A stretch of DNA of 64,000 nucleotides from Desulfobacteraceae bacterium (lineage in GTDB: Bacteria > Desulfobacterota > Desulfobacteria > Desulfobacterales > Desulfosalsimonadaceae), in contig JABZFM010000003.1 of assembly GCA_014237465.1 (NCBI GenBank), positions 1 through 64,000 on the forward strand, in the 5' to 3' direction. Of the stretch, positions 1 to 64,000 are shown in pieces (the stretch's first letter is position 1; each line of letters begins with the position of its first letter). The position numbers and the translations under genes are program-made. The notes under the pieces were generated by a model. It was given only the letters and a program-made list of their open reading frames with translations, searched no databases and was not told the DNA's origin.

Positions 1-144
1 TTTCTGTTCGTCGCGTCCGGGTTTTGCCTAAGGCTTCCTCCAGACCTTGCCTCGCGACAACGCCCTTGCCATCGGCTAACGGTTCCGACCACTTCGGCCC
101 GTAGAGGACTTCCACCTCCAAGATTCACGCCATGCCTGGCGCAC
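1..144 (-). mobile_element. 5' end of a group II intron, truncated by the window edge
   Basis: Read on the minus strand, the element begins with GTGCG at 144-140, the conserved 5' end of group II introns (GUGYG). It continues with a structured, GC-rich sequence whose blocks (GGAACCGTTAGCCGATGGCA at about 91-72, then a GGAGGAAGCC block near 40) resemble domain I of bacterial group II introns as I remember them. The splice point lies directly behind the T-run of the acsE terminator, which is the preferred target of bacterial class C introns. Only the first 144 bases are here. The rest of the ribozyme and any reverse transcriptase would lie to the left of the window, so class and activity are inferred. 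Confidence 0.65.
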
Positions 145-145
145 C

Positions 146-183
146 AAAAAAGGGCCGCACCCTGATACGCAGAGTGGGCCCTT
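146..183 (-). terminator. Rho-independent terminator of the acs cluster
   Basis: Perfect 7-bp stem (150-156 with 177-183, AAGGGCC/GGCCCTT), extended by further pairs after a bulge, and followed on the minus strand by six T residues (146-151). It sits about 30 bases behind the acsE stop codon. The group II intron begins two bases beyond the T-run. Confidence 0.8.
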
Positions 184-212
184 GGTCTTCACCTGATTAT
201 TCAGCTTTTATA

Positions 213-1103
213 TTATAACTCAAGCCATGAATCAGAATACAGGGTTCTGCCAAGAATAACGTCAACGGTCTTGACATAATCTACCAATTCTTTGGAAAGA
301 CTGCTGATGTCCGGTGCATTACCGTCCATGGTCGCAAGAACCACATCAACAATATCCTGACGTTTGCCTTTGGCAATATCCGTCAACTTGTCATCTAAAG
401 GATCTGAAATCACTGAGTACATGCCGTATCTTTCCAACATGACCATGTAAGTCGAATTCAGAATGGGACGCAGGTGTACCGGGGGACCATTTGAAATATT
501 GGATAGTCCGCAGGTGCTTTTTGCGCCCGGGGCAATGTCCTGGATCATTTTCTGAAATTCCAGCAGGCTGACACACTGCTGTTGCTGAATATTGACCGGC
601 GTCACGATGCCGTCCACCCAGATTCTTTCATTTTCAATGCCGGCTTCGTTGGCCGCATACAGAAGTTCCACGCACAGTGCGGCTCTTTCATTTTCATCTC
701 GCGGCAGTCCGTCCGGACCCCACATCAATGCGATAAAGTCCGCATTGTATTCAGCGGCCAGCGGAATCATTTTTTCATATCTTTCGGTTCGGCACATGAT
801 TGAGTTGATCAGCGGCGCTTTTTCTGTCGGCTTGTACACCTTGAGCCCGGCTTCAATCGCATCAATATTTGAGGTGTCAAGCACCAGGGGAATATCATCC
901 ACAACTTCCTGGACCGTCTGAATCACCCATGGCATTAATTCAATACCGTCTTTTTTGGCCGGTCCGAGGTTAATGTCAATATAGTCCATTCCTTTTTCTT
1001 TTTGAAAAAGGGCTTCTTCCTGGATTGGTTTGGGATCACGCGCTTTAAACGCACCACCAATCTTTTTGGACATGACATTTAAACTTTCACCAAGACATAA
1101 CAT
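213..1103 (-). CDS. acsE: Methyltetrahydrofolate:corrinoid/iron-sulfur protein methyltransferase
   Basis: Moves the methyl group of methyl-tetrahydrofolate to the cobalt of the corrinoid iron-sulfur protein (AcsCD), linking the methyl and carbonyl branches of the Wood-Ljungdahl pathway in the cytoplasm. The 296-residue protein is a single pterin-binding TIM barrel of the DHPS-like family. It shows DYIDINLGPAKKDG near residue 40, PLVLDTSN near 73 and STCGLSNISNGPP near 195, all typical of AcsE/MeTr. The ATG is preceded by GGAGG, about 8 bases upstream. It is the last gene of the acs cluster and is followed by a strong terminator. Family assignment is firm; the direction in vivo (acetate oxidation or CO2 fixation) cannot be told from sequence. 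Confidence 0.93.
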   Translation of the reverse strand: MLCLGESLNVMSKKIGGAFKARDPKPIQEEALFQKEKGMDYIDINLGPAKKDGIELMPWVIQTVQEVVDDIPLVLDTSNIDAIEAGLKVYKPTEKAPLINSIMCRTERYEKMIPLAAEYNADFIALMWGPDGLPRDENERAALCVELLYAANEAGIENERIWVDGIVTPVNIQQQQCVSLLEFQKMIQDIAPGAKSTCGLSNISNGPPVHLRPILNSTYMVMLERYGMYSVISDPLDDKLTDIAKGKRQDIVDVVLATMDGNAPDISSLSKELVDYVKTVDVILGRTLYSDSWLEL

Positions 1104-1210
1104 ATCTTTCTGCCTCCATTTGTTTTAATTGATGTTAACCCCCAACAGTATTTACAAATACATCATGCTGTTGTGCGGCGTCAACAACCAATTTAATCCT
1201 TTGTTATTGT

Positions 1211-2548
1211 TTATTTGGCCTTTAAAAACGCCGGCAGATGAGGTGCCTCTCTCGGACCAACCGTTATGGTCCAGCCCGGCAACTCTTCTTCAATTTCACC
1301 TACGATGGAGGCTGCGTATCCGGGAATAATCAATTCTTTATTTTTCACTTTGTCGGCAATACCGCATTTTTTGACAAACATACCCACATCATCTCCGGCA
1401 AATTTTCCCGCTGCCCAGGCTGTCAAAACGGACAGGCCTTCCGTATCCTTAATCAGCAACCAGGAAGGAACCTTGCTCCCTTCGATTTCCCCGGAAACAA
1501 TAAAGTAGGTCAACGCAAAATTGGTTGTGATCAGTACCGGTGAATTTTCATCCGGTGTTCCGATTTCATAGATTCCTTCGGTTACCGTCATGGGTCGCTG
1601 GGGATCCGTAAAAATATTCAACCGCTCTATAAGAAGTGGAAACAATGATTCAGTCGTAAAGTCCGAAAGTACCGTGATTGCCCCGTATTTGGCAATAAAC
1701 ATCGCGGCAATCATTGTTTCCATGCCCAAATTAGATGCCATTTCACAGGGAAAAGCAATCGTCGGAAAACCAAGCGCCCGGTTGGCGGCCTTTAAAGCTG
1801 CTCTTCTGATAGCAACCTGGTCTTCAAATGCCTGTTTTATCTCACGGGACCCTGAATCGATAACCAGTTTTTTAATTCCCATGCCAAGCAGTTTTTCAGT
1901 CAAAGGAATAAGAGCATCAATCGAATCGGCTTTTACGGCCAGCGGCAGATCATTGTCTTTTGCCAGTGCGCCATAATCGTCAACATTCGCTTCGGTTGCC
2001 GCATAAATCAATGGTTTTTTAAAGCTGGTGGCTTCAACAGCCGCTTTCATTGCGTCAATATTATCCGACATCAAAATCAAATTAAATTCAGACGTTTCGG
2101 CAATGGTTTTTGCTGTTTTGGCAAACGCCTTTGCGTCACCCGCATCTTCCACCGCAACCAGTTCAGGCCGAAGGTTAAAGCCGACCCGCTCGTACTGAAA
2201 AGCATTCCATATGGCCAGTTTTGCCTTTAACTCTTTGTCTTTAATATCTGAGCTGACTTTACAGGCGATCGCCGTGGGATTATAAAATGTTTTTTCATGT
2301 CTGTACATGACGGTCTCTCCGCCGACCGTCAACTTGCGCACCCCGTTACCGATTTGCACAGGAAGAATCGGAGGTGCGGAAGCTTCCGCCAGTTGCTCTC
2401 TTGCTTCATCCGAAACATAGGGACACGCGTCAAGTTCTGCCTTACCGGATGCAAGGTTCATTGCAAATGCAAGACAGGTTGGTACCCCGCATTCCTTGCA
2501 GTTTGTTTTCGGAAGGAGCTTGAAAATCTGTATACCAGTTAGTGCCAT
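1211..2548 (-). CDS. acsC: Corrinoid iron-sulfur protein large subunit (CODH/ACS gamma subunit)
   Basis: Large subunit of the corrinoid Fe-S protein that carries the methyl group from AcsE to acetyl-CoA synthase. The N-terminus holds the [4Fe-4S] motif C17-x2-C20-x4-C25-x16-C42, followed by a TIM-barrel domain and the C-terminal cobalamin-binding domain; 445 residues, the usual length. A longer reading frame begins 33 bases upstream, but the ATG at 2548 has a perfect AAGGAG box 6 bases before it and gives the family N-terminus MALTGIQIFK. It follows acsB after a 92-bp gap containing a 13-bp inverted repeat. Confidence 0.93.
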   Translation of the reverse strand: MALTGIQIFKLLPKTNCKECGVPTCLAFAMNLASGKAELDACPYVSDEAREQLAEASAPPILPVQIGNGVRKLTVGGETVMYRHEKTFYNPTAIACKVSSDIKDKELKAKLAIWNAFQYERVGFNLRPELVAVEDAGDAKAFAKTAKTIAETSEFNLILMSDNIDAMKAAVEATSFKKPLIYAATEANVDDYGALAKDNDLPLAVKADSIDALIPLTEKLLGMGIKKLVIDSGSREIKQAFEDQVAIRRAALKAANRALGFPTIAFPCEMASNLGMETMIAAMFIAKYGAITVLSDFTTESLFPLLIERLNIFTDPQRPMTVTEGIYEIGTPDENSPVLITTNFALTYFIVSGEIEGSKVPSWLLIKDTEGLSVLTAWAAGKFAGDDVGMFVKKCGIADKVKNKELIIPGYAASIVGEIEEELPGWTITVGPREAPHLPAFLKAK

Positions 2549-2579
2549 TTTTGTCTCCTTATCTCGTGTTGCGTGTTTC

Positions 2580-2630
2580 AAGTTACGGGTTGCGTGTTTT
2601 TATAAATACATAACACTCAACCCGTAACTT
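2580..2630. repeat. 13-bp inverted repeat between acsB and acsC
   Basis: Arms 2580-2592 and 2618-2630 are perfectly complementary (core AGTTACGGGTTG / CAACCCGTAACT). GTG/CAC pairs continue inside after a mismatch, and the loop is A/T-rich. There is no T-run adequate for a terminator. It could be an RNA stability or processing hairpin that sets different acsB and acsC levels, or a REP-like insert. Confidence 0.6.
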
Positions 2631-2640
2631 TATCAGTTTA

Positions 2641-4854
2641 CTATCCAATCAGCGGGTCCATTTTAAGGGCAGGATGTCCCTTTTTTTCGAGCCACGGAAG
2701 GATCTCTTCCTCTGTAATTCCCACTGTCTCATCTGCAATCATATCATAAAGATCAGGAACGCCTATCTCTTTACCTCGCTTATCTATTCGGTCCTTGATC
2801 TCTTCCTTCAATATTTTGGGCATCCAGACCATGCGAGCCAATCCGCCATCACCCGTGATGAACTTACCCTGGGTAATATTGTATTTTGAATGGCCGACAA
2901 ATCCAGGGGATTGCGCCCCTCCGCCCATAACACCGGCAAGAGTTGTAAACTTCATCCCGCATGGGGTCTCTCCTGCATAATCCCTGCTCACCGTCATAAC
3001 CCCGTTGCAGGAGGGCAGCATGGCCGCAATGCACTCGCAGCACCCGCAGGTTGTCATGGGGTCAATGACCATTGAATAGAAGTTGTAATGGGTCACCGCA
3101 CCCCTGGATGCCTTGAAAACAAAGTCGTTAACCCCTTTCCACTGGCCCAGCACCGGATCAAGGCATTCGCCTTTTTCAATGGGCTGGTTGGGGCCTGTGG
3201 GGTTGATTTCAAAAGATGCCTTGCAGTCCATCCAGTTATACGCGCCGCAAAGCCCTGTTCGTTCAGGGCTTACACTACAGACATGATTTGGCGCAAATGA
3301 CTGGCATAGTGTGCAGGAATAAAAAGTGTCAACACCTTCATCGGTCATGTTCTCAACACGTTCATCCCTTTTCTTGTATTCAGCCCGTGCACGTTTGGTC
3401 AGTTTGTCGACATCTGCTTTTTTAGTGTAAAGTGTAATCTGTACCTTGTCTAAAATATTGCCAAAATCCTGGTGGAACTTGGCATGTAATACAACACCGA
3501 TATCCTTTAAGGTAAACCCTTTTTCTACGGCAGCCTTGCCCACCCTGATCCAGGAAATATCTCTCTGGCCGATATGCATAATGCCCTGGATATAGTTAAC
3601 CAGATGATGGACCTGACGCTCGATAATCGGCTCAAAATCAGTCTGGAATTCACGGCCTGCTATCTGGGCATAAATACCCAGGGGCAGCGTATCACCTTCC
3701 TTGAGATCACCGATATCAGGGCCGATGATCTCAACCTTGCCGTCCTCGATATCATTCATGTCGGCCATCTTACAAAGCTCGGTGCACTGGGTCTTGCCGC
3801 CGCCCGTCTGGCAGAAAAGGTCGGCACCCCTTACCCGCTCGCCCTCGTAAGCAGGGCCGAATGAACATGGGATCTCAATGTCGGAAACAAGAGTTTTGAG
3901 TCCACGGACTTCAACTGACTTTGCACACATTTCATCATGGGAAACAGGGGACACAACATGCTCGTATGTACAGATACCCGTGGGAAGAATCTGGGTAATA
4001 TCAGTGTCAGCTATGGTGGGAAAACCCCAGTTTACACAGCCAGCAGCAGCAACACCCCATTCGGTTCCCACATCTCCCAGAGCATTAACAAATGCAAAGA
4101 CTCTTTCTTTATTGTACATGAGGATCTTTTTATAATCACCCGGTTCAACACCGCCGAAGGCCATGGCAACCCGGTTTGCAAAACCTGCTGCAAATACTGC
4201 TGAAGAGATATCAGGGCCGAAACATGCTATTCGTGTACTCCATCCCACCTGCACTCCGGCTTCAATAAGCTGCTCAACCACGGTTGTGCCGTTATGGTTT
4301 GCAGCACAGAACATATAAAGACCTCTTTTCTGATAATCTTCAACTATCATTTTGGCGGTTTCCGGATCAGGCGCGGAGCCTACTATTGCCGCAAAACCGG
4401 GAGCTGAGCCGTCAACGAACTCGACTCCTCTTTTCCTGAAGATCGTATCGTCCGCTGCGCCGGTCCAGAGTTTTCCCGCCTCGATATCCGGATCTTCTGC
4501 ATGGAGATAGAAATCAGGCTCGTTAAGATACCTGATCGCCTCTATAATTTCAAAGGATATAATGCCTGCCATACCTGCATCCAGAAGAGGACCCAGGAAA
4601 GGAAGCCAGTTTTTCCCTTTTATATGGGCGGGAAGAAGACCCTGTGCAATCTCCAGGGGTTCCTGCAAATCTTCAAGGGTTTCAACCTTTATTCCGAAAA
4701 GTGAATATATTACCGGCAGATAATACCCGGTGTTGGGAAACCCTACCTTAGTATCCGCATTATAGGTTGCAAGAGCTTTATTTAACGCCCCTTCGGCCTG
4801 TGAAACAACTTTATAGCCGCCCTGAATGGCAGCAAATGCTATTAATCTTGACAT
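2641..4854 (-). CDS. acsB: Acetyl-CoA synthase catalytic subunit (CO-methylating)
   Basis: Makes or cleaves acetyl-CoA from CO, CoA and the methyl group of the corrinoid protein at the Ni-Ni-[4Fe-4S] A-cluster. The 737 residues match bacterial AcsB length. Cluster ligands are visible: C514, C517, C526 and C536 for the [4Fe-4S] cubane, and the CGC motif C603-G-C605 for the distal nickel. The spacing is identical to the Moorella enzyme. The N-terminal CODH-contacting domain is present, so this is the bacterial rather than the short archaeal form. AGGAGG lies 6 bases before the ATG. It sits 66 bp behind the CO dehydrogenase gene. Confidence 0.95.
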   Translation of the reverse strand: MSRLIAFAAIQGGYKVVSQAEGALNKALATYNADTKVGFPNTGYYLPVIYSLFGIKVETLEDLQEPLEIAQGLLPAHIKGKNWLPFLGPLLDAGMAGIISFEIIEAIRYLNEPDFYLHAEDPDIEAGKLWTGAADDTIFRKRGVEFVDGSAPGFAAIVGSAPDPETAKMIVEDYQKRGLYMFCAANHNGTTVVEQLIEAGVQVGWSTRIACFGPDISSAVFAAGFANRVAMAFGGVEPGDYKKILMYNKERVFAFVNALGDVGTEWGVAAAGCVNWGFPTIADTDITQILPTGICTYEHVVSPVSHDEMCAKSVEVRGLKTLVSDIEIPCSFGPAYEGERVRGADLFCQTGGGKTQCTELCKMADMNDIEDGKVEIIGPDIGDLKEGDTLPLGIYAQIAGREFQTDFEPIIERQVHHLVNYIQGIMHIGQRDISWIRVGKAAVEKGFTLKDIGVVLHAKFHQDFGNILDKVQITLYTKKADVDKLTKRARAEYKKRDERVENMTDEGVDTFYSCTLCQSFAPNHVCSVSPERTGLCGAYNWMDCKASFEINPTGPNQPIEKGECLDPVLGQWKGVNDFVFKASRGAVTHYNFYSMVIDPMTTCGCCECIAAMLPSCNGVMTVSRDYAGETPCGMKFTTLAGVMGGGAQSPGFVGHSKYNITQGKFITGDGGLARMVWMPKILKEEIKDRIDKRGKEIGVPDLYDMIADETVGITEEEILPWLEKKGHPALKMDPLIG

Positions 4855-4920
4855 TTCGTTCCTCCTTCGTTGAGGATTTTATATTTAATGATGATTTACA
4901 ATAAATGATCCTGATTATAC

Positions 4921-6948
4921 CTATAGAGCCTGGCGTGAAGCAAAATCCATCATAACCCTTTCCCTTGCCTTGTCGATGCCCAGCGCTTTACGCTTCTTGT
5001 CGATATGGGCAATCATCAGATGGGCATGCTTAATCGGATCCTGTTCAGCATCCCACATACCACCGTAAAGCTCTTCAAACTCCTTACAGATATAATCGTT
5101 GAACACCGGAGCACCTGTTGTGGGCAGATTACTAAAGACCGTATAAACACCTGATGCAACAAAATAATGGCCGATGCTGATAGCCTTTTCGCTCATCCAT
5201 TCAGGAGCGCTTCCTGCAGCCGGCAAATCAGAAATGTCATTTCCCAGCCCTCCTGCCTTAACAACCTCTGTTGCAGCCAGAAGAATCCGACTGTTGTCCA
5301 CACAAGAACCCAGATGAAGAATAGGAGGAATGCCGACGGTTTCGCAAACCTCAGCCAACCCTTCTCCTGCATAAACTGCTGCGGATTCCGGTGTCAAGAG
5401 ACCTTCCGTAGCACATGCGATGGCAGTGCATCCGGTTGTAAGAACGATTACATCATTTTTGATCAGCTCCTTACAAATGGCAATATGATCACGATTGTGC
5501 TTTGTTCTGGCGTTATTGCACCCTACAACACCGGCAACACCCCGCACACGTCCATTGATAATGTTGTCGTTAAGGGTATAAAAGGTGCCGCGAAACGATC
5601 CCCCGAGATGATACTCTGTGGATTCAACACCAAAACCGGCAATAACCGGTTGTTTATGTTTGGGAATCATAACTTCCGCACCACGATTTCCAAAATTGTC
5701 AATGGCCATTTTAATAATCCGCGTGGCATCTTCTACGGCATGGTGTTCATCAAACTCGATATGAATAACACTTTCCTGTTCCATCCGGGCAATGGGATGG
5801 GTGGTGATTATTTTGGTATGAAAGCATTCAGCCACATTGGCGATGTTCTGCATGATACACTGAATATCCACCACCATGGCATCGCATGCGCCGGTGATGA
5901 TGGCAAGCTCCTGTTGCAGAAAATTGCCGCACAACGGTACGCCGTGACGCTGAAGAAGTTCATTGGCTGTACAGCAGATACCTGAAAGCTGGATCCCGTT
6001 TGCGCCTTTTGATTTGGCATAATCTATTATCTCCTGCTTCTGGGCAACGGCGACGATCATTTCCGACAAAACCGGCTCATGGCCGTGAATAATGATATTT
6101 ACATGATCTTCTTTCATAACGCCGAGGTTGGCCTCGGACTGGAGCGGATAAGGGGTTCCAAAGAGAATATCCTGAAGATCGGTGGCCAGCATGGAGCCGC
6201 CCCATCCATCTGCAATGGCCGCACGGGTACCCTGTTTCATCAAATTTTTATAATCCTGATCAACGCCCATATGGGTGCGGTGCATGATCTCTACGATCTC
6301 CCTGTCTATATTTCTCGGAAGCACACCCATTTTTTTCCAGAGTTCATAACGGGCTTCGGGTGCCTTTTTCAAAGACAGGACCTCTCCTTCAGCTTTGCCC
6401 CATTCGTTTAATGCAGTTTCTGCAGTCTCAACTGCAATTTCATCAACATCTCTGTCCAGCTCTTCTCCGTCCACCTCAACAGTGGTGGCAACGTTAAGAT
6501 ATTTGGCAACTTCAAGCAGTTTATCAATATCTTTAATCTTATAAGCATCTGTTTCTTTTCGCGCCGCGGCCAAAAACACCTCGGCTACACAACGTCCATG
6601 ATCCGAATGGGCGGCTGCTCCGCCGGCTATCATTCTGATAAAGTTTCTTGCTGCAATGGTATTGGCTGTTGCGCCGCAAAGGCCTTTTCTTTCATCCTTG
6701 CCTTCAATCCCGCCCTTGGGAAGGGGCAGACGACAGGGACCCATGGAACAGTTTTTACAGCACGTACCCTGTAATCCGATAGCACATTGTTTCATGGTCA
6801 GGGCTCTGTCATATATTGTTTCAACCCCGAGTTCATGGGAGCGTGCTATCATCTCCTGTGATGCTACATCTATGGAAGATGCAACCGGATCAGCCAGCTT
6901 CGGCGCCTTTACCGGTTTGGCTACCGCTTCTTTTTTTTCTTCTGCCAT
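4921..6948 (-). CDS. acsA: Ni-containing carbon monoxide dehydrogenase catalytic subunit
   Basis: Interconverts CO and CO2 at the Ni-Fe-S C-cluster and supplies or removes CO through the channel to AcsB. The 675 residues have the D- and B-cluster cysteines near the N-terminus (C55, C63, C64, C67, C72) and later the C-cluster region (HGHEPVLSE, GICCTANELLQRHG, GCNNARTKHN, TTGCTAIACA, LHLGSCVDNSR). It could also be named cooS; its place between acsD and acsB argues for the ACS partner. No cooC (Ni-insertion ATPase) gene is adjacent. GAGG precedes the ATG. Confidence 0.95.
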   Translation of the reverse strand: MAEEKKEAVAKPVKAPKLADPVASSIDVASQEMIARSHELGVETIYDRALTMKQCAIGLQGTCCKNCSMGPCRLPLPKGGIEGKDERKGLCGATANTIAARNFIRMIAGGAAAHSDHGRCVAEVFLAAARKETDAYKIKDIDKLLEVAKYLNVATTVEVDGEELDRDVDEIAVETAETALNEWGKAEGEVLSLKKAPEARYELWKKMGVLPRNIDREIVEIMHRTHMGVDQDYKNLMKQGTRAAIADGWGGSMLATDLQDILFGTPYPLQSEANLGVMKEDHVNIIIHGHEPVLSEMIVAVAQKQEIIDYAKSKGANGIQLSGICCTANELLQRHGVPLCGNFLQQELAIITGACDAMVVDIQCIMQNIANVAECFHTKIITTHPIARMEQESVIHIEFDEHHAVEDATRIIKMAIDNFGNRGAEVMIPKHKQPVIAGFGVESTEYHLGGSFRGTFYTLNDNIINGRVRGVAGVVGCNNARTKHNRDHIAICKELIKNDVIVLTTGCTAIACATEGLLTPESAAVYAGEGLAEVCETVGIPPILHLGSCVDNSRILLAATEVVKAGGLGNDISDLPAAGSAPEWMSEKAISIGHYFVASGVYTVFSNLPTTGAPVFNDYICKEFEELYGGMWDAEQDPIKHAHLMIAHIDKKRKALGIDKARERVMMDFASRQAL

Positions 6949-7080
6949 TTGAGGTTCCTCCTCATATTATTTAATATTATTAACTTAATCCTTAATTAAC
7001 TGATGAAATATCTTTATGTGTTCTCAACCTGTTTATAAACTCATTAGCCTTCAGTGATGCCCAGTAGTACCAATACTGCA

Positions 7081-8610
7081 TTATCTTCTAATTTTTTTGA
7101 ATTTAGATAAAGCGGATCTCTGGGTCTTGGCTGCCGTCATGGTAACCTTTTCATCCTTGGTTACGGCCGATTTTGCCATTTTTTCTTCACGCTCTTTAGC
7201 TCTCTGCTGTCTTATGGTATCTTCTTCAGCCTCACGCTTTGCCACCTCTTCAGCTTTAGCCTTTGCTTGGGCATCGGCTTTTGCTTTGGCTTCCGCATCT
7301 GCCTTGGCCTTTACATCGGCTTCGGCTGCTGCTTTAGATGCGGCGTCCGCTTTTGCCTTGGCTTCCGCATCAGCTGCTGCTTTGGCTTCCGTTTCTGCCT
7401 TGACTTTAGCTTCCGCTTCCGGATCCGCTTTTGGCGCTTCTGCTGCTTTTTCTTCTTTTGCTTCTGCCTTTGGTACTTCAGCTTTCGGCGCGGCCTTTGC
7501 AGCCGGTTTTGCCGCGGCTTTCTTGGGAGCCGCGGCTTTCTTGGCCGGGGCCTTCTTTTCCGCCGCTGCTTCAATGGTCAAATCCGGCTTGGGGGCCATT
7601 TTTGCAAAGTCAATGTCCACATCATCCAGCTGTTTTTCAATGGCTGCCACATCCTGCGCACTGCCGCCGTCTGCCAGCAAATCAATAAATGATTTTACCA
7701 TACGAATGGCTTCCGGATGTCTCATAATCAGAATATTTGACCCGGCAAGCAAATAACTTACAGCGCCCACAACTTCCATCATAATCACCCGGCGTTCGGG
7801 ATCTCCGAGTACCGGCGCATCTTCAACGGTCTGATTGGCTTCCTTGCACCGCCAGATTTCATTTGCCAGATTGTTAATGATCGGCAACTGAAGTTTGTCA
7901 TCTCCCTGTGCCATTGCCGCCATTCCAAGACGTTCCATCACTGAATAAGAATATTCCAGCCCATACCCCAGTCCGCCTGTTGTGGGATCAACAATCACAC
8001 GATCCAGCGGAAACCCCAGATTCTCCAGCAAAATATTGACCTGTTTGGCCAGGTTTACATCGATGGGAGAAGAAGAGATCACCGCATGGCCGTACCCCAT
8101 GGCACTGGCGCCAATACCTTTATGGTTCTTTTCCTCCACCGGGCCGATAGTCAAATTTTCACCTTCACACTCCTCGGAAATTTTCTTTAAAACATCCTCA
8201 TCTTTCTCAGGACTTGCAATTCCCCAGATAATCAGCGGAACATCAATCGCCTTGAGAACTTTTTTAACAGTTTTAACCGCATCAGCCGGACTTGCGTCCT
8301 TGTCATTGGGATCGGTGCTCTTGAGCTGAAGAACAATCATCTCAGCACCAAACTCATCCACACACTTTTTTGCCCAGGCAGCCGGGTCGGAAAGTACATC
8401 TGCAAAATGGCTTTTTGCAGCTTCCGGCCACCCTGTCGGTTCCATGTCCCAAATCTCCATTGCGATTTTGGGTTTATTGGGCATGTCCCCTTCAAACTGA
8501 TAAAACGGATAACTGTTCTCTCCACCCACAGTTATCGCTTTATCGCCCTTACCGATGGTAATCGGTTTTATGCTTCCTGCATAAGATTCTTTTACGATTT
8601 CGAAGCCCAA
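7081..8610 (-). CDS. acsD: Corrinoid iron-sulfur protein small subunit with a long Ala/Lys/Glu-rich tail
   Basis: Small subunit of the corrinoid Fe-S protein. Residues 1 to about 340 form the TIM-barrel AcsD domain (PLIIWGIASPEKDED, VIVDPTTGGLGYGLEYSY). From about residue 345 to 509 there is a low-complexity extension built of AEAKAKADA-type repeats, first basic and Pro/Lys/Ala-rich, then coiled-coil-like, ending in the basic SKFKKIRR. AcsD proteins I know stop near 320 residues, so the tail is extra. The start codon is TTG with AGGAGG 8 bases before it. It is the first gene after a 330-bp promoter-like gap. Confidence 0.9.
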   Translation of the reverse strand: MGFEIVKESYAGSIKPITIGKGDKAITVGGENSYPFYQFEGDMPNKPKIAMEIWDMEPTGWPEAAKSHFADVLSDPAAWAKKCVDEFGAEMIVLQLKSTDPNDKDASPADAVKTVKKVLKAIDVPLIIWGIASPEKDEDVLKKISEECEGENLTIGPVEEKNHKGIGASAMGYGHAVISSSPIDVNLAKQVNILLENLGFPLDRVIVDPTTGGLGYGLEYSYSVMERLGMAAMAQGDDKLQLPIINNLANEIWRCKEANQTVEDAPVLGDPERRVIMMEVVGAVSYLLAGSNILIMRHPEAIRMVKSFIDLLADGGSAQDVAAIEKQLDDVDIDFAKMAPKPDLTIEAAAEKKAPAKKAAAPKKAAAKPAAKAAPKAEVPKAEAKEEKAAEAPKADPEAEAKVKAETEAKAAADAEAKAKADAASKAAAEADVKAKADAEAKAKADAQAKAKAEEVAKREAEEDTIRQQRAKEREEKMAKSAVTKDEKVTMTAAKTQRSALSKFKKIRR

Positions 8611-8642
8611 TGTTACGTCCTCCTATAACCAAATAATAGGGT

Positions 8643-8942
8643 TAACATTTTATCAACCTGTTGAATGCGGCACTCCCGGCCGCACCCATTAACTTAAATA
8701 TAAACAAACCCGTCACCGGGTAACTTACCTTCAAAAAAACAAATTTTCGTTTATAATTAAACAACCCTAAGTTATTAGCATTAGAGAGATTTAATCAATA
8801 TATAATTAAAAAAAAATATTAAATATTAAAAAAATATGTTTGTCAATAATATGGTCATATTTTTTCACGATTTTTTTGCAAATAAAAATGTTTTCGACCT
8901 TTTTTCAAGCATGTATTGCCTGGATTAATATTTAAACTACTG
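8643..8942. other. A/T-rich gap between acsV and acsD, probable regulatory region
   Basis: No gene seen. The region holds small hairpins in what would be the acsD leader: 8664-8683 with TGCGG/CCGCA ends, and 8708-8721 (ACCCG/CGGGT). A very A/T-rich block (about 8790-8880) contains the promoter candidate listed separately. No terminator with a T-run was found behind acsV, so read-through from acsV into acsD is possible. Confidence 0.5.
8814..8846 (-). promoter_or_regulatory. Candidate sigma-70 promoter for acsD-acsA-acsB-acsC-acsE
   Basis: On the minus strand a perfect TTGACA lies at 8846-8841. It is followed by an A/T-only stretch offering TTTAAT after 17 bases or TAATAT after 19. Flanking A-tracts could act as UP elements. 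The start would be about 200 bases before acsD. Assigned by consensus only. Confidence 0.4.
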
Positions 8943-10913
8943 TTAATTCGAATTATTTTTAAATTTTGGTTTCATTTTCTGTCTTTCCGACAGGCGATTT
9001 TTCAACTTGGGAAACAAATCAAGGTTTGTATGGGGCAGAAACAGCGCAGCAATATAATTATCCATGTAAGATGCTGTCTCGGAAAACTCGAAATTGGTCA
9101 TCCGGGACAAGGTCTCCCCCACATCGCTCCGGATACGGTTGGTCAACGAACTCATACGGGCACCCAGCAGGGATCCGTTTCCAATAAATGTCACCTTTTC
9201 CGAATCAATCTCCGGCAACAACCCGATCACCATGCATTTTTCCAGGTCCACGTAACTTCCGAACCCACCGGCCAGGATGATCCGGTCCAATGCATGAATA
9301 TCCAAGCCCACTTCCTTGAGCAGTGTCATGCAGCCACTGTACATGGCGCCCTTGGCCCGAATCAGATTATCGATATCAATTTCCGTTAACACAATATCCC
9401 GGTCAATCCCGCTGACAGCTTCCCATGCCAGCACATATTCATAAACGCCGTCCTCTTCACGAATACGGGGGGTATCCAGATTCCGGTTGAACTTACCGTT
9501 ATTACTGATAACGCCCACTTCAAACAGGGTTGCCACTATGGTAATCAAGCCGCTGCCGCAAATGCCTTTGGGGCGGACATTACCAATGGTAATATTCATG
9601 GGTTCCAGCGTCACCGGATCAATAGAAAAGTCTTCTATCGCCCCTTTTGCCGCCCGCATGCCCATTTTGATTCCACCGCCTTCAAACGCCGGCCCGGCGG
9701 AACATGCGGCACAAGCCAGCCAGTCTTTATTGCCGATCACAATTTCCGCATTGGTTCCGATATCCATATACAACGTCAATTCTTCATCATGCCCCATCCC
9801 GGACCCCATCACACCGGCAACAATATCGCCGCCCACATAGCTTGAGACCTGGGGATACACAAGGGCGGTGACATGATCCGGCAAATTCAAACCAAGACTG
9901 AATGCCTTTACCGGCGGATACAGTATGGCCGCCGGAACATAGGGGGCCCTTCGAATATAACGCGGATTAATATTCATAAACAACTGCGTCATGGTGGTAT
10001 TGCCGGCAAGGGTAATGGTGGATATTTCATCCGGATCGACATTGGATTTTTTCGTTGTTTTTTCAATCACCTGATTGATCGTTCCCACAACCTTTTCATT
10101 CAGCGTCTGCAATCCGCCATCTTTTTCAGCATACACGATCCGGCTGATCACATCTTCGCCATAGCTGATCTGGGCATTGAAATCCCCATACTGTGCCAGC
10201 ACATCCCCGGTGATCAAATCAATCATCTGGCCGTAAACCGTTGTGGTACCGATATCAACCGCAATGGCATAATTGCGGTCCGTTGTATCACCCGCCTCGA
10301 TATTGATAATCCGGTTTTTCCCTGCTCCGCGCACGGGCCGGGCAATATTTACGGTGACCTTAAAATCCGCTTCCCGCAATAAATCCGGAATCTTCCGGAT
10401 CACCGACATATCAAATGCAATACGATGCTCACCATGGTCTTTCCGCAAGGCGTTGACGATCCGGCTGACATCCGCCAGATTATCATCCGCCGACGGTTCA
10501 GCAAGCTCAAGATAGATCTTTTCCACCGGCGGCACAAAAAGCCCTTTTTCTTTTAAATCCTCGAGATTCCGCTCCTTGATCCTGGCTGCTTTGCGGGGTG
10601 TTGACATTTTATTCAACACGCTTGAATCAATGGCTGACTCAACAGGGATCCGGACGAGAAGATCGCTTTTAACCTTTGACAGGCAGGCCAGGCGGTACCC
10701 CTTGTCAATATCATCCTGACTCAGCTTTTCCGTGATCCCTTCATCAACTTTTCCGTCTTCGATGAGAACACGGCATTTGCCGCAGACGCCTTCCCCGCCG
10801 CAGGACGCATTGATATGTACTCCGGCATCCATTGCCGCCCGTATGAGAGACTCCCCTTGTTTTACTGAAATTTCCTTTGCATGGGGTAAAAACTTTATTT
10901 TACATTCAGGCAT
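8943..10913 (-). CDS. acsV: Reductive activator of the corrinoid protein (RACo, AcsV)
   Basis: ATP-dependent reactivator that reduces inactive Co(II) in the corrinoid Fe-S protein back to Co(I). The N-terminal 2Fe-2S ferredoxin domain has ligands C38, C44, C47 and C77 (NASCGGEGVCGKC, YRLACLS). A linker and middle region follow, then an ASKHA ATPase-like domain from about residue 205 (AVDIGTTTVYGQ, LTLAGNTTMTQLF, DIGTNAEIVIG, GICGSGLI, ILAGGFGSYV). Length 656 is typical. GGAG lies 12 bases before the ATG, a weak site. It heads the acs cluster and is separated from acsD by a regulatory gap. Confidence 0.92.
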   Translation of the reverse strand: MPECKIKFLPHAKEISVKQGESLIRAAMDAGVHINASCGGEGVCGKCRVLIEDGKVDEGITEKLSQDDIDKGYRLACLSKVKSDLLVRIPVESAIDSSVLNKMSTPRKAARIKERNLEDLKEKGLFVPPVEKIYLELAEPSADDNLADVSRIVNALRKDHGEHRIAFDMSVIRKIPDLLREADFKVTVNIARPVRGAGKNRIINIEAGDTTDRNYAIAVDIGTTTVYGQMIDLITGDVLAQYGDFNAQISYGEDVISRIVYAEKDGGLQTLNEKVVGTINQVIEKTTKKSNVDPDEISTITLAGNTTMTQLFMNINPRYIRRAPYVPAAILYPPVKAFSLGLNLPDHVTALVYPQVSSYVGGDIVAGVMGSGMGHDEELTLYMDIGTNAEIVIGNKDWLACAACSAGPAFEGGGIKMGMRAAKGAIEDFSIDPVTLEPMNITIGNVRPKGICGSGLITIVATLFEVGVISNNGKFNRNLDTPRIREEDGVYEYVLAWEAVSGIDRDIVLTEIDIDNLIRAKGAMYSGCMTLLKEVGLDIHALDRIILAGGFGSYVDLEKCMVIGLLPEIDSEKVTFIGNGSLLGARMSSLTNRIRSDVGETLSRMTNFEFSETASYMDNYIAALFLPHTNLDLFPKLKNRLSERQKMKPKFKNNSN

Positions 10914-11142
10914 TTAATTTAATTACTCCATCGACTTTGAACACCGCCAGCCGATATATTTTAAAATCCAGGCAGCGGTCTGCATCAGCAAACCCAATAG
11001 ACTTCAATCTCCTCATTTATCAAGACCTTAGAAAAGATTCAATTGAATCGAATCCGCGCCCGTACACAAAAGAAATTATAAGCATATGCTAAAAAAATAC
11101 AAGGGTCAATCTTGAAAATGAAAAAATCTGATAAAAATATGG

Positions 11143-11790
11143 TCAGGAAATTTTTTCTTTTTGAAGTGCCACATACTGTTTCTTGGCCCAGCGCAGGAAA
11201 ATAAACATCGCGATAATCACCAGCATCGTCACGCCGAACATCGCCGCATTCAGGTCTGCGGCCGACCTTCCAAGCAGCACAAAAGGGATACACATGGTCC
11301 CCTGTATGGCCCAGTTCAGCCAGAAACAATAACGGAATTTAACACCGGCCAGCGGCAATAAATAAAGCTTAACCGAGTACGGGAAAACGGGGAATGTCAA
11401 TGTGAAAAAACTGAAAATAAAAGCCTTATCTTCCGGCACTTCCGGTATCTGATAATTTTTCCGTTTAACCAGGTAACTTTCAATGGGGTTCCGTACACCA
11501 ATCGCCAGGAAATAAGCGATCAAAATTTGTACCGGTATGATCACTTCCAGCAAAAAGAGACCGCTTAAAACCCCAAATTTGATCCCCAGGAGCAGCAAAA
11601 AAAATGTCAGCGGCACCCCCACCAGCGGAAGAAATACCATCATCGGGATAAACAATTCCGCCGGGGTTTTTTCATTGATCAACGCAGTGACCTGATGAAA
11701 CAAGTCATATTTGATCAAAATATAGACTGCTGCCGCAATCACTGACAGGGCTGCCAGCACAATTAATATTTTGTATTTATGCTTCAACAC
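11143..11790 (-). CDS. VTT-domain (TVP38/TMEM64, DedA-like) membrane protein
   Basis: A 215-residue integral membrane protein with about five to six hydrophobic segments: one at residues 8-26, a re-entrant-type pair at 45-95, and C-terminal segments around 125-205. The motif LPLAGVKFRYCFWLNW resembles the GxxxG/F-type signature of VTT (SNARE-associated/DedA-like) proteins, which are proposed lipid scramblases or transporters. The probable start is GTG at 11790; its ribosome-binding site is weak. It follows the SLC12-like transporter gene in the same direction after 187 bp. The substrate is unknown. Confidence 0.7.
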   Translation of the reverse strand: MLKHKYKILIVLAALSVIAAAVYILIKYDLFHQVTALINEKTPAELFIPMMVFLPLVGVPLTFFLLLLGIKFGVLSGLFLLEVIIPVQILIAYFLAIGVRNPIESYLVKRKNYQIPEVPEDKAFIFSFFTLTFPVFPYSVKLYLLPLAGVKFRYCFWLNWAIQGTMCIPFVLLGRSAADLNAAMFGVTMLVIIAMFIFLRWAKKQYVALQKEKIS

Positions 11791-11977
11791 GTTTTCGATT
11801 AAATTCTTTAAATTACTTACTTTACGTATTATAGTTACTGGAAATAAATTTCAAAAGGGTTTCTATCATGGTTTCTTTCAAAAGAAAACCGATTTAAACT
11901 ATTTTTCGCCGGCTGATAATCGCATCGGACTGCTTTTACACTTTATCTGTTTTGCCGCTCAATTTCCGGTTTATGAC

Positions 11978-14521
11978 TCAATCTCCGGGAACTGTCTCAC
12001 CCATTTTTTCCAAATCTTTCTTATAGTTTATGACCTTTGCCGACCATTTGGCCGCTTTTCGGGCTGCTTTGACCGCTGCATCTTTGGCAGACAGGGCCTC
12101 CGCGTTTAAACGTCTTACGGTATCTTCATCCGCATTTGAGAGGGCGGCTGCCTGCAGTTTTTTTAATTTTTCTTCAGCCAGCCGTGACGCCTCATCCGCA
12201 TCCTGCTCCGCCTTTTCTTCTTTTTTCAGGGCACCATAAAACGCATCATTTGCAGCAGCAAGCTCGGCAGCCCCGCCTTCATCAGGCTCGGCATCCAGAT
12301 CGATATCCCTTGCCGCAAGGACTGAAACAGCTGTCTGCAGCTGGGAAAACAAAAGATCCAGGGAATTCCCAAAAGGATCCAGCGGCGTATAATTTTTCAG
12401 CCTGAAAGGGAAAAACACCAGCGCCGCATCTGCTGAATACGCAACCACCGTATTAATGTCCCGTGTCGGCACAATCTCCGGGACCGCATCAATCCGGAAA
12501 TCGGACAATGTTTTTTCCAGATCAGCCACTGTTTTTTCGGATGCTTTGTCATATACTGTATCAAGCACCCGAATGCGGGCATCCTGCCATTTTGAATTCC
12601 GTGTCAGAATATACGCAAAAAGCAGCATTAAACGACTGGATGCGTCTCCCTCCCACCACACATCAATTCGCTTCTGCCCTGCCGGCAGTGCCTCCGGGTT
12701 TATCCATTCTTTTGCCTTGATATTTAAAAGGACAATATTACATTCCTGGCGAAATGCAATGCGCATATAATAGCCCAGTTCCCTTGCATTTTCATCCGAT
12801 TCAAAACGCGGCAAAGGTTCAATCCAGTTAGCAAGTATGGTGTTGGGACGTAACGGCCCGATGCCGTAAGACTGAATCAACGCATGAATGCCAATATCCA
12901 GATCAGGGGTGGATATAACAAGGGGAAACATCTCAACTTTTTCTTCTTTGATATTTTTTTTAAGCGCGGCCGCGGCGGTCTCACGATATTTAACCATGGC
13001 CGCCCCTTTTCCTTCAAGAACCTGAACGGCCGCGGTTACCCCGCTGCTCCCCTGCAGCCACGAAGCGAACTGAATGATGGGTCTGCGCCGCTTGACATCG
13101 TTTGTGAATACCATTAACTGGGGACGCCAGTTTCTGGGATGCTCGGTTTCTTCGGCTGCTGCAAACAGATGTTGTCGAACCATTTTCAAATGATAGGAGC
13201 GCTGGCTGTCCGCCCACCTGGAAGGACCGGCAGTCCTTTTCAGGTATTGATAAATTGCCGTCAGAAATGCGATGGCAACCACTCCGGCGGTTACATTTAC
13301 TGCAAGCATGGCCACCAGGCAGGCGGCCCCGCCAACAAGGCTGACACGATAATCATAAAACTTAAACCTTGGACGGAATGAAGGACTCCCCGATCTGGCT
13401 TCAAAGAAGGTGGCATAATTGAGCAGACCATAGGAAACCAGGAAAAACATGGATACAATCGGTGCGATGAGATTCAATTTCCCAATTGCAATCATGCACA
13501 ACGCAATTCCGCCTGAGAGCAGAACACCGCGCCGCGGATTATCAGATGAGCCAACGCCCTTTGCAAAAAGATTTAACACTGGGAATATACGATCACCTGA
13601 CAGGGACTGGAGTATACGCGGCGCCCCCAGAAAAGACGCCATGGCGGAGGACAGTGTAGCGGCAATCACCCCGGCAACAATTAAAAAATCAACAACAGCT
13701 ACGTGCTGCATGGCATTATAATCAGAAATCAACGTCTCTTTCGGCAGTGTCGCAGCCATAATGATGCTTGCAAAAAAATAAACCAGCATGGAGAGCCCCA
13801 CTGCCATAAAGATCCCGACCGGCAGACTTTTTCCCGGATCCTTTAAATCGCCGGACATGCTGACCCCCTGGGTAAAACCGGTCACTGCAGGAAAAAAAAT
13901 GGCAAAAAGGACCCAGAACCCCTGGGCCCCGGAATTGGTTTTCCAGTTTTCAACCATTAGCGCCGAATCCCACTTCACCATCCCGCCGACAAAAAATGAA
14001 ATCAGTGCCGCAATTAAAACCGCCATCACCATATACTGTAAACGGGTCGCCCAGTCTGCTCCGAGCCATGCGAATATAAAAAGAAACATCACAGCCCCTG
14101 CCGCAATGACCTGGGGGAAATACCCTGTCTGAACCTGCAGAATGCCGCTGATGACTTCCCCGAAACCGATACAATAAAACGCAATGGAGACCGATTGGGC
14201 AAGAAATAACACCAGACCGATGGCCCCGCCGAATTCCAGTCCCAGTGTACGGGAAATCAAATAATAATCCCCGCCGCCCTTGACGGTCAAACTGGTGGCA
14301 ATAGCAGACAGCGAAATGGTGGTCAATACAGAGATACCGTTGGCCAGCGCAAGAATAATCAAGGTTCGCCAAAGCCCCCCCTGGCCGACGACATACCCCA
14401 GCCGAAGAAACAGAATAAGACCGAGAATTGTCAGAATACTGGGTGTGAATACACCGCCAAACGTCCCAAGCGTCCCTTTTGTATACTGCTTGTTCGAATC
14501 ATTGTTTTTTGATGTGTTCAT
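11978..14521 (-). CDS. SLC12-like cation-chloride/amino acid transporter of the APC superfamily
   Basis: 847 residues. About twelve membrane helices between residues 20 and 440 begin with the typical GTFGGVFTPSILTILGLILFL segment. A long cytoplasmic domain like the C-terminus of Na-K-Cl cotransporters follows (RNWRPQLMVFTND near 470; EVRGL-like nucleotide-binding folds to about 720). The last 100 residues are an acidic/Ala-rich coiled coil with a KKLQ/AAKW pattern. Bacterial members are annotated as amino acid permeases, and the transported ion or amino acid cannot be read from sequence. The start ATG is chosen for the family N-terminus; the upstream AAAGG is weak. Confidence 0.8.
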   Translation of the reverse strand: MNTSKNNDSNKQYTKGTLGTFGGVFTPSILTILGLILFLRLGYVVGQGGLWRTLIILALANGISVLTTISLSAIATSLTVKGGGDYYLISRTLGLEFGGAIGLVLFLAQSVSIAFYCIGFGEVISGILQVQTGYFPQVIAAGAVMFLFIFAWLGADWATRLQYMVMAVLIAALISFFVGGMVKWDSALMVENWKTNSGAQGFWVLFAIFFPAVTGFTQGVSMSGDLKDPGKSLPVGIFMAVGLSMLVYFFASIIMAATLPKETLISDYNAMQHVAVVDFLIVAGVIAATLSSAMASFLGAPRILQSLSGDRIFPVLNLFAKGVGSSDNPRRGVLLSGGIALCMIAIGKLNLIAPIVSMFFLVSYGLLNYATFFEARSGSPSFRPRFKFYDYRVSLVGGAACLVAMLAVNVTAGVVAIAFLTAIYQYLKRTAGPSRWADSQRSYHLKMVRQHLFAAAEETEHPRNWRPQLMVFTNDVKRRRPIIQFASWLQGSSGVTAAVQVLEGKGAAMVKYRETAAAALKKNIKEEKVEMFPLVISTPDLDIGIHALIQSYGIGPLRPNTILANWIEPLPRFESDENARELGYYMRIAFRQECNIVLLNIKAKEWINPEALPAGQKRIDVWWEGDASSRLMLLFAYILTRNSKWQDARIRVLDTVYDKASEKTVADLEKTLSDFRIDAVPEIVPTRDINTVVAYSADAALVFFPFRLKNYTPLDPFGNSLDLLFSQLQTAVSVLAARDIDLDAEPDEGGAAELAAANDAFYGALKKEEKAEQDADEASRLAEEKLKKLQAAALSNADEDTVRRLNAEALSAKDAAVKAARKAAKWSAKVINYKKDLEKMGETVPGD

Positions 14522-14688
14522 GCCATGCGGCCTTTAAAATAAAGATCCCGATACTTGATGGAACAGAGAATTCAGAAGACAGAAGTCAGGAGCCAGAAAG
14601 AATCGGATGTCGCTTTGCTCCGACAAATTTAATAAATCTCCGGGCAACATGCAGAAGGTCCTTGCTTAAACCTGAATCTCACCTTCAG

Positions 14689-16287
14689 TTACCGGAGCTG
14701 ATCCATTTTTTCCACTATAATCTCAGGATGCCGGTGGTATCCGATCCTGACATAAAAAAGCGTAATTGTCGAAAAGTTTTGCGGCTGTAATGTATGGTCC
14801 GGAAAATAGATCCGTATTTTTCGATCATCACCATAGTAAAGCCACCCATTCTCATAAACCCCCTTCATTTGTTCGATGACTTCATTTCGTAAACCCGGAT
14901 CGGCAACGTCGGATGCCGGATCATTGATATAATATGCTTTCATATCCGTTGCCCGGCCGAGTGGTTTTAGATCTTTGATGGCGGTAATTTCCATATTCCC
15001 ATAATGCCGGTTTAACTGCGTGACCGTCAAATTATAGGCCATTCCATACTGCAGTTCTTTTGCCGCCTTGTAAACATAGATTGCCCGGCCGTTTTTTTCT
15101 TTGATCACTGCATTATCGCGTTCTTTATAAATCACGACGCCGTCATGGATACGGACGTTAACCGACCCTTTTTTCAAGCTGTATAAATCCGCTATGCTCA
15201 GCGCCTTTGGTTCTGAAAAGATCGGTTTGCCTTGTGATGCAAAGCAAAAGGGTTCTGTTGTAAATTCTGCAAAAATCGGCAGATGGTCTGAATAGCCTTT
15301 TCCAAGATGCCGGCCTTTTCCCCTTGCCGCCCGCTGCCATCGAAACACTTTATTATTGTCAAACAGATAATCCGGATCAAACTTATCAAAGGAATTATCC
15401 ACATATGAAATTCCCTTTGTATCATATAAGCCTTTGGTTACAACAATACTGTCCGGACTGTTCTTTTGACCGAAAAAATTCACGGACCAGCGCCTGTTTT
15501 CCGGGATTTCAAGCCAGAGGTTGTAAACATTTTGGCAGTTTTTCTGGTCTGTTAAAAGAGATTCTGTCACAATCTGCGTGCCTTTTACGGTATTTATAAT
15601 GTGATTGATACCGGTGACGCCCCGGGTATCGTTTAAGCGTCGAACATATTTAAATGTTTCATATTCATTATAATCCGAATTAAAGTCACCCATTAAGATA
15701 AAATCGACATCGCACGCCAGTTTCGCAATATCAGCAGACAGTGCCCGGGCATATTTGAGCCTTTTGCTTTCCGGACCGGATTTTGACTTCCAGTGGTTGA
15801 CATAAAGGACCAGCGGATTGTCCGCTATATCTAACTCGACTTTCAAGATATTACGTTCATGGTCATGCCCCACGCTGATTTCTTCTTTTTTAACAATGGG
15901 ATACCTGGATAAAACCGCGCATCTGACAGGCGTTTCCCGACCATCAGCAATCGCTGCATAGGGGTATTCGACACCCATCCGGGAGAGCCTTTCCTGTAAT
16001 AATGCCAGGGCGTTTCTTGATTCAATTTCCTGCAGTGCAACAATTTCCGCATCCAGATCTTTTAACACAGCCGCGATATTACTCAGCTTAATATCCAGTT
16101 GGGCGCTGTCCCAGCCAAACGTTCCGTCGGGGCTGTATTCCGGATAATCCGTCAAATCAGAATGCATATCAAACAGGTTTTCAACATTATAGCTGGCTAT
16201 TTTAAACATAGCGCCATATGCCGAACTATCAAACCAGGCCAAGATTACAAACAACGCAATAATTATATTTATCATAATATGTTTCAT
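14689..16287 (-). CDS. Secreted endonuclease/exonuclease/phosphatase-family protein with C-terminal OB-like domain
   Basis: A signal peptide (residues 1-25, MKHIM... ending SSAYG-A) is followed by an EEP fold to about residue 345, with metal and catalytic motifs NVENLFD, VALQEIES, YVNHWKSK, LMGDFNSD and GYSDHLPI all in place. The remaining 180 residues form a beta-rich domain like the OB domains attached to extracellular nucleases (IHDGVVIYKERDNA, YNLTVTQLN, MEITAI). Likely an exported nuclease or phosphodiesterase; the substrate is not determinable. A second possible start lies 12 bases downstream. Monocistronic, minus strand. Confidence 0.8.
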   Translation of the reverse strand: MKHIMINIIIALFVILAWFDSSAYGAMFKIASYNVENLFDMHSDLTDYPEYSPDGTFGWDSAQLDIKLSNIAAVLKDLDAEIVALQEIESRNALALLQERLSRMGVEYPYAAIADGRETPVRCAVLSRYPIVKKEEISVGHDHERNILKVELDIADNPLVLYVNHWKSKSGPESKRLKYARALSADIAKLACDVDFILMGDFNSDYNEYETFKYVRRLNDTRGVTGINHIINTVKGTQIVTESLLTDQKNCQNVYNLWLEIPENRRWSVNFFGQKNSPDSIVVTKGLYDTKGISYVDNSFDKFDPDYLFDNNKVFRWQRAARGKGRHLGKGYSDHLPIFAEFTTEPFCFASQGKPIFSEPKALSIADLYSLKKGSVNVRIHDGVVIYKERDNAVIKEKNGRAIYVYKAAKELQYGMAYNLTVTQLNRHYGNMEITAIKDLKPLGRATDMKAYYINDPASDVADPGLRNEVIEQMKGVYENGWLYYGDDRKIRIYFPDHTLQPQNFSTITLFYVRIGYHRHPEIIVEKMDQLR

Positions 16288-16299
16288 AATTTATTTTTG

Positions 16300-16420
16300 A
16301 TGGCTTCGTAAAAAGTCCAACTTCTGCGTTGCGCTGCATTCTTCGTTTCTTCATGGTACGATAAGTACAAATTATCACTCAGAATTTGCGCGCCTTGCCA
16401 ATTTTATAAGAATGGTGGAG
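16300..16420. repeat. Degenerate copy of the long-palindrome family
   Basis: The spacer starts with TTCGTAAAAAGTCCAACTTC followed by GCGTTGCGCTGCATTCTTCG. The right half ends in GCGCGCCTTGCCAATTTTAT. The halves are weakly complementary around 16360. It shares its left end with the elements at 30164 and 49401. The remaining spacer up to 16620 shows no gene. Confidence 0.45.
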
Positions 16421-16624
16421 CTTTTTTCTTTGCCATCTGAATCTGACTTACAGGGTCATCAAATAAATCAAATCGTCAAAATATCGGAACTTATACTAAT
16501 TATCATAGATTATGTTAAGTTAAAACACTCTTTCGCTTATCCGGACAAACCCCGAATACAGGGCACCGAGGGAGCATCATATGCTTTTTATATCGAAATA
16601 TCATAACATTATGACAGATTTATA

Positions 16625-16654
16625 TTGACATACAAACGATTTCCCATTTATTAA
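16625..16654 (+). promoter_or_regulatory. Candidate promoter of the REC-DUF4388 gene
   Basis: TTGACA at 16625-16630, then TATTAA after an 18-base spacer (16649-16654). About 85 bases before the gene start. Consensus match only. Confidence 0.45.
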
Positions 16655-16738
16655 AATAGTTATAAAAGAATTTGAACATCTTTTAATGGCAGGCATGACT
16701 ATTGAAGCAACCAAAGTTCAAAATAATCGGTGAATATT

Positions 16739-17869
16739 ATGGATAAAGTTCTCATCGTAGATAGTGACAAAGAAAACCTGGGCAGAATTGAAAAAGGGTT
16801 CAAAGAGCTGCATCATTTTGAACTATTGACCGCGCAGAGCGGAAAATCAGCCATCAGTATATTGAAAAAGACAAAAATCACAGTCCTCATTACGGATATC
16901 AAATTATCGGATGTTGATGGCGTTCAAATACTGGCATACATGACACGGAATCATCCCTCCACCCCATGTGTCGTCATGCTGGAACCGGGAAAATCAAGGC
17001 CCTGGTTTACCGACCGGACCGGCCATGAAGATGTCCTCTACTATCTTGAAAAACCTTTTGAATTCGGAGCATTGGCTTCTATTATATTTGTCGGGCTAAA
17101 CCTGAAAGACGAGGGTTTGACCCTCAAAGGCATGACGTTAAAAAATTTCCTGCCGCTGATCGTTTTAAGCAGAAAAACATGTCAGATGGAAGTCATCAGC
17201 GGAAGCCAGAAAAAAGGATATTTGTATTTTGACACCGGCGTGCTTTTTGATGCGCACTATAACAATACTACAGGCGATCAGGCCGCTAAAGACATGGCCA
17301 AGTGGGAAAGCGTCAGCATCTCATTTTCAAAGCTGCCAAAAGATAAAAACAAGCAGAAAATTCATACCAAGCTGCTTGAAATCGCCGGCGCCATCTGGAA
17401 AGAAAAACCAAAACCCAAACCTCCCCCAAAACAGCCACCGGCCAAACAGCCTGTAAAGCCGGCCGCACCTGTGGCAGTTACCGGTCAGTCAAAAATGCAG
17501 ACCTCATTATCACGCCATATTGGTATCTTAAAAACCACCAAGGGCTATATCGGATTGGCCATATTGAGCCCGGACGGAAATATCCTGGCATCCGACGTCG
17601 CGGACAAAGCAATCGACTTTAAAGGATTTTCAAAAGAATTCAATAACATGTTCGCCCAATGCAGTAAAACAGTCAACCAGAAAGGCCTGGACCGGTGTAC
17701 AGGACTGACGGTGCATACCGAAAAAGCGATTGTCATCATGATGACATCAGATGTTTACAAAGAAGGAAACTTCAGATTTATCGGCCTCATGTCACCGGAG
17801 GGCAACGGATTTTTCATGCAGAGCCAGCTTTTAAGACTGATTCCACAGATCCTGGCATCCGCTTATTAG
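16739..17869 (+). CDS. Response-regulator receiver protein with DUF4388 (PATAN-like) and roadblock-like domains
   Basis: 376 residues from the ATG; a GTG nine bases upstream is an alternative start. Residues 1-118 are a CheY-like receiver with the acidic start LIVDSDKE, phosphoacceptor Asp in ITDIKLSDVDG and the Lys in LEKPFEFG. Residues about 130-225 match the DUF4388/PATAN type (GYLYFDTGVLFDAHYN). A Pro/Lys linker around residues 225-250 leads to a C-terminal domain (GYIGLAILSPDGNILASD) resembling roadblock/LC7 proteins that partner small GTPases. No DNA-binding or output enzyme domain is visible, so it likely acts by protein contact. It stands alone upstream of the Fo operon. Confidence 0.75.
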   Translation: MDKVLIVDSDKENLGRIEKGFKELHHFELLTAQSGKSAISILKKTKITVLITDIKLSDVDGVQILAYMTRNHPSTPCVVMLEPGKSRPWFTDRTGHEDVLYYLEKPFEFGALASIIFVGLNLKDEGLTLKGMTLKNFLPLIVLSRKTCQMEVISGSQKKGYLYFDTGVLFDAHYNNTTGDQAAKDMAKWESVSISFSKLPKDKNKQKIHTKLLEIAGAIWKEKPKPKPPPKQPPAKQPVKPAAPVAVTGQSKMQTSLSRHIGILKTTKGYIGLAILSPDGNILASDVADKAIDFKGFSKEFNNMFAQCSKTVNQKGLDRCTGLTVHTEKAIVIMMTSDVYKEGNFRFIGLMSPEGNGFFMQSQLLRLIPQILASAY

Positions 17870-17950
17870 TTCTATCAAATCTACCCATATTACCAAATTT
17901 GCATATCCGGTTCGGTTAAGTTGGTTAGAAAAATTGCACATCGCTGAAAG

Positions 17951-18020
17951 GTAGGGTGCATTCTATGCACCATATTCAGTGAAGTTTAAGCTTTCCCCCG
18001 GTGCGTAAAACGCACCCTAC
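17951..18020. repeat. REP-like double hairpin (GTAGGGTGC family)
   Basis: Two small palindromes, 17955-17971 (GGTGCATTCTATGCACC) and 18000-18016 (GGTGCGTAAAACGCACC), lie inside a larger inverted repeat GTAGGGTGC...GCACCCTAC (17951-17960 with 18011-18020). This is the geometry of paired REP elements. It may end transcription of the regulator gene. The rest of the spacer to 18170 shows no gene. Confidence 0.6.
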
Positions 18021-18176
18021 TTGAACGAAGTGGATAACCAGATTACCAAATTTTAGATTTCATATTTTTGGGGGATGTCTACGCCTGGACAACAAAATCA
18101 TCCGCACAGACCGGTCACTGAAATGTCTTTTTGTCTGTCTTTAATTGCTTTTGCATGATTTTTCCTGGCTGAGCCA

Positions 18177-18206
18177 TTGACAAGCGGTCGGCTGCAGATT
18201 TATATC
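18177..18206 (+). promoter_or_regulatory. Candidate sigma-70 promoter of the Fo operon
   Basis: TTGACA at 18177-18182 and TATATC at 18201-18206 (18-base spacer; TTATAT at 17). About 105 bases before atpZ. Inferred from consensus. Confidence 0.5.
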
Positions 18207-18311
18207 TACCTGATATTTAAATGAAAAAATTTTTAAATTATTTCCTTGACGGCGAAAACAATAATTTGTTATCAAACCGCATTCATCCAATTTAATATAT
18301 ACAGCGATAAG

Positions 18312-18575
18312 ATGAATAAAAAAAAATTATTTGATTATAAAAAAACCCGGCCATGGGCGGAAGATCTCCAGATTATCTCTCAACTGGGCCTGACAATGGT
18401 CGGTTGTATTGCTTTCTGCTTTTTTGTCGGACTTTATTTAGGCGAGTGGCTCGGATTAAAAGGATTATTTGTAACCATCTTCACCATCCTCGGGGTCATC
18501 GGCGGAGGGGTTGTGGTTTACCGACAAATTATGGAAACCTTTGATGACAAAGACCACCGGAATGGAACAAATTAG
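18312..18575 (+). CDS. atpZ: AtpZ/AtpI-family small membrane protein of the ATP synthase operon
   Basis: 87 residues with a basic N-terminus and two membrane helices (LTMVGCIAFCFFVGLYLGEWL and LFVTIFTILGVIGGGVVVY), the AtpZ arrangement. Such proteins stand first in many Fo operons and are proposed Mg2+/Ca2+ channels or assembly factors. The ATG at 18312 is chosen over an earlier start because the family begins with the basic, charged MNKKK segment. Its 3' end overlaps atpI by 14 bases. Confidence 0.8.
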   Translation: MNKKKLFDYKKTRPWAEDLQIISQLGLTMVGCIAFCFFVGLYLGEWLGLKGLFVTIFTILGVIGGGVVVYRQIMETFDDKDHRNGTN

Positions 18576-18975
18576 GAAAACGCAAAAAAAATACTGCTCT
18601 CTGGCAATTACGTTTGCGATATTTGCCGGAATCATTTTTTTCCTGTTCGACTTGAAGCCAATCGGCAAGGGTCTGATTTTCGGAACTATTTTCAGTATAA
18701 TCAATTTTATACTGATGGGCGAAACGCTTCCGATGAAAATCGGAATATCGCGAAACAAGGCCGCTGTATTTTCTTTTCTATCTATTCTGTTACGCTATGC
18801 ATTACTGGCGATCCCGCTGGTATCATCTATTAAACTGGAACGATTTAATATTGGGGCAACTGTTTGCGGCCTTTTTATGGTTCAGTTGGTCATTCTGGCA
18901 GATGAGATGCTCCACCAGTTTTATTTTTCAACCCGAAAAAAAAAATACTCTAAAAAATTACTATGGAAGAATTAG
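18562..18975 (+). CDS. atpI: ATP synthase protein I-like membrane subunit
   Basis: 137 residues with four predicted membrane helices (about 12-32, 38-60, 73-92 and 98-118) and a strongly basic C-terminus. The size, topology and place between atpZ and atpB fit AtpI, thought to help c-ring assembly. The start overlaps the end of atpZ and the end overlaps atpB by 13 bases, a sign of translational coupling. Sequence similarity within this family is weak, so the call rests mainly on context. Confidence 0.7.
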   Translation: MEQIRKTQKKYCSLAITFAIFAGIIFFLFDLKPIGKGLIFGTIFSIINFILMGETLPMKIGISRNKAAVFSFLSILLRYALLAIPLVSSIKLERFNIGATVCGLFMVQLVILADEMLHQFYFSTRKKKYSKKLLWKN

Positions 18976-19637
18976 GCAAAATACATCAACTTATTGTTCC
19001 GTTTTTCGGCCATAACATGACGTTTAACCTTGAAGTCATCTTAATGACTTGGATTGTCATTATCTCGATTCTGGTATTCGGATTTCTGGCAACCCGCAAC
19101 AAAGGGGTAATCCCCGGACCGGTACAGGTTGTGGGGGAACTTTTTGTTTCACAGTTTTTTGCCTTAACCGAAGATGCCCTTGACAAGGAACTGGGGAAAA
19201 AATACGGCCCGTTGATCTGTGCGCTGTTTATGTTTCTGCTGCTTTCCGACTGGCTCGGCATGATTCCGCATCTTCATGAACCGACAATGGATTTAAATAC
19301 CCCATTAAGCATGGGGCTGATGGGATTTGTCATCGCCCATTATGCAGGCATCAGGGCTAAGGGGTTTAAGGCCTATATCAAGGCTTATTTTGAACCGATT
19401 TTTTTTATGATGCCCTTGAATTTGATAGGAGAGCTGGCAAAAGTGATTTCCATATCCTTTCGACTTTTTGGGAACATTATGGGGGGGTCAATTATTATTC
19501 TGGTGGTATCCTATCTGACATACAGCATTCTTCTCCCACCATTTTTAAATGCGTTTTTTGGTATTTTTATTGGGGCGATTCAGGCATTTGTGTTTACAAT
19601 GCTCACCATTGTTTATATCGCAGTACAGGTAAAATAA
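18963..19637 (+). CDS. atpB: ATP synthase Fo subunit a
   Basis: Stator half of the ion channel, facing the c-ring in the inner membrane. 224 residues with five to six helices. The conserved helix holds the essential arginine in KVISISFRLFGNIMGG, preceded by LNLIGELAK and followed by the last helix GIFIGAIQAFVFTMLTIVYI. Length and motifs are normal for subunit a. It overlaps atpI and is followed after only 3 bases by the fused c-subunit gene. Confidence 0.93.
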   Translation: MEELGKIHQLIVPFFGHNMTFNLEVILMTWIVIISILVFGFLATRNKGVIPGPVQVVGELFVSQFFALTEDALDKELGKKYGPLICALFMFLLLSDWLGMIPHLHEPTMDLNTPLSMGLMGFVIAHYAGIRAKGFKAYIKAYFEPIFFMMPLNLIGELAKVISISFRLFGNIMGGSIIILVVSYLTYSILLPPFLNAFFGIFIGAIQAFVFTMLTIVYIAVQVK

Positions 19638-19640
19638 ATC

Positions 19641-20615
19641 ATGACGGATGATATTCAAGTATGGGTTAAGGTTGCTGCGTTCATCGGCGGCGGAATGGCA
19701 ATGGGATTTGGGGCCCTCGGGGCGGCGATTGGCGAAGGATATACAGCCGCAAAAGCGAATGAAGCGATTGCAAGAAATCCTCAAATATCCGGAGACTTAT
19801 TCAAGACAATGCTTATTGGTCAGGCCATTGCTGAATCAGCATCTATATTTGCACTGGTCATTGCCATGATCCTGTTGTTCACGGATTTTGCGGCTGAATC
19901 CTATGTTATGGTTTCGGTTCTGCTAGCAGCTGGTCTGTCAATGGGACTGGGTGCAATCGGTTCCGGCGTCGGATCCGGTTTCCCGGCTGGAGAAGCCTGT
20001 ACCGGTATAGCACGGCAACCGGCGATGAACGGCAGATTGACCACCAACATGCTGATTGGATCGGCCGTATGCCAGACACCTGCAATCTTTGCGCTGGTTA
20101 CATCTTTTATTCTGCTGTTTACCAATTTTTCAGACCGGCCAGTTTCACCGACCTGGGCGGCCATTCTTGGCGCAGGATTTGCGTCCGGGTTCGGTGCGAT
20201 CGGTTCCGGCCTGGGAGGCGGTCTTGTGGCACAGGCCAGCTGTGAAGGAATTGCCAGACAGCCATTGAGCGCAACACCGGTCACCAATGTGATGCTGCTG
20301 GGACAGGCGGTTACCCAGACAACAGCTATTTACGGACTGCTGATCAGTTTTATCCTCATGTTCAAAGGGTTCGCTCCTTCTCAATCAATAGCTGAATCCA
20401 TGGCGCTGCTGGGTGCCGGACTATGCATGGGTATCGGCGCCATTGGCCCCGGTATTGGGGAAGGATTTACGGCACAAAGCGCGGTGAAGTGGATTTCCCG
20501 GAACCAGTCTGCCACAGCATCTTTAACGCGCAGCATGCTGGTCGGCCAGGCGGTGGCTGAATCCACCGGTATTTATGCACTGGTGATTTCTCTGGTGCTT
20601 ATTTTTGTTATATAA
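19641..20615 (+). CDS. atpE: Fused four-hairpin ATP synthase c subunit (eight membrane helices)
   Basis: 324 residues made of four consecutive c-subunit hairpins (about 1-84, 85-165, 166-245, 246-324). Each has a Gly-rich first helix, an R-[NQ]-[PQ] polar loop (R45, R125, R206, R287) and a second helix. Hairpins 1 and 4 keep both carboxylates of the two-carboxylate ion site (E32/E65-S66 and E274/E307-S308). Hairpins 2 and 3 have lost both (S112/Q145-T146 and G193/Q226-T227). So the protein would bring eight helices but only two ion sites to the rotor ring. Ordinary F-type c subunits have one hairpin; duplicated ones are known in Acetobacterium and V-type enzymes. It lies between atpB and a normal c gene. 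Confidence 0.93.
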   Translation: MTDDIQVWVKVAAFIGGGMAMGFGALGAAIGEGYTAAKANEAIARNPQISGDLFKTMLIGQAIAESASIFALVIAMILLFTDFAAESYVMVSVLLAAGLSMGLGAIGSGVGSGFPAGEACTGIARQPAMNGRLTTNMLIGSAVCQTPAIFALVTSFILLFTNFSDRPVSPTWAAILGAGFASGFGAIGSGLGGGLVAQASCEGIARQPLSATPVTNVMLLGQAVTQTTAIYGLLISFILMFKGFAPSQSIAESMALLGAGLCMGIGAIGPGIGEGFTAQSAVKWISRNQSATASLTRSMLVGQAVAESTGIYALVISLVLIFVI

Positions 20616-20686
20616 ATTTTTAATCGAAACAATTTAATTTCAATATTTTTTTAAAATACAAAACCAATCATTTGGGAGGATTAACA

Positions 20687-20935
20687 ATGGCTATTGAAGG
20701 TACGCATATCGTTCAGGCGGCAGCATTTTTGGGAGCAGGTTTATCAATGGGTTTGGGCGCCATCGGCCCCGGTGTCGGCGAAGGTCTTGCCGCAGCGAAA
20801 GCGTGTGAAGCCATCGGTAAAAATCCGATGGAAGCCGGTCTTCTGACCCGTACCATGCTTGTCGGTCAGGCAGTTTCCGAGTCCACCGGTATTTACGCGC
20901 TCGTCATCGCATTGCTTCTGCTGTTTGTTGTGTAA
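20687..20935 (+). CDS. atpE: ATP synthase subunit c (single hairpin, two-carboxylate motif)
   Basis: Rotor proteolipid of 82 residues, two helices. The ion-site residues follow the numbering of Na+-type c subunits: P28, E32 (instead of the usual Gln), V63, E65 and S66, with polar loop K45-N46-P47. An E32/E65 pair is the motif described for the Na+ rotor of Fusobacterium nucleatum, so Na+ coupling is plausible but not proven. The start is the ATG after GGGAGG; an in-frame TTG further upstream lies in that box and is rejected. It is the second c gene of the operon, 71 bp behind the fused one, and most like its fourth hairpin. Confidence 0.95.
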   Translation: MAIEGTHIVQAAAFLGAGLSMGLGAIGPGVGEGLAAAKACEAIGKNPMEAGLLTRTMLVGQAVSESTGIYALVIALLLLFVV

Positions 20936-20969
20936 CGACTTCGCAATAACTTTTTTGGAAGAGTTCCAG

Positions 20970-21425
20970 ATGCATATTATCAGCAACATAGCACTCATCA
21001 CCATCAATGAAACGCTGTTTATTCAGTTGATTTCTTTTCTGATTTTTCTATTTCTGATCAACCGTATCATGTTCAAACCGCTTCAAGAGACCATCCAGCA
21101 GCGTGAAGAACATATTAATGGCATTGCCAGTGGTATTGAATCATCAAAAAATCAACTTTTGGAAATGGACAGTAATTTAAAAATTCGTGAGTCGGCAGTA
21201 ATTAAAGAGGCCGATAAGCACAAAAATAAACTGGAAGAAGACGGGACGCGCTTTGCCAAAGAAATTCTGGATGAATCCCGAAAAGAAATTTTGGGCATAA
21301 AAGAAGAAAACCGGCAATATATTGAAGGCCAGATTTCCAAGGCCAGAAAAGAGATTAAAGAAGAGTCTGAAAAGCTGGCAGTACATATCATGGAAAAAGT
21401 ACTTGACCGGAGGCTGGCCCAATGA
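20970..21425 (+). CDS. atpF: ATP synthase Fo subunit b
   Basis: 151 residues: one membrane helix (about 10-30, ETLFIQLISFLIFLFLINRIMF) followed by the MFKPLQETIQQREEHI dimer start and a long charged coiled coil to the end. Peripheral stalk that holds F1 against subunit a. The ATG at 20970 follows GGAAGAG; the longer frame upstream overlaps atpE and is not used. Its stop overlaps the start of the second b gene (ATGA). Confidence 0.88.
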   Translation: MHIISNIALITINETLFIQLISFLIFLFLINRIMFKPLQETIQQREEHINGIASGIESSKNQLLEMDSNLKIRESAVIKEADKHKNKLEEDGTRFAKEILDESRKEILGIKEENRQYIEGQISKARKEIKEESEKLAVHIMEKVLDRRLAQ

Positions 21426-22018
21426 AAAATCGTATCATATTCGAAAAACGACTGCGTAATATTTTTGCTTCATTTCTCTTTATTCACCTTATGAGTTCAT
21501 CAGCATTCGCTTCCGGCCCTTCATGGCGACCGATTTACGATGAAGTTATGCTATGGATCAACTTCTTCATTCTGGTTTTTATAATAGTTAAATATGGCAA
21601 AAAGCCTTTGGTCAACTTTTTACAAGGCCGGAAAGATGAAGTCGCAGATGAAATTCACCGGCTTCAAAAACAAAAAAATGCCATTGAAGCGAAAATAAAA
21701 AAAACCCAATCAATAATTGAAGAAAGCAGCGTCCGGTTCGATCAAATCAAGTCACGGATCATAGAAGACGGCGAGCGCTCGAAACAAAAAATGATTGAAG
21801 ACGCAAAGGCACAAAGTAAAAATATTATTGAAGTTGAAAAACTAAAAGCCAAAAATCATATTGTACAGGCAAAAGACATGTTCATGTCCGAACTGGTGGA
21901 TGAAGCCAGCACACTGGCCTTAAACCGGCTTCCATCAGAAATTAATGATTCGGACCACAACAAATTACTGGATCTTTTCATTTCAAATATTTCTGAAGCC
22001 CCTAAACAAAGAGCGTAA
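21422..22018 (+). CDS. atpF: Second ATP synthase b-type subunit (b')
   Basis: 198 residues: an N-terminal hydrophobic stretch like a signal peptide (FASFLFIHLMSSSAFA, cleavage plausible before SG), then the membrane helix VMLWINFFILVFIIVKYGKKPL, then a long coiled coil. Cleavable leaders on b subunits occur in other deltaproteobacteria. Two different b subunits imply a heterodimeric stalk. It is the last gene of the operon, followed by a clear terminator. No delta, alpha, gamma, beta or epsilon genes follow, so F1 must be encoded elsewhere. Confidence 0.85.
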   Translation: MKNRIIFEKRLRNIFASFLFIHLMSSSAFASGPSWRPIYDEVMLWINFFILVFIIVKYGKKPLVNFLQGRKDEVADEIHRLQKQKNAIEAKIKKTQSIIEESSVRFDQIKSRIIEDGERSKQKMIEDAKAQSKNIIEVEKLKAKNHIVQAKDMFMSELVDEASTLALNRLPSEINDSDHNKLLDLFISNISEAPKQRA

Positions 22019-22057
22019 CGGCTTTTATTGTCCGTAACGACAATCAAATATTTTTTC

Positions 22058-22101
22058 AAAAAGCGGGAAACGGTTTTAAAGGCCGACTCCCGCTTTTTAT
22101 T
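22058..22101 (+). terminator. Rho-independent terminator of the Fo operon
   Basis: Perfect 11-bp stem, 22058-22068 (AAAAAGCGGGA) with 22088-22098 (TCCCGCTTTTT), followed by further T/A residues. The symmetric A/T ends would also work in the reverse direction. Confidence 0.85.
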
Positions 22102-22151
22102 TAGGATTTTCCAAACCATAAAAACAAATTCTATAAAATGATAAAAATCTT

Positions 22152-22769
22152 ATGATCGCTTTTCTGACCACCGGAATAATACTTGGACTGTCTGCGGGCA
22201 TTTCCCCAGGCCCGCTTCTGGCGCTGGTCATTTCAGAAACATTGCGCTATGACATGAAATCCGGAATCAAGGTGGCGCTCGCACCGATCATAACGGATGC
22301 CCCGGTCATCATGACAACCCTTCTACTGTCCGCCAGCCTGACAAAATTCAATTATATTTTGGGGGGCATCTCTTTTGCCGGCGGGTCATTTATTTTATAT
22401 CTCGGCATCAACAGCATCCGCAGCAAAGGGACTGCCGTGAAAATTGACAACAGCCCTTCAAAATCGTTTCAAAAAGGCATACTGGCCAATGCCTTGAGCC
22501 CGCACCCTTACTTGTTCTGGTTTACGGTTGGTGCCCCCATTATGACCAAAGCGATACAACAGGATGTTTATTGCGTGGTCAGCTTTATTGTCGGCTTCTA
22601 TATGCTGCTGGTGGGATCAAAAATAATGCTGGCCGTTATTGCCGGAAAATCCAGGTCATTTTTAACCGGCAGAGCCTATATTTTTATCATGCGGGTGCTG
22701 GGTATCATACTGTGTATTTTTGCCGGGTTTCTTTTCAAAGACAGCCTGAGATACGTTGGCCTATTGTAA
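22152..22769 (+). CDS. LysE/RhtB-family exporter
   Basis: 205 residues with six hydrophobic helices. The N-terminal LSAGISPGPLLALVISETL and PHPYLFWFTVGAP segments are typical of the LysE superfamily, which exports amino acids or small solutes. The substrate is not predictable. The ATG has no strong Shine-Dalgarno box. It lies behind the ATP synthase terminator and is likely transcribed alone. Confidence 0.8.
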   Translation: MIAFLTTGIILGLSAGISPGPLLALVISETLRYDMKSGIKVALAPIITDAPVIMTTLLLSASLTKFNYILGGISFAGGSFILYLGINSIRSKGTAVKIDNSPSKSFQKGILANALSPHPYLFWFTVGAPIMTKAIQQDVYCVVSFIVGFYMLLVGSKIMLAVIAGKSRSFLTGRAYIFIMRVLGIILCIFAGFLFKDSLRYVGLL

Positions 22770-22894
22770 CCTTTGATTCCATTTAAATTTGACCTTATTA
22801 CAAGTATTTGATAAATACGGAATCATTACAAAATCTCAAGCAATCACTTTGAAATAACATTCTATAAAACCTGAAACATAACAGGAGGCCCCCT

Positions 22895-23713
22895 ATGGAA
22901 GCCATTTTGCAAAAAATATGGGAAATTACCACCATTTACGGAATTAAAGCCATCATCGCACTGCTGATTCTGTTTTTTGGACGATTAATCGCCAAACTGG
23001 TCACCAGAATCGTTAAGCGAATAATGGAACGAAGTAAAGTCGATCCCACCATCGTCAAATTTGTCGGCAACCTCACCTATATTGCATTAATGGCTTTTGT
23101 TATTATTGCCGCCCTTGGGCAGCTCGGCATACAAACCGCCTCATTTATTGCCGTCGTTGCTGCCGCCGGTCTTGCGATTGGTCTGGCGCTTCAGGGATCA
23201 TTGTCAAATTTCGCCGCGGGTTTCCTGATGATCATTTTCCGGCCGTTTACTGTTGGTGATTTTATTGAAGGGGCCGGAGTGGCAGGAACTGTTGAGGAAA
23301 TATCAATTTTTACAACCGTTCTAAATTCCCCGGACAATAAAACAGTCATCATTCCAAACGCAAAACTCAGCGAAGACAATATTGTCAACTGGACGACTAA
23401 AGGCACCCGCCGGGTGGACCTGGTGATGGGGATCGGTTATGAAGATGATATTGACAAGGCGCGGCAGATCATGAAGGACGTGATTGCAAAAGATGAAAGA
23501 ATTTTAAAAAATCCTGAACCGCAAATTGCGGTGGTTGAACTGGCGGACAGCAGTGTCAATTTTGTGGTTCGCCCCTGGGTAAACGCAGGAGACTACTGGG
23601 ATGTTTATTTTGCATTAACGGAAAATATCAAAAAAACCTTTGATGCCCAGGGAATCAGCATCCCCTTCCCACAGCGGGATGTACATATGTATGAGCATAA
23701 GGCAGAAGGTTGA
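22895..23713 (+). CDS. mscS: Small-conductance mechanosensitive channel (MscS family)
   Basis: 272 residues, the E. coli MscS size: three membrane helices, with the pore helix AAGLAIGLALQGSLSNFAAGF (Gly/Ala packing), then the beta domain (FRPFTVGDFIEGAGVAGTVEEI, VIIPNAKLSEDNIVNWT) and the C-terminal alpha-beta domain ending PFPQRDVHM. It opens under membrane tension to release solutes on osmotic downshock. ACAGGAGG precedes the ATG. It is followed by a bidirectional-looking terminator. Confidence 0.93.
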   Translation: MEAILQKIWEITTIYGIKAIIALLILFFGRLIAKLVTRIVKRIMERSKVDPTIVKFVGNLTYIALMAFVIIAALGQLGIQTASFIAVVAAAGLAIGLALQGSLSNFAAGFLMIIFRPFTVGDFIEGAGVAGTVEEISIFTTVLNSPDNKTVIIPNAKLSEDNIVNWTTKGTRRVDLVMGIGYEDDIDKARQIMKDVIAKDERILKNPEPQIAVVELADSSVNFVVRPWVNAGDYWDVYFALTENIKKTFDAQGISIPFPQRDVHMYEHKAEG

Positions 23714-23765
23714 AGGTGGAAAGAATAAGGTTGAAGGTAGAAGGTAGGAAGGCTGAAGGAGAAAG
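23709..23765. repeat. Purine-rich GTTGAAGG tandem repeat
   Basis: Imperfect 7-8-bp units (GTTGAAGGTRGAAGG and GCTGAAGG variants) begin at the very end of mscS. The same motif makes up the inverted arms at 47113-47300. Confidence 0.6.
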
Positions 23766-23817
23766 CAGTAAAAGTCGAGAAATAAGGTGTCAGGATTAAA
23801 AAACAGATAAAATAATC

Positions 23818-23860
23818 AAATCGCAGCCGGAATGTATCGCCTCCGACTGCGATTTTTTTT
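23818..23860 (+). terminator. Terminator between mscS and the VOC gene
   Basis: Stem 23818-23826 (AAATCGCAG) with 23847-23855 (CTGCGATTT), continued by CGGA/TCCG pairs inside, and followed by eight T residues. Confidence 0.8.
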
Positions 23861-23884
23861 GAAAAAAGCAACATACCTGGTGGC

Positions 23885-24000
23885 TGTGAAAAAAGTTCAA
23901 GTCCAAGGCGCACAAAGACTGAGGAGCGAGGCGTAGCTTGCTACGTTGAGCGACGAAGGATGCCGTGCAACACAGGAATTGAGCTTTTTGCGCAGTCACA
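23885..24000. repeat. Long imperfect palindrome with central CGTAGC-TT-GCTACG
   Basis: Exact centre CGTAGC/GCTACG (23932-23937 and 23940-23945). The flanking 45 bases on each side are about 60 percent complementary and end in AAAAAGTTCAA/TTGAGCTTTTT. Member of the dispersed palindrome family, placed between convergent genes. Confidence 0.6.
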
Positions 24001-24003
24001 CTG

Positions 24004-24615
24004 TCAAAGAGCGATGCTTCTCCTACCCGTCCACTTCTCCAGTCTGCCCACGGTTTTCAATAATTTCGGCGGCGGGCTGAAGCTGAAACCGAGAATGCGC
24101 CAGTTGATAAACTCCATGATCAAACCGTTTTCTTTCAATGCTTCCAAGTACGCAAAATCCGTTGTGGACGGCCAGGCCTTAAGCTGCCCCCGGACCCACA
24201 CCGGCAAACCGGCTTTGGTTGCCTTATCCGCCCATGCATCCACACCTTTGACCAAAAAACCCAGATGCTGCACCACAATCCTGCCGTCCGGATCCAGGCT
24301 CTGAGTATAGAAGTCTGATCCGGTTACAGGTTCCAACAACTCCAGTTCAACCCCTTTGTGATATGCCAGTCCCAGCTTTCCGGAAATGCTGCGTTCACCG
24401 CCCTTTTCCCGCCAGAATACAGGGGAACCGGTGGCGATAAAAAACGGCCCGAATCCCTGTTCCTCGAGTTTTTCCGCGGCTTTCTCCACGTCCGGCACCA
24501 CCAGGCCCAGCTGGTGGACTTTAGCCAATCCATATTCTTTCATGAAATCATCGGCCAGATCGTTCACTGCCTGGGAAAAATCGTCGGCTTTTAATAAATC
24601 ATCAAAATAAAACAT
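24004..24615 (-). CDS. VOC (glyoxalase/dioxygenase fold) family protein
   Basis: 203 residues with a VOC metalloenzyme fold: KVHQLGLVVPDVEKAAEKL (first metal His) near residue 33, VELELLEPV near 90, then VVQHLGFLVKGVDAWADKA (second His) near 115 and LIMEFINW (Glu) near 165. These are the His/His/Glu positions of methylmalonyl-CoA epimerase- and glyoxalase-like proteins. The substrate is unknown; a CoA ester or small keto compound would fit the neighbouring ThDP enzyme and dehydrogenase. GAGGTAGAG lies before the ATG. Confidence 0.75.
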   Translation of the reverse strand: MFYFDDLLKADDFSQAVNDLADDFMKEYGLAKVHQLGLVVPDVEKAAEKLEEQGFGPFFIATGSPVFWREKGGERSISGKLGLAYHKGVELELLEPVTGSDFYTQSLDPDGRIVVQHLGFLVKGVDAWADKATKAGLPVWVRGQLKAWPSTTDFAYLEALKENGLIMEFINWRILGFSFSPPPKLLKTVGRLEKWTGRRSIAL

Positions 24616-24646
24616 TACTCTACCTCACATGTCATTATAATGGACC

Positions 24647-24720
24647 GTAGGTCGGGATTCTTTCCCGACACATCATGGGAATCGTAAGGCATTTGGCGCC
24701 GGGAAAAAATCCCAGCCTAC
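24647..24720. repeat. REP-like hairpin GTAGG-TCGGGATT ... AATCCCAGCCTAC
   Basis: Outer arms 24647-24659 and 24708-24720 pair with two mismatches. Each side also folds on itself (CGGGATTCTTTCCCG; GGGAAAAAATCCC). Same architecture as the element at 17951. The spacer to 24880 also holds the CACAGAG-type repeat. Confidence 0.6.
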
Positions 24721-24778
24721 CTTCCCTGCCTCAATTATTTTAAATAAATAATCATGATGGATAGGCAAAAATTAATTT

Positions 24779-24852
24779 ACCACGGAAAACTCAGAGATAA
24801 GCATGTAAAAACATATAATTCTCCCTGTGTCCTCTGTGATCTCTGTGGTGAA
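24779..24852. repeat. CACAGAG/CTCTGTG imperfect inverted repeat
   Basis: TACCACGGAAAACTCAGAGA faces CTCTGTGATCTCTGTGGTG at the other end, with an A/T-rich loop. A second copy lies at 32829-32892. Confidence 0.55.
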
Positions 24853-24880
24853 AAAAAAGGACTTTTTCCGCAGCCATCAA

Positions 24881-26548
24881 TTAGAAATCGGAAAGATTCT
24901 GATAAAACATCACCGTCGCCGGGCTGGTGACCGTCGGGTCTGTCACCACATTGATGCAGGCCGGTTTGCCGGACTCAATGGCCCGCTTAATGGCCGGAAC
25001 AATATCTGCATCTTCCGTCACCAGTTCCCCGTATCCGCCCAGACCTTCCACCATCTTTTCATAATTCCGCATACCCAGTTCCGCGCATGTACATCGGTCA
25101 TCGCCGATACTCATCTCCTGGGAATGCTTGATCATACCCCAGGCGCAGTCATTATTGACCACGCATATAATTGGGATATTATGCCTGACCGCTGTATCAA
25201 ACTCCATGCTGTTGAAGCCAAACGACCCGTCTCCATTAAGAACAATCACGGGCTTGTCCGGATGTGCCAGCTTTCCGGCAATGGCGAACGGTATCCCTGT
25301 ACCCAGGCACCCCAACAAAGCCCCGGTAGGGATCAGAACGCCGGCCGGATGTGACGAAGTAAAGCCGGCCAGTCCATAATAACTGGTGTCTCCGCCGTCA
25401 GCTACATAAAACGCATCCTCTCCGAAAACTTTCATGATCTGTGCCACCAGCCGGTTGGGATGAATGGGATCAGACGGGGTTTTGCGTTGTTCCAGTTCCG
25501 TGGTCAAAAAGGCGGCATAGGCGTTTTTCAGCTTTGTAATCCACTCGCCATGATCACGCTTTTCCACCAGGGGAACAAGCTGATCAAGCACATCCCCGCA
25601 GTCTCCCACCAGCCCGACTTCTGAAGTTCGGTTCCGGTCAATCTCATGTTCTTCGATATCGATCCGGACCACCTTTGCGTCGGGGAATAACTTGGTAGCC
25701 TGCATCACCCAGTTGAAGCGGACCCCGGCGGCAATGATCACATCCGCCTGGGGCGCTACGGTCATGACACCGGTAAACCCGCCGTCATTGATTGACAGCG
25801 TGTGACGGTCCGGCAATGCGCCCCGCCCATTATTTAACAGGGCAAACGGAAATCCGGTCTTTTCCATAAACGTTTTGAGTACATCTTCGCACCCGCTCAA
25901 CCGAACACCGCTGCCGCCAATAAACAAGGGTCTTTGAGCGCTGTTAATAACTCTGGCAGCTTCTTTGAGTTCTGATTCATCCGGGTGGGTGGATGATTTA
26001 TGCGTCTTTCGAACCGGCATGTTCACGTCTTTCTCATCCATCGAAACAAAAAGGATATCCGGGGGCAGTTCCAGAAAAACCGGGCCCGGTCTCCCCATGG
26101 TTGCCTGGCGAAAGGCAATGGCAAGATATTCCGGGATACGTTTGGTTTCGTAACAGGTGGCACACCACTTGGTTATGGGTTTCACTACATCAATCTGGTT
26201 CATTTCCTGCAATGCACCGGTCAGGTCATCCCGCATCGGATGCCGCCCGCAAAGCACGACCAAAGGCATATTATCCAGGTATGCATTGGCAATGCCTGTG
26301 AGGGCATTGGTGAACCCCGGACCGGCAGTCACCAGACACACACCGGGTTCATTCTTATAAATCGACCATGCATGGGCCATCATGGCCGCCGCCTGCTCAT
26401 GGCGCACATCAATGGTACGGATATTATATTCCGTAAAGCCGTCTAAGATATTTTCAATGTGCCCGCCTGAAATGGTAAAGACTGTACTGACATGCTCATT
26501 TTCCTTTAAATACTTTGCGACCAGGTGACCGCCGAATATTTCAGCCAT
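24881..26548 (-). CDS. Thiamine-diphosphate enzyme of the acetolactate synthase/2-hydroxyacyl-CoA lyase family
   Basis: 555 residues with the three domains of the family: N-terminal PYR domain with catalytic Glu in TIDVRHEQAAAMMAHA (about residue 50), a central DHS-like domain, and the C-terminal PP domain with the ThDP/Mg motif GDGSFGFNSMEFDTA...NNDCAWG. The FAD-binding details of true acetolactate synthase are not evident, and no regulatory subunit gene is nearby. Oxalyl-CoA decarboxylase, 2-hydroxyacyl-CoA lyase and cyclohexanedione hydrolase are alternatives within the same family. It lies downstream of a dehydrogenase and an SCP2-like gene in one direction, suggesting a catabolic role. 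GGAGGAA precedes the ATG. Confidence 0.75.
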   Translation of the reverse strand: MAEIFGGHLVAKYLKENEHVSTVFTISGGHIENILDGFTEYNIRTIDVRHEQAAAMMAHAWSIYKNEPGVCLVTAGPGFTNALTGIANAYLDNMPLVVLCGRHPMRDDLTGALQEMNQIDVVKPITKWCATCYETKRIPEYLAIAFRQATMGRPGPVFLELPPDILFVSMDEKDVNMPVRKTHKSSTHPDESELKEAARVINSAQRPLFIGGSGVRLSGCEDVLKTFMEKTGFPFALLNNGRGALPDRHTLSINDGGFTGVMTVAPQADVIIAAGVRFNWVMQATKLFPDAKVVRIDIEEHEIDRNRTSEVGLVGDCGDVLDQLVPLVEKRDHGEWITKLKNAYAAFLTTELEQRKTPSDPIHPNRLVAQIMKVFGEDAFYVADGGDTSYYGLAGFTSSHPAGVLIPTGALLGCLGTGIPFAIAGKLAHPDKPVIVLNGDGSFGFNSMEFDTAVRHNIPIICVVNNDCAWGMIKHSQEMSIGDDRCTCAELGMRNYEKMVEGLGGYGELVTEDADIVPAIKRAIESGKPACINVVTDPTVTSPATVMFYQNLSDF

Positions 26549-26581
26549 GCGTTCCTCCTTTTATTTTAATATAAATTCTTT

Positions 26582-26938
26582 TCACATCACCATATTAATA
26601 CCGTCTTCAAACCACTGGGCATAAATACTCATCCCCAGCACTTTGAGTTTACCTTCTGCAGCGGCATTGAATGACGCATCTTTTTTCTTGCTTGTCATCA
26701 CAGAAAATCCGGTTGCCGCGTCTTTCCAGACCAAGGCCACATCGTAATTTTTCTGATCACCGGACACTGAGGATAGTTTGCCCTTATCAAAAATAAACAT
26801 CCTGGCCCGCTCGTTGTCTTCCGTTTTTATCAGAATTTTTGCGCTGATCTTGCTGATATATTTTTTGAACGCCTTGTTGGTCATGGAAGCGATTTTTAAA
26901 ATATTATACAGCGCAAACAGCAGTACTGAAAATTTCAT
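26582..26938 (-). CDS. Small protein resembling SCP2 sterol/lipid-carrier domains
   Basis: 118 residues from the ATG behind AGGAGG; an earlier in-frame ATG is rejected because the box lies inside it. Basic N-terminal helix (MTNKAFKKYISKI), then a beta-rich part (ILIKTEDNERARMFIFDKGKLSSV, YDVALVWKDAATGFSVM) and the helical end AAAEGKLKVLGMSIYAQWFED. This order is that of SCP2-type hydrophobic ligand carriers, but similarity is weak and I am not certain. It lies 33 bp before the ThDP gene, so probably one transcript with it. Confidence 0.5.
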   Translation of the reverse strand: MKFSVLLFALYNILKIASMTNKAFKKYISKISAKILIKTEDNERARMFIFDKGKLSSVSGDQKNYDVALVWKDAATGFSVMTSKKKDASFNAAAEGKLKVLGMSIYAQWFEDGINMVM

Positions 26939-27086
26939 CGGCCCCTCCTTTAAATAAAAAGTAAACACTTATTACCCGAACTGTTTAACGATATGGAGAT
27001 TTCCATATGCAAGGCATTTAATGACGCAACCATAGTTAGACCTATTGCAAGTCATTAATAACGAAGCAGATGGGAATCTCCGAGAG

Positions 27087-28304
27087 TTAAAATTTTATTA
27101 CTGTTTTCATGGCCCTGTGCTTTTGCTTATTCAAATTCACCTCGATCATTTGCTCATAGTCTTCTATGCCAAACTTATGGGTAACCAGGGTATCGGCCTG
27201 AATTTTCCTGTTTTTCATCAAATCCAGTGCAATCTCAAACACATGTTGTTTTTTGCCGTTAAACACCACATGCCCGTAGGCATACACCCCTTGAACGGTC
27301 TGCAGCTTGAGCCACAGGGGAGTTAAATCCAGTTTCACATCCCCGCCAATCCCCACTACACTCAGTGTTCCCATAGCAGCCATCAGTCGCATGCTTAAAT
27401 TTAATGTTGATGAATGTCCCACTGTATCATAGATGCGATTGAACCCCCCCATGGGGATCTCCATGCCGAGCATCGGTTTATAAACTTTTGCCCCGGTGAT
27501 CCTGGCTGTGCGCTTGAAAATATCCTTTGCCGGTATGACTTCATCCGCGCCTGCTTTTTTTGCCATATCCTCAGCAAAAGAAGACGGCTCAATGACCGAA
27601 ACGCTGCATTTGGGAACCAGGGCCTTTATCGACTGGATGGTCAGGTTCCCGATCACCCCGCCGCCAATCACCAGCACCGTATCATCTTCTTTCGGCATGT
27701 TGTCGAATATTGTCTGCAATGCCACGGCCACAGGTTCCGTCATGACTGCAGATTCAAGACTCAGTCCTTCAGGGACTTTGTAAAGCTGAGACTTGTGGGC
27801 TGAAAGAGTTGGTGCAAAACCGCCATTAACACCGCTGTTGGTGCCTAAAAGCATGCCCGGTGGGAGGCTTCCTTCGGCAAAATTTTCACAATTGCTTGAG
27901 CGTCCGGCGCTGCATGGCCCGCATATTGGATCAATTCCCCGGGTTTCACATGTGAGACCCGGATTGACCGCTACGATATCGCCGTTTTGAAACCCCTGCA
28001 CACTGGCGCCGGCTTCAATGATTTCGCCGACAATTTCATGTCCGAGCACGCAAGGGAAAGAGGTAAATGGAGATGCAGTGGGAGAGCCATTAAGCAGGAT
28101 CAGGTTCATGTCGCTGCCGCAAAAACCGCAGTACAGGGTTTTAATTTTTACCCAGTCCGGGGTAAACAGTTTGGGCTCCGAAACATCGGCGAGTTGAACG
28201 GTTTTAACCGGCCCTTTGTAAAACACCTGGTTGCCGAAAAACGTCCGGAGTGTTTTGGCGGCGACAAATTGGGGAACATTAACATTAAACTGTAGCGCTT
28301 TCAT
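27087..28304 (-). CDS. Zinc-dependent alcohol dehydrogenase (MDR superfamily)
   Basis: 405 residues. The N-terminal GroES-like catalytic domain has zinc ligands in LYCGFCGSDMN and LGHEIVGE. A structural-zinc-like cysteine lobe (CETRGIDPICGPCSAGRSSNC) is unusually spaced. The Rossmann domain has VLVIGGGVIGNL for NAD(P)H. It is longer than standard MDR enzymes because of an N-terminal extension (residues 1-45). It reads away from the TetR gene over a shared 290-bp region with palindromic operators and leads the minus-strand group MDR, SCP2-like, ThDP, VOC. The substrate alcohol is unknown. Confidence 0.82.
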   Translation of the reverse strand: MKALQFNVNVPQFVAAKTLRTFFGNQVFYKGPVKTVQLADVSEPKLFTPDWVKIKTLYCGFCGSDMNLILLNGSPTASPFTSFPCVLGHEIVGEIIEAGASVQGFQNGDIVAVNPGLTCETRGIDPICGPCSAGRSSNCENFAEGSLPPGMLLGTNSGVNGGFAPTLSAHKSQLYKVPEGLSLESAVMTEPVAVALQTIFDNMPKEDDTVLVIGGGVIGNLTIQSIKALVPKCSVSVIEPSSFAEDMAKKAGADEVIPAKDIFKRTARITGAKVYKPMLGMEIPMGGFNRIYDTVGHSSTLNLSMRLMAAMGTLSVVGIGGDVKLDLTPLWLKLQTVQGVYAYGHVVFNGKKQHVFEIALDLMKNRKIQADTLVTHKFGIEDYEQMIEVNLNKQKHRAMKTVIKF

Positions 28305-28488
28305 CGTCCCTCCTCATGACATTATATCAAAAAATATTTTTTTCACGCCAAAATTCATTGGCGCAAAAAAACAAAATTAAGGTTTATTAATTACGCCTGA
28401 GTTGAGATGGAAAACATTTGGGAGAGAAGTTTACCATGATCAATGAACACAATATATGAACAATAACTCATATTGTCAATAAAAATTA

Positions 28489-28521
28489 TTTATATTGATA
28501 ACAAATTGTTATCAATATAAA
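28489..28521. promoter_or_regulatory. 33-bp perfect palindromic operator
   Basis: Arms of 16 bp, 28489-28504 (TTTATATTGATAACAA) and 28506-28521, around a single central A. It lies between the divergent dehydrogenase and TetR genes, 28 bases before the -35 box of the TetR gene. A second A/T-rich palindrome (AAAATGAATT/AATTCATTTT, 28519-28540) is directly adjacent. Probable TetR binding sites. Confidence 0.7.
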
Positions 28522-28548
28522 ATGAATTAAAATTCATTTTATTTATTA

Positions 28549-28577
28549 TTGACAGCCCCCTTTCCGAATAGTATATT
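28549..28577 (+). promoter_or_regulatory. Sigma-70 promoter of the TetR-tesB pair
   Basis: TTGACA (28549-28554), 17-base spacer, TATATT (28572-28577). Near-perfect consensus, 20 bases before the chosen start codon. Confidence 0.7.
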
Positions 28578-28596
28578 GAACATAAAAAAGGAAAAA

Positions 28597-29220
28597 ATGC
28601 TTATGAGTTCGGTCCGGACCCCCAAACAGCAGCGCAGTATCCAGACAAAAAAACGTATCGTCAATGCGGGCTTTCATTTATATGCGCAAAAAGGCATTCA
28701 CGGAACTAACTCCAAGGAAATAGCAGAAAAAGCCGGCGTTTCCATTGGCAGCTTTTATTCATATTTTAAAAATAAAAAAACCCTGCTCCTTGAAATACTC
28801 GAAGATTTTCTTGATCAGGTCTACCTGACCATCTGGAAAGAAATGGAAAACGTCACGATTAATGAATTGGGACGCAATGAGGTTAAATTCATCATTGAAA
28901 ATGTTTTCAAAGCATATGACATCGCACCGACTTTTCACAGCCAGACCCATGCCCTGCGCTACTCTGACCCGGATATCAACCGGGCGTATGAACGCGAACG
29001 AAACCGGGAAGTGACCCAGATCCGGTACCTGCTTGAAAACAACAAACAGCGGATGCGGGTTTCAGACCAGGAGGCTGCGGCCATTGTTATTCACAATGCA
29101 GTGGAAAGCGTTGCCCATACCGTCAAGTTTATCGGGTCTAAGATCGATGAACAGCGACTGATTAATGAGCTGGCGGATATGATTAATAATTTTCTGCTGC
29201 ATGGAAGTCAGGAAGGATAA
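28597..29220 (+). CDS. TetR-family transcriptional regulator
   Basis: 207 residues with an N-terminal helix-turn-helix (NSKEIAEKAGVSIGSFYSYFKNKKTLLLEIL at about 37-67) and an all-helical ligand-binding C-terminal domain. The start at 28597 has AAGGAA before it, and its promoter lies immediately upstream, which excludes the earlier in-frame start inside the -35 box. It probably represses itself, tesB and the divergent dehydrogenase operon through the 33-bp palindrome; the ligand is likely an acyl-CoA or related compound, by context only. Confidence 0.88.
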   Translation: MLMSSVRTPKQQRSIQTKKRIVNAGFHLYAQKGIHGTNSKEIAEKAGVSIGSFYSYFKNKKTLLLEILEDFLDQVYLTIWKEMENVTINELGRNEVKFIIENVFKAYDIAPTFHSQTHALRYSDPDINRAYERERNREVTQIRYLLENNKQRMRVSDQEAAAIVIHNAVESVAHTVKFIGSKIDEQRLINELADMINNFLLHGSQEG

Positions 29221-29248
29221 ATAATTTATACATCGTTGAGGAAAACAG

Positions 29249-30130
29249 ATGGACCAGTGTACCCCTGTTGACAATGTGTTGGATGAGTTGCTTGCGCTTT
29301 TAAAGCTTGAAAAAATTGAGGAAAATATTTTCCGGGGGGATTCCCAGGACCTGGGATTCGGCAATGTTTTCGGCGGGCAGGTACTGGGCCAGGCGCTGTC
29401 GGCCGCCACCCAGACCGTCTCTGATGACCGGAGCGCCCACAGTCTCCATGGCTATTTCATGAGGCCGGGGGATCCTACCCAACCGATTGTCTACGATGTG
29501 GACAGCATCCGGGACGGCAAAAGTTTTACCACCCGGCGAGTCGTTGCCATTCAGAGAGGAAGGGCCATATTATCTATGGCCGCATCTTTCCAGGTGGAAG
29601 AAACCGGATTTGAACACCAGGACTTGATGCCTGATGATATTCCGGGACCCGACAGCCTGATGTCGGAGGTGGAAATGGCCCGGAAGATCAGCGACAAAAT
29701 CCCGGCGTCCATCCGAAACCAGATTCTGTGCACCAAGCCCATTGAAATCCGGCCGGTCAACCCCATGAATCCGGTTGCCCCAAAAAAAGAATCCCCGGAC
29801 CGGTATGTCTGGTTTAAGACCATCCGAAAAATGCCGGATGATCTCTCAGTTCACAAATACATGCTGGCCTATGCGTCTGATTTTGGCCTGGTCTCCACAT
29901 CGCTGCGGCCCCATGGCAAAACCTTCTGGGATCCGAAAATGCAGGTGGCCAGCCTGGATCACGGCATGTGGTTTCACCGGGATTTTCGAATGGATGACTG
30001 GCTGCTCTATGTGATTCACAGCCCCAATGCGAGCAAAGCCAGGGGGTTGAACCACGGCAGTATCTATACGAAAGACGGGATCCTGGTGGCCTCCACGGCC
30101 CAGGAAGGATTGATACGGTATAGAGGGTAA
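29249..30130 (+). CDS. tesB: Acyl-CoA thioesterase II
   Basis: 293 residues, a double hot-dog protein of the TesB type. The N-terminal half has NVFGGQVLGQALSAA and SLHGYFMRPGDP. The C-terminal half has the catalytic region ASLDHGMWFHRDFRMDDWLLY with the Asp, and SPNASKARGLNHGSIYTKDG. It releases free acids from acyl-CoA. It follows the TetR gene by 28 bp and shares its promoter. GAGG precedes the ATG. Confidence 0.9.
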   Translation: MDQCTPVDNVLDELLALLKLEKIEENIFRGDSQDLGFGNVFGGQVLGQALSAATQTVSDDRSAHSLHGYFMRPGDPTQPIVYDVDSIRDGKSFTTRRVVAIQRGRAILSMAASFQVEETGFEHQDLMPDDIPGPDSLMSEVEMARKISDKIPASIRNQILCTKPIEIRPVNPMNPVAPKKESPDRYVWFKTIRKMPDDLSVHKYMLAYASDFGLVSTSLRPHGKTFWDPKMQVASLDHGMWFHRDFRMDDWLLYVIHSPNASKARGLNHGSIYTKDGILVASTAQEGLIRYRG

Positions 30131-30784
30131 GGGGATGAAAGTCGGACATCGAATGTATATGGCGTCGTAAAAATTACCATCTCCGGCGTTGTAGCGGTTT
30201 TTCAACCTCTCAATATACTTCATTTATTATTCTTTTATCACAGATTTTAAACCTGCTATGCATAGCAGAAATCACAACTTATGAGCACCCTCTTTGCCAC
30301 AAGATATAGAATAATTAAAATCTGAAAAAATCGGTATCGCTACGTAAAGTTATCGATATTCCACACTGCTGGAAAATTTTGGAATACTGTAGTTTTTGCC
30401 TCCAGTTTAAAATTCTACCAAATCAATATCTCCTTGTTAATTGTACTCGAACAGAGATCAAGCACAATATATAGGGTGTCAACGTGTTTTATTTAGTAAA
30501 AGCCAAAATTATCGAGTCGGCTCTTAAAGTGCATTAATTGGAACAAAAAATGACCCAAATGAACACTGTTCATTTATTAGCAAAAAATCAAAATCTGTAT
30601 AACCTTTTGATAATAAATAAATTAATATATTTTTGATAATTTATTGTTTTTTTGGTAATATTGTCGAAATTTTCAAAAATTTTCGGTTTCTGGAACAAAA
30701 CGAGCCGACTCTTTAATAGCTAATGTTAGTCGATATATATTAGATAAAACGTCGTCATAAACAAACCGTAACAGGAGGAGTGAC
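30131..30784. other. 650-bp spacer upstream of the cassette genes
   Basis: No gene found. It contains the solo half-palindrome at 30164-30222, a perfect 19-bp palindrome at 30557-30575 (AAATGAACA-C-TGTTCATTT), and a 10-bp inverted repeat GAGTCGGCTC/GAGCCGACTC at 30514-30523 and 30702-30711. It is clearly more A/T-rich than the neighbouring genes, which fits imported DNA. Confidence 0.5.
30164..30222. repeat. Solo half of the 49401 palindrome element
   Basis: GCGTTGTAGCGGTTTTTCAA and its flanks match, base for base over most of about 50 positions, the reverse complement of the right half of the element at 49401-49555. The second half is missing. Confidence 0.6.
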
Positions 30785-31201
30785 ATGATCAAAGACGAAG
30801 GGCTCAAGGCAATCGCGGTCGAGATGTTCAGTATGACAGAGGAGGATATGGCAAAAGTGACTCCCGAAATGGAAAAGGCTACTTTAAACGCAACGGAAGC
30901 GCTCGATAAATATCGATTGGTCGCCGAAGTGGTCAGCTCCAAGTATTGTTATGCCGGGCTACAAGTTGGGCAGAAGTATGTGTTGGATAGAGCTGTAGAG
31001 ATCAACGCACAAGAGAGTACGGCGCCCTTGTGCCTGGGGGCGATTCAGCCACTTTTTGAAAAGAGTACATCGTTGTTAGACCGCATGTACCAAAAGGGTG
31101 ATATAACCGCTTTTATGGCGGGATTTAGATGCACAGATCCTGGTCTCGAACTGGGAGGGTTGGGAACTGTTGAGTTCAAGATTTCGATTGAGGAGAAATA
31201 G
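30785..31201 (+). CDS. Uncharacterised protein in an integron-cassette context
   Basis: 138 residues with an excellent AGGAGG box. No family recognised with confidence. The second half (YAGLQVGQKYVLD, APLCLGAIQPLF, FMAGFRCTDPG, then a beta end TVEFKISI) recalls the layout of the small TIGR04076-type proteins of unknown function. The first 45 residues are helical and acidic. No membrane segment or signal. It is followed by an attC site 110 bp downstream, so it may be the gene of an integron cassette. Confidence 0.6.
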   Translation: MIKDEGLKAIAVEMFSMTEEDMAKVTPEMEKATLNATEALDKYRLVAEVVSSKYCYAGLQVGQKYVLDRAVEINAQESTAPLCLGAIQPLFEKSTSLLDRMYQKGDITAFMAGFRCTDPGLELGGLGTVEFKISIEEK

Positions 31202-31313
31202 TCACTGCGGTATCGAAAAAAACCAATTGAAACGCCGTTTTCGTTACTTATTGTCTTTAAGTGATGGTTGAAATGAAGGCTCACGTAGGAAGAAATACAA
31301 CAAATAATATATC

Positions 31314-31387
31314 TCGACTAACAAATGCGTGAACCGAACGCTTGTCGCTACGATCCTCGCGTCGGTTACGCATAGTGTTATGAGGCA
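31314..31387. repeat. Integron attC recombination site
   Basis: An imperfect palindrome that begins CTCGACTAACAAATGCG and ends CGCATAGTGTTATGAG. Between the ends, AACCGAACGC pairs with GCGTCGGTT. The stem leaves single unpaired G and A bases on one side only, as the extrahelical bases of attC sites do. The ends carry the R''-like GACTAAC and R'-like GTTATGA core sites. The closest known pattern is the AACAAACGC...GTGTTATGC ends of chromosomal attC sites. Confidence 0.75.
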
Positions 31388-31414
31388 ACAAAATCAGGTT
31401 CAGGGAGTAGAAAC

Positions 31415-31735
31415 ATGTCATGGGTTTATTTGATAATTGCTGGCTTGTTTGAATGCGGATGGGCCATTGGATTAAAATATACTTTTGGATTTACAAAGCT
31501 TATTCCATCACTACTGACCGTCTCAGGTATGGTCATTAGTGTTTGGCTTTTATCATTGGCTATGAAGACTATTCCAGTAGGCACAGCATACGCCGTATGG
31601 ACTGGCATTGGTGCGGTAGGAGTAGCAATATTGGGTATGATCCTATTTGGTGAATCACGAGACATCATCAGAGTTGTCTGTTTGCTTCTCATTGTATCCG
31701 GAATAGTGGGTCTCAAATTAGTTTCAACAGAATAA
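31415..31735 (+). CDS. gdx: Small multidrug resistance family exporter, SugE/Gdx type
   Basis: 106 residues, four membrane helices, conserved Glu13 in the first helix ([19 protein letters not shown]), and the Gdx-like motifs W-x-G-x-G ([22 protein letters not shown]). This subgroup exports guanidinium in known cases; quaternary ammonium compounds are the other option. AGGGAG precedes the ATG. No guanidine riboswitch is seen upstream. The gene starts 28 bases behind an attC site, and a CTCATAAC core follows its stop, so it is very likely a cassette gene. Confidence 0.88.
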
Positions 31736-31742
31736 CGGAGGT

Positions 31743-31760
31743 CTCATAACAAATTTTTAG
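31743..31760. repeat. Remnant of a second attC site
   Basis: CTCATAACAAA directly behind the gdx stop is the exact complement of the GTTATGAG end of the upstream attC. It is followed by unrelated sequence, so the site seems truncated or very divergent. Confidence 0.4.
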
Positions 31761-31887
31761 AGCTAACGGCAATAGCCCTCGATAGGGCTTTTCCCAAAGC
31801 TTCGGTCAAATCATTTTTGTTAATCCACTGTCGGAGTAACCGCAGCTCAAAAAGGCGTTCGATCCAACAATTTTTAATAGTGCGCAC
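31744..31887 (-). CDS. Possible 47-residue basic protein
   Basis: A GTG start with AGGAGG 8 bases before it opens a short frame that runs into the attC remnant. The peptide is rich in Leu, Arg and Lys (ERLFELRLLRQWINKNDL) and would form a helix. No family recognised. It could be a fragment of a cassette gene in reverse orientation or chance. Confidence 0.3.
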   Translation of the reverse strand: MRTIKNCWIERLFELRLLRQWINKNDLTEALGKALSRAIAVSSKNLL

Positions 31888-31993
31888 TGTCAAAATCCTC
31901 CTATAGAGTACATATAGCAATAGCAATCCTTGCCAACTTATCCCAAATAAATCAATATATTGCGGCGAAAAATTTTTCTCAATTAGCGCCCCT

Positions 31994-32764
31994 CTAATCG
32001 CCCATAATCGCCACCACCCTCGCCGGCGCCGCCGACGCGCCGACAATCTTCAACGGAAGAACCGACACCTTAAATCCGGATGACGGCAATGCGCCTAAGT
32101 TGACCAGCTGCTCAATGTGACAGTATTCTTTTTTAATTCCCACCCGGTGGGCAGCCCAGAACACTTCCCGATTATTTGTATGTTTGGATGTTTTAATCTG
32201 GTCCTTTAGCGGCGTATCCCATCCCCACTGATCAATCCCCATCACCTTTACTCCCTGATCAATCAGCCATTCGGTGGCCTCAGCACTCATGCCTGTACCT
32301 TTTAACCAATAATCCCTGGTTCCCATGTATTTGTCCCGACCGGTGCGGATCAACACAATGGTTCCCTCGTTGATGGCAGCGCCGGTTTTTTCAAGATCTG
32401 CCTGTATGTCATCTGCCGTAATGGGCGCCAGCTCTTTTTTATATGCCATGTCAATGACCACCCCATCGCCGAAACACCATTCCAAAGGAATTTCATCAAT
32501 GGTTTTTGCCGGTTTTCCGCCGGATTCCGGGCCGTAATGCCAGGGTGCATCCAGATGGGTGGTGGAATGAACGCCCATGCTTTTTATGGTATCATCCGCC
32601 CAGCCGGTAAAATTTTCCGGAAACAGCCGAAACGGCAACCCCAGCCCCCGGATGAGCAGTCGGCCCAGGCCGTGTTTTTTATGTTTAATCTTTACGCGCA
32701 TGAACCACGGATCGTTTTTTGAATAGCAAATGGGTTTGGATAAATCGATTATCTGACGGGTCAT
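31994..32764 (-). CDS. Cyclase-family (kynurenine formamidase-like) metal hydrolase
   Basis: 256 residues of the cyclase/KynB-like family. The metal motif HSTTHLDAPWHY (about residues 66-77), VIDMAYKKE, and the later region GVKVMGIDQWGWDTP and HIEQLVNLGALP are present. Members hydrolyse amide or ester bonds in isatin, N-formylkynurenine or carbamates. The rest of a kynurenine pathway is not in the window, so the substrate is open. GGAGG precedes the ATG. It is divergent from the next TetR gene. Confidence 0.8.
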   Translation of the reverse strand: MTRQIIDLSKPICYSKNDPWFMRVKIKHKKHGLGRLLIRGLGLPFRLFPENFTGWADDTIKSMGVHSTTHLDAPWHYGPESGGKPAKTIDEIPLEWCFGDGVVIDMAYKKELAPITADDIQADLEKTGAAINEGTIVLIRTGRDKYMGTRDYWLKGTGMSAEATEWLIDQGVKVMGIDQWGWDTPLKDQIKTSKHTNNREVFWAAHRVGIKKEYCHIEQLVNLGALPSSGFKVSVLPLKIVGASAAPARVVAIMGD

Positions 32765-32828
32765 TTTCCAACCTCCGGGATTATGATGACTAAAAATGAA
32801 TTATTCGAGATTCACATTTAAAAAATAA

Positions 32829-32892
32829 ACCACAGGACACAGAGACCTCAGAGCAACAAAATAAATCTGCTCTCTGGGCCCTCTGTGGTAAC
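32829..32892. repeat. CACAGAG/CTCTGTG inverted repeat, second copy
   Basis: ACCACAGGACACAGAGACCT pairs imperfectly with GGGCCCTCTGTGGT after an A/T loop; TCAGAGCA and TGCTCTCT pair inside. Same family as 24779-24852. It occupies the gap between the cyclase and TetR genes. Confidence 0.55.
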
Positions 32893-33047
32893 ATATGATA
32901 ATAAAATACCATCAACCTTTGAATGTTCGATTGTGAACGTTTTCTTAAACGTTATAATTTATTGCATTCAATGCCTGCTAATATTAGTATTTCAGAAACC
33001 ATATCATAGAATCAAAATAGTTTACACCATAAGGATCAATTATTCGA

Positions 33048-33671
33048 ATGAAAACAGCCCGTGGTAAAAAGGAAATCAGGCAAATCCGGGAAAAAATTCT
33101 GGAAAGCGCTTTGGATATTATCGTGTTTAAAGGACTTGACGGACTGACCATGCGGAATCTTGCCCAAAAAACCGGAATGACAGCGCCCAACCTGTATAAT
33201 TATTTTTCAAACAAGGATGAAATTTATATCCATATCATTATCCGCGGGTTTGACATGCTCTATGCCGACCTCAAGGCCGCCTATGATCTTCATGAAGATA
33301 AAGCCGACCGCTTAAGGGCCATGATCGATACCTATATGACTTTCGGCATAAGCAAACCCCGGTATTATGACATCATGTTTACGCGCCCCACTCCCAAGTA
33401 CAATGACTACATCGGCACCCCGCTGGAAAAAATCTCGAAAATCGAATATAAGATTTCAATGGATATTGCGGCCCTTGCCATAAAAGCGGCTGCAGACGTT
33501 ATAGGGCCGTCTGCCGGAGAAGAAATACTCACCCGGCGACTGGTCCAGTTATGGAGCCTGATACACGGGATGATCACCTTAAACAACAGCCAGGTGATGG
33601 GTTATGTCGCTGAGTCCGCTGAGCAGGTATATCAAAAAATCATTGATGAGGTTATTGATTCGCTGAAATAA
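33048..33671 (+). CDS. TetR-family transcriptional regulator
   Basis: 207 residues. Helix-turn-helix LTMRNLAQKTGMTAPNLYNYFSNKDEIYIHI (about 34-64). The C-terminal domain begins YYDIMFTRPTP, typical of the TetR subgroup with a WHG-type ligand domain. AAGGA lies 11 bases before the ATG. It lies upstream of the saccharopine-dehydrogenase-like gene, whose promoter region contains paired GTTAAATTTA sites, and divergent from the cyclase gene; both are candidate targets. Confidence 0.87.
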   Translation: MKTARGKKEIRQIREKILESALDIIVFKGLDGLTMRNLAQKTGMTAPNLYNYFSNKDEIYIHIIIRGFDMLYADLKAAYDLHEDKADRLRAMIDTYMTFGISKPRYYDIMFTRPTPKYNDYIGTPLEKISKIEYKISMDIAALAIKAAADVIGPSAGEEILTRRLVQLWSLIHGMITLNNSQVMGYVAESAEQVYQKIIDEVIDSLK

Positions 33672-33801
33672 AGACCTGGATTCGGAGGAGCCGGCTTTGG
33701 GTGACCCTGGAAGGGGCTTTATCCCACGAAAATTTGTTGTAAAGAGAATTCAGAATACTGAATGCTTTGCTATAATATTCCGGCAAGGCCGCTGGGCTCT
33801 G

Positions 33802-33826
33802 ACCTGGCCTCAGAGACCAGGTTTTG
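33802..33826 (+). terminator. Weak terminator-like hairpin behind the TetR gene
   Basis: ACCTGG (33802-33807) pairs with CCAGGT (33817-33822), followed by only four T residues in all. Possible terminator or protein site. Confidence 0.35.
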
Positions 33827-33860
33827 AAAATCAAAGAAAGCCATATGAAAAAACTTTTAC

Positions 33861-33915
33861 TTGACATTTTTTTCAAACTCTGAACTTAGTTAAATTTAAC
33901 ATTGTTAAATTTACT
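33861..33915 (+). promoter_or_regulatory. Promoter/operator region of the saccharopine-dehydrogenase-like gene
   Basis: TTGACA at 33861-33866, then a perfect 12-bp palindrome GTTAAATTTAAC (33889-33900) overlapping the expected -10 zone. A direct repeat GTTAAATTTA (33904-33913) lies 15 bases further. The arrangement suits repression by the neighbouring TetR protein. Confidence 0.45.
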
Positions 33916-33947
33916 ATGTAATCATATTTTACGAAAGGAAAACGAAA

Positions 33948-35177
33948 ATGACAAAAGTAATCGTTCTCGGGGGATGCGGCGCGGTGGGCAGTGTGGTGGT
34001 GAAAACTCTGGCTGCGCAGGATATTTTTTCACAAATTATCATTGGCGACTTCAACCAGCAGCGCGCCGATACCATCATATCCGAAAACCCGCAAAATAAT
34101 ATTTCATTTATAAAAGTCAACGCCGAAGACCCGCAAAGCATCCAAAGCGCCATTGTCGGATGCGATCTGGTCATCAACTGTATCGGCCCGTTTTATAAAA
34201 CCGTTAAAATCATCTTAGCGCAGGTGATTGAAGCAAAAATCAACTATGTGGATGTATGTGACGATGTGGATGTGACCTTTGAAATCTTTGAACTGCATGA
34301 AAAAGCAAAAAACGCCGGGATCACGGCCTTAATCGGCATGGGCAGCTCCCCGGGCGCCACCAACCTGCTGGCAAAATTCGCAGCCGACAACCTGCTGGAT
34401 AAAACGGATGCGGTTGACATATTCCATGCCCACGGCGGAGAACCCATTGAAGGCGAAGGGGTGATCGGGCACCGTTTTCACTGCATGAGCATTGATATTC
34501 CCATGTTTTTAGACGGTGAACTGCGTTATGTTAAATTTTTTGAAGAAGACGGCATTGAACTGCGGCGGACATTTGATTTTCCGGCTATCGGCAATGATAT
34601 TAATGTATATCCTTATCCTCACCCGGAACAGGTCACCATACCAAAGTATATCCCCCTCAAACAAGTTACCAACCGGGGAACCGTGCTTCCGGATGAATAC
34701 TATACCCTGACCAAGGACGTCTGCAAGGCAGGCCTTGCCAGCCGTGAACCGGTTGACGTTAAAGGGCAGTCGGTCATTCCCTATGACTTTGCCATGGCTT
34801 ACATCATCAGGGAAAGAGAACGAATATTAAAAGAAACCGATTTCGGCGGTCAGCGCGGGTGTTGCTCAGTGGTGGTAAAAGGAAAAAAAGACGGAAAATA
34901 CCAGGAATACCGATTTCATATGGCTTCACAAAGCGAGGCCCTGGGAGAAGGCACCGGTATACCGGCTGCCATGGGTGGTATTTTAATGCAGCAGGGAAAA
35001 ATTACCGAAAAAGGGGTCCTTCCCCCGGAAGGCTGCGTGAACCCGCTTGACTTCATTGACCTGATTACAAAGATCATGCGCCTTGACCAAAAGGACAAGG
35101 ACAGCCATAAAGAGTTCGGCGGTGTGATTGTGCAGAAAATTGATGAAGAGGGCAATATAGAAATCATCGACATTTAA
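33948..35177 (+). CDS. Saccharopine dehydrogenase-like NAD(P)-binding oxidoreductase
   Basis: 409 residues. N-terminal Rossmann fold with VIVLGGCGAVGSVVVKTLA, then DLVINCIGPFYKT and the substrate domain (MGSSPGATNLLAKFAADNLL, YHPHPEQ-like PYPHPEQVTIP). Members include lysine-forming saccharopine dehydrogenases and many enzymes of unknown substrate; no lysine genes are nearby. AAAGGAAAA precedes the ATG. It precedes an FGGY kinase and a DUF3786 protein in the same direction, with a long palindrome directly behind the stop codon. Confidence 0.78.
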   Translation: MTKVIVLGGCGAVGSVVVKTLAAQDIFSQIIIGDFNQQRADTIISENPQNNISFIKVNAEDPQSIQSAIVGCDLVINCIGPFYKTVKIILAQVIEAKINYVDVCDDVDVTFEIFELHEKAKNAGITALIGMGSSPGATNLLAKFAADNLLDKTDAVDIFHAHGGEPIEGEGVIGHRFHCMSIDIPMFLDGELRYVKFFEEDGIELRRTFDFPAIGNDINVYPYPHPEQVTIPKYIPLKQVTNRGTVLPDEYYTLTKDVCKAGLASREPVDVKGQSVIPYDFAMAYIIRERERILKETDFGGQRGCCSVVVKGKKDGKYQEYRFHMASQSEALGEGTGIPAAMGGILMQQGKITEKGVLPPEGCVNPLDFIDLITKIMRLDQKDKDSHKEFGGVIVQKIDEEGNIEIIDI

Positions 35178-35183
35178 TCAGGC

Positions 35184-35287
35184 AACAAGCTGGAGCAGCT
35201 CAGGAACTGCGTTATTCAGCCATCGAAGTAGCACACTACGTCTTCAGGCTGAAGTGCCTTGTTCCTGAACCGCTCCAACTTGTTACA
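35184..35287. repeat. Long imperfect palindrome, best-preserved member
   Basis: Left half AACAAGCTGGAGCAGCTCAG... and right half ...GAACCGCTCCAACTTGTT are about 80 percent complementary over 48 bases around the centre GTAG-CACA-CTAC (35230-35241). It starts 6 bases behind the stop codon of the preceding gene and could act as its transcription end. Confidence 0.65.
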
Positions 35288-35437
35288 ATCATTATTATAA
35301 GTCTAAATAAAATGATAAATTTAAAAACCATTTTATACATTTCATTTCTGATTTCATATTCACAAATAAAATGTATTTTTTTGAAAATGAAACTTTATTG
35401 AATCAAACAAACATTGCCTCTTTAAATGGTAGATATA

Positions 35438-37021
35438 ATGACTGATCAGCAAAAAAATAAGTATATTCTGGCAATTGATCACGGCACTTCCGGCATCAAG
35501 GCGGCCATTGTTTCTACACACGGCCAGGTCATGGATTATGAATATGAAAAGACAGCCATCTCCTTTTTACCGGACGGCGGCGCGGAACAGGACCCGGACG
35601 ACTGGTGGCAGGCGCTTTTAAAAGCCTGCTCCCGCCTGGTTGCCAATGCAGCGGTCAATCCAAAAGACATTGTGGCGATTGCTGTTTCCAGCACATTCTC
35701 CACAACGGTAGCGGTGGATAAACACGGCAAACATTTGATGAACGCCCTCACCTGGATGGATTCCCGGGGCGCCCCCTATGTAAAAAAAATCGTGGGCGGG
35801 TTTCCCAGTATCGACGGATACGGTATTTTCCGGATCATGAAATGGATCCCGAAAACCGGCGGCGGCCCTACCCTTTCCGGCAAAGACGACATTGCCCATG
35901 TGCTGCTGATTAAAAACGAATTTGCCGATGTTTACAAAAACACCCACATGTTTTTACCCAGCAAGGATTACCTGAACCTGAAGCTCACCGGCAATTTTGC
36001 AGCATCCTATGATTCCATGCAGCTTTTCTGGGTATCGGACATCCGGGATATCCATAATATCTCCTATGATGAAAAACTGATTTCCCTGCTGGACCTGGAC
36101 CCGGAAAAACTGCCGCCTATGGCTGCGTCCACCGACACCCTCGGCACCGTCCGAAAAGATATAGCGGAAACAATCGGTATTTCTTCGGATGTCAAAGTGG
36201 TGCTCTGTTCACCGGATCACCAGACCGCGTGTATCGGGTCCGGCGCGGTGGACGATTTTGCCGGCCACCTCTACATCGGCACGTCTTCATGGATCCAGGC
36301 GGTGATCCCCTTTAAAAAAACCGACGTGTTCCATTCCATTGCCTCTTTTCCCACCGCCATACCCGGCAAGTATCAGTCCGTAAACGAGCAGGACATGGCT
36401 GGCGGGTGCCTGAGCCACTTGTTTGACAATATTCTGTTCTATGACAACGAACTCAAATCTGATCAAATACCCGATCCATACGCGCACATTGATGACATTG
36501 CCGGACGTGTGACCGCCGGCAGCCATAATCTAATATTCTTGCCATGGCTCAACGGTGAACGAACCCCGGTGGATGACACAAATTTGCGGGCCGGTTTTTT
36601 CAACATGTCCAAAACCACGACCCAGGATCACATGATCCGGGCGGTGATGGAAGGGGTTGCCTATAATACCCGCTGGAGCTTAAAATATGTGGAGCGGTTC
36701 ATAAAACAGGAACTCACGCCCATTAATTTCATCGGCGGCGGTGCCCAGTCCGATGTCTGGTGCCAGATTTTCGCCGATGTGTTAAACCGGGACATCCGCC
36801 AAGTGGAAAATCCGAGGCAGGCCAATGCCCGAGGCGCGGCATTCATCGCATCTGTGGGTCTCGGATATATCACATTTGACGATATTCCCCACTTGACCAA
36901 AATTCAGAAAACCTTTTATCCGAACCCGGACAACCGCAAAACATATGATGAACTCTACAACATCTTTATCCGGCTGTACCGGAAAAACAAATCGTTGTAT
37001 CGGCGGCTCAACACCGTGTAA
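35438..37021 (+). CDS. FGGY-family carbohydrate kinase (xylulokinase-like)
   Basis: About 527 residues (a second ATG 12 bases upstream is possible). The FGGY halves are clear: N-terminal LAIDHGTSGIKAAIV phosphate loop, WMDSRGAP, PSKDYLNLKLTG, and the C-terminal half with IGTSSWIQAVIP, LPWLNGERTPVDD, FIGGGAQSDVWCQIFADVLNRDI and the late ARGAAFIASVGLG. It phosphorylates a sugar or polyol with ATP; xylulokinase-like members with unknown substrates are common. No sugar transporter or isomerase gene is nearby. A/T-rich spacer upstream. Confidence 0.82.
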   Translation: MTDQQKNKYILAIDHGTSGIKAAIVSTHGQVMDYEYEKTAISFLPDGGAEQDPDDWWQALLKACSRLVANAAVNPKDIVAIAVSSTFSTTVAVDKHGKHLMNALTWMDSRGAPYVKKIVGGFPSIDGYGIFRIMKWIPKTGGGPTLSGKDDIAHVLLIKNEFADVYKNTHMFLPSKDYLNLKLTGNFAASYDSMQLFWVSDIRDIHNISYDEKLISLLDLDPEKLPPMAASTDTLGTVRKDIAETIGISSDVKVVLCSPDHQTACIGSGAVDDFAGHLYIGTSSWIQAVIPFKKTDVFHSIASFPTAIPGKYQSVNEQDMAGGCLSHLFDNILFYDNELKSDQIPDPYAHIDDIAGRVTAGSHNLIFLPWLNGERTPVDDTNLRAGFFNMSKTTTQDHMIRAVMEGVAYNTRWSLKYVERFIKQELTPINFIGGGAQSDVWCQIFADVLNRDIRQVENPRQANARGAAFIASVGLGYITFDDIPHLTKIQKTFYPNPDNRKTYDELYNIFIRLYRKNKSLYRRLNTV

Positions 37022-37129
37022 TTTTTTTCATGGACAAATAACGAATCAGTATTAATTTCTAAAAAGAATTTATCAATCTTGATATTAAGATTCATTCCGT
37101 TTACACCATGAAAAAAGGATTCGTTGCAT

Positions 37130-37957
37130 ATGGCCCTGTCTGTTGTCAACTTATACCGGGATATCTTGCCAAAAACCAATTGCAAAGATTGCGGATTCCC
37201 CACGTGTATGGCGTTTGCCAGCATGGTGGTGTCTGAAAAACACCCCATTAAAAACTGCCCGTACCTGACACCGGCAATTATTAAAGTCTGTGAAAAAGAA
37301 CTCGCCGAACAATATGCCGCCGGCAAATGGCTGAGAAGAGACATGAAAGAGGATGCCCTGAAATGGGCAAAGGAAAAATCTGCTTCCATGAAAATTGAGG
37401 ACCTGCCGGGCAGAATCGGGGGAAAGCTGATTGAAAAAGACGGCACACCCGCTCTGGAACTTCCCTATTTTAACGAACACATTATTATCACCCCGGACCG
37501 GATCATGCACAAAGACGGCTCTGCCATGACGCGATATGAACAGGTGTTTATATACATCCACATGGCCCAGGGCGGCAACGCCCTTCCCTCGGGCAAATGG
37601 CGAAATTTCGTGGAATTTCCCAATACGGTTTCCAAAATGAAATCCATGATCGAACAGGTGGAAACTCCATTAATTGAAAAATTCCAGGACCACACCGAAG
37701 CTTTGACACAGGCAGCATTGAAAATCGGCGGTATCAATAAACATGACGAATATCCCACCAGCGATGTGGCCATGCTGTTTGCCCCCCTGCCGCGGGTGCC
37801 GGTGATGCTGATGTTCTGGGACGGAGAAGAAGAAGACGGGTTCGGTGCGGAAGCAAAACTGTCGTTTGACGACACCATTACCGAACACCTGGACATTGAA
37901 TCCATCATGTTTTTAAGTGAGCGCCTGCGGGAACTGTTGTGTGACTTATCAGAATGA
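37130..37957 (+). CDS. DUF3786 protein with N-terminal AcsC-like [4Fe-4S] domain
   Basis: 275 residues. Residues 14-46 carry C18-x2-C21-x4-C26-x16-C43, the same spacing and context (PKTNCKDCGFPTCMAF, NCPYL) as the cluster domain of AcsC in this window. Residues about 90-270 match DUF3786 (ELPYFNEHIIITPDRI, YEQVFIYIHMAQGG, RVPVMLMFWDGEEEDGFGAEAKLSFD). Such proteins are common in anaerobes with corrinoid or CODH metabolism; function unknown, perhaps electron transfer to a corrinoid protein. AAAGGA lies 10 bases before the ATG. Confidence 0.75.
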   Translation: MALSVVNLYRDILPKTNCKDCGFPTCMAFASMVVSEKHPIKNCPYLTPAIIKVCEKELAEQYAAGKWLRRDMKEDALKWAKEKSASMKIEDLPGRIGGKLIEKDGTPALELPYFNEHIIITPDRIMHKDGSAMTRYEQVFIYIHMAQGGNALPSGKWRNFVEFPNTVSKMKSMIEQVETPLIEKFQDHTEALTQAALKIGGINKHDEYPTSDVAMLFAPLPRVPVMLMFWDGEEEDGFGAEAKLSFDDTITEHLDIESIMFLSERLRELLCDLSE

Positions 37958-38114
37958 GAAAATTGAATAATTTTCAAATCGGCCTGACCGATTTTTTGGC
38001 TACAAATGGTACAACCCAGGTATAAAAATGGTAGCTTGAATTTAATCTGACAGACACCTTTTCAAAACCGGTACCTGTCAGATCAAATACGAACTAGTAC
38101 AATTTAGGAAAAAT

Positions 38115-38249
38115 TTAAAATCCAATAACCAAACCGATATACCCTCCCCATGTCAGGTAGTCATCTATGGTCCCTCTGTTTCCGCTTATCCGATCAATTG
38201 ATTCCCATTGGGTGAAATGATAGTCAAGACGTCCTGCACACTCGAGCAT
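38115..38249 (-). pseudogene. C-terminal remnant of an outer-membrane beta-barrel protein
   Basis: A 44-codon open stretch reads ECAGRLDYHFTQWESIDRIS and ends YLTWGGYIGLVIGF before the stop. The alternating aromatic/hydrophobic pattern and terminal Phe are the signature of a last outer-membrane beta strand. A stop codon lies in frame just upstream of the ATG and no complete gene is present, so this is a relic. The rest of the gap 37960-38280 is otherwise empty. Confidence 0.5.
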
Positions 38250-38284
38250 GAAACGCTCTTACGATTTCTTTTTGAAACTCAGGC

Positions 38285-39031
38285 CTAACGTATATCAACC
38301 AGTTCCACCAAAACCGTTTTCCCCTTTAGTTCTTCAATAAACACCAGACCGATGCCAGGAGCATAATATTTGTGCTCGATTTCACCCGGTTCCAGCGGCG
38401 TCCACTCCTTGGTCTTCAAACAGTCATCAAAATCCCCGTATTCAACTTCAACACCTGCATTCAGCGTCAGGACTCTCCCCATATCTTCTGCTTCATCCTC
38501 GTAATATTCCTGTTTGTATGAAAGACCCGGCATGGGATCAGCCAGCATCAGGATTCCCGCTTCTGCGCCGTCTACACCGGCCTCCCATGACCCTTCGGTA
38601 CTGGTCTCGATCAGGTTCCAGTCATCATCGTATATGTATTCAACGGTTTCTTCGCCAAAGTACCAGACATTCCCGTAATTATCCCAGGCATACCAGTCAA
38701 ATGTCTCTTCCTCGATAAACCAGTCATCCTCTTCTTCAATGTAAATCCATTCCACATCGTAAACCACTGTGCATAGGACCCCGAGGATCAGCCTGGTATC
38801 ATAAGTCGCGGTAATCTCGTTTAGGATCAATTCGTCTTCTGTTTCAGCCAGGTAGACATAGGTCTGGCCGAATGCCATCGGCAGATAAAGATTATCTTCA
38901 GGATCATTAAAATCAGCGGGATTGACTGCCGGAACCGCCACCGTCTTTGCTTTGACAATATCACTTGAAAAACCGACCAGCAGCATCAGAGTAAAGGCTA
39001 ACGTAAAAAAATTCATTGCTTTTTTCATCAC
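38285..39031 (-). CDS. Exported acidic protein of unknown function
   Basis: 248 residues (or 247 from the second Met). Signal peptide MMKKAMNFFTLAFTLMLLVGFSSDIVKA; mature part rich in Asp, Glu, Tyr and Trp (WIYIEEEDDWFIEEETFDWYAW) with regular beta-strand repeats and the end YYAPGIGLVFIEELKGKTVLVELV. No family recognised with certainty; similar end motifs occur in small periplasmic proteins of deltaproteobacteria. AAAGGAGGT precedes the start. The upstream region carries TTACC direct repeats that may bind the neighbouring OmpR-type regulator. Confidence 0.7.
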   Translation of the reverse strand: MMKKAMNFFTLAFTLMLLVGFSSDIVKAKTVAVPAVNPADFNDPEDNLYLPMAFGQTYVYLAETEDELILNEITATYDTRLILGVLCTVVYDVEWIYIEEEDDWFIEEETFDWYAWDNYGNVWYFGEETVEYIYDDDWNLIETSTEGSWEAGVDGAEAGILMLADPMPGLSYKQEYYEDEAEDMGRVLTLNAGVEVEYGDFDDCLKTKEWTPLEPGEIEHKYYAPGIGLVFIEELKGKTVLVELVDIR

Positions 39032-39063
39032 TTACCTCCTTTGTTGACATGTTGTATTATCAA

Positions 39064-39131
39064 GTAAGCTTGAATGCTTACCATTCTCTGGAGTAAATAT
39101 TAAGATGAATACGTTACCCCATGCTTACCCC
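39064..39131 (-). promoter_or_regulatory. Possible response-regulator binding sites upstream of the acidic exported protein
   Basis: A palindrome GTAAGC-N6-GCTTAC (39064-39081) and two direct repeats, GTTACCCC (39113-39120) and CTTACCCC (39124-39131), 11 bases apart. One-turn direct repeats are typical for OmpR-type regulators. Confidence 0.35.
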
Positions 39132-39333
39132 AACATTATGATTTGGTAAGGTTTGAATCAAAGGAAGGCTGAATCTGGATTAATACATTGAATTAAAAAC
39201 AGATAACTGAAGTAAACGTGCAGAATGGAAAGCAGTAATTGGCTAGACGAAAATAAAAAAAATGATACCGAAAAACGATCTCAGACAGTTTAAAATTGCG
39301 TATCAGGTTTTATCGGGAATGATTCTTTTTTTT

Positions 39334-40818
39334 TTAAAACAGGTAATTAATTGCAAAGTTTATCCGATAAGCGGTTTCTCCGGACAACGTTCCAAACGCA
39401 TCGCCGGCCGTAAATATTGCCACACTGGATTCGATTTCAATATCGTCCCATTCCTCGACAGTGAGCGCGATATCCCATTCTTCCCCAATGGCTTTACTGA
39501 TCCCCTCCGGTTCGGCTTCAAGGTCGGATTCCCATAAAAAAAGGGCGGGATAGTCCTGGCGGTAGCGATGATAAATAAAATCAATAAAGCTGGATTTCCC
39601 GAGGGGAAACCCCGCGGAAACCGTTACGATATGAAGATTTGACAGATCCGGGTTCAGCAGTTCCCCGTAGTACTGAAACCGTTTATCCCCTTCGTTAAAA
39701 CCGGTTTGACGAAAAGACCGGTTCTTTTCATCTTCAGGGTTCCGGTCACCTGATCCCCAGGCATATCCAAGGGTCATTGCCATATTATTCAATATTCCGG
39801 TATGCCAGGTGATACCAGTATCAAACCCCCATCCTGAGACATCACGGCTAATAATTTCATCAACCACGCGGCGGCCGTCGTCTGTCTCCTCAAATGCAAG
39901 CAGTTTTTCCTTCCCTGTTAACCCGGCAATATCCACCCAATATTCAAATTCTCCCCTATCACCTGATTCAACTTCACCGGACACGCGGGCGCCATACCAG
40001 AGCAAATCCGCATCACGCTCATCTTCCTCATACGGGCTGACCGTATCGCCGACCTTCGGCTGACTAGAGTGGTCATTCTGGTAAAGGCCAAACAGATCCA
40101 GCCGCAATGCGTCATCTTGTCTCAAAGCATCATTCAGGTTCCATGCAGTATGGCTTAAAATTCGAAAAATATCTTTGTGTTTAGGTTCTATTCGGCCTTC
40201 TTCAGTGGAACTGGGTGCCAGCTCCTGGGCAACGGCAATTTCTGAGTGTAACCCGACACCGTCATAATGCAGGCGGATGCTGTCAAGTTGCTCATCCCAC
40301 CACCATTGACGTTCATCTTCATAGTTCTGACGACCGACCTGCAGGCTGCCGCTGCTTTCTCCAATATTATCAAAAAAAATCCAGCTCTCTGTCCGTTCGA
40401 AAATCCATTTGTTGTCGGTTTTTCCGATTTCGGAATAGTACTCGACTTTATATTGCACTTCGTTTTCAAGGAAAATAGACGTGTCCTCTGACAGCAGGTA
40501 AAAAAGTTCGACTTTCAACGCGGGTTCAATCTCCAGCAGATCATCTTTTGCTGCCGGGTCCAGTTCATAGTCACCCTTAAATTCGGATGAGAACTGCACT
40601 TCTCCGGCAAGATAAAACGGCCTATCAAATAATGAGCACTCGGTAAAATCCTCTTCATCAATATCATTGGGGCTTTCAACCAGTTTACTGTATGAGGATT
40701 TAAAATCTTCCGGCAGCTCTGAGCTGTCTTCGTCAAGATCCATCGCCAATCCGTGCCCAAAGAATATCAGCAAGAAAAATATCAGCAACCATCCGAGGAG
40801 ACAGATGAATCTTTTCAT
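39334..40818 (-). CDS. Outer-membrane porin, alginate-export (AlgE-like) type
   Basis: 494 residues with a signal peptide (MKRFICLLGWLLIFFLLIFFGHGLA), an acidic stretch to about residue 65, then a beta-barrel with alternating strands (LAGEVQFSSEFKGDY, TSIFLENEVQYKVEYY, GSLQVGRQNYEDERQWWWDEQLDSIRLHYDG) ending in YRINFAINYLF with terminal Phe. The GRQ...DGV region is typical of AlgE-like alginate export domains. The substrate is unknown; no alginate genes are near. It starts 45 bp behind the histidine kinase gene, suggesting one transcript RR-HK-porin. Confidence 0.75.
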   Translation of the reverse strand: MKRFICLLGWLLIFFLLIFFGHGLAMDLDEDSSELPEDFKSSYSKLVESPNDIDEEDFTECSLFDRPFYLAGEVQFSSEFKGDYELDPAAKDDLLEIEPALKVELFYLLSEDTSIFLENEVQYKVEYYSEIGKTDNKWIFERTESWIFFDNIGESSGSLQVGRQNYEDERQWWWDEQLDSIRLHYDGVGLHSEIAVAQELAPSSTEEGRIEPKHKDIFRILSHTAWNLNDALRQDDALRLDLFGLYQNDHSSQPKVGDTVSPYEEDERDADLLWYGARVSGEVESGDRGEFEYWVDIAGLTGKEKLLAFEETDDGRRVVDEIISRDVSGWGFDTGITWHTGILNNMAMTLGYAWGSGDRNPEDEKNRSFRQTGFNEGDKRFQYYGELLNPDLSNLHIVTVSAGFPLGKSSFIDFIYHRYRQDYPALFLWESDLEAEPEGISKAIGEEWDIALTVEEWDDIEIESSVAIFTAGDAFGTLSGETAYRINFAINYLF

Positions 40819-40862
40819 AAAAGAGAGGCTCTCCTGCTTTCTGAAGAAATTGCGAAAAAAAC

Positions 40863-42263
40863 TTATGCAGGTAAAATGACCTGAAATGAGCTGCCTTGAT
40901 CCAGCACACTTTGTACCCGGATATCACCGTTAAATGCCTTGGCAATGGCCTTGGCCAGACTCAGCCCCAAGCCGATACCGGCCAGGGACCGGCTTCTGTC
41001 GCATCGATAAAACCGCTCAAAGATATGAGACAGCTCCTCTTCAGCAATACCTAAACCGGTATCCTCAACCCGGATATTAACATGATGATTATCTGTATTT
41101 ACAGAAATCGTTACAGTGCCGCCATGCCGGTTATATTTGATTGCGTTCTCCAAAAGATTGGTGATCAGTCGTTGCAGTTTACTCTTGTCTCCTTGAAGAA
41201 ATAACCTGTCAGGCAGAACCGTGACCAGTTGCACTTCTTTTTCCTTTGCAATGGGATCAAATAATTCGCAAGCCGATAAAATCAATTCAACAATATCCAG
41301 TTTCTCAGACTTAAACGGGCTGACCCCGGCTTCGGTTTCCGTGATATCCATCATGGTATTGATAATTTCAATCAGCTTATCGCATTCTTCGATGGTGCTG
41401 GCAGCCATCTCATTATAATCTTCAATAGACTCTTTTCCCATGAGTGTCATTTCGGCAATCCCCCGGATTCTCGTCAAAGGACTTCGAAGGTCATGAGCGA
41501 CATTATCGTTCATTTCCCGCATGCCTTTAATTAATGATTGAATCCGGTCCAGCATGCCATTAAATGTATTTGCCAGTCTGTCTATTTCAAACAAGCGCCT
41601 CTTCACTTCCACCCGTTTGTCAATGGCACCCTTTGATATCTCAATGGCGGTTTGGGTGACTTCCTCAACCCCCTTTAAGGCATGCCGCGCCAAAAACCAG
41701 CCGATGAATGCAGCAATAAAAAACAACGGAATCATCAGCATAAAAATAAGATTACGAAAAGTACTTAAATATTCATAATTGTCCTCCAATGACATTCCCA
41801 TATTAAAAATAATATCCGGGCTGATAGTCCCATATATAGCTTGTACACTGTATTCATGCCCCGGAAGTGAAATGGTTTCAATGACATATTCTTTATTGTT
41901 TTGTAAAGCCGCCAATGCGTCTACAGATACGGTAACACCACTGAAATCCTTCATATCAGAGGATTTTAAAATCTCACCATCCGGCGATATCAGGCGAAAG
42001 AACACACTTTCTTCAGCTTCTTCCAAAATTTCCAATTCAAATTCCGCCATTAACTCCCCACGGCCTTCATGATCCATGATACCGGCAAATTCATAAAACT
42101 CTTCCATCAATTCATCGTCTGTATTTTCCATGGTAATCCGGGAAATCCGATAATAAAAAATTGAAAGTGCCAGCAACGATGTCAGGGTAAATATCAGGGC
42201 ATACCATAAGGTCAGCCGGAACGAGAGTGTCTTCCGGTGGTTATAAAGTTGATTTAAGAACAT
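40863..42263 (-). CDS. Membrane sensor histidine kinase
   Basis: 466 residues: membrane helix about 15-37, periplasmic sensor to about 165, second helix with HAMP (FFIAAFIGWFLARHALKGVEEVTQTA), the HisKA box with phosphorylated His in NDNVAHDLRSPLTRI, then N box LLENAIKYN, G1 VEDTGLGI and G2 GIGLGLSLAKAI. The layout is like CusS/CzcS and other metal- or envelope-stress sensors, but the signal is unknown. It overlaps the response regulator gene by 23 bases. Confidence 0.9.
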   Translation of the reverse strand: MFLNQLYNHRKTLSFRLTLWYALIFTLTSLLALSIFYYRISRITMENTDDELMEEFYEFAGIMDHEGRGELMAEFELEILEEAEESVFFRLISPDGEILKSSDMKDFSGVTVSVDALAALQNNKEYVIETISLPGHEYSVQAIYGTISPDIIFNMGMSLEDNYEYLSTFRNLIFMLMIPLFFIAAFIGWFLARHALKGVEEVTQTAIEISKGAIDKRVEVKRRLFEIDRLANTFNGMLDRIQSLIKGMREMNDNVAHDLRSPLTRIRGIAEMTLMGKESIEDYNEMAASTIEECDKLIEIINTMMDITETEAGVSPFKSEKLDIVELILSACELFDPIAKEKEVQLVTVLPDRLFLQGDKSKLQRLITNLLENAIKYNRHGGTVTISVNTDNHHVNIRVEDTGLGIAEEELSHIFERFYRCDRSRSLAGIGLGLSLAKAIAKAFNGDIRVQSVLDQGSSFQVILPA

Positions 42264-42918
42264 ATCCGACTCCGCGTATGGTTTGAATTAGTTTGTTTTC
42301 AAAATCCCTATCCACTTTATCCCGCAAATGACAAATCCGGGCCTCCACCACATTGGTCTGGGGGTTGAAATTATAATCCCAGACATGTTCCATAATCATG
42401 GTTTTGGACACCACCTGGCCGGCATTTCGCATCAGGTACTCAAGCAGGGAAAACTCAAGGGGCTGCAGGTCAATTATCTGGCCGGCCCGCTCCACTTTCC
42501 GGGTGTGGAGATCTAATACCAGATCACCCACCTCAATCTTTGTTGAAGTTGAGACGCCGGTGGAACGACGGAGAAGGGCCTGAACCCGGGCAAGGAGTTC
42601 AGAAAAGGCAAACGGCTTAGTCAGATAGTCATCACCGCCGGTTTTAAGTCCTTTCACCCGGTCATCCACGGTTCTTTTGGCGCTTAATATCAACACCGGG
42701 AAATTGATTCCATTATTCCGCATTTCTTCAATCACCGTCAACCCGTCAATCTTTGGAAGCATAATATCAATCACGGCCACATCATAGGGTTCATTTAATG
42801 CCATATGCAGCCCATCTTCCCCGTTATCCATATGGTCGACAGCAAAACCGGCTTCTTTTAAACCGCTTGAAACAAACAAAGCAATTTTTCTGTCATCTTC
42901 CACAAGCAATAATCGCAT
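42241..42918 (-). CDS. OmpR/PhoB-family response regulator
   Basis: 225 residues. Receiver with acidic pair in LLVEDDRKIA, phosphorylated Asp in VAVIDIMLPKIDG (D51), Thr/Ser and Lys in LSAKRT and LTKPFAFSE. C-terminal winged helix (LTRKVERAGQIIDLQPLEFSLLEYLMRNAGQVV, VWDYNFNPQTNVVEARICHLRDKV). Partner of the overlapping histidine kinase. Likely targets are itself, the kinase-porin transcript and perhaps the acidic exported protein. Confidence 0.92.
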   Translation of the reverse strand: MRLLLVEDDRKIALFVSSGLKEAGFAVDHMDNGEDGLHMALNEPYDVAVIDIMLPKIDGLTVIEEMRNNGINFPVLILSAKRTVDDRVKGLKTGGDDYLTKPFAFSELLARVQALLRRSTGVSTSTKIEVGDLVLDLHTRKVERAGQIIDLQPLEFSLLEYLMRNAGQVVSKTMIMEHVWDYNFNPQTNVVEARICHLRDKVDRDFENKLIQTIRGVGYVLKSTL

Positions 42919-43391
42919 GGGACGAATTCCCTTTATATCATGATAATAAGAATAATCTTTTCAGCACACACGTATAGCTGGTCCAGCTATTTACTAAAAT
43001 AACAATTTAAAAGCACCAATTCAACAACTTACAAAACATACAAGTAAGTTGTACCGGATTTGATGGAAGCTGTTGTTGCTTCAATATCAGGATTGGTCAG
43101 ACACAAATGATCTCTCCGGAATAAATTGATGGGCATGACTGTTCCATGCACAATCCTGTTACTGGTTGAACAATAACAATTGAAAGTTACGCCGACATGA
43201 TATGAAAATTACCATTTGGTAATATCAGGTAAAAATATGGAAGGATTTTAGGATGTTTAATACTTTTTATTGTGTATATTGTGATTAAAAAATTAAACCA
43301 ATGAACAACAAGCTTCAGACGTCCAACGTTCAGCTTTCATAAGGAAGGGTTTTTAAGCTTTTCAGAGACTCATAAACCTATACGCGCTCAT
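42919..43391. other. 470-bp spacer between the regulator and the CCG protein genes
   Basis: No gene seen. It contains ATTACC-ATTT-GGTAAT (43209-43223, perfect palindrome) and two GGTAA direct repeats 10 bases apart (43218, 43228). On the minus strand these read TTACC-N5-TTACC, like the sites before the 38285 gene. It may be the autoregulatory region of the two-component operon, although it is 300 bases from its start. Confidence 0.4.
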
Positions 43392-44546
43392 TTAAAATCT
43401 CTGACGCACAATTTCCGATACCTCAAGAACCTGAATCCTGTCGTCCAGATTTTCTGCTTTCACCGCGTCTTCCAGCATGACCGCACACATAGGGCATGCC
43501 ACGGCAAGAATCTCAGCACCGGCATCAACCGCTTCCCGGACACGGACCCGGGCCGATGTTTCATCACCGCCGGACAGAATGTCCGTGAAAAAATTACCCC
43601 CGCCCCCACCGCAGCACAGGGCATTGTTGCGGTTCCGGTCCATTTCAACCAGAGTGACCCCAGGCACGGATCGTAATATCATGCGTGCAGATTCATAGTC
43701 CGTGTTATGACGTCCCAGGTAACATGGATCATGATACGCAATTTTTGCTTCCGGTTCTTTGTCTGAAAACGTAAGCCCGGCCATGGCAAATGCCAGCACC
43801 TGGGTATAATGAAACACCTGATACTGACCGCCTAAGGCCGGGTAATCATTTTTCAACGCATTCAAACTATGCGGAGACAGGGTGATTATTTTTTTCACAT
43901 TCAATTTATTTAAGACCTTGATATTTTTCTCGGCCAGGTCTTCAAACAGGGCAGTTTCGCCCATGGCTTTGACATCATTCCCATCTGAATTCATGGCATC
44001 TGTTATGATGCCGAAAGAAATCCCCGCTTTTTGCAACAGGGTTACCACGGACCGGGCGATTTCCTGCCCCCTGGGATCATAGGTGCCCACATCATCTATA
44101 AAAAACAGGTGTTCCTGGTCTGAAAACAGCGCAACATCCAGCCCGTCAAGCCATTGACCACTTTTTTTAACCGACTTGCCGTATGGATTCCCATGGAGCT
44201 GTATTTTTGTCAGATAATCACGAACCGGTGCCGGAACCTGTCCCGCATCCAGAAGTGCTTCCTTTCCGGCGGTGAATGCCAGCAGCAGCCGGTCCCTGAA
44301 TTCCGGAAACGCACAATGTTCAACACAATTGCCGCAGGTGGCGCAGGAAAACATGATTTCAGCAAACCGCTCACTGGCAGATATCTTTTCATCCAGCCAT
44401 GCCCGAAGCAGCCACATGCGCCCCCCCGGTGAATAGGTTTCAAACCGGAAAGCCAGGTAAGCGGGACAGTTGATATCAACATAATTGCCAGGCAACTTGC
44501 AGTAGCCGCATCGAAAACATCTGTGCAGAATTTCTTCGTGTTCCAT
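43392..44546 (-). CDS. CCG-domain Fe-S oxidoreductase (HdrD/GlcF-like), first copy
   Basis: 384 residues. The N-terminal ferredoxin-like part has cysteines in CFRCGYCKLPGNYVDINCP and CATCGNCVEHCAFP, ligating two clusters. The C-terminal half holds one full CCG motif (YHDPCYLGRH ... NNALCCGGGGGNF ... ACPMCAVMLEDA), which in HdrB/HdrD binds the noncubane catalytic [4Fe-4S] cluster. Passes electrons between the neighbouring flavoprotein and an unknown partner. It follows the GlcD-like gene by 88 bp in the same direction. Confidence 0.8.
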   Translation of the reverse strand: MEHEEILHRCFRCGYCKLPGNYVDINCPAYLAFRFETYSPGGRMWLLRAWLDEKISASERFAEIMFSCATCGNCVEHCAFPEFRDRLLLAFTAGKEALLDAGQVPAPVRDYLTKIQLHGNPYGKSVKKSGQWLDGLDVALFSDQEHLFFIDDVGTYDPRGQEIARSVVTLLQKAGISFGIITDAMNSDGNDVKAMGETALFEDLAEKNIKVLNKLNVKKIITLSPHSLNALKNDYPALGGQYQVFHYTQVLAFAMAGLTFSDKEPEAKIAYHDPCYLGRHNTDYESARMILRSVPGVTLVEMDRNRNNALCCGGGGGNFFTDILSGGDETSARVRVREAVDAGAEILAVACPMCAVMLEDAVKAENLDDRIQVLEVSEIVRQRF

Positions 44547-44634
44547 TTATTTTTTTTCCTATTCAAAAAGGCTAATTATTGTTTCAATCCAGGCTAACAA
44601 TTTCCATTAAATAAGGACCCGGTACGGAAAAAAA

Positions 44635-46014
44635 TTATTTTTCCCAGTTGCCCGGATTCATGATCTGGTTGGGGTCCAGTACGGACCGAATCCGGTCCAT
44701 GAGCGCAAACGTATTCGGATCCATCTTATCTATGATTTGTTTTTGGGCAGGTTCTTCCGCTTTCCAGGGAATCCCACCGATTTTCAGCGCCGCCTCATTG
44801 GTTGCTTCCAAAGCATCGGATGCCCGTTTCACATCTTCTGCATCCGCCCGGTTAAATGCATAGGCAAAAAAGAACATCATGCAATGCCCGGCCCCGATAA
44901 TGCGTGACCCCAGGGAATAACTGACATTGAATTTTTCCGCAATCGCCAGGCCGGCGCGATAGGCTTGGGGGAAATGTTCAATGGCCATGAGGGCGCCGAC
45001 ATATTCAAACCCCCCGCCCTTTCGGAGGTCTGCAAATCTGGCCAGGTCCGGAGACGGAATTTCCAAAAACCGGCCTTTTTGCGGCGGCGGCAGAGGCAGA
45101 AACCCGGCGATTTTTTGGTCAATATATTCCCTCACAGACGCCTGGAGCAGATTTCGCTTAAAAATCAATTCCTTTTTCGTATGCGCCCCATATGCAATAT
45201 TAATATGAAGAAATCCCTTGGCCCAGGCCGGCTTTGGCGACATCCAGGGCGTCATATCTTCAGCCACCTGGGTACTGGTCAACCGGGATATGATTTCCGG
45301 CATCAGATCCGCATCTTCTGCCACAAAAATCAACACATCATTGTGTTTATAACTGGGGAACAGCTTGATTCCCAGCCGGGTGACAATCCCGGTGGTTCCG
45401 GCCCACCCCACAAACAGTCCGGACAAATCCGGCAACGGAGACCGGGCAAACCATTCGCCGGAAACACTACAGGAACCGGTCCGGATGATCTCACCGGAAG
45501 GCAAAACGACCTCCATGCCGGTGAGCATGTCGGAATGGGATCCGCCCAGCACGGACAGATGTCCGGAGCCGTGAATACAAACATTACCCGCCATGGTGGC
45601 AATAGGTGGTGCATCCGGCATGGAATGCTTTAACTGCGGATGATGCTTTTTCAGATAGGATTTGAGCATTCCCTGGGACGCACCGCCCTCGACCACCGCA
45701 TAGCGGCTTTGCGGGTTCACTTCAATGATGTGATTCATGCGCTTCATATCGACAATAATGCCGCCTCTCAACGCACGGGTCAAACCGGATAAAACCAGCC
45801 CGGCCCCCATGGGAACAATCGGAACTTTCAGTTCATTGGCCAGCAAAATAACCTGCTGAACTTCTTCCGTGTTTGCCGGCATCACCACGGCATCCGGTGC
45901 TGCTGCCGGCATGGTGCCTGGATCCATGGAATACAGGTACCTCTCTTCTGCTTCCCCGGAAACAAATCCAGGACCGACTATTTTTGCCAGTCGATTAATC
46001 AGATCAGTTGTCAT
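44635..46014 (-). CDS. FAD-linked 2-hydroxyacid oxidase/dehydrogenase (GlcD-like)
   Basis: 459 residues of the PCMH-type FAD family: FAD-binding N-terminal domain (VVMPANTEEVQQVILLANELKVPIVPMGAGLVLSG, MAGNVCIHGSGHLSVLGGSHSDM, VGWAGTTGIVTRLGIKLFP) and a C-terminal substrate cap ending in SVLDPNQIMNPG. It probably oxidises a 2-hydroxyacid such as lactate, glycolate or 2-hydroxyglutarate, handing electrons to the flanking CCG proteins. The start lies one base behind the stop of the upstream CCG gene, so translation is coupled. GGGAG precedes it. Confidence 0.82.
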   Translation of the reverse strand: MTTDLINRLAKIVGPGFVSGEAEERYLYSMDPGTMPAAAPDAVVMPANTEEVQQVILLANELKVPIVPMGAGLVLSGLTRALRGGIIVDMKRMNHIIEVNPQSRYAVVEGGASQGMLKSYLKKHHPQLKHSMPDAPPIATMAGNVCIHGSGHLSVLGGSHSDMLTGMEVVLPSGEIIRTGSCSVSGEWFARSPLPDLSGLFVGWAGTTGIVTRLGIKLFPSYKHNDVLIFVAEDADLMPEIISRLTSTQVAEDMTPWMSPKPAWAKGFLHINIAYGAHTKKELIFKRNLLQASVREYIDQKIAGFLPLPPPQKGRFLEIPSPDLARFADLRKGGGFEYVGALMAIEHFPQAYRAGLAIAEKFNVSYSLGSRIIGAGHCMMFFFAYAFNRADAEDVKRASDALEATNEAALKIGGIPWKAEEPAQKQIIDKMDPNTFALMDRIRSVLDPNQIMNPGNWEK

Positions 46015-46015
46015 A

Positions 46016-47038
46016 TTATTCTCCCAAAGCTATTTGAACCAGATCGCTGACCAGAATCGGCATCAGCCCCTGTTCCGCGACTTCCTGGCCTAATGTGGCC
46101 ATACAGAACGGACAGTTAAACACGCAATAGGTTGCGCCCACAGACAGCATATCATTAATATTTTTTTCCACCAGTTCATCGGCCAGTTCATCCCGCTGAT
46201 GGGCCCTCGGAACCCCGCCGCAGCAAAGCGCATTTTCCCGGTCATACTTTCTCGGCACCCGCTCGGCCCCGATTTTTTCAAATATCTCATCTAAGACCTG
46301 ATCTGTTTGAGGGCAGAGACGGTTTGAACACGGTCGCTGATAAACAATTTTTGCATTAATCGGCTTGATGTGATCTTTTAAAATATCCAGTCGCTGATTG
46401 TAATAATCAAACTGATGAATCGGTTTAAACGGGACCTCGATACCATAGGCATCGGCAACACTGGTATAGGTTCCGTAGCACTCATCATGAAAACAGACCA
46501 GTTCATTGGTGTCCGAATCTTTCAGATAAAAGGACATGATATTGTCGATCATCTGGGGAACACGTTCCCGGATGGTGGAATTTTTCGCAAAATGGAGCCA
46601 CATGATATTACAAAAAATATCCGTACCCACAATGGTGGATGCCCCTTCAAACAGTTTTCCCCGAACGCATCCGGTGAGCATAGGAAACGCGCACATATCC
46701 ACCACCGGGCCGGAAACCGCCTGCTTGGTAATTCTTCCCTTGGGCGCCATCATGCGCAACTGCTCTTCCACAATCGGCTTGGGGGCCGGCAAAACCCCTT
46801 TTTCCTCCTGGCGTTCCACCAGCAGAAAAAACGGATTATTATCATAGGGGCAATATTCCTGACACGAATAGCAGGTCAAACATTCATGCAGCACCCGGCT
46901 GTCTTTGCCGTCATTAATTTTTAATTTTTCTTCTCTGGCTTCGGCAATATCGCTAAAGGTAACATACTGGCATTTCATGAGACAATCAATGGTCTCACAA
47001 TTAACACACAAATCCGGATTAAATTTTATTGATTTCAC
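46016..47038 (-). CDS. CCG-domain Fe-S oxidoreductase, second copy
   Basis: 340 residues from a GTG start that has GGAGG 8 bases before it; an earlier ATG would place that box inside the gene. N-terminal cysteines CVNCETIDCLMKC and CLTCYSCQEYCPYDNNP suit two [4Fe-4S] clusters. The C-terminal half has a degenerate first CCG block (FHDECYGTY) and a complete second one (YQRPCSNRLCP ... NALCCGGVPRAHQ ... NCPFCMATLG). First gene of the FAD/CCG group and coupled to the flavoprotein gene. Confidence 0.78.
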   Translation of the reverse strand: MKSIKFNPDLCVNCETIDCLMKCQYVTFSDIAEAREEKLKINDGKDSRVLHECLTCYSCQEYCPYDNNPFFLLVERQEEKGVLPAPKPIVEEQLRMMAPKGRITKQAVSGPVVDMCAFPMLTGCVRGKLFEGASTIVGTDIFCNIMWLHFAKNSTIRERVPQMIDNIMSFYLKDSDTNELVCFHDECYGTYTSVADAYGIEVPFKPIHQFDYYNQRLDILKDHIKPINAKIVYQRPCSNRLCPQTDQVLDEIFEKIGAERVPRKYDRENALCCGGVPRAHQRDELADELVEKNINDMLSVGATYCVFNCPFCMATLGQEVAEQGLMPILVSDLVQIALGE

Positions 47039-47112
47039 GTAAAACCTCCGATTGGTTATAAGCATTTACCCATAAATATACTGATACTTCGCCTGATGCA
47101 AGAAATTTTTTA

Positions 47113-47300
47113 GGTAGAAGGTTGAAGGTAGAAGACTGAAGGTAAAAAATTAGCATCAAACATTCAAATCCGAACCTTGAACGTTCTTTGATTTTATGCG
47201 TAGGCCGGATTAGCTCGTAGAGCGTAATACGGCATCGGTGAAAGGTGGAAAGTTTTTCCACAACCTTCAACCTTCAGTCTTCAGCCTTCTACCTTCAACC
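47113..47300. repeat. Inverted pair of GTTGAAGG-type purine/pyrimidine arrays
   Basis: GGTAGAAGGTTGAAGGTAGA at the left end (47113 on) is answered by ACCTTCAACCTTCAGTCTTC and CTTCTACCTTCAACC at the right end (to 47300). Between them lies a perfect GTGGAAA-GTT-TTTCCAC hairpin near 47245. It separates the dehydratase activator gene from the CCG genes and may limit read-through. Confidence 0.55.
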
Positions 47301-48073
47301 TAACCCACCTCTTTTCCCGCCAAAATCGCCGCGCCGATGGCACCGTTCACCTGGGCATATTCTGACACCTGGATAGAGGTTTCCAGCTTGCCTTCCAAAG
47401 CCCTGACCGCGCCGATATTCATTGCCACGCCGCCGGTCATCATCACCGGCTCCACGACCCCCACCCGTTTTGCAAGAGCAGAAACCCTGGAGGCAACAGA
47501 TTCATGAATTCCCGCAATAATATTTTCACGGGTTTCACCTTTTGAGATCAGCGAAATCACCTCTGATTCGGCAAAAACCGTACAGATGCTGCTGATTTTT
47601 GCCGGTGCTTTTCCCTGTAGACAGATATCTCCGAATTTATCCAGATCGACTTCCAGGGCCCGGGCCATGACTTCCAGAAACCTTCCAGTACCGGCGGCGC
47701 ACTTGTCGTTCATGGCAAAATCAACCACCCGGCCGGCTTCATCAATTCTAATGACTTTACTGTCCTGCCCACCGATATCAATAATAAACCGGATATCCGG
47801 ATTTAAAAAGTGCGCGCCGACCCCGTGACAGGTGATTTCAGTAATGGCCTTGGTTGCGAACTCAACACTGTTTCTGCCATAGCCGGTCGCCACAATCGCA
47901 TCCAGGTCTTCCGGATTCATGTTGATCTCCCTGGCAAGCTCGTCAATGACTGCTTTCCCGGCCTGCCTGGAATTATAACCGGTAAACATAACTTTTGTAC
48001 CAAGAATATGGCCGTCGTTTAATACGGCGGCTTTTGCTGTAATTGATCCAATATCGATACCCGCTGTAATCAT
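47300..48073 (-). CDS. ATPase activator of 2-hydroxyacyl-CoA dehydratase (HgdC/BcrA-like)
   Basis: 257 residues of the ASKHA-type BadF/BadG/BcrA/BcrD family: DIGSITAKAAV phosphate loop, IDIGGQDSKVI, NDKCAAGTGRF and SSICTVFAESEV (one cysteine each per subunit, bridging a [4Fe-4S] cluster in the homodimer), MMTGGVAMNIG. It uses ATP to push a low-potential electron into the dehydratase. Only one activator gene, as in HgdC systems rather than the two of benzoyl-CoA reductase. It follows the dehydratase subunit gene by 55 bp. Confidence 0.9.
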   Translation of the reverse strand: MITAGIDIGSITAKAAVLNDGHILGTKVMFTGYNSRQAGKAVIDELAREINMNPEDLDAIVATGYGRNSVEFATKAITEITCHGVGAHFLNPDIRFIIDIGGQDSKVIRIDEAGRVVDFAMNDKCAAGTGRFLEVMARALEVDLDKFGDICLQGKAPAKISSICTVFAESEVISLISKGETRENIIAGIHESVASRVSALAKRVGVVEPVMMTGGVAMNIGAVRALEGKLETSIQVSEYAQVNGAIGAAILAGKEVG

Positions 48074-48128
48074 TTAGTTATCCTTATATCTGGGATTTTG
48101 TCGTTATTATGTTTTTAACATATAATGT

Positions 48129-49367
48129 TTATGGCTTTAAAGTTTCCATAAACGCGTCAATCCGGGTCTCAATCTGGCTTTCAGAAAAACTCCTTGCATC
48201 CACCATATCGGCTTCAATAATCAGCGTCGGCAACTCTAACTCCTTCATAACCATTTTCTGCAAATCATACTGACCGAACGAGTAAGGCTTGCAGCTTCTG
48301 TTGGAATGCATGACCAGGCCGTCCACATCATATTTTTTGATCAGCTTTTTTAAGGTCTCCAGCATAATATCCAGCGACACATTGATATACACACTGGAAT
48401 AGGCCACAGCGCCGGTCTCAATAAAATTGTCCTCGTCAATCAGATCCATAATACCGCTCCATGCGGAGGTGTAAGTGTCTCCGACCAGACATGCATTATG
48501 GGACGAAAATTTCTCAGAAAGCCATTTGGTCCGGTACCATACCGGCAGATTATCCCACAAAAGCCGGTATTTTTCATTGGGAACCATGGCAACCCCGTCT
48601 TTGATCCGCTGCTTCATTTCATCTCTAAGCTGCTTATAGTAATCCACGGCAATCTGGGTTCCGCGCAGAGTGACGATTAACGCCAGATGAAAAAATGCAT
48701 CAAATGCCGTCATGGGCGCCGGTTTATGCGCGGCCGTATCCAGAACTTCCTGCCAGAGCCGCAGTCCTTCCACGGCCAGCCTGCTGACCTCATGCATCCG
48801 GTCAAAATCCATCTTTTTCCCGCATTGTTTTTCCAGAAATTCGATATATTCATAGGTCTGGGTGATCACATACTTTTTTGCGCTTTCTGATAATTTTGTG
48901 TGAATGAACGGGGTATCTAAAATAAACAGCGGCACGTTATAATGCCGGGCAGCGACTTCATACCATTTCAACACCGTCCCGCAGATATTGTTGCAGCACA
49001 CCAGAAAATCGGGTTGCGGCAGCCCGCCGATGGGTCCGCCGTCGGTTACCGAACAGGCAATGTCCGCTCTCGCATAGGAGCATAAATCTCTGGAATAGCC
49101 CATTTCTTCGGCTTTTTCACACAAATCCACCCCCATTTTAGAAGCACCGACCATGGCGCCATGATTTTCAGGATAAACCGGAATCACATCCATGGCGATC
49201 AGAAATTCTACCGGCCCACCGCTGGTGATCCAGGCAACCTTCTTGCCTGCTTCACGGGCGGTTTTTGCCTCGATGTAGTAGGTGGTCATAATTTCTTTCA
49301 TTTTGCTGACGGATTTGATTTTCCGTTTTTCTTTTTCCGGATCTTTCACTATCGGTTGATCGGCCAT
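48129..49367 (-). CDS. 2-Hydroxyacyl-CoA dehydratase-family subunit, first
   Basis: 412 residues from the ATG behind GGAGG; the frame is open 40 codons further upstream, but that start lacks a box and lies in a repeat. Typical HgdA/HgdB-like fold with cluster cysteines in CSYARADIACSV, FLVCCNNICGT and the late HSNRSCKPYSFGQYDL motif. With the second subunit (49550) and the activator it would dehydrate an (R)-2-hydroxyacyl-CoA, or belong to a benzoyl-CoA-reductase-like enzyme. A 155-bp palindrome separates it from the second subunit gene. Confidence 0.85.
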   Translation of the reverse strand: MADQPIVKDPEKEKRKIKSVSKMKEIMTTYYIEAKTAREAGKKVAWITSGGPVEFLIAMDVIPVYPENHGAMVGASKMGVDLCEKAEEMGYSRDLCSYARADIACSVTDGGPIGGLPQPDFLVCCNNICGTVLKWYEVAARHYNVPLFILDTPFIHTKLSESAKKYVITQTYEYIEFLEKQCGKKMDFDRMHEVSRLAVEGLRLWQEVLDTAAHKPAPMTAFDAFFHLALIVTLRGTQIAVDYYKQLRDEMKQRIKDGVAMVPNEKYRLLWDNLPVWYRTKWLSEKFSSHNACLVGDTYTSAWSGIMDLIDEDNFIETGAVAYSSVYINVSLDIMLETLKKLIKKYDVDGLVMHSNRSCKPYSFGQYDLQKMVMKELELPTLIIEADMVDARSFSESQIETRIDAFMETLKP

Positions 49368-49400
49368 GTCGCCTCCGACTTTATTTATTGAATCAATCAA

Positions 49401-49555
49401 TGATGCTCTCGTAAAAAGTACCCGGATGGCTAAGTTAAAAGTTCCATATACAAGGCGTAGTGGTTTTTCAGACAAGAAATCATACATGTAGTATCTTGAA
49501 TGGCTGAAAAATCACTACAACGCAGTAGATGGGACTTTTAACAACGCCATCAATC
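49401..49555. repeat. Long imperfect palindrome between the dehydratase genes
   Basis: The left half (GTTAAAAGTTCCATATACAA, TAGTGGTTTTTCAG) pairs with the right half (CTGAAAAATCACTA, GATGGGACTTTTAAC) over about 52 bases at roughly 75 percent, centred near 49488-49492. The second dehydratase gene ends inside its right flank. Confidence 0.6.
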
Positions 49556-50674
49556 AATCATATCCACAAACGTTTCAAACCGGGTCTTAAGCTGTGCATC
49601 GGATGGGAGCTGTTCTTCGACTTCCAGCAGAATATTCGGGATTCCGGCATCATCTAAAAACTTTTTCAGATACGGATAGTCAAATGCATGGGGATCGCAG
49701 AATTTCAAAAACATGAATATCACACCGGATGCATTGCGGTCTTTAACCAGCCGGACCAGGCTTTCTCCCCTTGCCGTTACGGTTAAATGCTTTGCCGGAC
49801 ATACCACACGGGTCATGTATCGATCAGCAATGGCCTCGATCGGATCACCGCTTTCCTCAATATCACCTTCAAAATATCTCGTCCCGGTACACAAATCATC
49901 CCATATGACCTCGGCACCGGATTCTTCAAGCGCGGTATAAATATCCGGATGATTACATATTCCGCCGGATAGTATAATCCGTTTATGCGTATTTAACGTG
50001 CGGTCTTTTATTTTTTTCTTTAACTCATCCCGTAATAATGTCAACAGTTCCAAAAATTCATCCCGGTCCGTTATCATTGACGCTTTGATCACATGGTAGA
50101 GGTCAGTTGCAGATATACTGTCCGGATCTTTACTTCGCATCTCATAAATTTCACCCAGGGTCTGCCGTAAACGGTTGTACAGTTTGATGGCTTGCCGGAG
50201 TTTTTCTTCTGTTATTCTGTTTTTAAGCGCAGATTCCAGGTCGGACTTAAAGCTATTTAATACATCAATCATGTAGATGCGAGCACTTTGCGTATCCAGC
50301 TTTACCGGAAGTACGACATCTATATGAAAGGCAAACCCCGTATTCAGACGCCATATATCAGACAATCGCTGAATCGAATCGCAGGTATGGGGAAACACTG
50401 TGCCATCCAGAAAACTCAAATTCCCTTTCAACGCATCTTCAAGCCCCCCCCTGACCAGAGAACAGCAATATGCCTGGAGGTGAGCATCAGCCAGAGAAAT
50501 ATCATCCTTTGTTCCGAACAACCGAAACGGAACGCCGCCGGCAGCAAAGACCAATTCCTCGGGAGTATATGAACAGAAATTACCGACAACGGGCTTATCG
50601 GTGGTCTTTTTCAAGTTCAACGCATAGGAATACGGGTCTTGTGCAATTGCTTTTATTTTTTCTAATGCTTCCAT
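49550..50674 (-). CDS. 2-Hydroxyacyl-CoA dehydratase-family subunit, second
   Basis: 374 residues from the ATG at 50674 (a TTG four codons upstream is possible; neither has a good ribosome site). Family D signature: VVGNFCSYTPEELVFAAGGVPFRLFG, the cysteine pair near YCCSLVRGGLEDAL, and FPHTCDSIQRLSDIW. The C-terminal half has IILSGGICNHPDIYTALEESG and FMFLKFCDPHAFDYPYLKKFLDDAGIPNILLEVE. It pairs with the first subunit as a heterodimer. Closest relatives could be benzoyl-CoA reductase BcrB/BzdN or HgdB types; not decidable by eye. Confidence 0.83.
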   Translation of the reverse strand: MEALEKIKAIAQDPYSYALNLKKTTDKPVVGNFCSYTPEELVFAAGGVPFRLFGTKDDISLADAHLQAYCCSLVRGGLEDALKGNLSFLDGTVFPHTCDSIQRLSDIWRLNTGFAFHIDVVLPVKLDTQSARIYMIDVLNSFKSDLESALKNRITEEKLRQAIKLYNRLRQTLGEIYEMRSKDPDSISATDLYHVIKASMITDRDEFLELLTLLRDELKKKIKDRTLNTHKRIILSGGICNHPDIYTALEESGAEVIWDDLCTGTRYFEGDIEESGDPIEAIADRYMTRVVCPAKHLTVTARGESLVRLVKDRNASGVIFMFLKFCDPHAFDYPYLKKFLDDAGIPNILLEVEEQLPSDAQLKTRFETFVDMID

Positions 50675-50686
50675 AAGTTGACCCAA

Positions 50687-51192
50687 TGCTGATTAAAGAA
50701 TGGAGGTACAATTATCATACAAGATTCAGGTAATATGCTGATAAAAATTGATACCCCGCCTTTCTGAAACTGTCAAGGGAAAAAGAACGAGCGCTCGCTT
50801 TTCCGAAGTCCGGCTTTAAGCTCTTTAAATTAGATTGTCCAAAGGCAAAAATATATTTTAAGAAGCCAGCGACATAGAAGAACTATCAAGACCACACAGA
50901 TCGCTGTTCTACAGACAGACTCCGGCAAAAATCTGTAAGTACCCCGTCTATTTTTTTGTAGGCAAACCCCTACAAAAATAATTAACCCCTTGACAAATCA
51001 TAAAAATGTATTAAAAATTAGTACAGAATCATAAATCAAACTATATGGAATAAAAAAAATCATCTTTCTGTAACCTGTTTATAAAATTATACGACTTGTA
51101 TAAACAAAGAATACTTTTTTATGAGTTTCAATCATGTAGAATGTATTATTTTTTGAAACATTTAAATAAAACTCCAAAAAAGTGAGGTTGCC
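50687..51192. other. 500-bp spacer without recognised genes
   Basis: A/T-rich, especially from 50980 to 51180 (upstream of the next gene). Nothing gene-like, no terminator with a T-run and no strong promoter match were found. Confidence 0.4.
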
Positions 51193-51735
51193 ATGAAAAG
51201 AAAAAAAACAAACAGCGAAATGATCATCGATACGCTCCGTTCCGGTAATGCATTGCGCTCACCGGATATTACCGAAAGGGTATCACTGGCTGCCGGCAAG
51301 GAAATTAAAATCCAGGATGTTGCCAGTATTCTTGCAAAACTGAGCAACAGTGAAAAATGCGACCTGGGATATCTTATTAACAAGAAGAAAACCGACAGAG
51401 GATACGTATACAGCCTGGTCAAAGAAGCCTTCAGCCTGACACCGGAACAAACCTATGACCTGACCCGGAAAACCGGTAAAGACCGATTCACCCTTGAAGA
51501 AGCAGTTAAAAAACTTCCAAGCCTGAAAAAACACGTCAAACCCGTAAGATCCGGTTTGAGCGCCCGGAGAATCGGCCGCAGCATTGTCAAATCCAACGCT
51601 TATTCATCCAAAGGCGGTGATGTTTCAGACGCTGCTTTCAGGGATGTTATAGCCGGCTTCCTGAAAGAGGTTGCATTTCAGGGCGGATTAAATGTGAATG
51701 TAAATCTGACGATCCAATTTAAAGGTCTTGTTTAG
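51193..51735 (+). CDS. Small basic protein with a winged-helix-like N-terminus
   Basis: 180 residues. Residues 5-70 look like a DNA-binding winged helix (SEMIIDTLRSGNALRSPDI, IQDVASILAKLSNS, then a wing KKTDRGYVYSL). A basic linker (KKHVKPVRSGLSARRIGRSI) and a short C-terminal domain ending in beta strands (GGLNVNVNLTIQFKGLV) follow. No catalytic motif, membrane helix or known family recognised. GTGAGG precedes the ATG. It is followed by a long palindrome and stands alone. Confidence 0.65.
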   Translation: MKRKKTNSEMIIDTLRSGNALRSPDITERVSLAAGKEIKIQDVASILAKLSNSEKCDLGYLINKKKTDRGYVYSLVKEAFSLTPEQTYDLTRKTGKDRFTLEEAVKKLPSLKKHVKPVRSGLSARRIGRSIVKSNAYSSKGGDVSDAAFRDVIAGFLKEVAFQGGLNVNVNLTIQFKGLV

Positions 51736-51895
51736 TGTCTCGTCAACTCTGAACTGACGCACCTTGCTTGCCCTTTTTCGCGCCTGCGTCGTTACGACTT
51801 TAGTCATATAGCACGCTATGCTCCACAAGTCGTGCCTCGCAGACACAAAAAAATGGCCGTACAATTTTGCGACATTTCATCCTTAACGAGACACC
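51735..51895. repeat. 160-bp palindromic element with GTGTCTCGT termini
   Basis: Perfect terminal inverted repeats GTGTCTCGT (51735-51743) and ACGAGACAC (51887-51895). The inner halves are about 65-70 percent complementary around the centre CATATAGC-ACGC-TATG (about 51808-51821). It begins at the stop codon of the preceding gene and has the look of a MITE-like or REP-derived element. Confidence 0.65.
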
Positions 51896-51952
51896 AGCTT
51901 CCATCCATTTTAAAGATCTTTGTGGATGGACACCGGCTGACGGATGCGTTCA

Positions 51953-52294
51953 ATGATTGAGATGTATTCATTTGGCAAAATCATCGTTGATGGCGTGCGC
52001 TACTCCCATGACATAAAAATTATTCAGAAAACGGTTGTTCCGGAGTGGTGGAGGAAAAACGGGCATTGGGTGGTGCCGGAAGATATCATCGACATCATAG
52101 ATGCCGAACCTGAAATTATCATTCTCGGTACCGGATCTCCCGGTATGATGAAACCCGGCGTTGACTTGATCCGGCTTTTGCGTACAAAAAAAATTGAACT
52201 TATCAAAGCCCCGACAGCTGAAACGGTTACCCTTTTTAACCGGCTGACTGAAGAGAAAAAAAATATTGCCGCCGGATTTCATCTGACCTGCTGA
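51953..52294 (+). CDS. Mth938-like (DUF498/NDUFAF3-type) domain protein
   Basis: 113 residues; an ATG three codons upstream is also possible. Single Mth938-like domain: IDMY-like start IEMYSFGKIIVDGVRYSHDIKI, VPEDIIDIIDAEPEIIILGTGSPGMMKP, and LLRTKKIELIKAPTAETVTLFNRL. In mitochondria the family helps complex I assembly; the bacterial role is unknown. The stop codon lies inside the stem of a strong terminator. Confidence 0.8.
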   Translation: MIEMYSFGKIIVDGVRYSHDIKIIQKTVVPEWWRKNGHWVVPEDIIDIIDAEPEIIILGTGSPGMMKPGVDLIRLLRTKKIELIKAPTAETVTLFNRLTEEKKNIAAGFHLTC

Positions 52295-52319
52295 TGGAAT
52301 CCGGCGTTTTTTTTATTTT
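52271..52319 (+). terminator. Rho-independent terminator
   Basis: Stem 52271-52282 (GCCGGATTTCAT) with 52294-52305 (ATGGAATCCGGC), one mismatch, then a T-rich run starting at 52307. Confidence 0.85.
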
Positions 52320-52480
52320 TTACTTCCCCCATTGCAATTCCTGTTTAACTTCAAGTAAAGTAATTTTTTTGATGCAAACCGCCTGATTTTTCTCTATAGC
52401 ATTTTAACCATTTAAAATTTCAGAATAATTTTATTTTTTCGGGTTACCGATTTTTTTTACACCCAAAGGTTTTTCATTAA

Positions 52481-53719
52481 ATGACGTCTTTTAAGAAAAA
52501 AATTGAACTGCTGGCCCCGGCAGGCAACTTTGAAAAACTTGAAACCGCTATCCATTATGGTGCGGATGCGGTTTATATAGCCGGTAAGAATTTCAGTTTA
52601 CGAAGTTTTTCAGGCAATTTTACCATTGATGAAATGTTTCAAGCGGTTTCCTATGCCCATGAAAAAAACATTAAAGTATATGTGGCCTGCAATATTTATC
52701 CGCGGACCGATGAAGAATCCGCCATTTCAGAGTTTTTGGCAAAACTCGGAGAAATTAATCCGGATGCGGTAATTATTGCGGACCCCGGTGTTTTGATGCA
52801 GGCAAAAAAAATTATCCCGAACATTCCCATTCACCTCAGCACCCAGGCAAACACAACCAGTCGCCAAAGTGCTTTATTCTGGGCGTCACAGGGGGTTGTA
52901 CGGGTAAATACCGCACGGGAACTGACCCTTGACGAAATTAAAACACTTGCCCTCAATTCGCCGGTGGAAATTGAAACCTTTGTGCACGGGGCCATGTGCA
53001 TTTCTTATTCCGGCCGTTGCCTGCTGAGCAGTTATATGGCCCGGCGGGACGGCAACCGGGGGATGTGCGCCCATCCCTGCCGGTGGAAGTACTCGGTGGT
53101 GGAAGAGTTGCGTCCCGGCCATTACATGCCCCTGTATGAAGACGATCGGGGGTCATATATATTTAATTCCAGAGATTTATGCATGATTGACCATATCCCG
53201 GAAATGATCAGTGCCGGCATTTCATCTCTCAAAATCGAAGGCCGCATGAAAGGACTGAATTACCTGGCCGCTAGCGTAAAAACGTACCGTCAGGCCATTG
53301 ATTTATATTATAAGGCACCGGAAAACTACTCCGTAACGGAAGATTGGCAAAAAACACTTGCCGGGATTAACCAGCGGGGATATTGTACGGGTTTTTATTT
53401 AAATGATCCGGAGGCGCGACTGCCGAATTATGAAAAGGACAAACCGGAAAACAACCCGAAATTTGTTGGAAAAATTGTAAAAATGATTAACCGGAACCGG
53501 TTTTATGTGGGTGTCAGAAATAAAATTCAAATCGGGGATGCCATTGACATCCTTACGGCCAAAGGGCCGATCCAATCCAACCGGATTGCTAAAATGATGA
53601 CGGAAAAAAATGAAGAGACGGCGGTTGCCCAGCCCAACGCCAGTGTATTTATTGAAACCGAACTCCCTTCTGATTGTGAACCCAATGATATCATCCAAAA
53701 AACAAATTCAGAGCAATGA
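52481..53719 (+). CDS. U32-family peptidase-like tRNA hydroxylation protein (TrhP/YegQ-like)
   Basis: 412 residues. N-terminal TIM barrel ELLAPAGNFEKLETAIHYGADAVY. The U32 signature ETFVHGAMCISYSGRCLLSSYMARRDGNRGMCAHPCRW places four cysteines for an Fe-S cluster, and a C-terminal beta domain (FVGKIVKMINRNRFYVGVRNKIQIGD) follows. Related E. coli YegQ/TrhP takes part in 5-hydroxyuridine formation in tRNA; other U32 proteins make ubiquinone or hydroxylate rRNA. No strong ribosome site before the ATG. Confidence 0.85.
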   Translation: MTSFKKKIELLAPAGNFEKLETAIHYGADAVYIAGKNFSLRSFSGNFTIDEMFQAVSYAHEKNIKVYVACNIYPRTDEESAISEFLAKLGEINPDAVIIADPGVLMQAKKIIPNIPIHLSTQANTTSRQSALFWASQGVVRVNTARELTLDEIKTLALNSPVEIETFVHGAMCISYSGRCLLSSYMARRDGNRGMCAHPCRWKYSVVEELRPGHYMPLYEDDRGSYIFNSRDLCMIDHIPEMISAGISSLKIEGRMKGLNYLAASVKTYRQAIDLYYKAPENYSVTEDWQKTLAGINQRGYCTGFYLNDPEARLPNYEKDKPENNPKFVGKIVKMINRNRFYVGVRNKIQIGDAIDILTAKGPIQSNRIAKMMTEKNEETAVAQPNASVFIETELPSDCEPNDIIQKTNSEQ

Positions 53720-53885
53720 AAACTATTGCGCTTGGCCATACGGTGTTAAAATTCGACTCAAAATACTCATTTACAAATATAAACTCCGCTTTTTCGTCGA
53801 ATTTTGCCTTGTCTGGCCTGCGCTCGTGACGTTTTTCAATGCCCTGCTATTAAAAAATAATTTCTGAATTAACGATATTAACACA

Positions 53886-55154
53886 ATGGAAACATATTCG
53901 ATTGATGGCTTGACCATCACATGCGAAAAACAGGGAGCTGACAAATATATCAAGATCAGCTACCCGTTCCGGTATGGTAAATATTTGGAAATAAAATCAA
54001 ACAACTACACATTCCAATTTAATCTGAACGGTGAAATTAAAACCATACAGGGACGCGGCGAGGGATGGCTGGATGCGTCAGAGTGGCTGAAACGAAATGC
54101 CGGAAATGACTGGACCTACTTTGCAGCCGGCGGTTACACCGGAGCCTATGATTTTACCGGTGAATATTATGTGCCGTGCCTGCCCTATGACAGTAACGGC
54201 ATTTTCGGTCATAACCGGTTCAACAGCCCGGAAGTCGCCCATGCGTTTGAAGCGTGGCATCAGTTGATCGATCAGTTGAGTAAAATAGACAAAACCGGTA
54301 TGCCCCGCCAAGCAAATGATTTCATCAATCGTGTTCGTTCAATGGGGCCGGAAACACTCAAACAGCGTGCCCAGCTGTTTCATGATATTATCGGCGGGCA
54401 GGTGTCTGTACTACCGCCGGATACCCGCCACGTGGAGTATGATGTCATTCCTTTAACGATCGGTGACGGATGCCTTTATAACTGCGGATTCTGCCGGGTA
54501 AAATCCGGCAATAGTTTCAAACTTCGTGAAAAAGAAAACATCCTTAACCAGATTCACCAGTTAAAACGCCTCTATGATAAAGACAGCCTCAACTATAATT
54601 CCATTTTCCTGGGCCAGCATGACGCACTTTTTGCCGGTGCGGAACTCATTGAATTTGCTGCCAAAAAATCCTACGAGATACTTGAGCTGAAAAATTCAGT
54701 GATCAAAAATCCCAAACTCTTCCTGTTTGGAAGTGTTGATTCCATCCTTCGGGCAGATGACCCCTTTTTAAAAATACTGAACAAACTGCCCTATGAAACG
54801 TTTATTAATATCGGGCTCGAATCAGCCGACCCGGAAACACTTGCGCAAATTGAAAAGCCGTTAAACAGGAAAAAAATCACCCAAGCGTTTCATAAAATGA
54901 TGGAAATTAATAAACAATACAGCAATGTGGAGGTTTCAGCCAACTTTCTGTACGGCGCGGACCTGCCGGAAACCCACCTGCCGTCAATTCTGGAACTCAC
55001 CCGGAATCGCCTGGATCATTTTCACAGCAAAGGCACGATCTACTTTTCCCCTTTGGAAAATATCGGCGCGATCCAGGAAGTGAAAAATAAATTTACAGAT
55101 TTTAAAACCCTTTGCCGACTGCCGGTTTATATGTATTTGATACAACGGCTATAA
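53886..55154 (+). CDS. Radical SAM protein of unknown function
   Basis: 422 residues. The radical SAM motif C-x3-C-x2-C is in GDGCLYNCGFCRVKSGN near residue 200, followed by a barrel with IFLGQHDALFAGAELIEFA, LFLFGSVDSIL and FINIGLESADPETLAQIEKP. The 190 residues before it form a separate domain (beta-rich start TYSIDGLTITCEKQGADKYIKI and a helical part), unusual for standard HemN/MiaB types. Product unknown; no peptide substrate gene is visible nearby. Weak ribosome site; 166 bp behind the U32 gene. Confidence 0.75.
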   Translation: METYSIDGLTITCEKQGADKYIKISYPFRYGKYLEIKSNNYTFQFNLNGEIKTIQGRGEGWLDASEWLKRNAGNDWTYFAAGGYTGAYDFTGEYYVPCLPYDSNGIFGHNRFNSPEVAHAFEAWHQLIDQLSKIDKTGMPRQANDFINRVRSMGPETLKQRAQLFHDIIGGQVSVLPPDTRHVEYDVIPLTIGDGCLYNCGFCRVKSGNSFKLREKENILNQIHQLKRLYDKDSLNYNSIFLGQHDALFAGAELIEFAAKKSYEILELKNSVIKNPKLFLFGSVDSILRADDPFLKILNKLPYETFINIGLESADPETLAQIEKPLNRKKITQAFHKMMEINKQYSNVEVSANFLYGADLPETHLPSILELTRNRLDHFHSKGTIYFSPLENIGAIQEVKNKFTDFKTLCRLPVYMYLIQRL

Positions 55155-55494
55155 TGAATTTGTGTGCTTTTTGCGCAAGTTATTAAAAGTTGATGATCCT
55201 GATCGCTACTCCCCCAAACAAAAAAATTCATTAATTCAGTGGATTAAATTGTCATTCCATTATATAAAATCCTAATTAGTCCATCTGAAATGCCACCCGG
55301 GCAGGAAATTATCTAAATGGCCTGATCGCTGATGCCGAACTGCCGGTGATATTAACCAATCAGGGGCAACCATACGCATTGAAGAAAAAACCAGAACCGG
55401 GCTTAATATTGAGATATATTTCATTATTAAAACTGCATTTTTGATGGCCGCGAACTGATTTTATTTTAACCGGGTTCTTAAATAAGTGAATGCC
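55155..55494. other. 340-bp spacer before the restriction system
   Basis: No intact gene. A short open stretch near 55310-55430 reads like the end of a small protein (ELPVILTNQGQPYAL) but is interrupted and has no start; it may be a decayed fragment. Also no clear promoter. Confidence 0.35.
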
Positions 55495-57981
55495 ATGAAT
55501 AAAAAATCACTTTCAGAGCGAGATATCTGCACCAAATTTATCACCCCTGCTCTTAAAAATGCCGGCTGGGATATTCACACACAGATTCGGGAAGAAGTCT
55601 CATTCACCGACGGCCGGATCTATGTCAGAGGTCACTTAACCGCCCGGGGAAGACGAAAACGCGCGGATTACATTCTATATCACAAGCCCAATATTCCGAT
55701 TGCCATTATAGAAGCCAAGGACAACAAGCATGCCATGGGTGCGGGCATGCAGCAGGCCTTAGATTATGCGGCCATTCTTGATATCCCATGTGTATTCAGC
55801 AGCAACGGTGACGGGTTTATTTTTCATGACCGGACCGCATCCAGCTTTATTGAAAAAGAACTGAGCAACAACCAGTTCCCCGCCCCTTCCGAACTATGGG
55901 AAAAGTATAAACGCTATAAAGGCATTAAAACCCCGGATCAGGAAAGAATTGCGGCCCAGGATTATTTTTTTGACGGGAGCGGAAAAACCCCGCGATATTA
56001 TCAACAGATTGCCATTAACCGGACGGTTGAAGCCATTGCCAAAGGCGAAAACCGCATCCTGCTGGTCATGGCAACCGGAACCGGCAAAACATATGCGGCA
56101 TTTCAGATCATCCATCGGCTGTGGAAATCAAACACCAAAAAACGGATCCTGTTTTTAGTGGATCGGACCGCGCTCATTGATCAGCCCCGGAGAAATGATT
56201 TCAAGCATTTTAAAGACAAAATGACCATAATCAAAAAGACCGTGATCACAAAACATGACGGTAAAGAGGTTCTGGTCTCAAATAAAAAACGCGGCATTGA
56301 TTCGTCGGACAAGGCATATGAAATTTATCTGGGTCTTTACCAGGGACTAACCAATGCAAATGAAATGGAAGATGCGTATAAGGATTTCAGCCCCTCCTTT
56401 TTCGATCTGGTGGTTGTGGACGAATGCCACCGGGGGAGTGCGGCCGACGACAGCGCCTGGCGTCAAATTCTGGAGTACTTCAGCAGCGCCACACATATAG
56501 GGCTGACGGCAACACCAAAAGAAACAAAAGAGGTGTCCAATATCGAATATTTCGGCGATCCCATCTATACCTATTCGCTGAAACAGGGTATTAGTGACGG
56601 ATTTCTTGCGCCCTATCGCGTGGTGCGTATCGGGATTGACATTGATCTGGAGGGCTGGCGGCCGCCTGCCGGATATCTTGATAAAAAAGGCGATCCAGTG
56701 GAAGACCGTATATACAACCGGTCGGATTTTGACAGAAACCTGGTGGTTGATGAAAGAAGGGAGCTGGTGGCGCAAAAAATTACCGAGTTTTTAAAAGGCA
56801 CGGACCGATTTTCAAAAACCATTGTTTTCTGCCAGGACATTGAACATGCCAATGGAATGCGAACTGAACTGTCTAAAACAAACAGCGACCTGGTCAAAGA
56901 AAACTACAAATATATAATGAAAATCACCGGTGATGATGAAGAGGGAAAGCGGGAGTTGGACAATTTTACCGATCCCGAGCAGCGGTATCCGGTGATTGCT
57001 ACGACCTCAAAACTGATGAACACGGGCATTGACGCCCAGACCTGCAAACTCATTGTTTTAGACAGCAACATCAAATCAATGACGGAGTTTAAGCAGATTA
57101 TCGGCCGGGGAACCCGAATCAACGAAGAATATGGCAAGCGGTATTTCACGATTCTTGATTTCAGAAACGTAACAGACCTGTTTTCCGACCCGGATTTTGA
57201 CGGTGATCCGGTACGCATCAAACCGGTATCCCAGGACGAAGACATCAGCGGCATTGAAGCAGAAGAAGAAATTGCCGATATTCCCATCATAGATGAAGAA
57301 GACGGTGAAGAAATAACCGATTTTGAAGACTTATCAGATGATGTAAACGACCCGCCGGATTACCCGGAAATCCCAGAAGCCCCGTTTAATGAACCGGGTA
57401 TCAGTGAAGGCCGTGAAAAAATATTTGTCAATGGCGTGGATGTCACGGTTTTAAACACCCGGGAAATATATTTTGACAAGGACGGCAAACCCATTACCAT
57501 GAGCTTAAAAGATTTTACACGGCATCAGATTTTAAGCCAATACCAAAGTCTTGATGATTTTTTGCGCAAATGGAGCAAAGCGGATAAAAAGGAAGCCATC
57601 ATCGAAGAACTCATGGAACAGGGCATCCTGGTTGACAGTTTGCTCGAAGCAGTCAACCGGGAGTGCGACCTGTTTGACATCATCTGCCATGTGGCCTGGG
57701 ACATGCCGCCCTTAACCCGCAAGGAACGGGCAAACAATGTAAACAAACGCAATTATTTTGCAAAATACGGGGACAACGCCAGAAAAGTCCTCGAAGCCCT
57801 GCTGGACAAATACGCGGATGAAGGGATTCGGCAGATCGAAGATATCAATATATTAAAGGTGAATCCATTTGATCAGTTTGGCTCTCCCATGGAAATTATA
57901 AAAAAGTTTGGCAAAAAAACAGATTATTTAAAAGCGGTAAACGAGCTTGAAGAACAGATATATACAACAGGAGCGGCATAA
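55495..57981 (+). CDS. hsdR: Type I restriction enzyme, R (motor/nuclease) subunit
   Basis: 828 residues from the ATG at 55495. The N-terminal nuclease domain (ADYILYHKPNIPIAIIEAKDNKHAMGAGMQQALDYA) shows the PD-(D/E)xK signature with EAKD. The SF2 helicase core follows with Walker A VMATGTGKTYAAFQII (about 190), DECHRG box, SAT-like LTATP, and motif VI QIIGRGTRI. The acidic linker near 585-640 and the C-terminal EcoEI-like domain follow. It translocates DNA and cuts unmodified DNA in complex with HsdM and HsdS. The methylase gene follows after 4 bases. Confidence 0.93.
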   Translation: MNKKSLSERDICTKFITPALKNAGWDIHTQIREEVSFTDGRIYVRGHLTARGRRKRADYILYHKPNIPIAIIEAKDNKHAMGAGMQQALDYAAILDIPCVFSSNGDGFIFHDRTASSFIEKELSNNQFPAPSELWEKYKRYKGIKTPDQERIAAQDYFFDGSGKTPRYYQQIAINRTVEAIAKGENRILLVMATGTGKTYAAFQIIHRLWKSNTKKRILFLVDRTALIDQPRRNDFKHFKDKMTIIKKTVITKHDGKEVLVSNKKRGIDSSDKAYEIYLGLYQGLTNANEMEDAYKDFSPSFFDLVVVDECHRGSAADDSAWRQILEYFSSATHIGLTATPKETKEVSNIEYFGDPIYTYSLKQGISDGFLAPYRVVRIGIDIDLEGWRPPAGYLDKKGDPVEDRIYNRSDFDRNLVVDERRELVAQKITEFLKGTDRFSKTIVFCQDIEHANGMRTELSKTNSDLVKENYKYIMKITGDDEEGKRELDNFTDPEQRYPVIATTSKLMNTGIDAQTCKLIVLDSNIKSMTEFKQIIGRGTRINEEYGKRYFTILDFRNVTDLFSDPDFDGDPVRIKPVSQDEDISGIEAEEEIADIPIIDEEDGEEITDFEDLSDDVNDPPDYPEIPEAPFNEPGISEGREKIFVNGVDVTVLNTREIYFDKDGKPITMSLKDFTRHQILSQYQSLDDFLRKWSKADKKEAIIEELMEQGILVDSLLEAVNRECDLFDIICHVAWDMPPLTRKERANNVNKRNYFAKYGDNARKVLEALLDKYADEGIRQIEDINILKVNPFDQFGSPMEIIKKFGKKTDYLKAVNELEEQIYTTGAA

Positions 57982-57985
57982 ATAA

Positions 57986-59416
57986 ATGAGTATCAATTTA
58001 AGTGGAATGATGAAAACCATCCGCAACATCATGCGGGAAGATACAGGATTAAATGGTGATGCCCAGAGGATCGAACAACTGGGCTGGATGATATTTTTAA
58101 AAGTGCTGTCAGACAAGGAAAAAGAACTTGAACTGCTGGAAGACAACAATTATGTATCTCCCCTTCCCAAAGCCTATCACTGGGACCAGTGGGCCGGCGA
58201 TGATGAGGGCATGACCGGTGATGAACTGCTTGCCTTTGTTGATCAGAAATTGTTCCCGGATTTAAAGAACCTGGATGTCAGCACCGGCAACAGGCGGGCC
58301 CTGATTATCCGGGATGTGTTTGAAGGCAACCACAATTACATGAAATCCGGCATCAACCTTCGCCGCGTGTTAAACAAGCTCAATGAACTGGATTTTAATG
58401 TGGCGGAAGAGCGCCATCTGTTCGGCGATATTTATGAAGGGATTTTAAAGGAACTCCAAAGCGCCGGTAAAAGCGGCGAGTTTTATACACCCCGAGCCGT
58501 CACGCAGTTTTTAACCGACATGATCAACCCCCAGGTTAATGAAAAAATCCTGGATCCGGCGTGCGGCACCGGTGGGTTTCTCACCTGCACCATTGAGCAT
58601 TTGAAAAAGCAGATCACCCGGGCAGGTCAGCGAAAAAAGCTGCGGGAAAATTTATGCGGCTGGGAATATAAACCCCTGCCGTTTTTACTGGCAACCACCA
58701 ACCTGATTCTCCATGATATTGAAATACCCAACCTGTCTTTTGACGATTCCTTAAGCCGCCCCTTAAATGAATACAAGCAGAAAGACAGGGTGAATGTCAT
58801 TCTCACCAATCCGCCGTTTGGCGGCGTGGTGGCAAGCGGGTATGAAAAAAATTTTCCGCAAAACTTCCGGACCAAGGAATCGGCTGATCTGTTTTTGATT
58901 TTAATGATCCGATTGCTTAAAGATGGCGGACGTGCCGGGATTGTGCTTCCGGACGGATCACTCACCGGTGAAGGGGTTAAACAGCGGATACGTGAAAAAT
59001 GGCTTAACAGTTGCAACCTGCACACCATTATCCGTCTGCCGAATTCTGTGTTTTCCCCCTATGCAACTGTGGCTACCAACCTGCTGTTTTTTGAAAAAGG
59101 CAGCCCCACCAAAGAAATCTGGTATTATGAGCACCGGCTTCCGGAAAATCAAAAATCCTACAGCAAAACAAAACCCATCAGAGTTGAAGAGTTTGATCCC
59201 ATTAAAAACTGGTGGGACAACAGAAAAGAGAGCGAACTTGCCTGGAAAATATCCATCGACAAAATCAAAAAGCGCGGATGGGATATTGATATCAAGAATC
59301 CCCATAAAAAAGAAGATGAGATCATCCATACCACATCAGAACTGCTGGAGTTGCTGCATGAATCGTTTAAGAAAAGTGATGAGCTGCTGGAGCAGTTGAG
59401 CAAGGAGTTGAGCTAA
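57986..59416 (+). CDS. hsdM: Type I restriction-modification N6-adenine methyltransferase subunit
   Basis: 476 residues. N-terminal helical HsdM_N domain; the methylase core has the SAM motif I ILDPACGTGGFLTC and the N6-adenine motif IV ILTNPPFGG. A C-terminal helical part follows. It protects host DNA at the site chosen by HsdS. Start behind AGGAG in the end of hsdR. The stop overlaps the start of the DUF1016 gene (TAATG). Confidence 0.95.
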   Translation: MSINLSGMMKTIRNIMREDTGLNGDAQRIEQLGWMIFLKVLSDKEKELELLEDNNYVSPLPKAYHWDQWAGDDEGMTGDELLAFVDQKLFPDLKNLDVSTGNRRALIIRDVFEGNHNYMKSGINLRRVLNKLNELDFNVAEERHLFGDIYEGILKELQSAGKSGEFYTPRAVTQFLTDMINPQVNEKILDPACGTGGFLTCTIEHLKKQITRAGQRKKLRENLCGWEYKPLPFLLATTNLILHDIEIPNLSFDDSLSRPLNEYKQKDRVNVILTNPPFGGVVASGYEKNFPQNFRTKESADLFLILMIRLLKDGGRAGIVLPDGSLTGEGVKQRIREKWLNSCNLHTIIRLPNSVFSPYATVATNLLFFEKGSPTKEIWYYEHRLPENQKSYSKTKPIRVEEFDPIKNWWDNRKESELAWKISIDKIKKRGWDIDIKNPHKKEDEIIHTTSELLELLHESFKKSDELLEQLSKELS

Positions 59417-60429
59417 TGGGAAAACATCTAAAGCTTGTTAAACAGGATGAACAATTTTCCGTGATATTGTGTCAAATACAGCAAGCCAAACAACAGGCAT
59501 ATCAGCAAGCCAATAAAACACTGGTTGGACTTTACTGGGACGTTGGTGCTTACGTCTCTGAGCATGTGAAGCAGTCTGGCTGGGGAAAAGGTGTTGTCGC
59601 TGAGCTTGCCCATTATATTGCAACCCGGGAGCCGAATATAAAAGGGTTTACAGCCCGTAACATCTGGAGGATGAAACAGTTTTACGAAACTTACAAAGAC
59701 AATCAAAAACTGTCGCCACTGGTGACAGAATTAACATGGACGAATAATTTAATAATTCTATCCTCAACAAAATACGAAGAAGAACGCGCCTTTTATCTGC
59801 ATATGGCCATAAAAGAGCGCTATTCCAAAAGGGAGCTGGAACGTCAGATCAGTAGCGGCCTCTTTGAACGTGTTGTGCTGACCGACAAAAACATGTCAGA
59901 GACGCTGAAACAATTGCCTCAAAACACAGAAAAAGTATTTAAAGACAGCTATATTTTAGAATTTCTGCAACTGCCTAAAAAGCATAATGAAGATGACTTA
60001 CAACAGGCCATACTCAGTTCACTGAAAGATTTTATTCTTGAGATTGGCAGAGATTTTTGTTTCCTGGGCCAGGAATACAGAATACAGGTAGGCAATGATG
60101 ATTTTTATATTGACCTGTTGTTTTTTCATCGGGACTTGCAGTGCCTGGTTGCCTTTGAATTGAAAATAGATAAATTCAGACCGGCCCACTTGGGTCAACT
60201 GGAATTTTACCTTGAAGCTCTGGATCGGGATGTAAAAAGGCCAAATGAAAATCCGAGTATCGGGGTATTGCTCTGTAGGGAAAAAAATAATGAAGTGGTT
60301 GAATATGCCCTGAGCAGAAGCATTAGCCCGGCTGTCATCAGCGAATACGAAACCAAACTCATTCCCAAAGAAGTTTTACGGGCCAAACTCAATGAATTTT
60401 ATGCGATTTTGGAGGGCGGGGATGAGTAG
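59416..60429 (+). CDS. DUF1016 (YhcG-type) PD-(D/E)xK nuclease-fold protein
   Basis: 337 residues with two parts. The N-terminal DUF1016_N helical domain has QQANKTLVGLYWDVGAYVSEHVKQSGWGKGVVAELA and FTARNIWRMKQFYETY. The C-terminal YhcG-like nuclease domain has FCFLGQEYRIQVGNDDFYIDLLFFHRDLQCLVAFELKIDKF, with the D and ELK active-site pattern. Proteins of this family are often found inside type I RM operons, role unclear; an accessory nuclease is the usual guess. It shares one base with hsdM and overlaps hsdS by 8 bases, so all are coupled. Confidence 0.9.
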   Translation: MGKHLKLVKQDEQFSVILCQIQQAKQQAYQQANKTLVGLYWDVGAYVSEHVKQSGWGKGVVAELAHYIATREPNIKGFTARNIWRMKQFYETYKDNQKLSPLVTELTWTNNLIILSSTKYEEERAFYLHMAIKERYSKRELERQISSGLFERVVLTDKNMSETLKQLPQNTEKVFKDSYILEFLQLPKKHNEDDLQQAILSSLKDFILEIGRDFCFLGQEYRIQVGNDDFYIDLLFFHRDLQCLVAFELKIDKFRPAHLGQLEFYLEALDRDVKRPNENPSIGVLLCREKNNEVVEYALSRSISPAVISEYETKLIPKEVLRAKLNEFYAILEGGDE

Positions 60430-61750
60430 TTATGAAAAAGTCATGATTGGGAGTTTTTTAAAAAGGATTCATCGACCGATAAAGTTGGATAAAGACAAAG
60501 AATATAAGCTTGTTACAATAAAAATGCATCATAAGGGAATAACGCTTAGATGCTTGAAAAAAGGTTCTGAGATAAAATCTCGAATGCACACTGTTAGAAA
60601 GGGCGACTTTATTCTTTCGGGCATTGACGCTCGTAATGGAGCGTTTGGAATTATCCCTCCGGAATTAGACGGTGCAATTGTTACCAATGACTTTTGGCTT
60701 TTCGACATCGATGAAAAAGTAATGGGAAAAAATCTGTTTTTGGAATTAACCCAAACAACCTGGTTTGATGAAATCTGTCGAAAAGGAAGCGGCGGCATCA
60801 CCCAAAGAATTCGTCTGCAAAAAGATAAATTTTTTAATCAGCAGATTCAGCTTCCTCCAAAAGCAAATCAAAAAAAGTTGTTAAAAAAAATTTCCAGAGT
60901 AAAGGCTGACAATCAGAACCTCTTCGCTGAAATCACCCACCAGCAAACCCTCTTAAAAAAACTCCACCAGTCCATTTTACAGGATGCCATATCCGGAAAA
61001 CTGACCGAACAATGGCGAAAAGAAAATTCCCACGTTGAACCGGCATCCGAACTGTTAAAACGGATCAAAGAAGAAAAAGAACGGCTGATAAAAGAGAAGA
61101 AAATTAAAAAGCAAAAACCGTTTCCGCCGATTAGAGAAGATGAAATTCCGTTTGAGTTGCCAAGGGGGTGGGTTTGGTGTCGATTAGGAAATTACTTTCA
61201 ATTCATTGACTATAGGGGTAAAACGCCTCAAAAATCTCAGAGTGGTGTCCGACTGATAACTGCAAAAAATATTAGAATAGGTTATATCAATGAGAACCCC
61301 GTAGAATTTATATCCAAAGACCTGTACAAAAGTTGGATGACAAGAGGTTTTCCTGAACGCGGAGATTTACTGTTTGTAACTGAAGGAGCTACAATGGGTT
61401 TTGTGGCATCAATAGAAATGAACTTTACATTCGCATTAGCACAACGAACAATTAATTTGAAGCCTTATGTTAGAAAAAATATCGACTGTTTAAAATTTTT
61501 TATTATGTCACCGCTTTTTCAAGCAATCATTTCAAAAAATGCTACAGGCTCAGCAGCAACAGGTGTTAAAGCCTCTATTTTAAAAAACTTACTAATTCCA
61601 ATACCTCCGGAAAATGAAAGAAAACAAATCGCAGACAGTATAAAAACCCTATTCAATATTTGTGGCCAAATGGAAATCATAAACACCAAATCCCAGCAGA
61701 GCTCCGAAATGCTCATGCAGGCGGTTCTTAAAGAGGCGTTTGAGGGATAA
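60422..61750 (+). CDS. hsdS: Type I restriction specificity subunit
   Basis: 442 residues. Two target-recognition domains (about 1-160 and 245-400) are each followed by a helical spacer (LFAEITHQQTLLKKLHQSILQDAISGKLTEQWR, and the end NTKSQQSSEMLMQAVLKEAFEG). The second domain begins with the standard LPRGWVWCRLGNYFQFIDYRG. The first domain lacks the usual P-x-G-W start, so it may recognise its half-site differently. The start overlaps the previous gene; the GGAGGGCGGGG just before gives a ribosome site. Confidence 0.9.
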   Translation: MSSYEKVMIGSFLKRIHRPIKLDKDKEYKLVTIKMHHKGITLRCLKKGSEIKSRMHTVRKGDFILSGIDARNGAFGIIPPELDGAIVTNDFWLFDIDEKVMGKNLFLELTQTTWFDEICRKGSGGITQRIRLQKDKFFNQQIQLPPKANQKKLLKKISRVKADNQNLFAEITHQQTLLKKLHQSILQDAISGKLTEQWRKENSHVEPASELLKRIKEEKERLIKEKKIKKQKPFPPIREDEIPFELPRGWVWCRLGNYFQFIDYRGKTPQKSQSGVRLITAKNIRIGYINENPVEFISKDLYKSWMTRGFPERGDLLFVTEGATMGFVASIEMNFTFALAQRTINLKPYVRKNIDCLKFFIMSPLFQAIISKNATGSAATGVKASILKNLLIPIPPENERKQIADSIKTLFNICGQMEIINTKSQQSSEMLMQAVLKEAFEG

Positions 61751-61799
61751 TTCATTTACAAACTTAATGAATGCCTTTTTGATTTCATAAGAGAAGGAA

Positions 61800-62516
61800 T
61801 CACTTTTTGCTTTCAAATGAGTTAATTTGTTTGAGATCCAGGCCAACAACCTCCCAATTTATAATTTTGCGCACATTATCAATCAATTCTCTATGACAAT
61901 GTCTCAATCTTTTACCGGACTGACATGGGCAAAACTCATGGCCTTTAGGATTATTTTTTCGGGCCAGAAGTGTCATGAAATCTTTAATCAGTCCACTTTC
62001 CGATAATTGCAGCAATTCTGCATAATATTCTAAAATTCCATCAGGAAAATGTGATCTTTCACCCCAGGGAGGCACTTTTTGAAATTCATCGTAATATGCC
62101 TGCCATGCTAAAAAAGGTTCGATTATATTTTCGATAAAATCTACGATCAATGAGCCCTGGGGCCATTTTTGTCGTATTTCTGCCTGCACACCTAAACATG
62201 CATACCCATTTTTCAAAATATGCCGGTCAATATTATACATGGGGAGTTTTTCATCATTGCAATACATCGTTGGCGGGTTCTTTGAATATTTTTCAGGAAA
62301 CAGAACGGATATTTTGTAATCAATCTCCTGGCACATGCCCGGAACGTTGAGTTCATATGTGCCGTAAGCCACTGCACATTCAGATTTTAATGAAAACTCG
62401 CTATTCATCTTAAACTCAGGTTTTGCCAAGATGAGTTGCATCAGTGGAAACCTGGCGGCCAGAGCTTCCCTTTCTTCCCTGAATAACCGTTGGTTATTTT
62501 TATACCATTGCACCAT
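61800..62516 (-). CDS. E2-like (ubiquitin-conjugating-fold) protein with C-terminal SEC-C motif, CBASS-associated
   Basis: 238 residues. Residues about 25-145 have the order of an E2 fold: YELNV...IDYKISVLFPEKYSKNPPTMY, RHILKNGYACLGV with probable catalytic Cys107, then QKWPQGSLIVDFIENIIEPFLAW. Residues 196-208 are a SEC-C zinc motif (CPCQSGKRLRHCH). In type II CBASS, E2-type Cap2 proteins conjugate the nucleotidyltransferase to a target. Here no E1 or JAB partner is visible, as in the short type II systems. The start overlaps the stop of the CD-NTase gene (TAATG). A SEC-C fusion is unusual to my knowledge. Confidence 0.8.
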   Translation of the reverse strand: MVQWYKNNQRLFREEREALAARFPLMQLILAKPEFKMNSEFSLKSECAVAYGTYELNVPGMCQEIDYKISVLFPEKYSKNPPTMYCNDEKLPMYNIDRHILKNGYACLGVQAEIRQKWPQGSLIVDFIENIIEPFLAWQAYYDEFQKVPPWGERSHFPDGILEYYAELLQLSESGLIKDFMTLLARKNNPKGHEFCPCQSGKRLRHCHRELIDNVRKIINWEVVGLDLKQINSFESKK

Positions 62517-63499
62517 TATTTGAATCCGTAAGGTTTTATTGGATTTTTGGAAGAATAAAAAGCGCCTACAGCAGCAACATTTGCACGTGATTCTTCCTCG
62601 GATTGTTCCTGTTCAACCTTTGGGAAACGATCCCCAAATTGTTTTCGCCATAATTTGGATGCTTCATGATCATTTTCGTGATTAATTGCGTCGCTTGAAA
62701 CTGATGCTAAATCAGAAATGGCCTCCTGAAATCTCTTTTTTTGGGCATCAGTGAGGCGCTCGGTCAGTTCCTCATTTGCATCCTTCGGATTATAAACACA
62801 AAAAATCGTTTTCACTTCATTGGAAATGGCATTTATTGTTTTGGAAAAACAAATATCATCCCGATCGTCAGATATAAAATGTTCTGATGCCAGGACAGTT
62901 AAAATCAGACCACTTGGCATTTTCCCTCTGCGGCCTGATTGGAAATCAGCCCATGCTTTTAAATTACGAACAATTCGTCGTAGCTGTTCTCCATTGATTT
63001 TTACTTTGCCGATAAACCAATCTGTAATGGATTTAGGGTCGCTGACGGTCCAGCCTTTGTCTCCTTTAATTGCCAGTTTACAGTTGTCGTTTATTATTCC
63101 ATAGGCAGGTAAATCAACATGGTACTTCCCGGCATACTTGATCCGAACACATGTCTGTTTATCTATCGGTTTTTCGTCTGTATGTCCTTCAGTGGCATTG
63201 ACCAGCCATCGGTGAACCGTAGCCGGTGTGGGCCATTTGCTTTCGTCGTCGGTATCCAAATGCTGGAGATAAACGCCATCGTCTATATCAAATTCCCCAT
63301 CAATCGGGTTGGTGGTAGTCACCATAGCATAAGACCCTTGTCCTTTAAATTTAGGCACGGCCAGTTCAAGGGTGTCCTTGAAATACTTTCGAATTCGCTC
63401 ACGGATAGCATCCCGAGCTTGTTTGAGTGATTGTTTTTTCGCGGAGGTTAGTGCAACTTTGTCATGAAAAGTTTGAAATTGTTTGTGAAGATTAGCCAT
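62516..63499 (-). CDS. CD-NTase (cGAS/DncV-like nucleotidyltransferase) of a CBASS system
   Basis: 327 residues. Nucleotidyltransferase core with GQGSYAMVTT (GS at 55-56), DGEFDIDDGVYL giving D71 and D73, and the third Asp D129 in YHVDLPAYG, the polymerase-beta-type metal triad. The helical OAS-C-like half contains LKAWADFQSG...SGLILTVLASEHF. It makes a cyclic di- or trinucleotide when phage infection is sensed, which then opens the effector. The length and pattern fit the SMODS (DncV) branch; the product is unknown. The start overlaps the upstream membrane protein by 8 bases; the E2-like gene overlaps its stop. Confidence 0.88.
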   Translation of the reverse strand: MANLHKQFQTFHDKVALTSAKKQSLKQARDAIRERIRKYFKDTLELAVPKFKGQGSYAMVTTTNPIDGEFDIDDGVYLQHLDTDDESKWPTPATVHRWLVNATEGHTDEKPIDKQTCVRIKYAGKYHVDLPAYGIINDNCKLAIKGDKGWTVSDPKSITDWFIGKVKINGEQLRRIVRNLKAWADFQSGRRGKMPSGLILTVLASEHFISDDRDDICFSKTINAISNEVKTIFCVYNPKDANEELTERLTDAQKKRFQEAISDLASVSSDAINHENDHEASKLWRKQFGDRFPKVEQEQSEEESRANVAAVGAFYSSKNPIKPYGFK

Positions 63500-64000
63500 T
63501 GATTTTGAACTCCTTTATATTTTTTTCGATTGATGTGCTGCATGGGCGAGGATGTTTTTGCTTCGGGCAAGTCCAGGTCAAAAGAATGAGTGAGATAGCC
63601 ATAACAATCAGCCAAATGCAAAGTGTGCAAAAATGATCTGTCCACTTGGTATTTATTGTGCCGTATGCTTTTGGCAGCAATGATTCATCTGGAAGATACA
63701 CACCCTTTTCATACATTTTCAGTGCCCTTTCATATCGGATCATTGTTTTACGATTATTTCTTGTTCCCTTAATCAGGCCCCACATAATAACTAATGTGCC
63801 ACAAAAAAAAGCTGCAATAAGTAACGACAAAGCAATTTTTTGATAAAATTCTAAGTCCTGTTGGGAAATTAAAATCCACCCTAAACCAACGGCTATCCCT
63901 GATAACCAAAGGGTAAATTGGATACCGCGTTCCCGAATTTTATGAGCAGCATTATATCTCTCCTGCAAACCTGAAATAAGTATCTGTATTTTTAAATTTT
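63492..64000 (-). CDS. Membrane protein, probable CBASS effector, 5' end cut by the window
   Basis: The frame has no stop up to the window edge, so the protein likely begins outside; the visible part is about 168 residues, and a TTG at 63968 is a possible internal start. Three hydrophobic helices: TLWLSGIAVGLGWILI, ALSLLIAAFFCGTLVIMWGLI, and, after about 55 soluble residues rich in charges (RYERALKMYEKGVYLP), CTLCIWLIVMAISLILL. A small membrane protein translationally coupled to a CD-NTase gene fits a membrane-pore effector; no named family (such as Cap15 or SLATT) could be assigned with confidence. Confidence 0.6.
   Translation of the reverse strand, partial: NLKIQILISGLQERYNAAHKIRERGIQFTLWLSGIAVGLGWILISQQDLEFYQKIALSLLIAAFFCGTLVIMWGLIKGTRNNRKTMIRYERALKMYEKGVYLPDESLLPKAYGTINTKWTDHFCTLCIWLIVMAISLILLTWTCPKQKHPRPCSTSIEKNIKEFKING

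Follow-up and report, generated by a model that had tools for sequence, protein, structure and literature searches.

Group II introns begin with GUGYG and end in AY, and their domain VI carries a bulged branch-point A. Those of group IIC (bacterial class C) reportedly insert behind intrinsic terminators, a behavior credited to work by Robart et al. in 2007. One paper describes intrinsic terminators, or alternatively attC sites, as the places immediately 3' of which class C introns insert (PMC4424553), and another places bacterial-C introns mostly immediately 3' of a terminator and argues that they are rarely transcribed there (PMC8919778). Here, we describe what is in all probability a group IIC intron, probably ~1.9 kb long and equipped with an RT/maturase, that is oriented like acsE, directly follows the T-tract of the acsE terminator, lies before a DUF3786 gene, and is one of five recent insertions in its genome. 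Both the kind of intron and its targeting are known; somewhat less usual is only that a co-directional gene follows the acsE terminator at a short distance.

The intron 5' part behind acsE

The 64,000-nt stretch of DNA that was analyzed (the window) comprises bases 1 to 64000 of contig C58, its base 1 being the first base of the contig. Read on the minus strand, the acsE ORF, which ends at 213, is followed by a hairpin (183 to 150), a run of six T (151 to 146), a single G (145), and the intron, which starts at 144 and, toward base 1, reads GTGCGCCAGGCATGG. The window thus holds the first 144 nt of the intron (1..144, minus strand, GTGCGCC...), and the remainder lies beyond the contig end; of the EBS1-IBS1 and EBS3-IBS3 pairings by which class C introns recognize their exons, EBS1 presumably falls outside these 144 nt. 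An Rfam search matched bases 61 to 1 (minus strand) to model positions 1 to 61 of the 170 in group-II-D1D4-3 (RF02001), with 48.5 bits against a gathering threshold of 32 and an E value of 1e-6; the match stops at the contig start.

The gene upstream of the insertion, acsE (213..1103, minus strand), encodes the methyltetrahydrofolate:corrinoid/iron-sulfur protein methyltransferase (Pfam Pterin_bind, 51 bits, cut-off 25.5). Its product also matches NCBIfam NF040758 and NF005719, both under their cut-offs, and its neighbors are CdhD, CdhC/ACS, and Prismane/CODH genes. The intrinsic terminator of acsE, which served as the landing site (146..183, minus strand), contains a 14-bp hairpin; the minimum free energy of bases 190 to 145 is -22.8 kcal/mol (z -3.8), and 1 of 200 shuffles was equally good. 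Terminator-like sites at the 3' side of acsE were also listed by a pattern scan. The final base of the 5' exon (145..145, minus strand) is G at acsE and A in the remaining four copies of the intron.

A first-pass annotation, made from the letters of the window, had proposed a group II intron directly behind the acs terminator in the orientation of the genes, and the RF02001 match, the hairpin with its six T, and the five copies described below bear this out. Its extent of 1 to 186 proved too long, however: the intron part runs from 144 to 1, and bases 186 to 145 are terminator and acsE 3' flank, outside the intron. It had also placed GTGCG two bases beyond the T-run; GTGCG does begin at the second base after the run, but just one base (G145) lies between.

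Copies in the genome and a complete homologue

In the assembly of the host genome (5.09 Mb in 70 contigs), the intron 5' sequence occurs at five places, every one a contig end (C58, C43, C41, the start of C45, and the end of C2), and the five are 100% the same across the 134 nt visible in all. A domain V search with RF00029, in which 150 of 328 candidates were scored, returned at least seven matches, five of them of one type at 34.8 bits, under the gathering threshold of 40; the same model gives 39.0 and 45.3 bits in two homologues (L084 and L081, respectively). The 34.8-bit type is located at the ends of C1, C22, C29, C45, and C59. These five 3' ends show no differences over 137 nt and carry domains V and VI together with the last 19 to 22 codons of an intron-encoded protein (IEP), the longest (C29) encoding PIKWFEDIGLISLTNRYMTLTN followed by a stop.

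Domains V and VI are predicted to fold into two hairpins (z -4.1), with a 2-nt bulge in domain V and a bulged A in domain VI, seven nucleotides from the end of the intron. The intron is bounded by GTGCG at its start and ...CTACTCGAT at its end, as delimited by the empty site described below. The lower stem of domain V holds one U/C mismatch at a place that is paired in the Desulfosarcina alkanivorans homologue; since all five copies have it in common, the copy that moved probably already had it. A separate pattern search of the genome contigs for domain V gave no match because the pattern was overly strict: even the domain V of D. alkanivorans departs from it at one fixed position. This null is no evidence of rarity.

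The first-pass annotation had suggested looking beyond the contig end for domain V, the intron 3' end, and an RT/maturase gene. A 3' end that fits, complete with domains V and VI, is present on contig C59, and the RT/maturase gene was not found in the assembly. Indeed, the intron interior (domains II to IV and the RT) was found nowhere in it: RF01998 had no match among the 150 of 318 candidates scored, and a class C RT query yielded just 37% matches, to the RT of a different intron on C2 and C49. The RVT_1 matches in the genome were likewise set aside, as they belong to that different group II intron at the C2 and C49 starts and to a further RT on C21. At all five 5' ends, the contigs break 134 to 144 nt into the intron, as would fit a repeat exceeding the read length; five 5' and five 3' ends without a middle would then be the assembly trace of such a repeat, which also explains why the contig ends here.

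Two other elements of this genome are recorded in their own right. The starts of C2 and C49 (L007 and L008) hold a second, different group II intron with a domain V of 40.3 bits, in two slightly diverged copies that share the same first base and whose RT is cut at the contig start. On C21, at 147359 to 147853 (L016:1240-2115, minus strand), there is a 291-aa reverse transcriptase ORF outside the introns, which is retron- or defence-like by look only.

A complete homologue is present in D. alkanivorans PL12 (NZ_AP021874.1, L084:856-2757). It is 1,902 nt long, and its identity to our intron is 86.9% in the first 144 nt and 85.6% in a 3'-end match of 145 nt. Rfam assigns it D1-D4 matches of 142.9 and 62 bits in addition to domain V. 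Its ORF at 1266 to 2681 encodes a 471-aa IEP, to whose C terminus the C29 peptide is the counterpart. This IEP contains RVT_1 and GIIM and no further Pfam domain at E 0.001, and it passes TIGR04416 with 399.5 bits (cut-off 300). The homologue's protein is an RT plus maturase without endonuclease; of a counterpart, our genome displays just the last 19 to 22 codons. Judging from this C-terminal remnant and from the D. alkanivorans homologue, an intact RT appears to be encoded in our genome as well.

With no interior found in the assembly, an internal deletion of the acsE copy is conceivable, and a dead or truncated remnant, with its ends kept and its interior lost or its RT broken, has precedents among relatives. 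In genomes G045 (L077) and G047 (L078; same order as the host genome), terminator-like hairpins precede 5' domains of this intron family, and domain V had no match in the 5,001-nt loci; these copies were dropped as full-length ones on this account and are probably fossil insertions. In G078, the intron measures just 1,336 nt, with an IEP that by eye is in pieces. Against a remnant at acsE stand the identity of both ends in five copies (134 and 137 nt), as expected of recent insertions, and the uniform contig breaks, which fit a repeat longer than the reads. We consider a remnant unlikely and retain the reading of a recent, full-length insertion. The first-pass annotation had held that occurrences of the same sequence without intron structure would speak against an intron; none was seen in our genome, where the five 5' ends all share one boundary and the five 3' ends another, whereas G045 and G047 do have a 5' half with no domain V match within 5 kb.

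The empty acsE site and the DUF3786 gene

On C59, the exon 3' of the intron opens with TTTAAATGGAGACAATTTTAATGGCACG and codes for a DUF3786 protein (Pfam, 193.5 bits; L013:863-1495). The longest frame has its start codon at exon base 6; comparison with relatives puts the start at base 21. We examined the acsE loci of the 29 best-scoring of 112 relatives with a match (L018 to L046). A DUF3786 gene lies 3' of acsE, on the same strand and 13 to 211 nt away, in 18 of the 29; among the 11 others, two have less than 200 nt readable. Since the C59 exon opens with the very gene that follows acsE in these 18 relatives, C59 is taken as the other half of the acsE copy. Neither intron end had a match at E 0.01 in the 29 acsE loci. 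Empty sites, with which the first-pass annotation had recommended comparison, are present in relatives in the form acsE-terminator-DUF3786. The joined flanks of C58 and C59 aligned to one of them (L020, genome G009) over bases 1 to 598 of 600, with 83% identity and 9 gap positions, and the junction itself is gap-free, T6-G-TTTAAATGGAGA facing T6-A-TTTAAATGGAGA. Thus, the intron inserted without duplication or loss of target bases.

This alignment also bears on whether the shared 144 nt might be some other terminator-linked repeat (an insertion sequence or a REP-like or attC-like element) and no intron at all. The window displays just those 144 nt, and insertion sequences typically show up as multicopy repeats where contigs end. 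An empty site lacking a target-site duplication argues the other way, as do the 5'-end match to an Rfam group II model, the presence of domain V in the 3' ends, and the full-length D. alkanivorans intron with its RT/maturase, which is 86 to 87% identical at both ends. Such a repeat is hardly credible, and a group IIC intron remains our reading.

The intron also links other contigs. Relatives have the flanks of C41 and C1 as neighbors at 7 loci, those of the C45 start and C22 at 2 loci, and those of C2 and the C45 end at 4 loci, and C43 is paired with C29 by elimination only. In the one relative aligned for each, the C41-C1 junction is unclean, with 70 nt of exon 2 unaligned; C45-C22 is unaligned on either side of the junction; and C2-C45 has a 14-nt gap located 9 nt inside exon 2. 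Pieces of the C22 exon have short matches elsewhere in two relatives (L023 and L096), beside acsE and beside the homologue of C43, and probably represent a dispersed repeat. Taken together, the five identically ended insertions and the empty acsE site imply, at the level of sequence, that the intron has been mobile.

Among the four sites paired through relatives, acsE alone has a co-directional next ORF, the longest next ORF on C1, on C22, and at the C45 end being convergent. In 8 of the 18 relatives with DUF3786 behind acsE, the last run of at least four T ends 13 to 24 nt before the DUF3786 start; in 4 others the spacing is masked by a T-run at the start codon, 2 have no T-run, and in 4 the distance is 34 to 162 nt. 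A short gap between T-run and start leaves little room for a promoter, and DUF3786 is therefore probably expressed by read-through or from a promoter within acsE or its terminator. The intron would place DUF3786 ~1.9 kb farther away. DUF3786 itself is an uncharacterized frequent neighbor of the Wood-Ljungdahl gene acsE, and it was absent from the acetyl-CoA synthase literature among the matches listed.

This arrangement raises the question of whether the intron was co-opted as a regulator of the acs locus that sets DUF3786 expression through splicing or an outward promoter. The co-directional site, with its next ORF so close behind the intron, and the probable read-through in those 8 relatives are in line with this. 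On the other hand, the intron is present in 0 of the 29 relatives' acsE loci and hence gives no sign of upkeep by selection; furthermore, a promoter scan listed no outward sigma-70-like promoter for the intron portion visible on L013 (137 nt), which leaves most of the intron out of view. Co-option is quite improbable, and a mobile intron that landed at a terminator is the reading we keep.

In D. alkanivorans, a TPP riboswitch (L084:694-802, 77.9 bits) with a terminator-like hairpin lies directly upstream of the intron, and a thiS-like ORF, called from its sequence, and then a thiG-like ORF follow 3' of it. The locus as a whole (L084:694-3818) is a class C intron set between a TPP riboswitch terminator and thiS/thiG-like ORFs. 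Given its place behind the riboswitch terminator, transcription of this intron should depend on the riboswitch being ON. Two cases, namely, the acs terminator before a co-directional DUF3786 gene and the TPP riboswitch terminator before a thiS-like gene, are behind a wider speculation: some class C introns of this group might occupy read-through paths, not dead ends, and be transcribed and spliced only upon terminator override, with mobility and downstream expression sharing one switch. Two cases are too few for a trend, and we regard the idea as rather unlikely. With a mobile intron separating a Wood-Ljungdahl operon from a frequent neighbor gene, the acsE site would allow one to measure how an intron affects read-through expression.

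Terminator targeting and comparison with known group IIC introns

Each flank was scored by how many T its final 12 bases before the intron contain and by its best hairpin ending 4 to 16 nt ahead of the intron. A hairpin and a T-tract directly precede the intron in 5 of 5 copies in our genome, with hairpins of -22.2 (C58), -12.8 (C43), -21.9 (C41), -21.6 (C45), and -21.9 kcal/mol (C2) and T counts of 6, 9, 5, 8, and 7, respectively. As background, 88 of 4000 random window positions (2.2%) combined at least 5 T with a hairpin no weaker than -11.4 kcal/mol; this limit was chosen afterwards at the weakest homologue, and all our own copies reach -12.8 or better. The placement of our copies at terminators therefore exceeds chance, in agreement with the class C landing that the first-pass annotation had put forward, and the acsE insertion is a clean in silico example of terminator targeting with an empty site.

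We extended the scoring to relatives. In a survey of 116 genomes, the 144 nt had 36 matches in 20 genomes, including our own. Outside our genome there are 31 matches, of which 13 reach back to base 1; we scored 9 of the 13 and left out 4, all from G075. Among the remaining 18, one (L050), whose start precedes its main match by 57 nt, was scored, and three (L061, L065, and L066) have starts guessed by motif; the motif revealed no intron start at the loci of 13, and one match had no locus. In all 10 scored survey flanks (the 9 plus L050, 3 of them from G075), the hairpin lies between -11.4 and -25.9 kcal/mol, and the T count is 6 to 10. The distant L061, L065, and L066, scored at their guessed starts, have a hairpin and a T count of just 3 to 4, and they count against a strict T-tract rule across the wider family. 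Moreover, searching named genomes with a DNA pattern that the 5' ends share led to five loci (L084 to L088), L087 being the same place as L049; the other 4 of 4 have a hairpin of -16.5 to -24.3 kcal/mol and 7 to 8 T.

The family is also seen elsewhere. In G075, the 5' end of a related intron occurs seven times, at most 11 bases from contig starts (C43, C70, C108, C129, C144, C292, and C293 of that assembly), and these copies probably reflect another burst of copying. Plasmid records with a match to the 5' 144 nt number 60, and the best 8 of the 60 span all 144 nt at 74.7 to 76.2% identity; 8 plasmid records have a best place with 95 to 99% identity to the 5' part, the match length not being given. 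The 3' end is matched in 38 plasmid records, the best 8 of which span half of it at 80.8%, most being annotated ltrA. Phage records had no match to the 5' 144 nt at E 1e-5.

By the route that these observations would suggest, the intron RNA and its RT would reverse-splice into DNA at the terminator motif, and the inserted intron would then be copied from a replication-fork primer, as reported for endonuclease-lacking class C introns. Read-through of the terminator would transcribe the intron, and splicing would restore an acsE-terminator-DUF3786 transcript, the predicted junction joining ...CCCTTTTTTG to TTTAAATGGAG...

Among solved proteins, the closest to the D. alkanivorans IEP is the GsI-IIC RT (PDB 6ar1; 449 bits over residues 57 to 469), compared with 138 bits for LtrA, and our intron is compared with it via that homologue only. 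The 6ar1 protein comes from a group IIC intron of Geobacillus stearothermophilus. The D. alkanivorans intron resembles ours in being terminator-adjacent and differs from it in occupying a TPP riboswitch site and not acsE. Relative to group IIC introns in general, no difference in kind was found, our own domain V having the one mismatch. In common with them, our intron starts with GTGCG, ends in AT, has domains V and VI, and is inserted in sense orientation at a terminator T-tract, and an RT/maturase without endonuclease is encoded by its homologue; its insertion behind acsE fits class C targeting in full.
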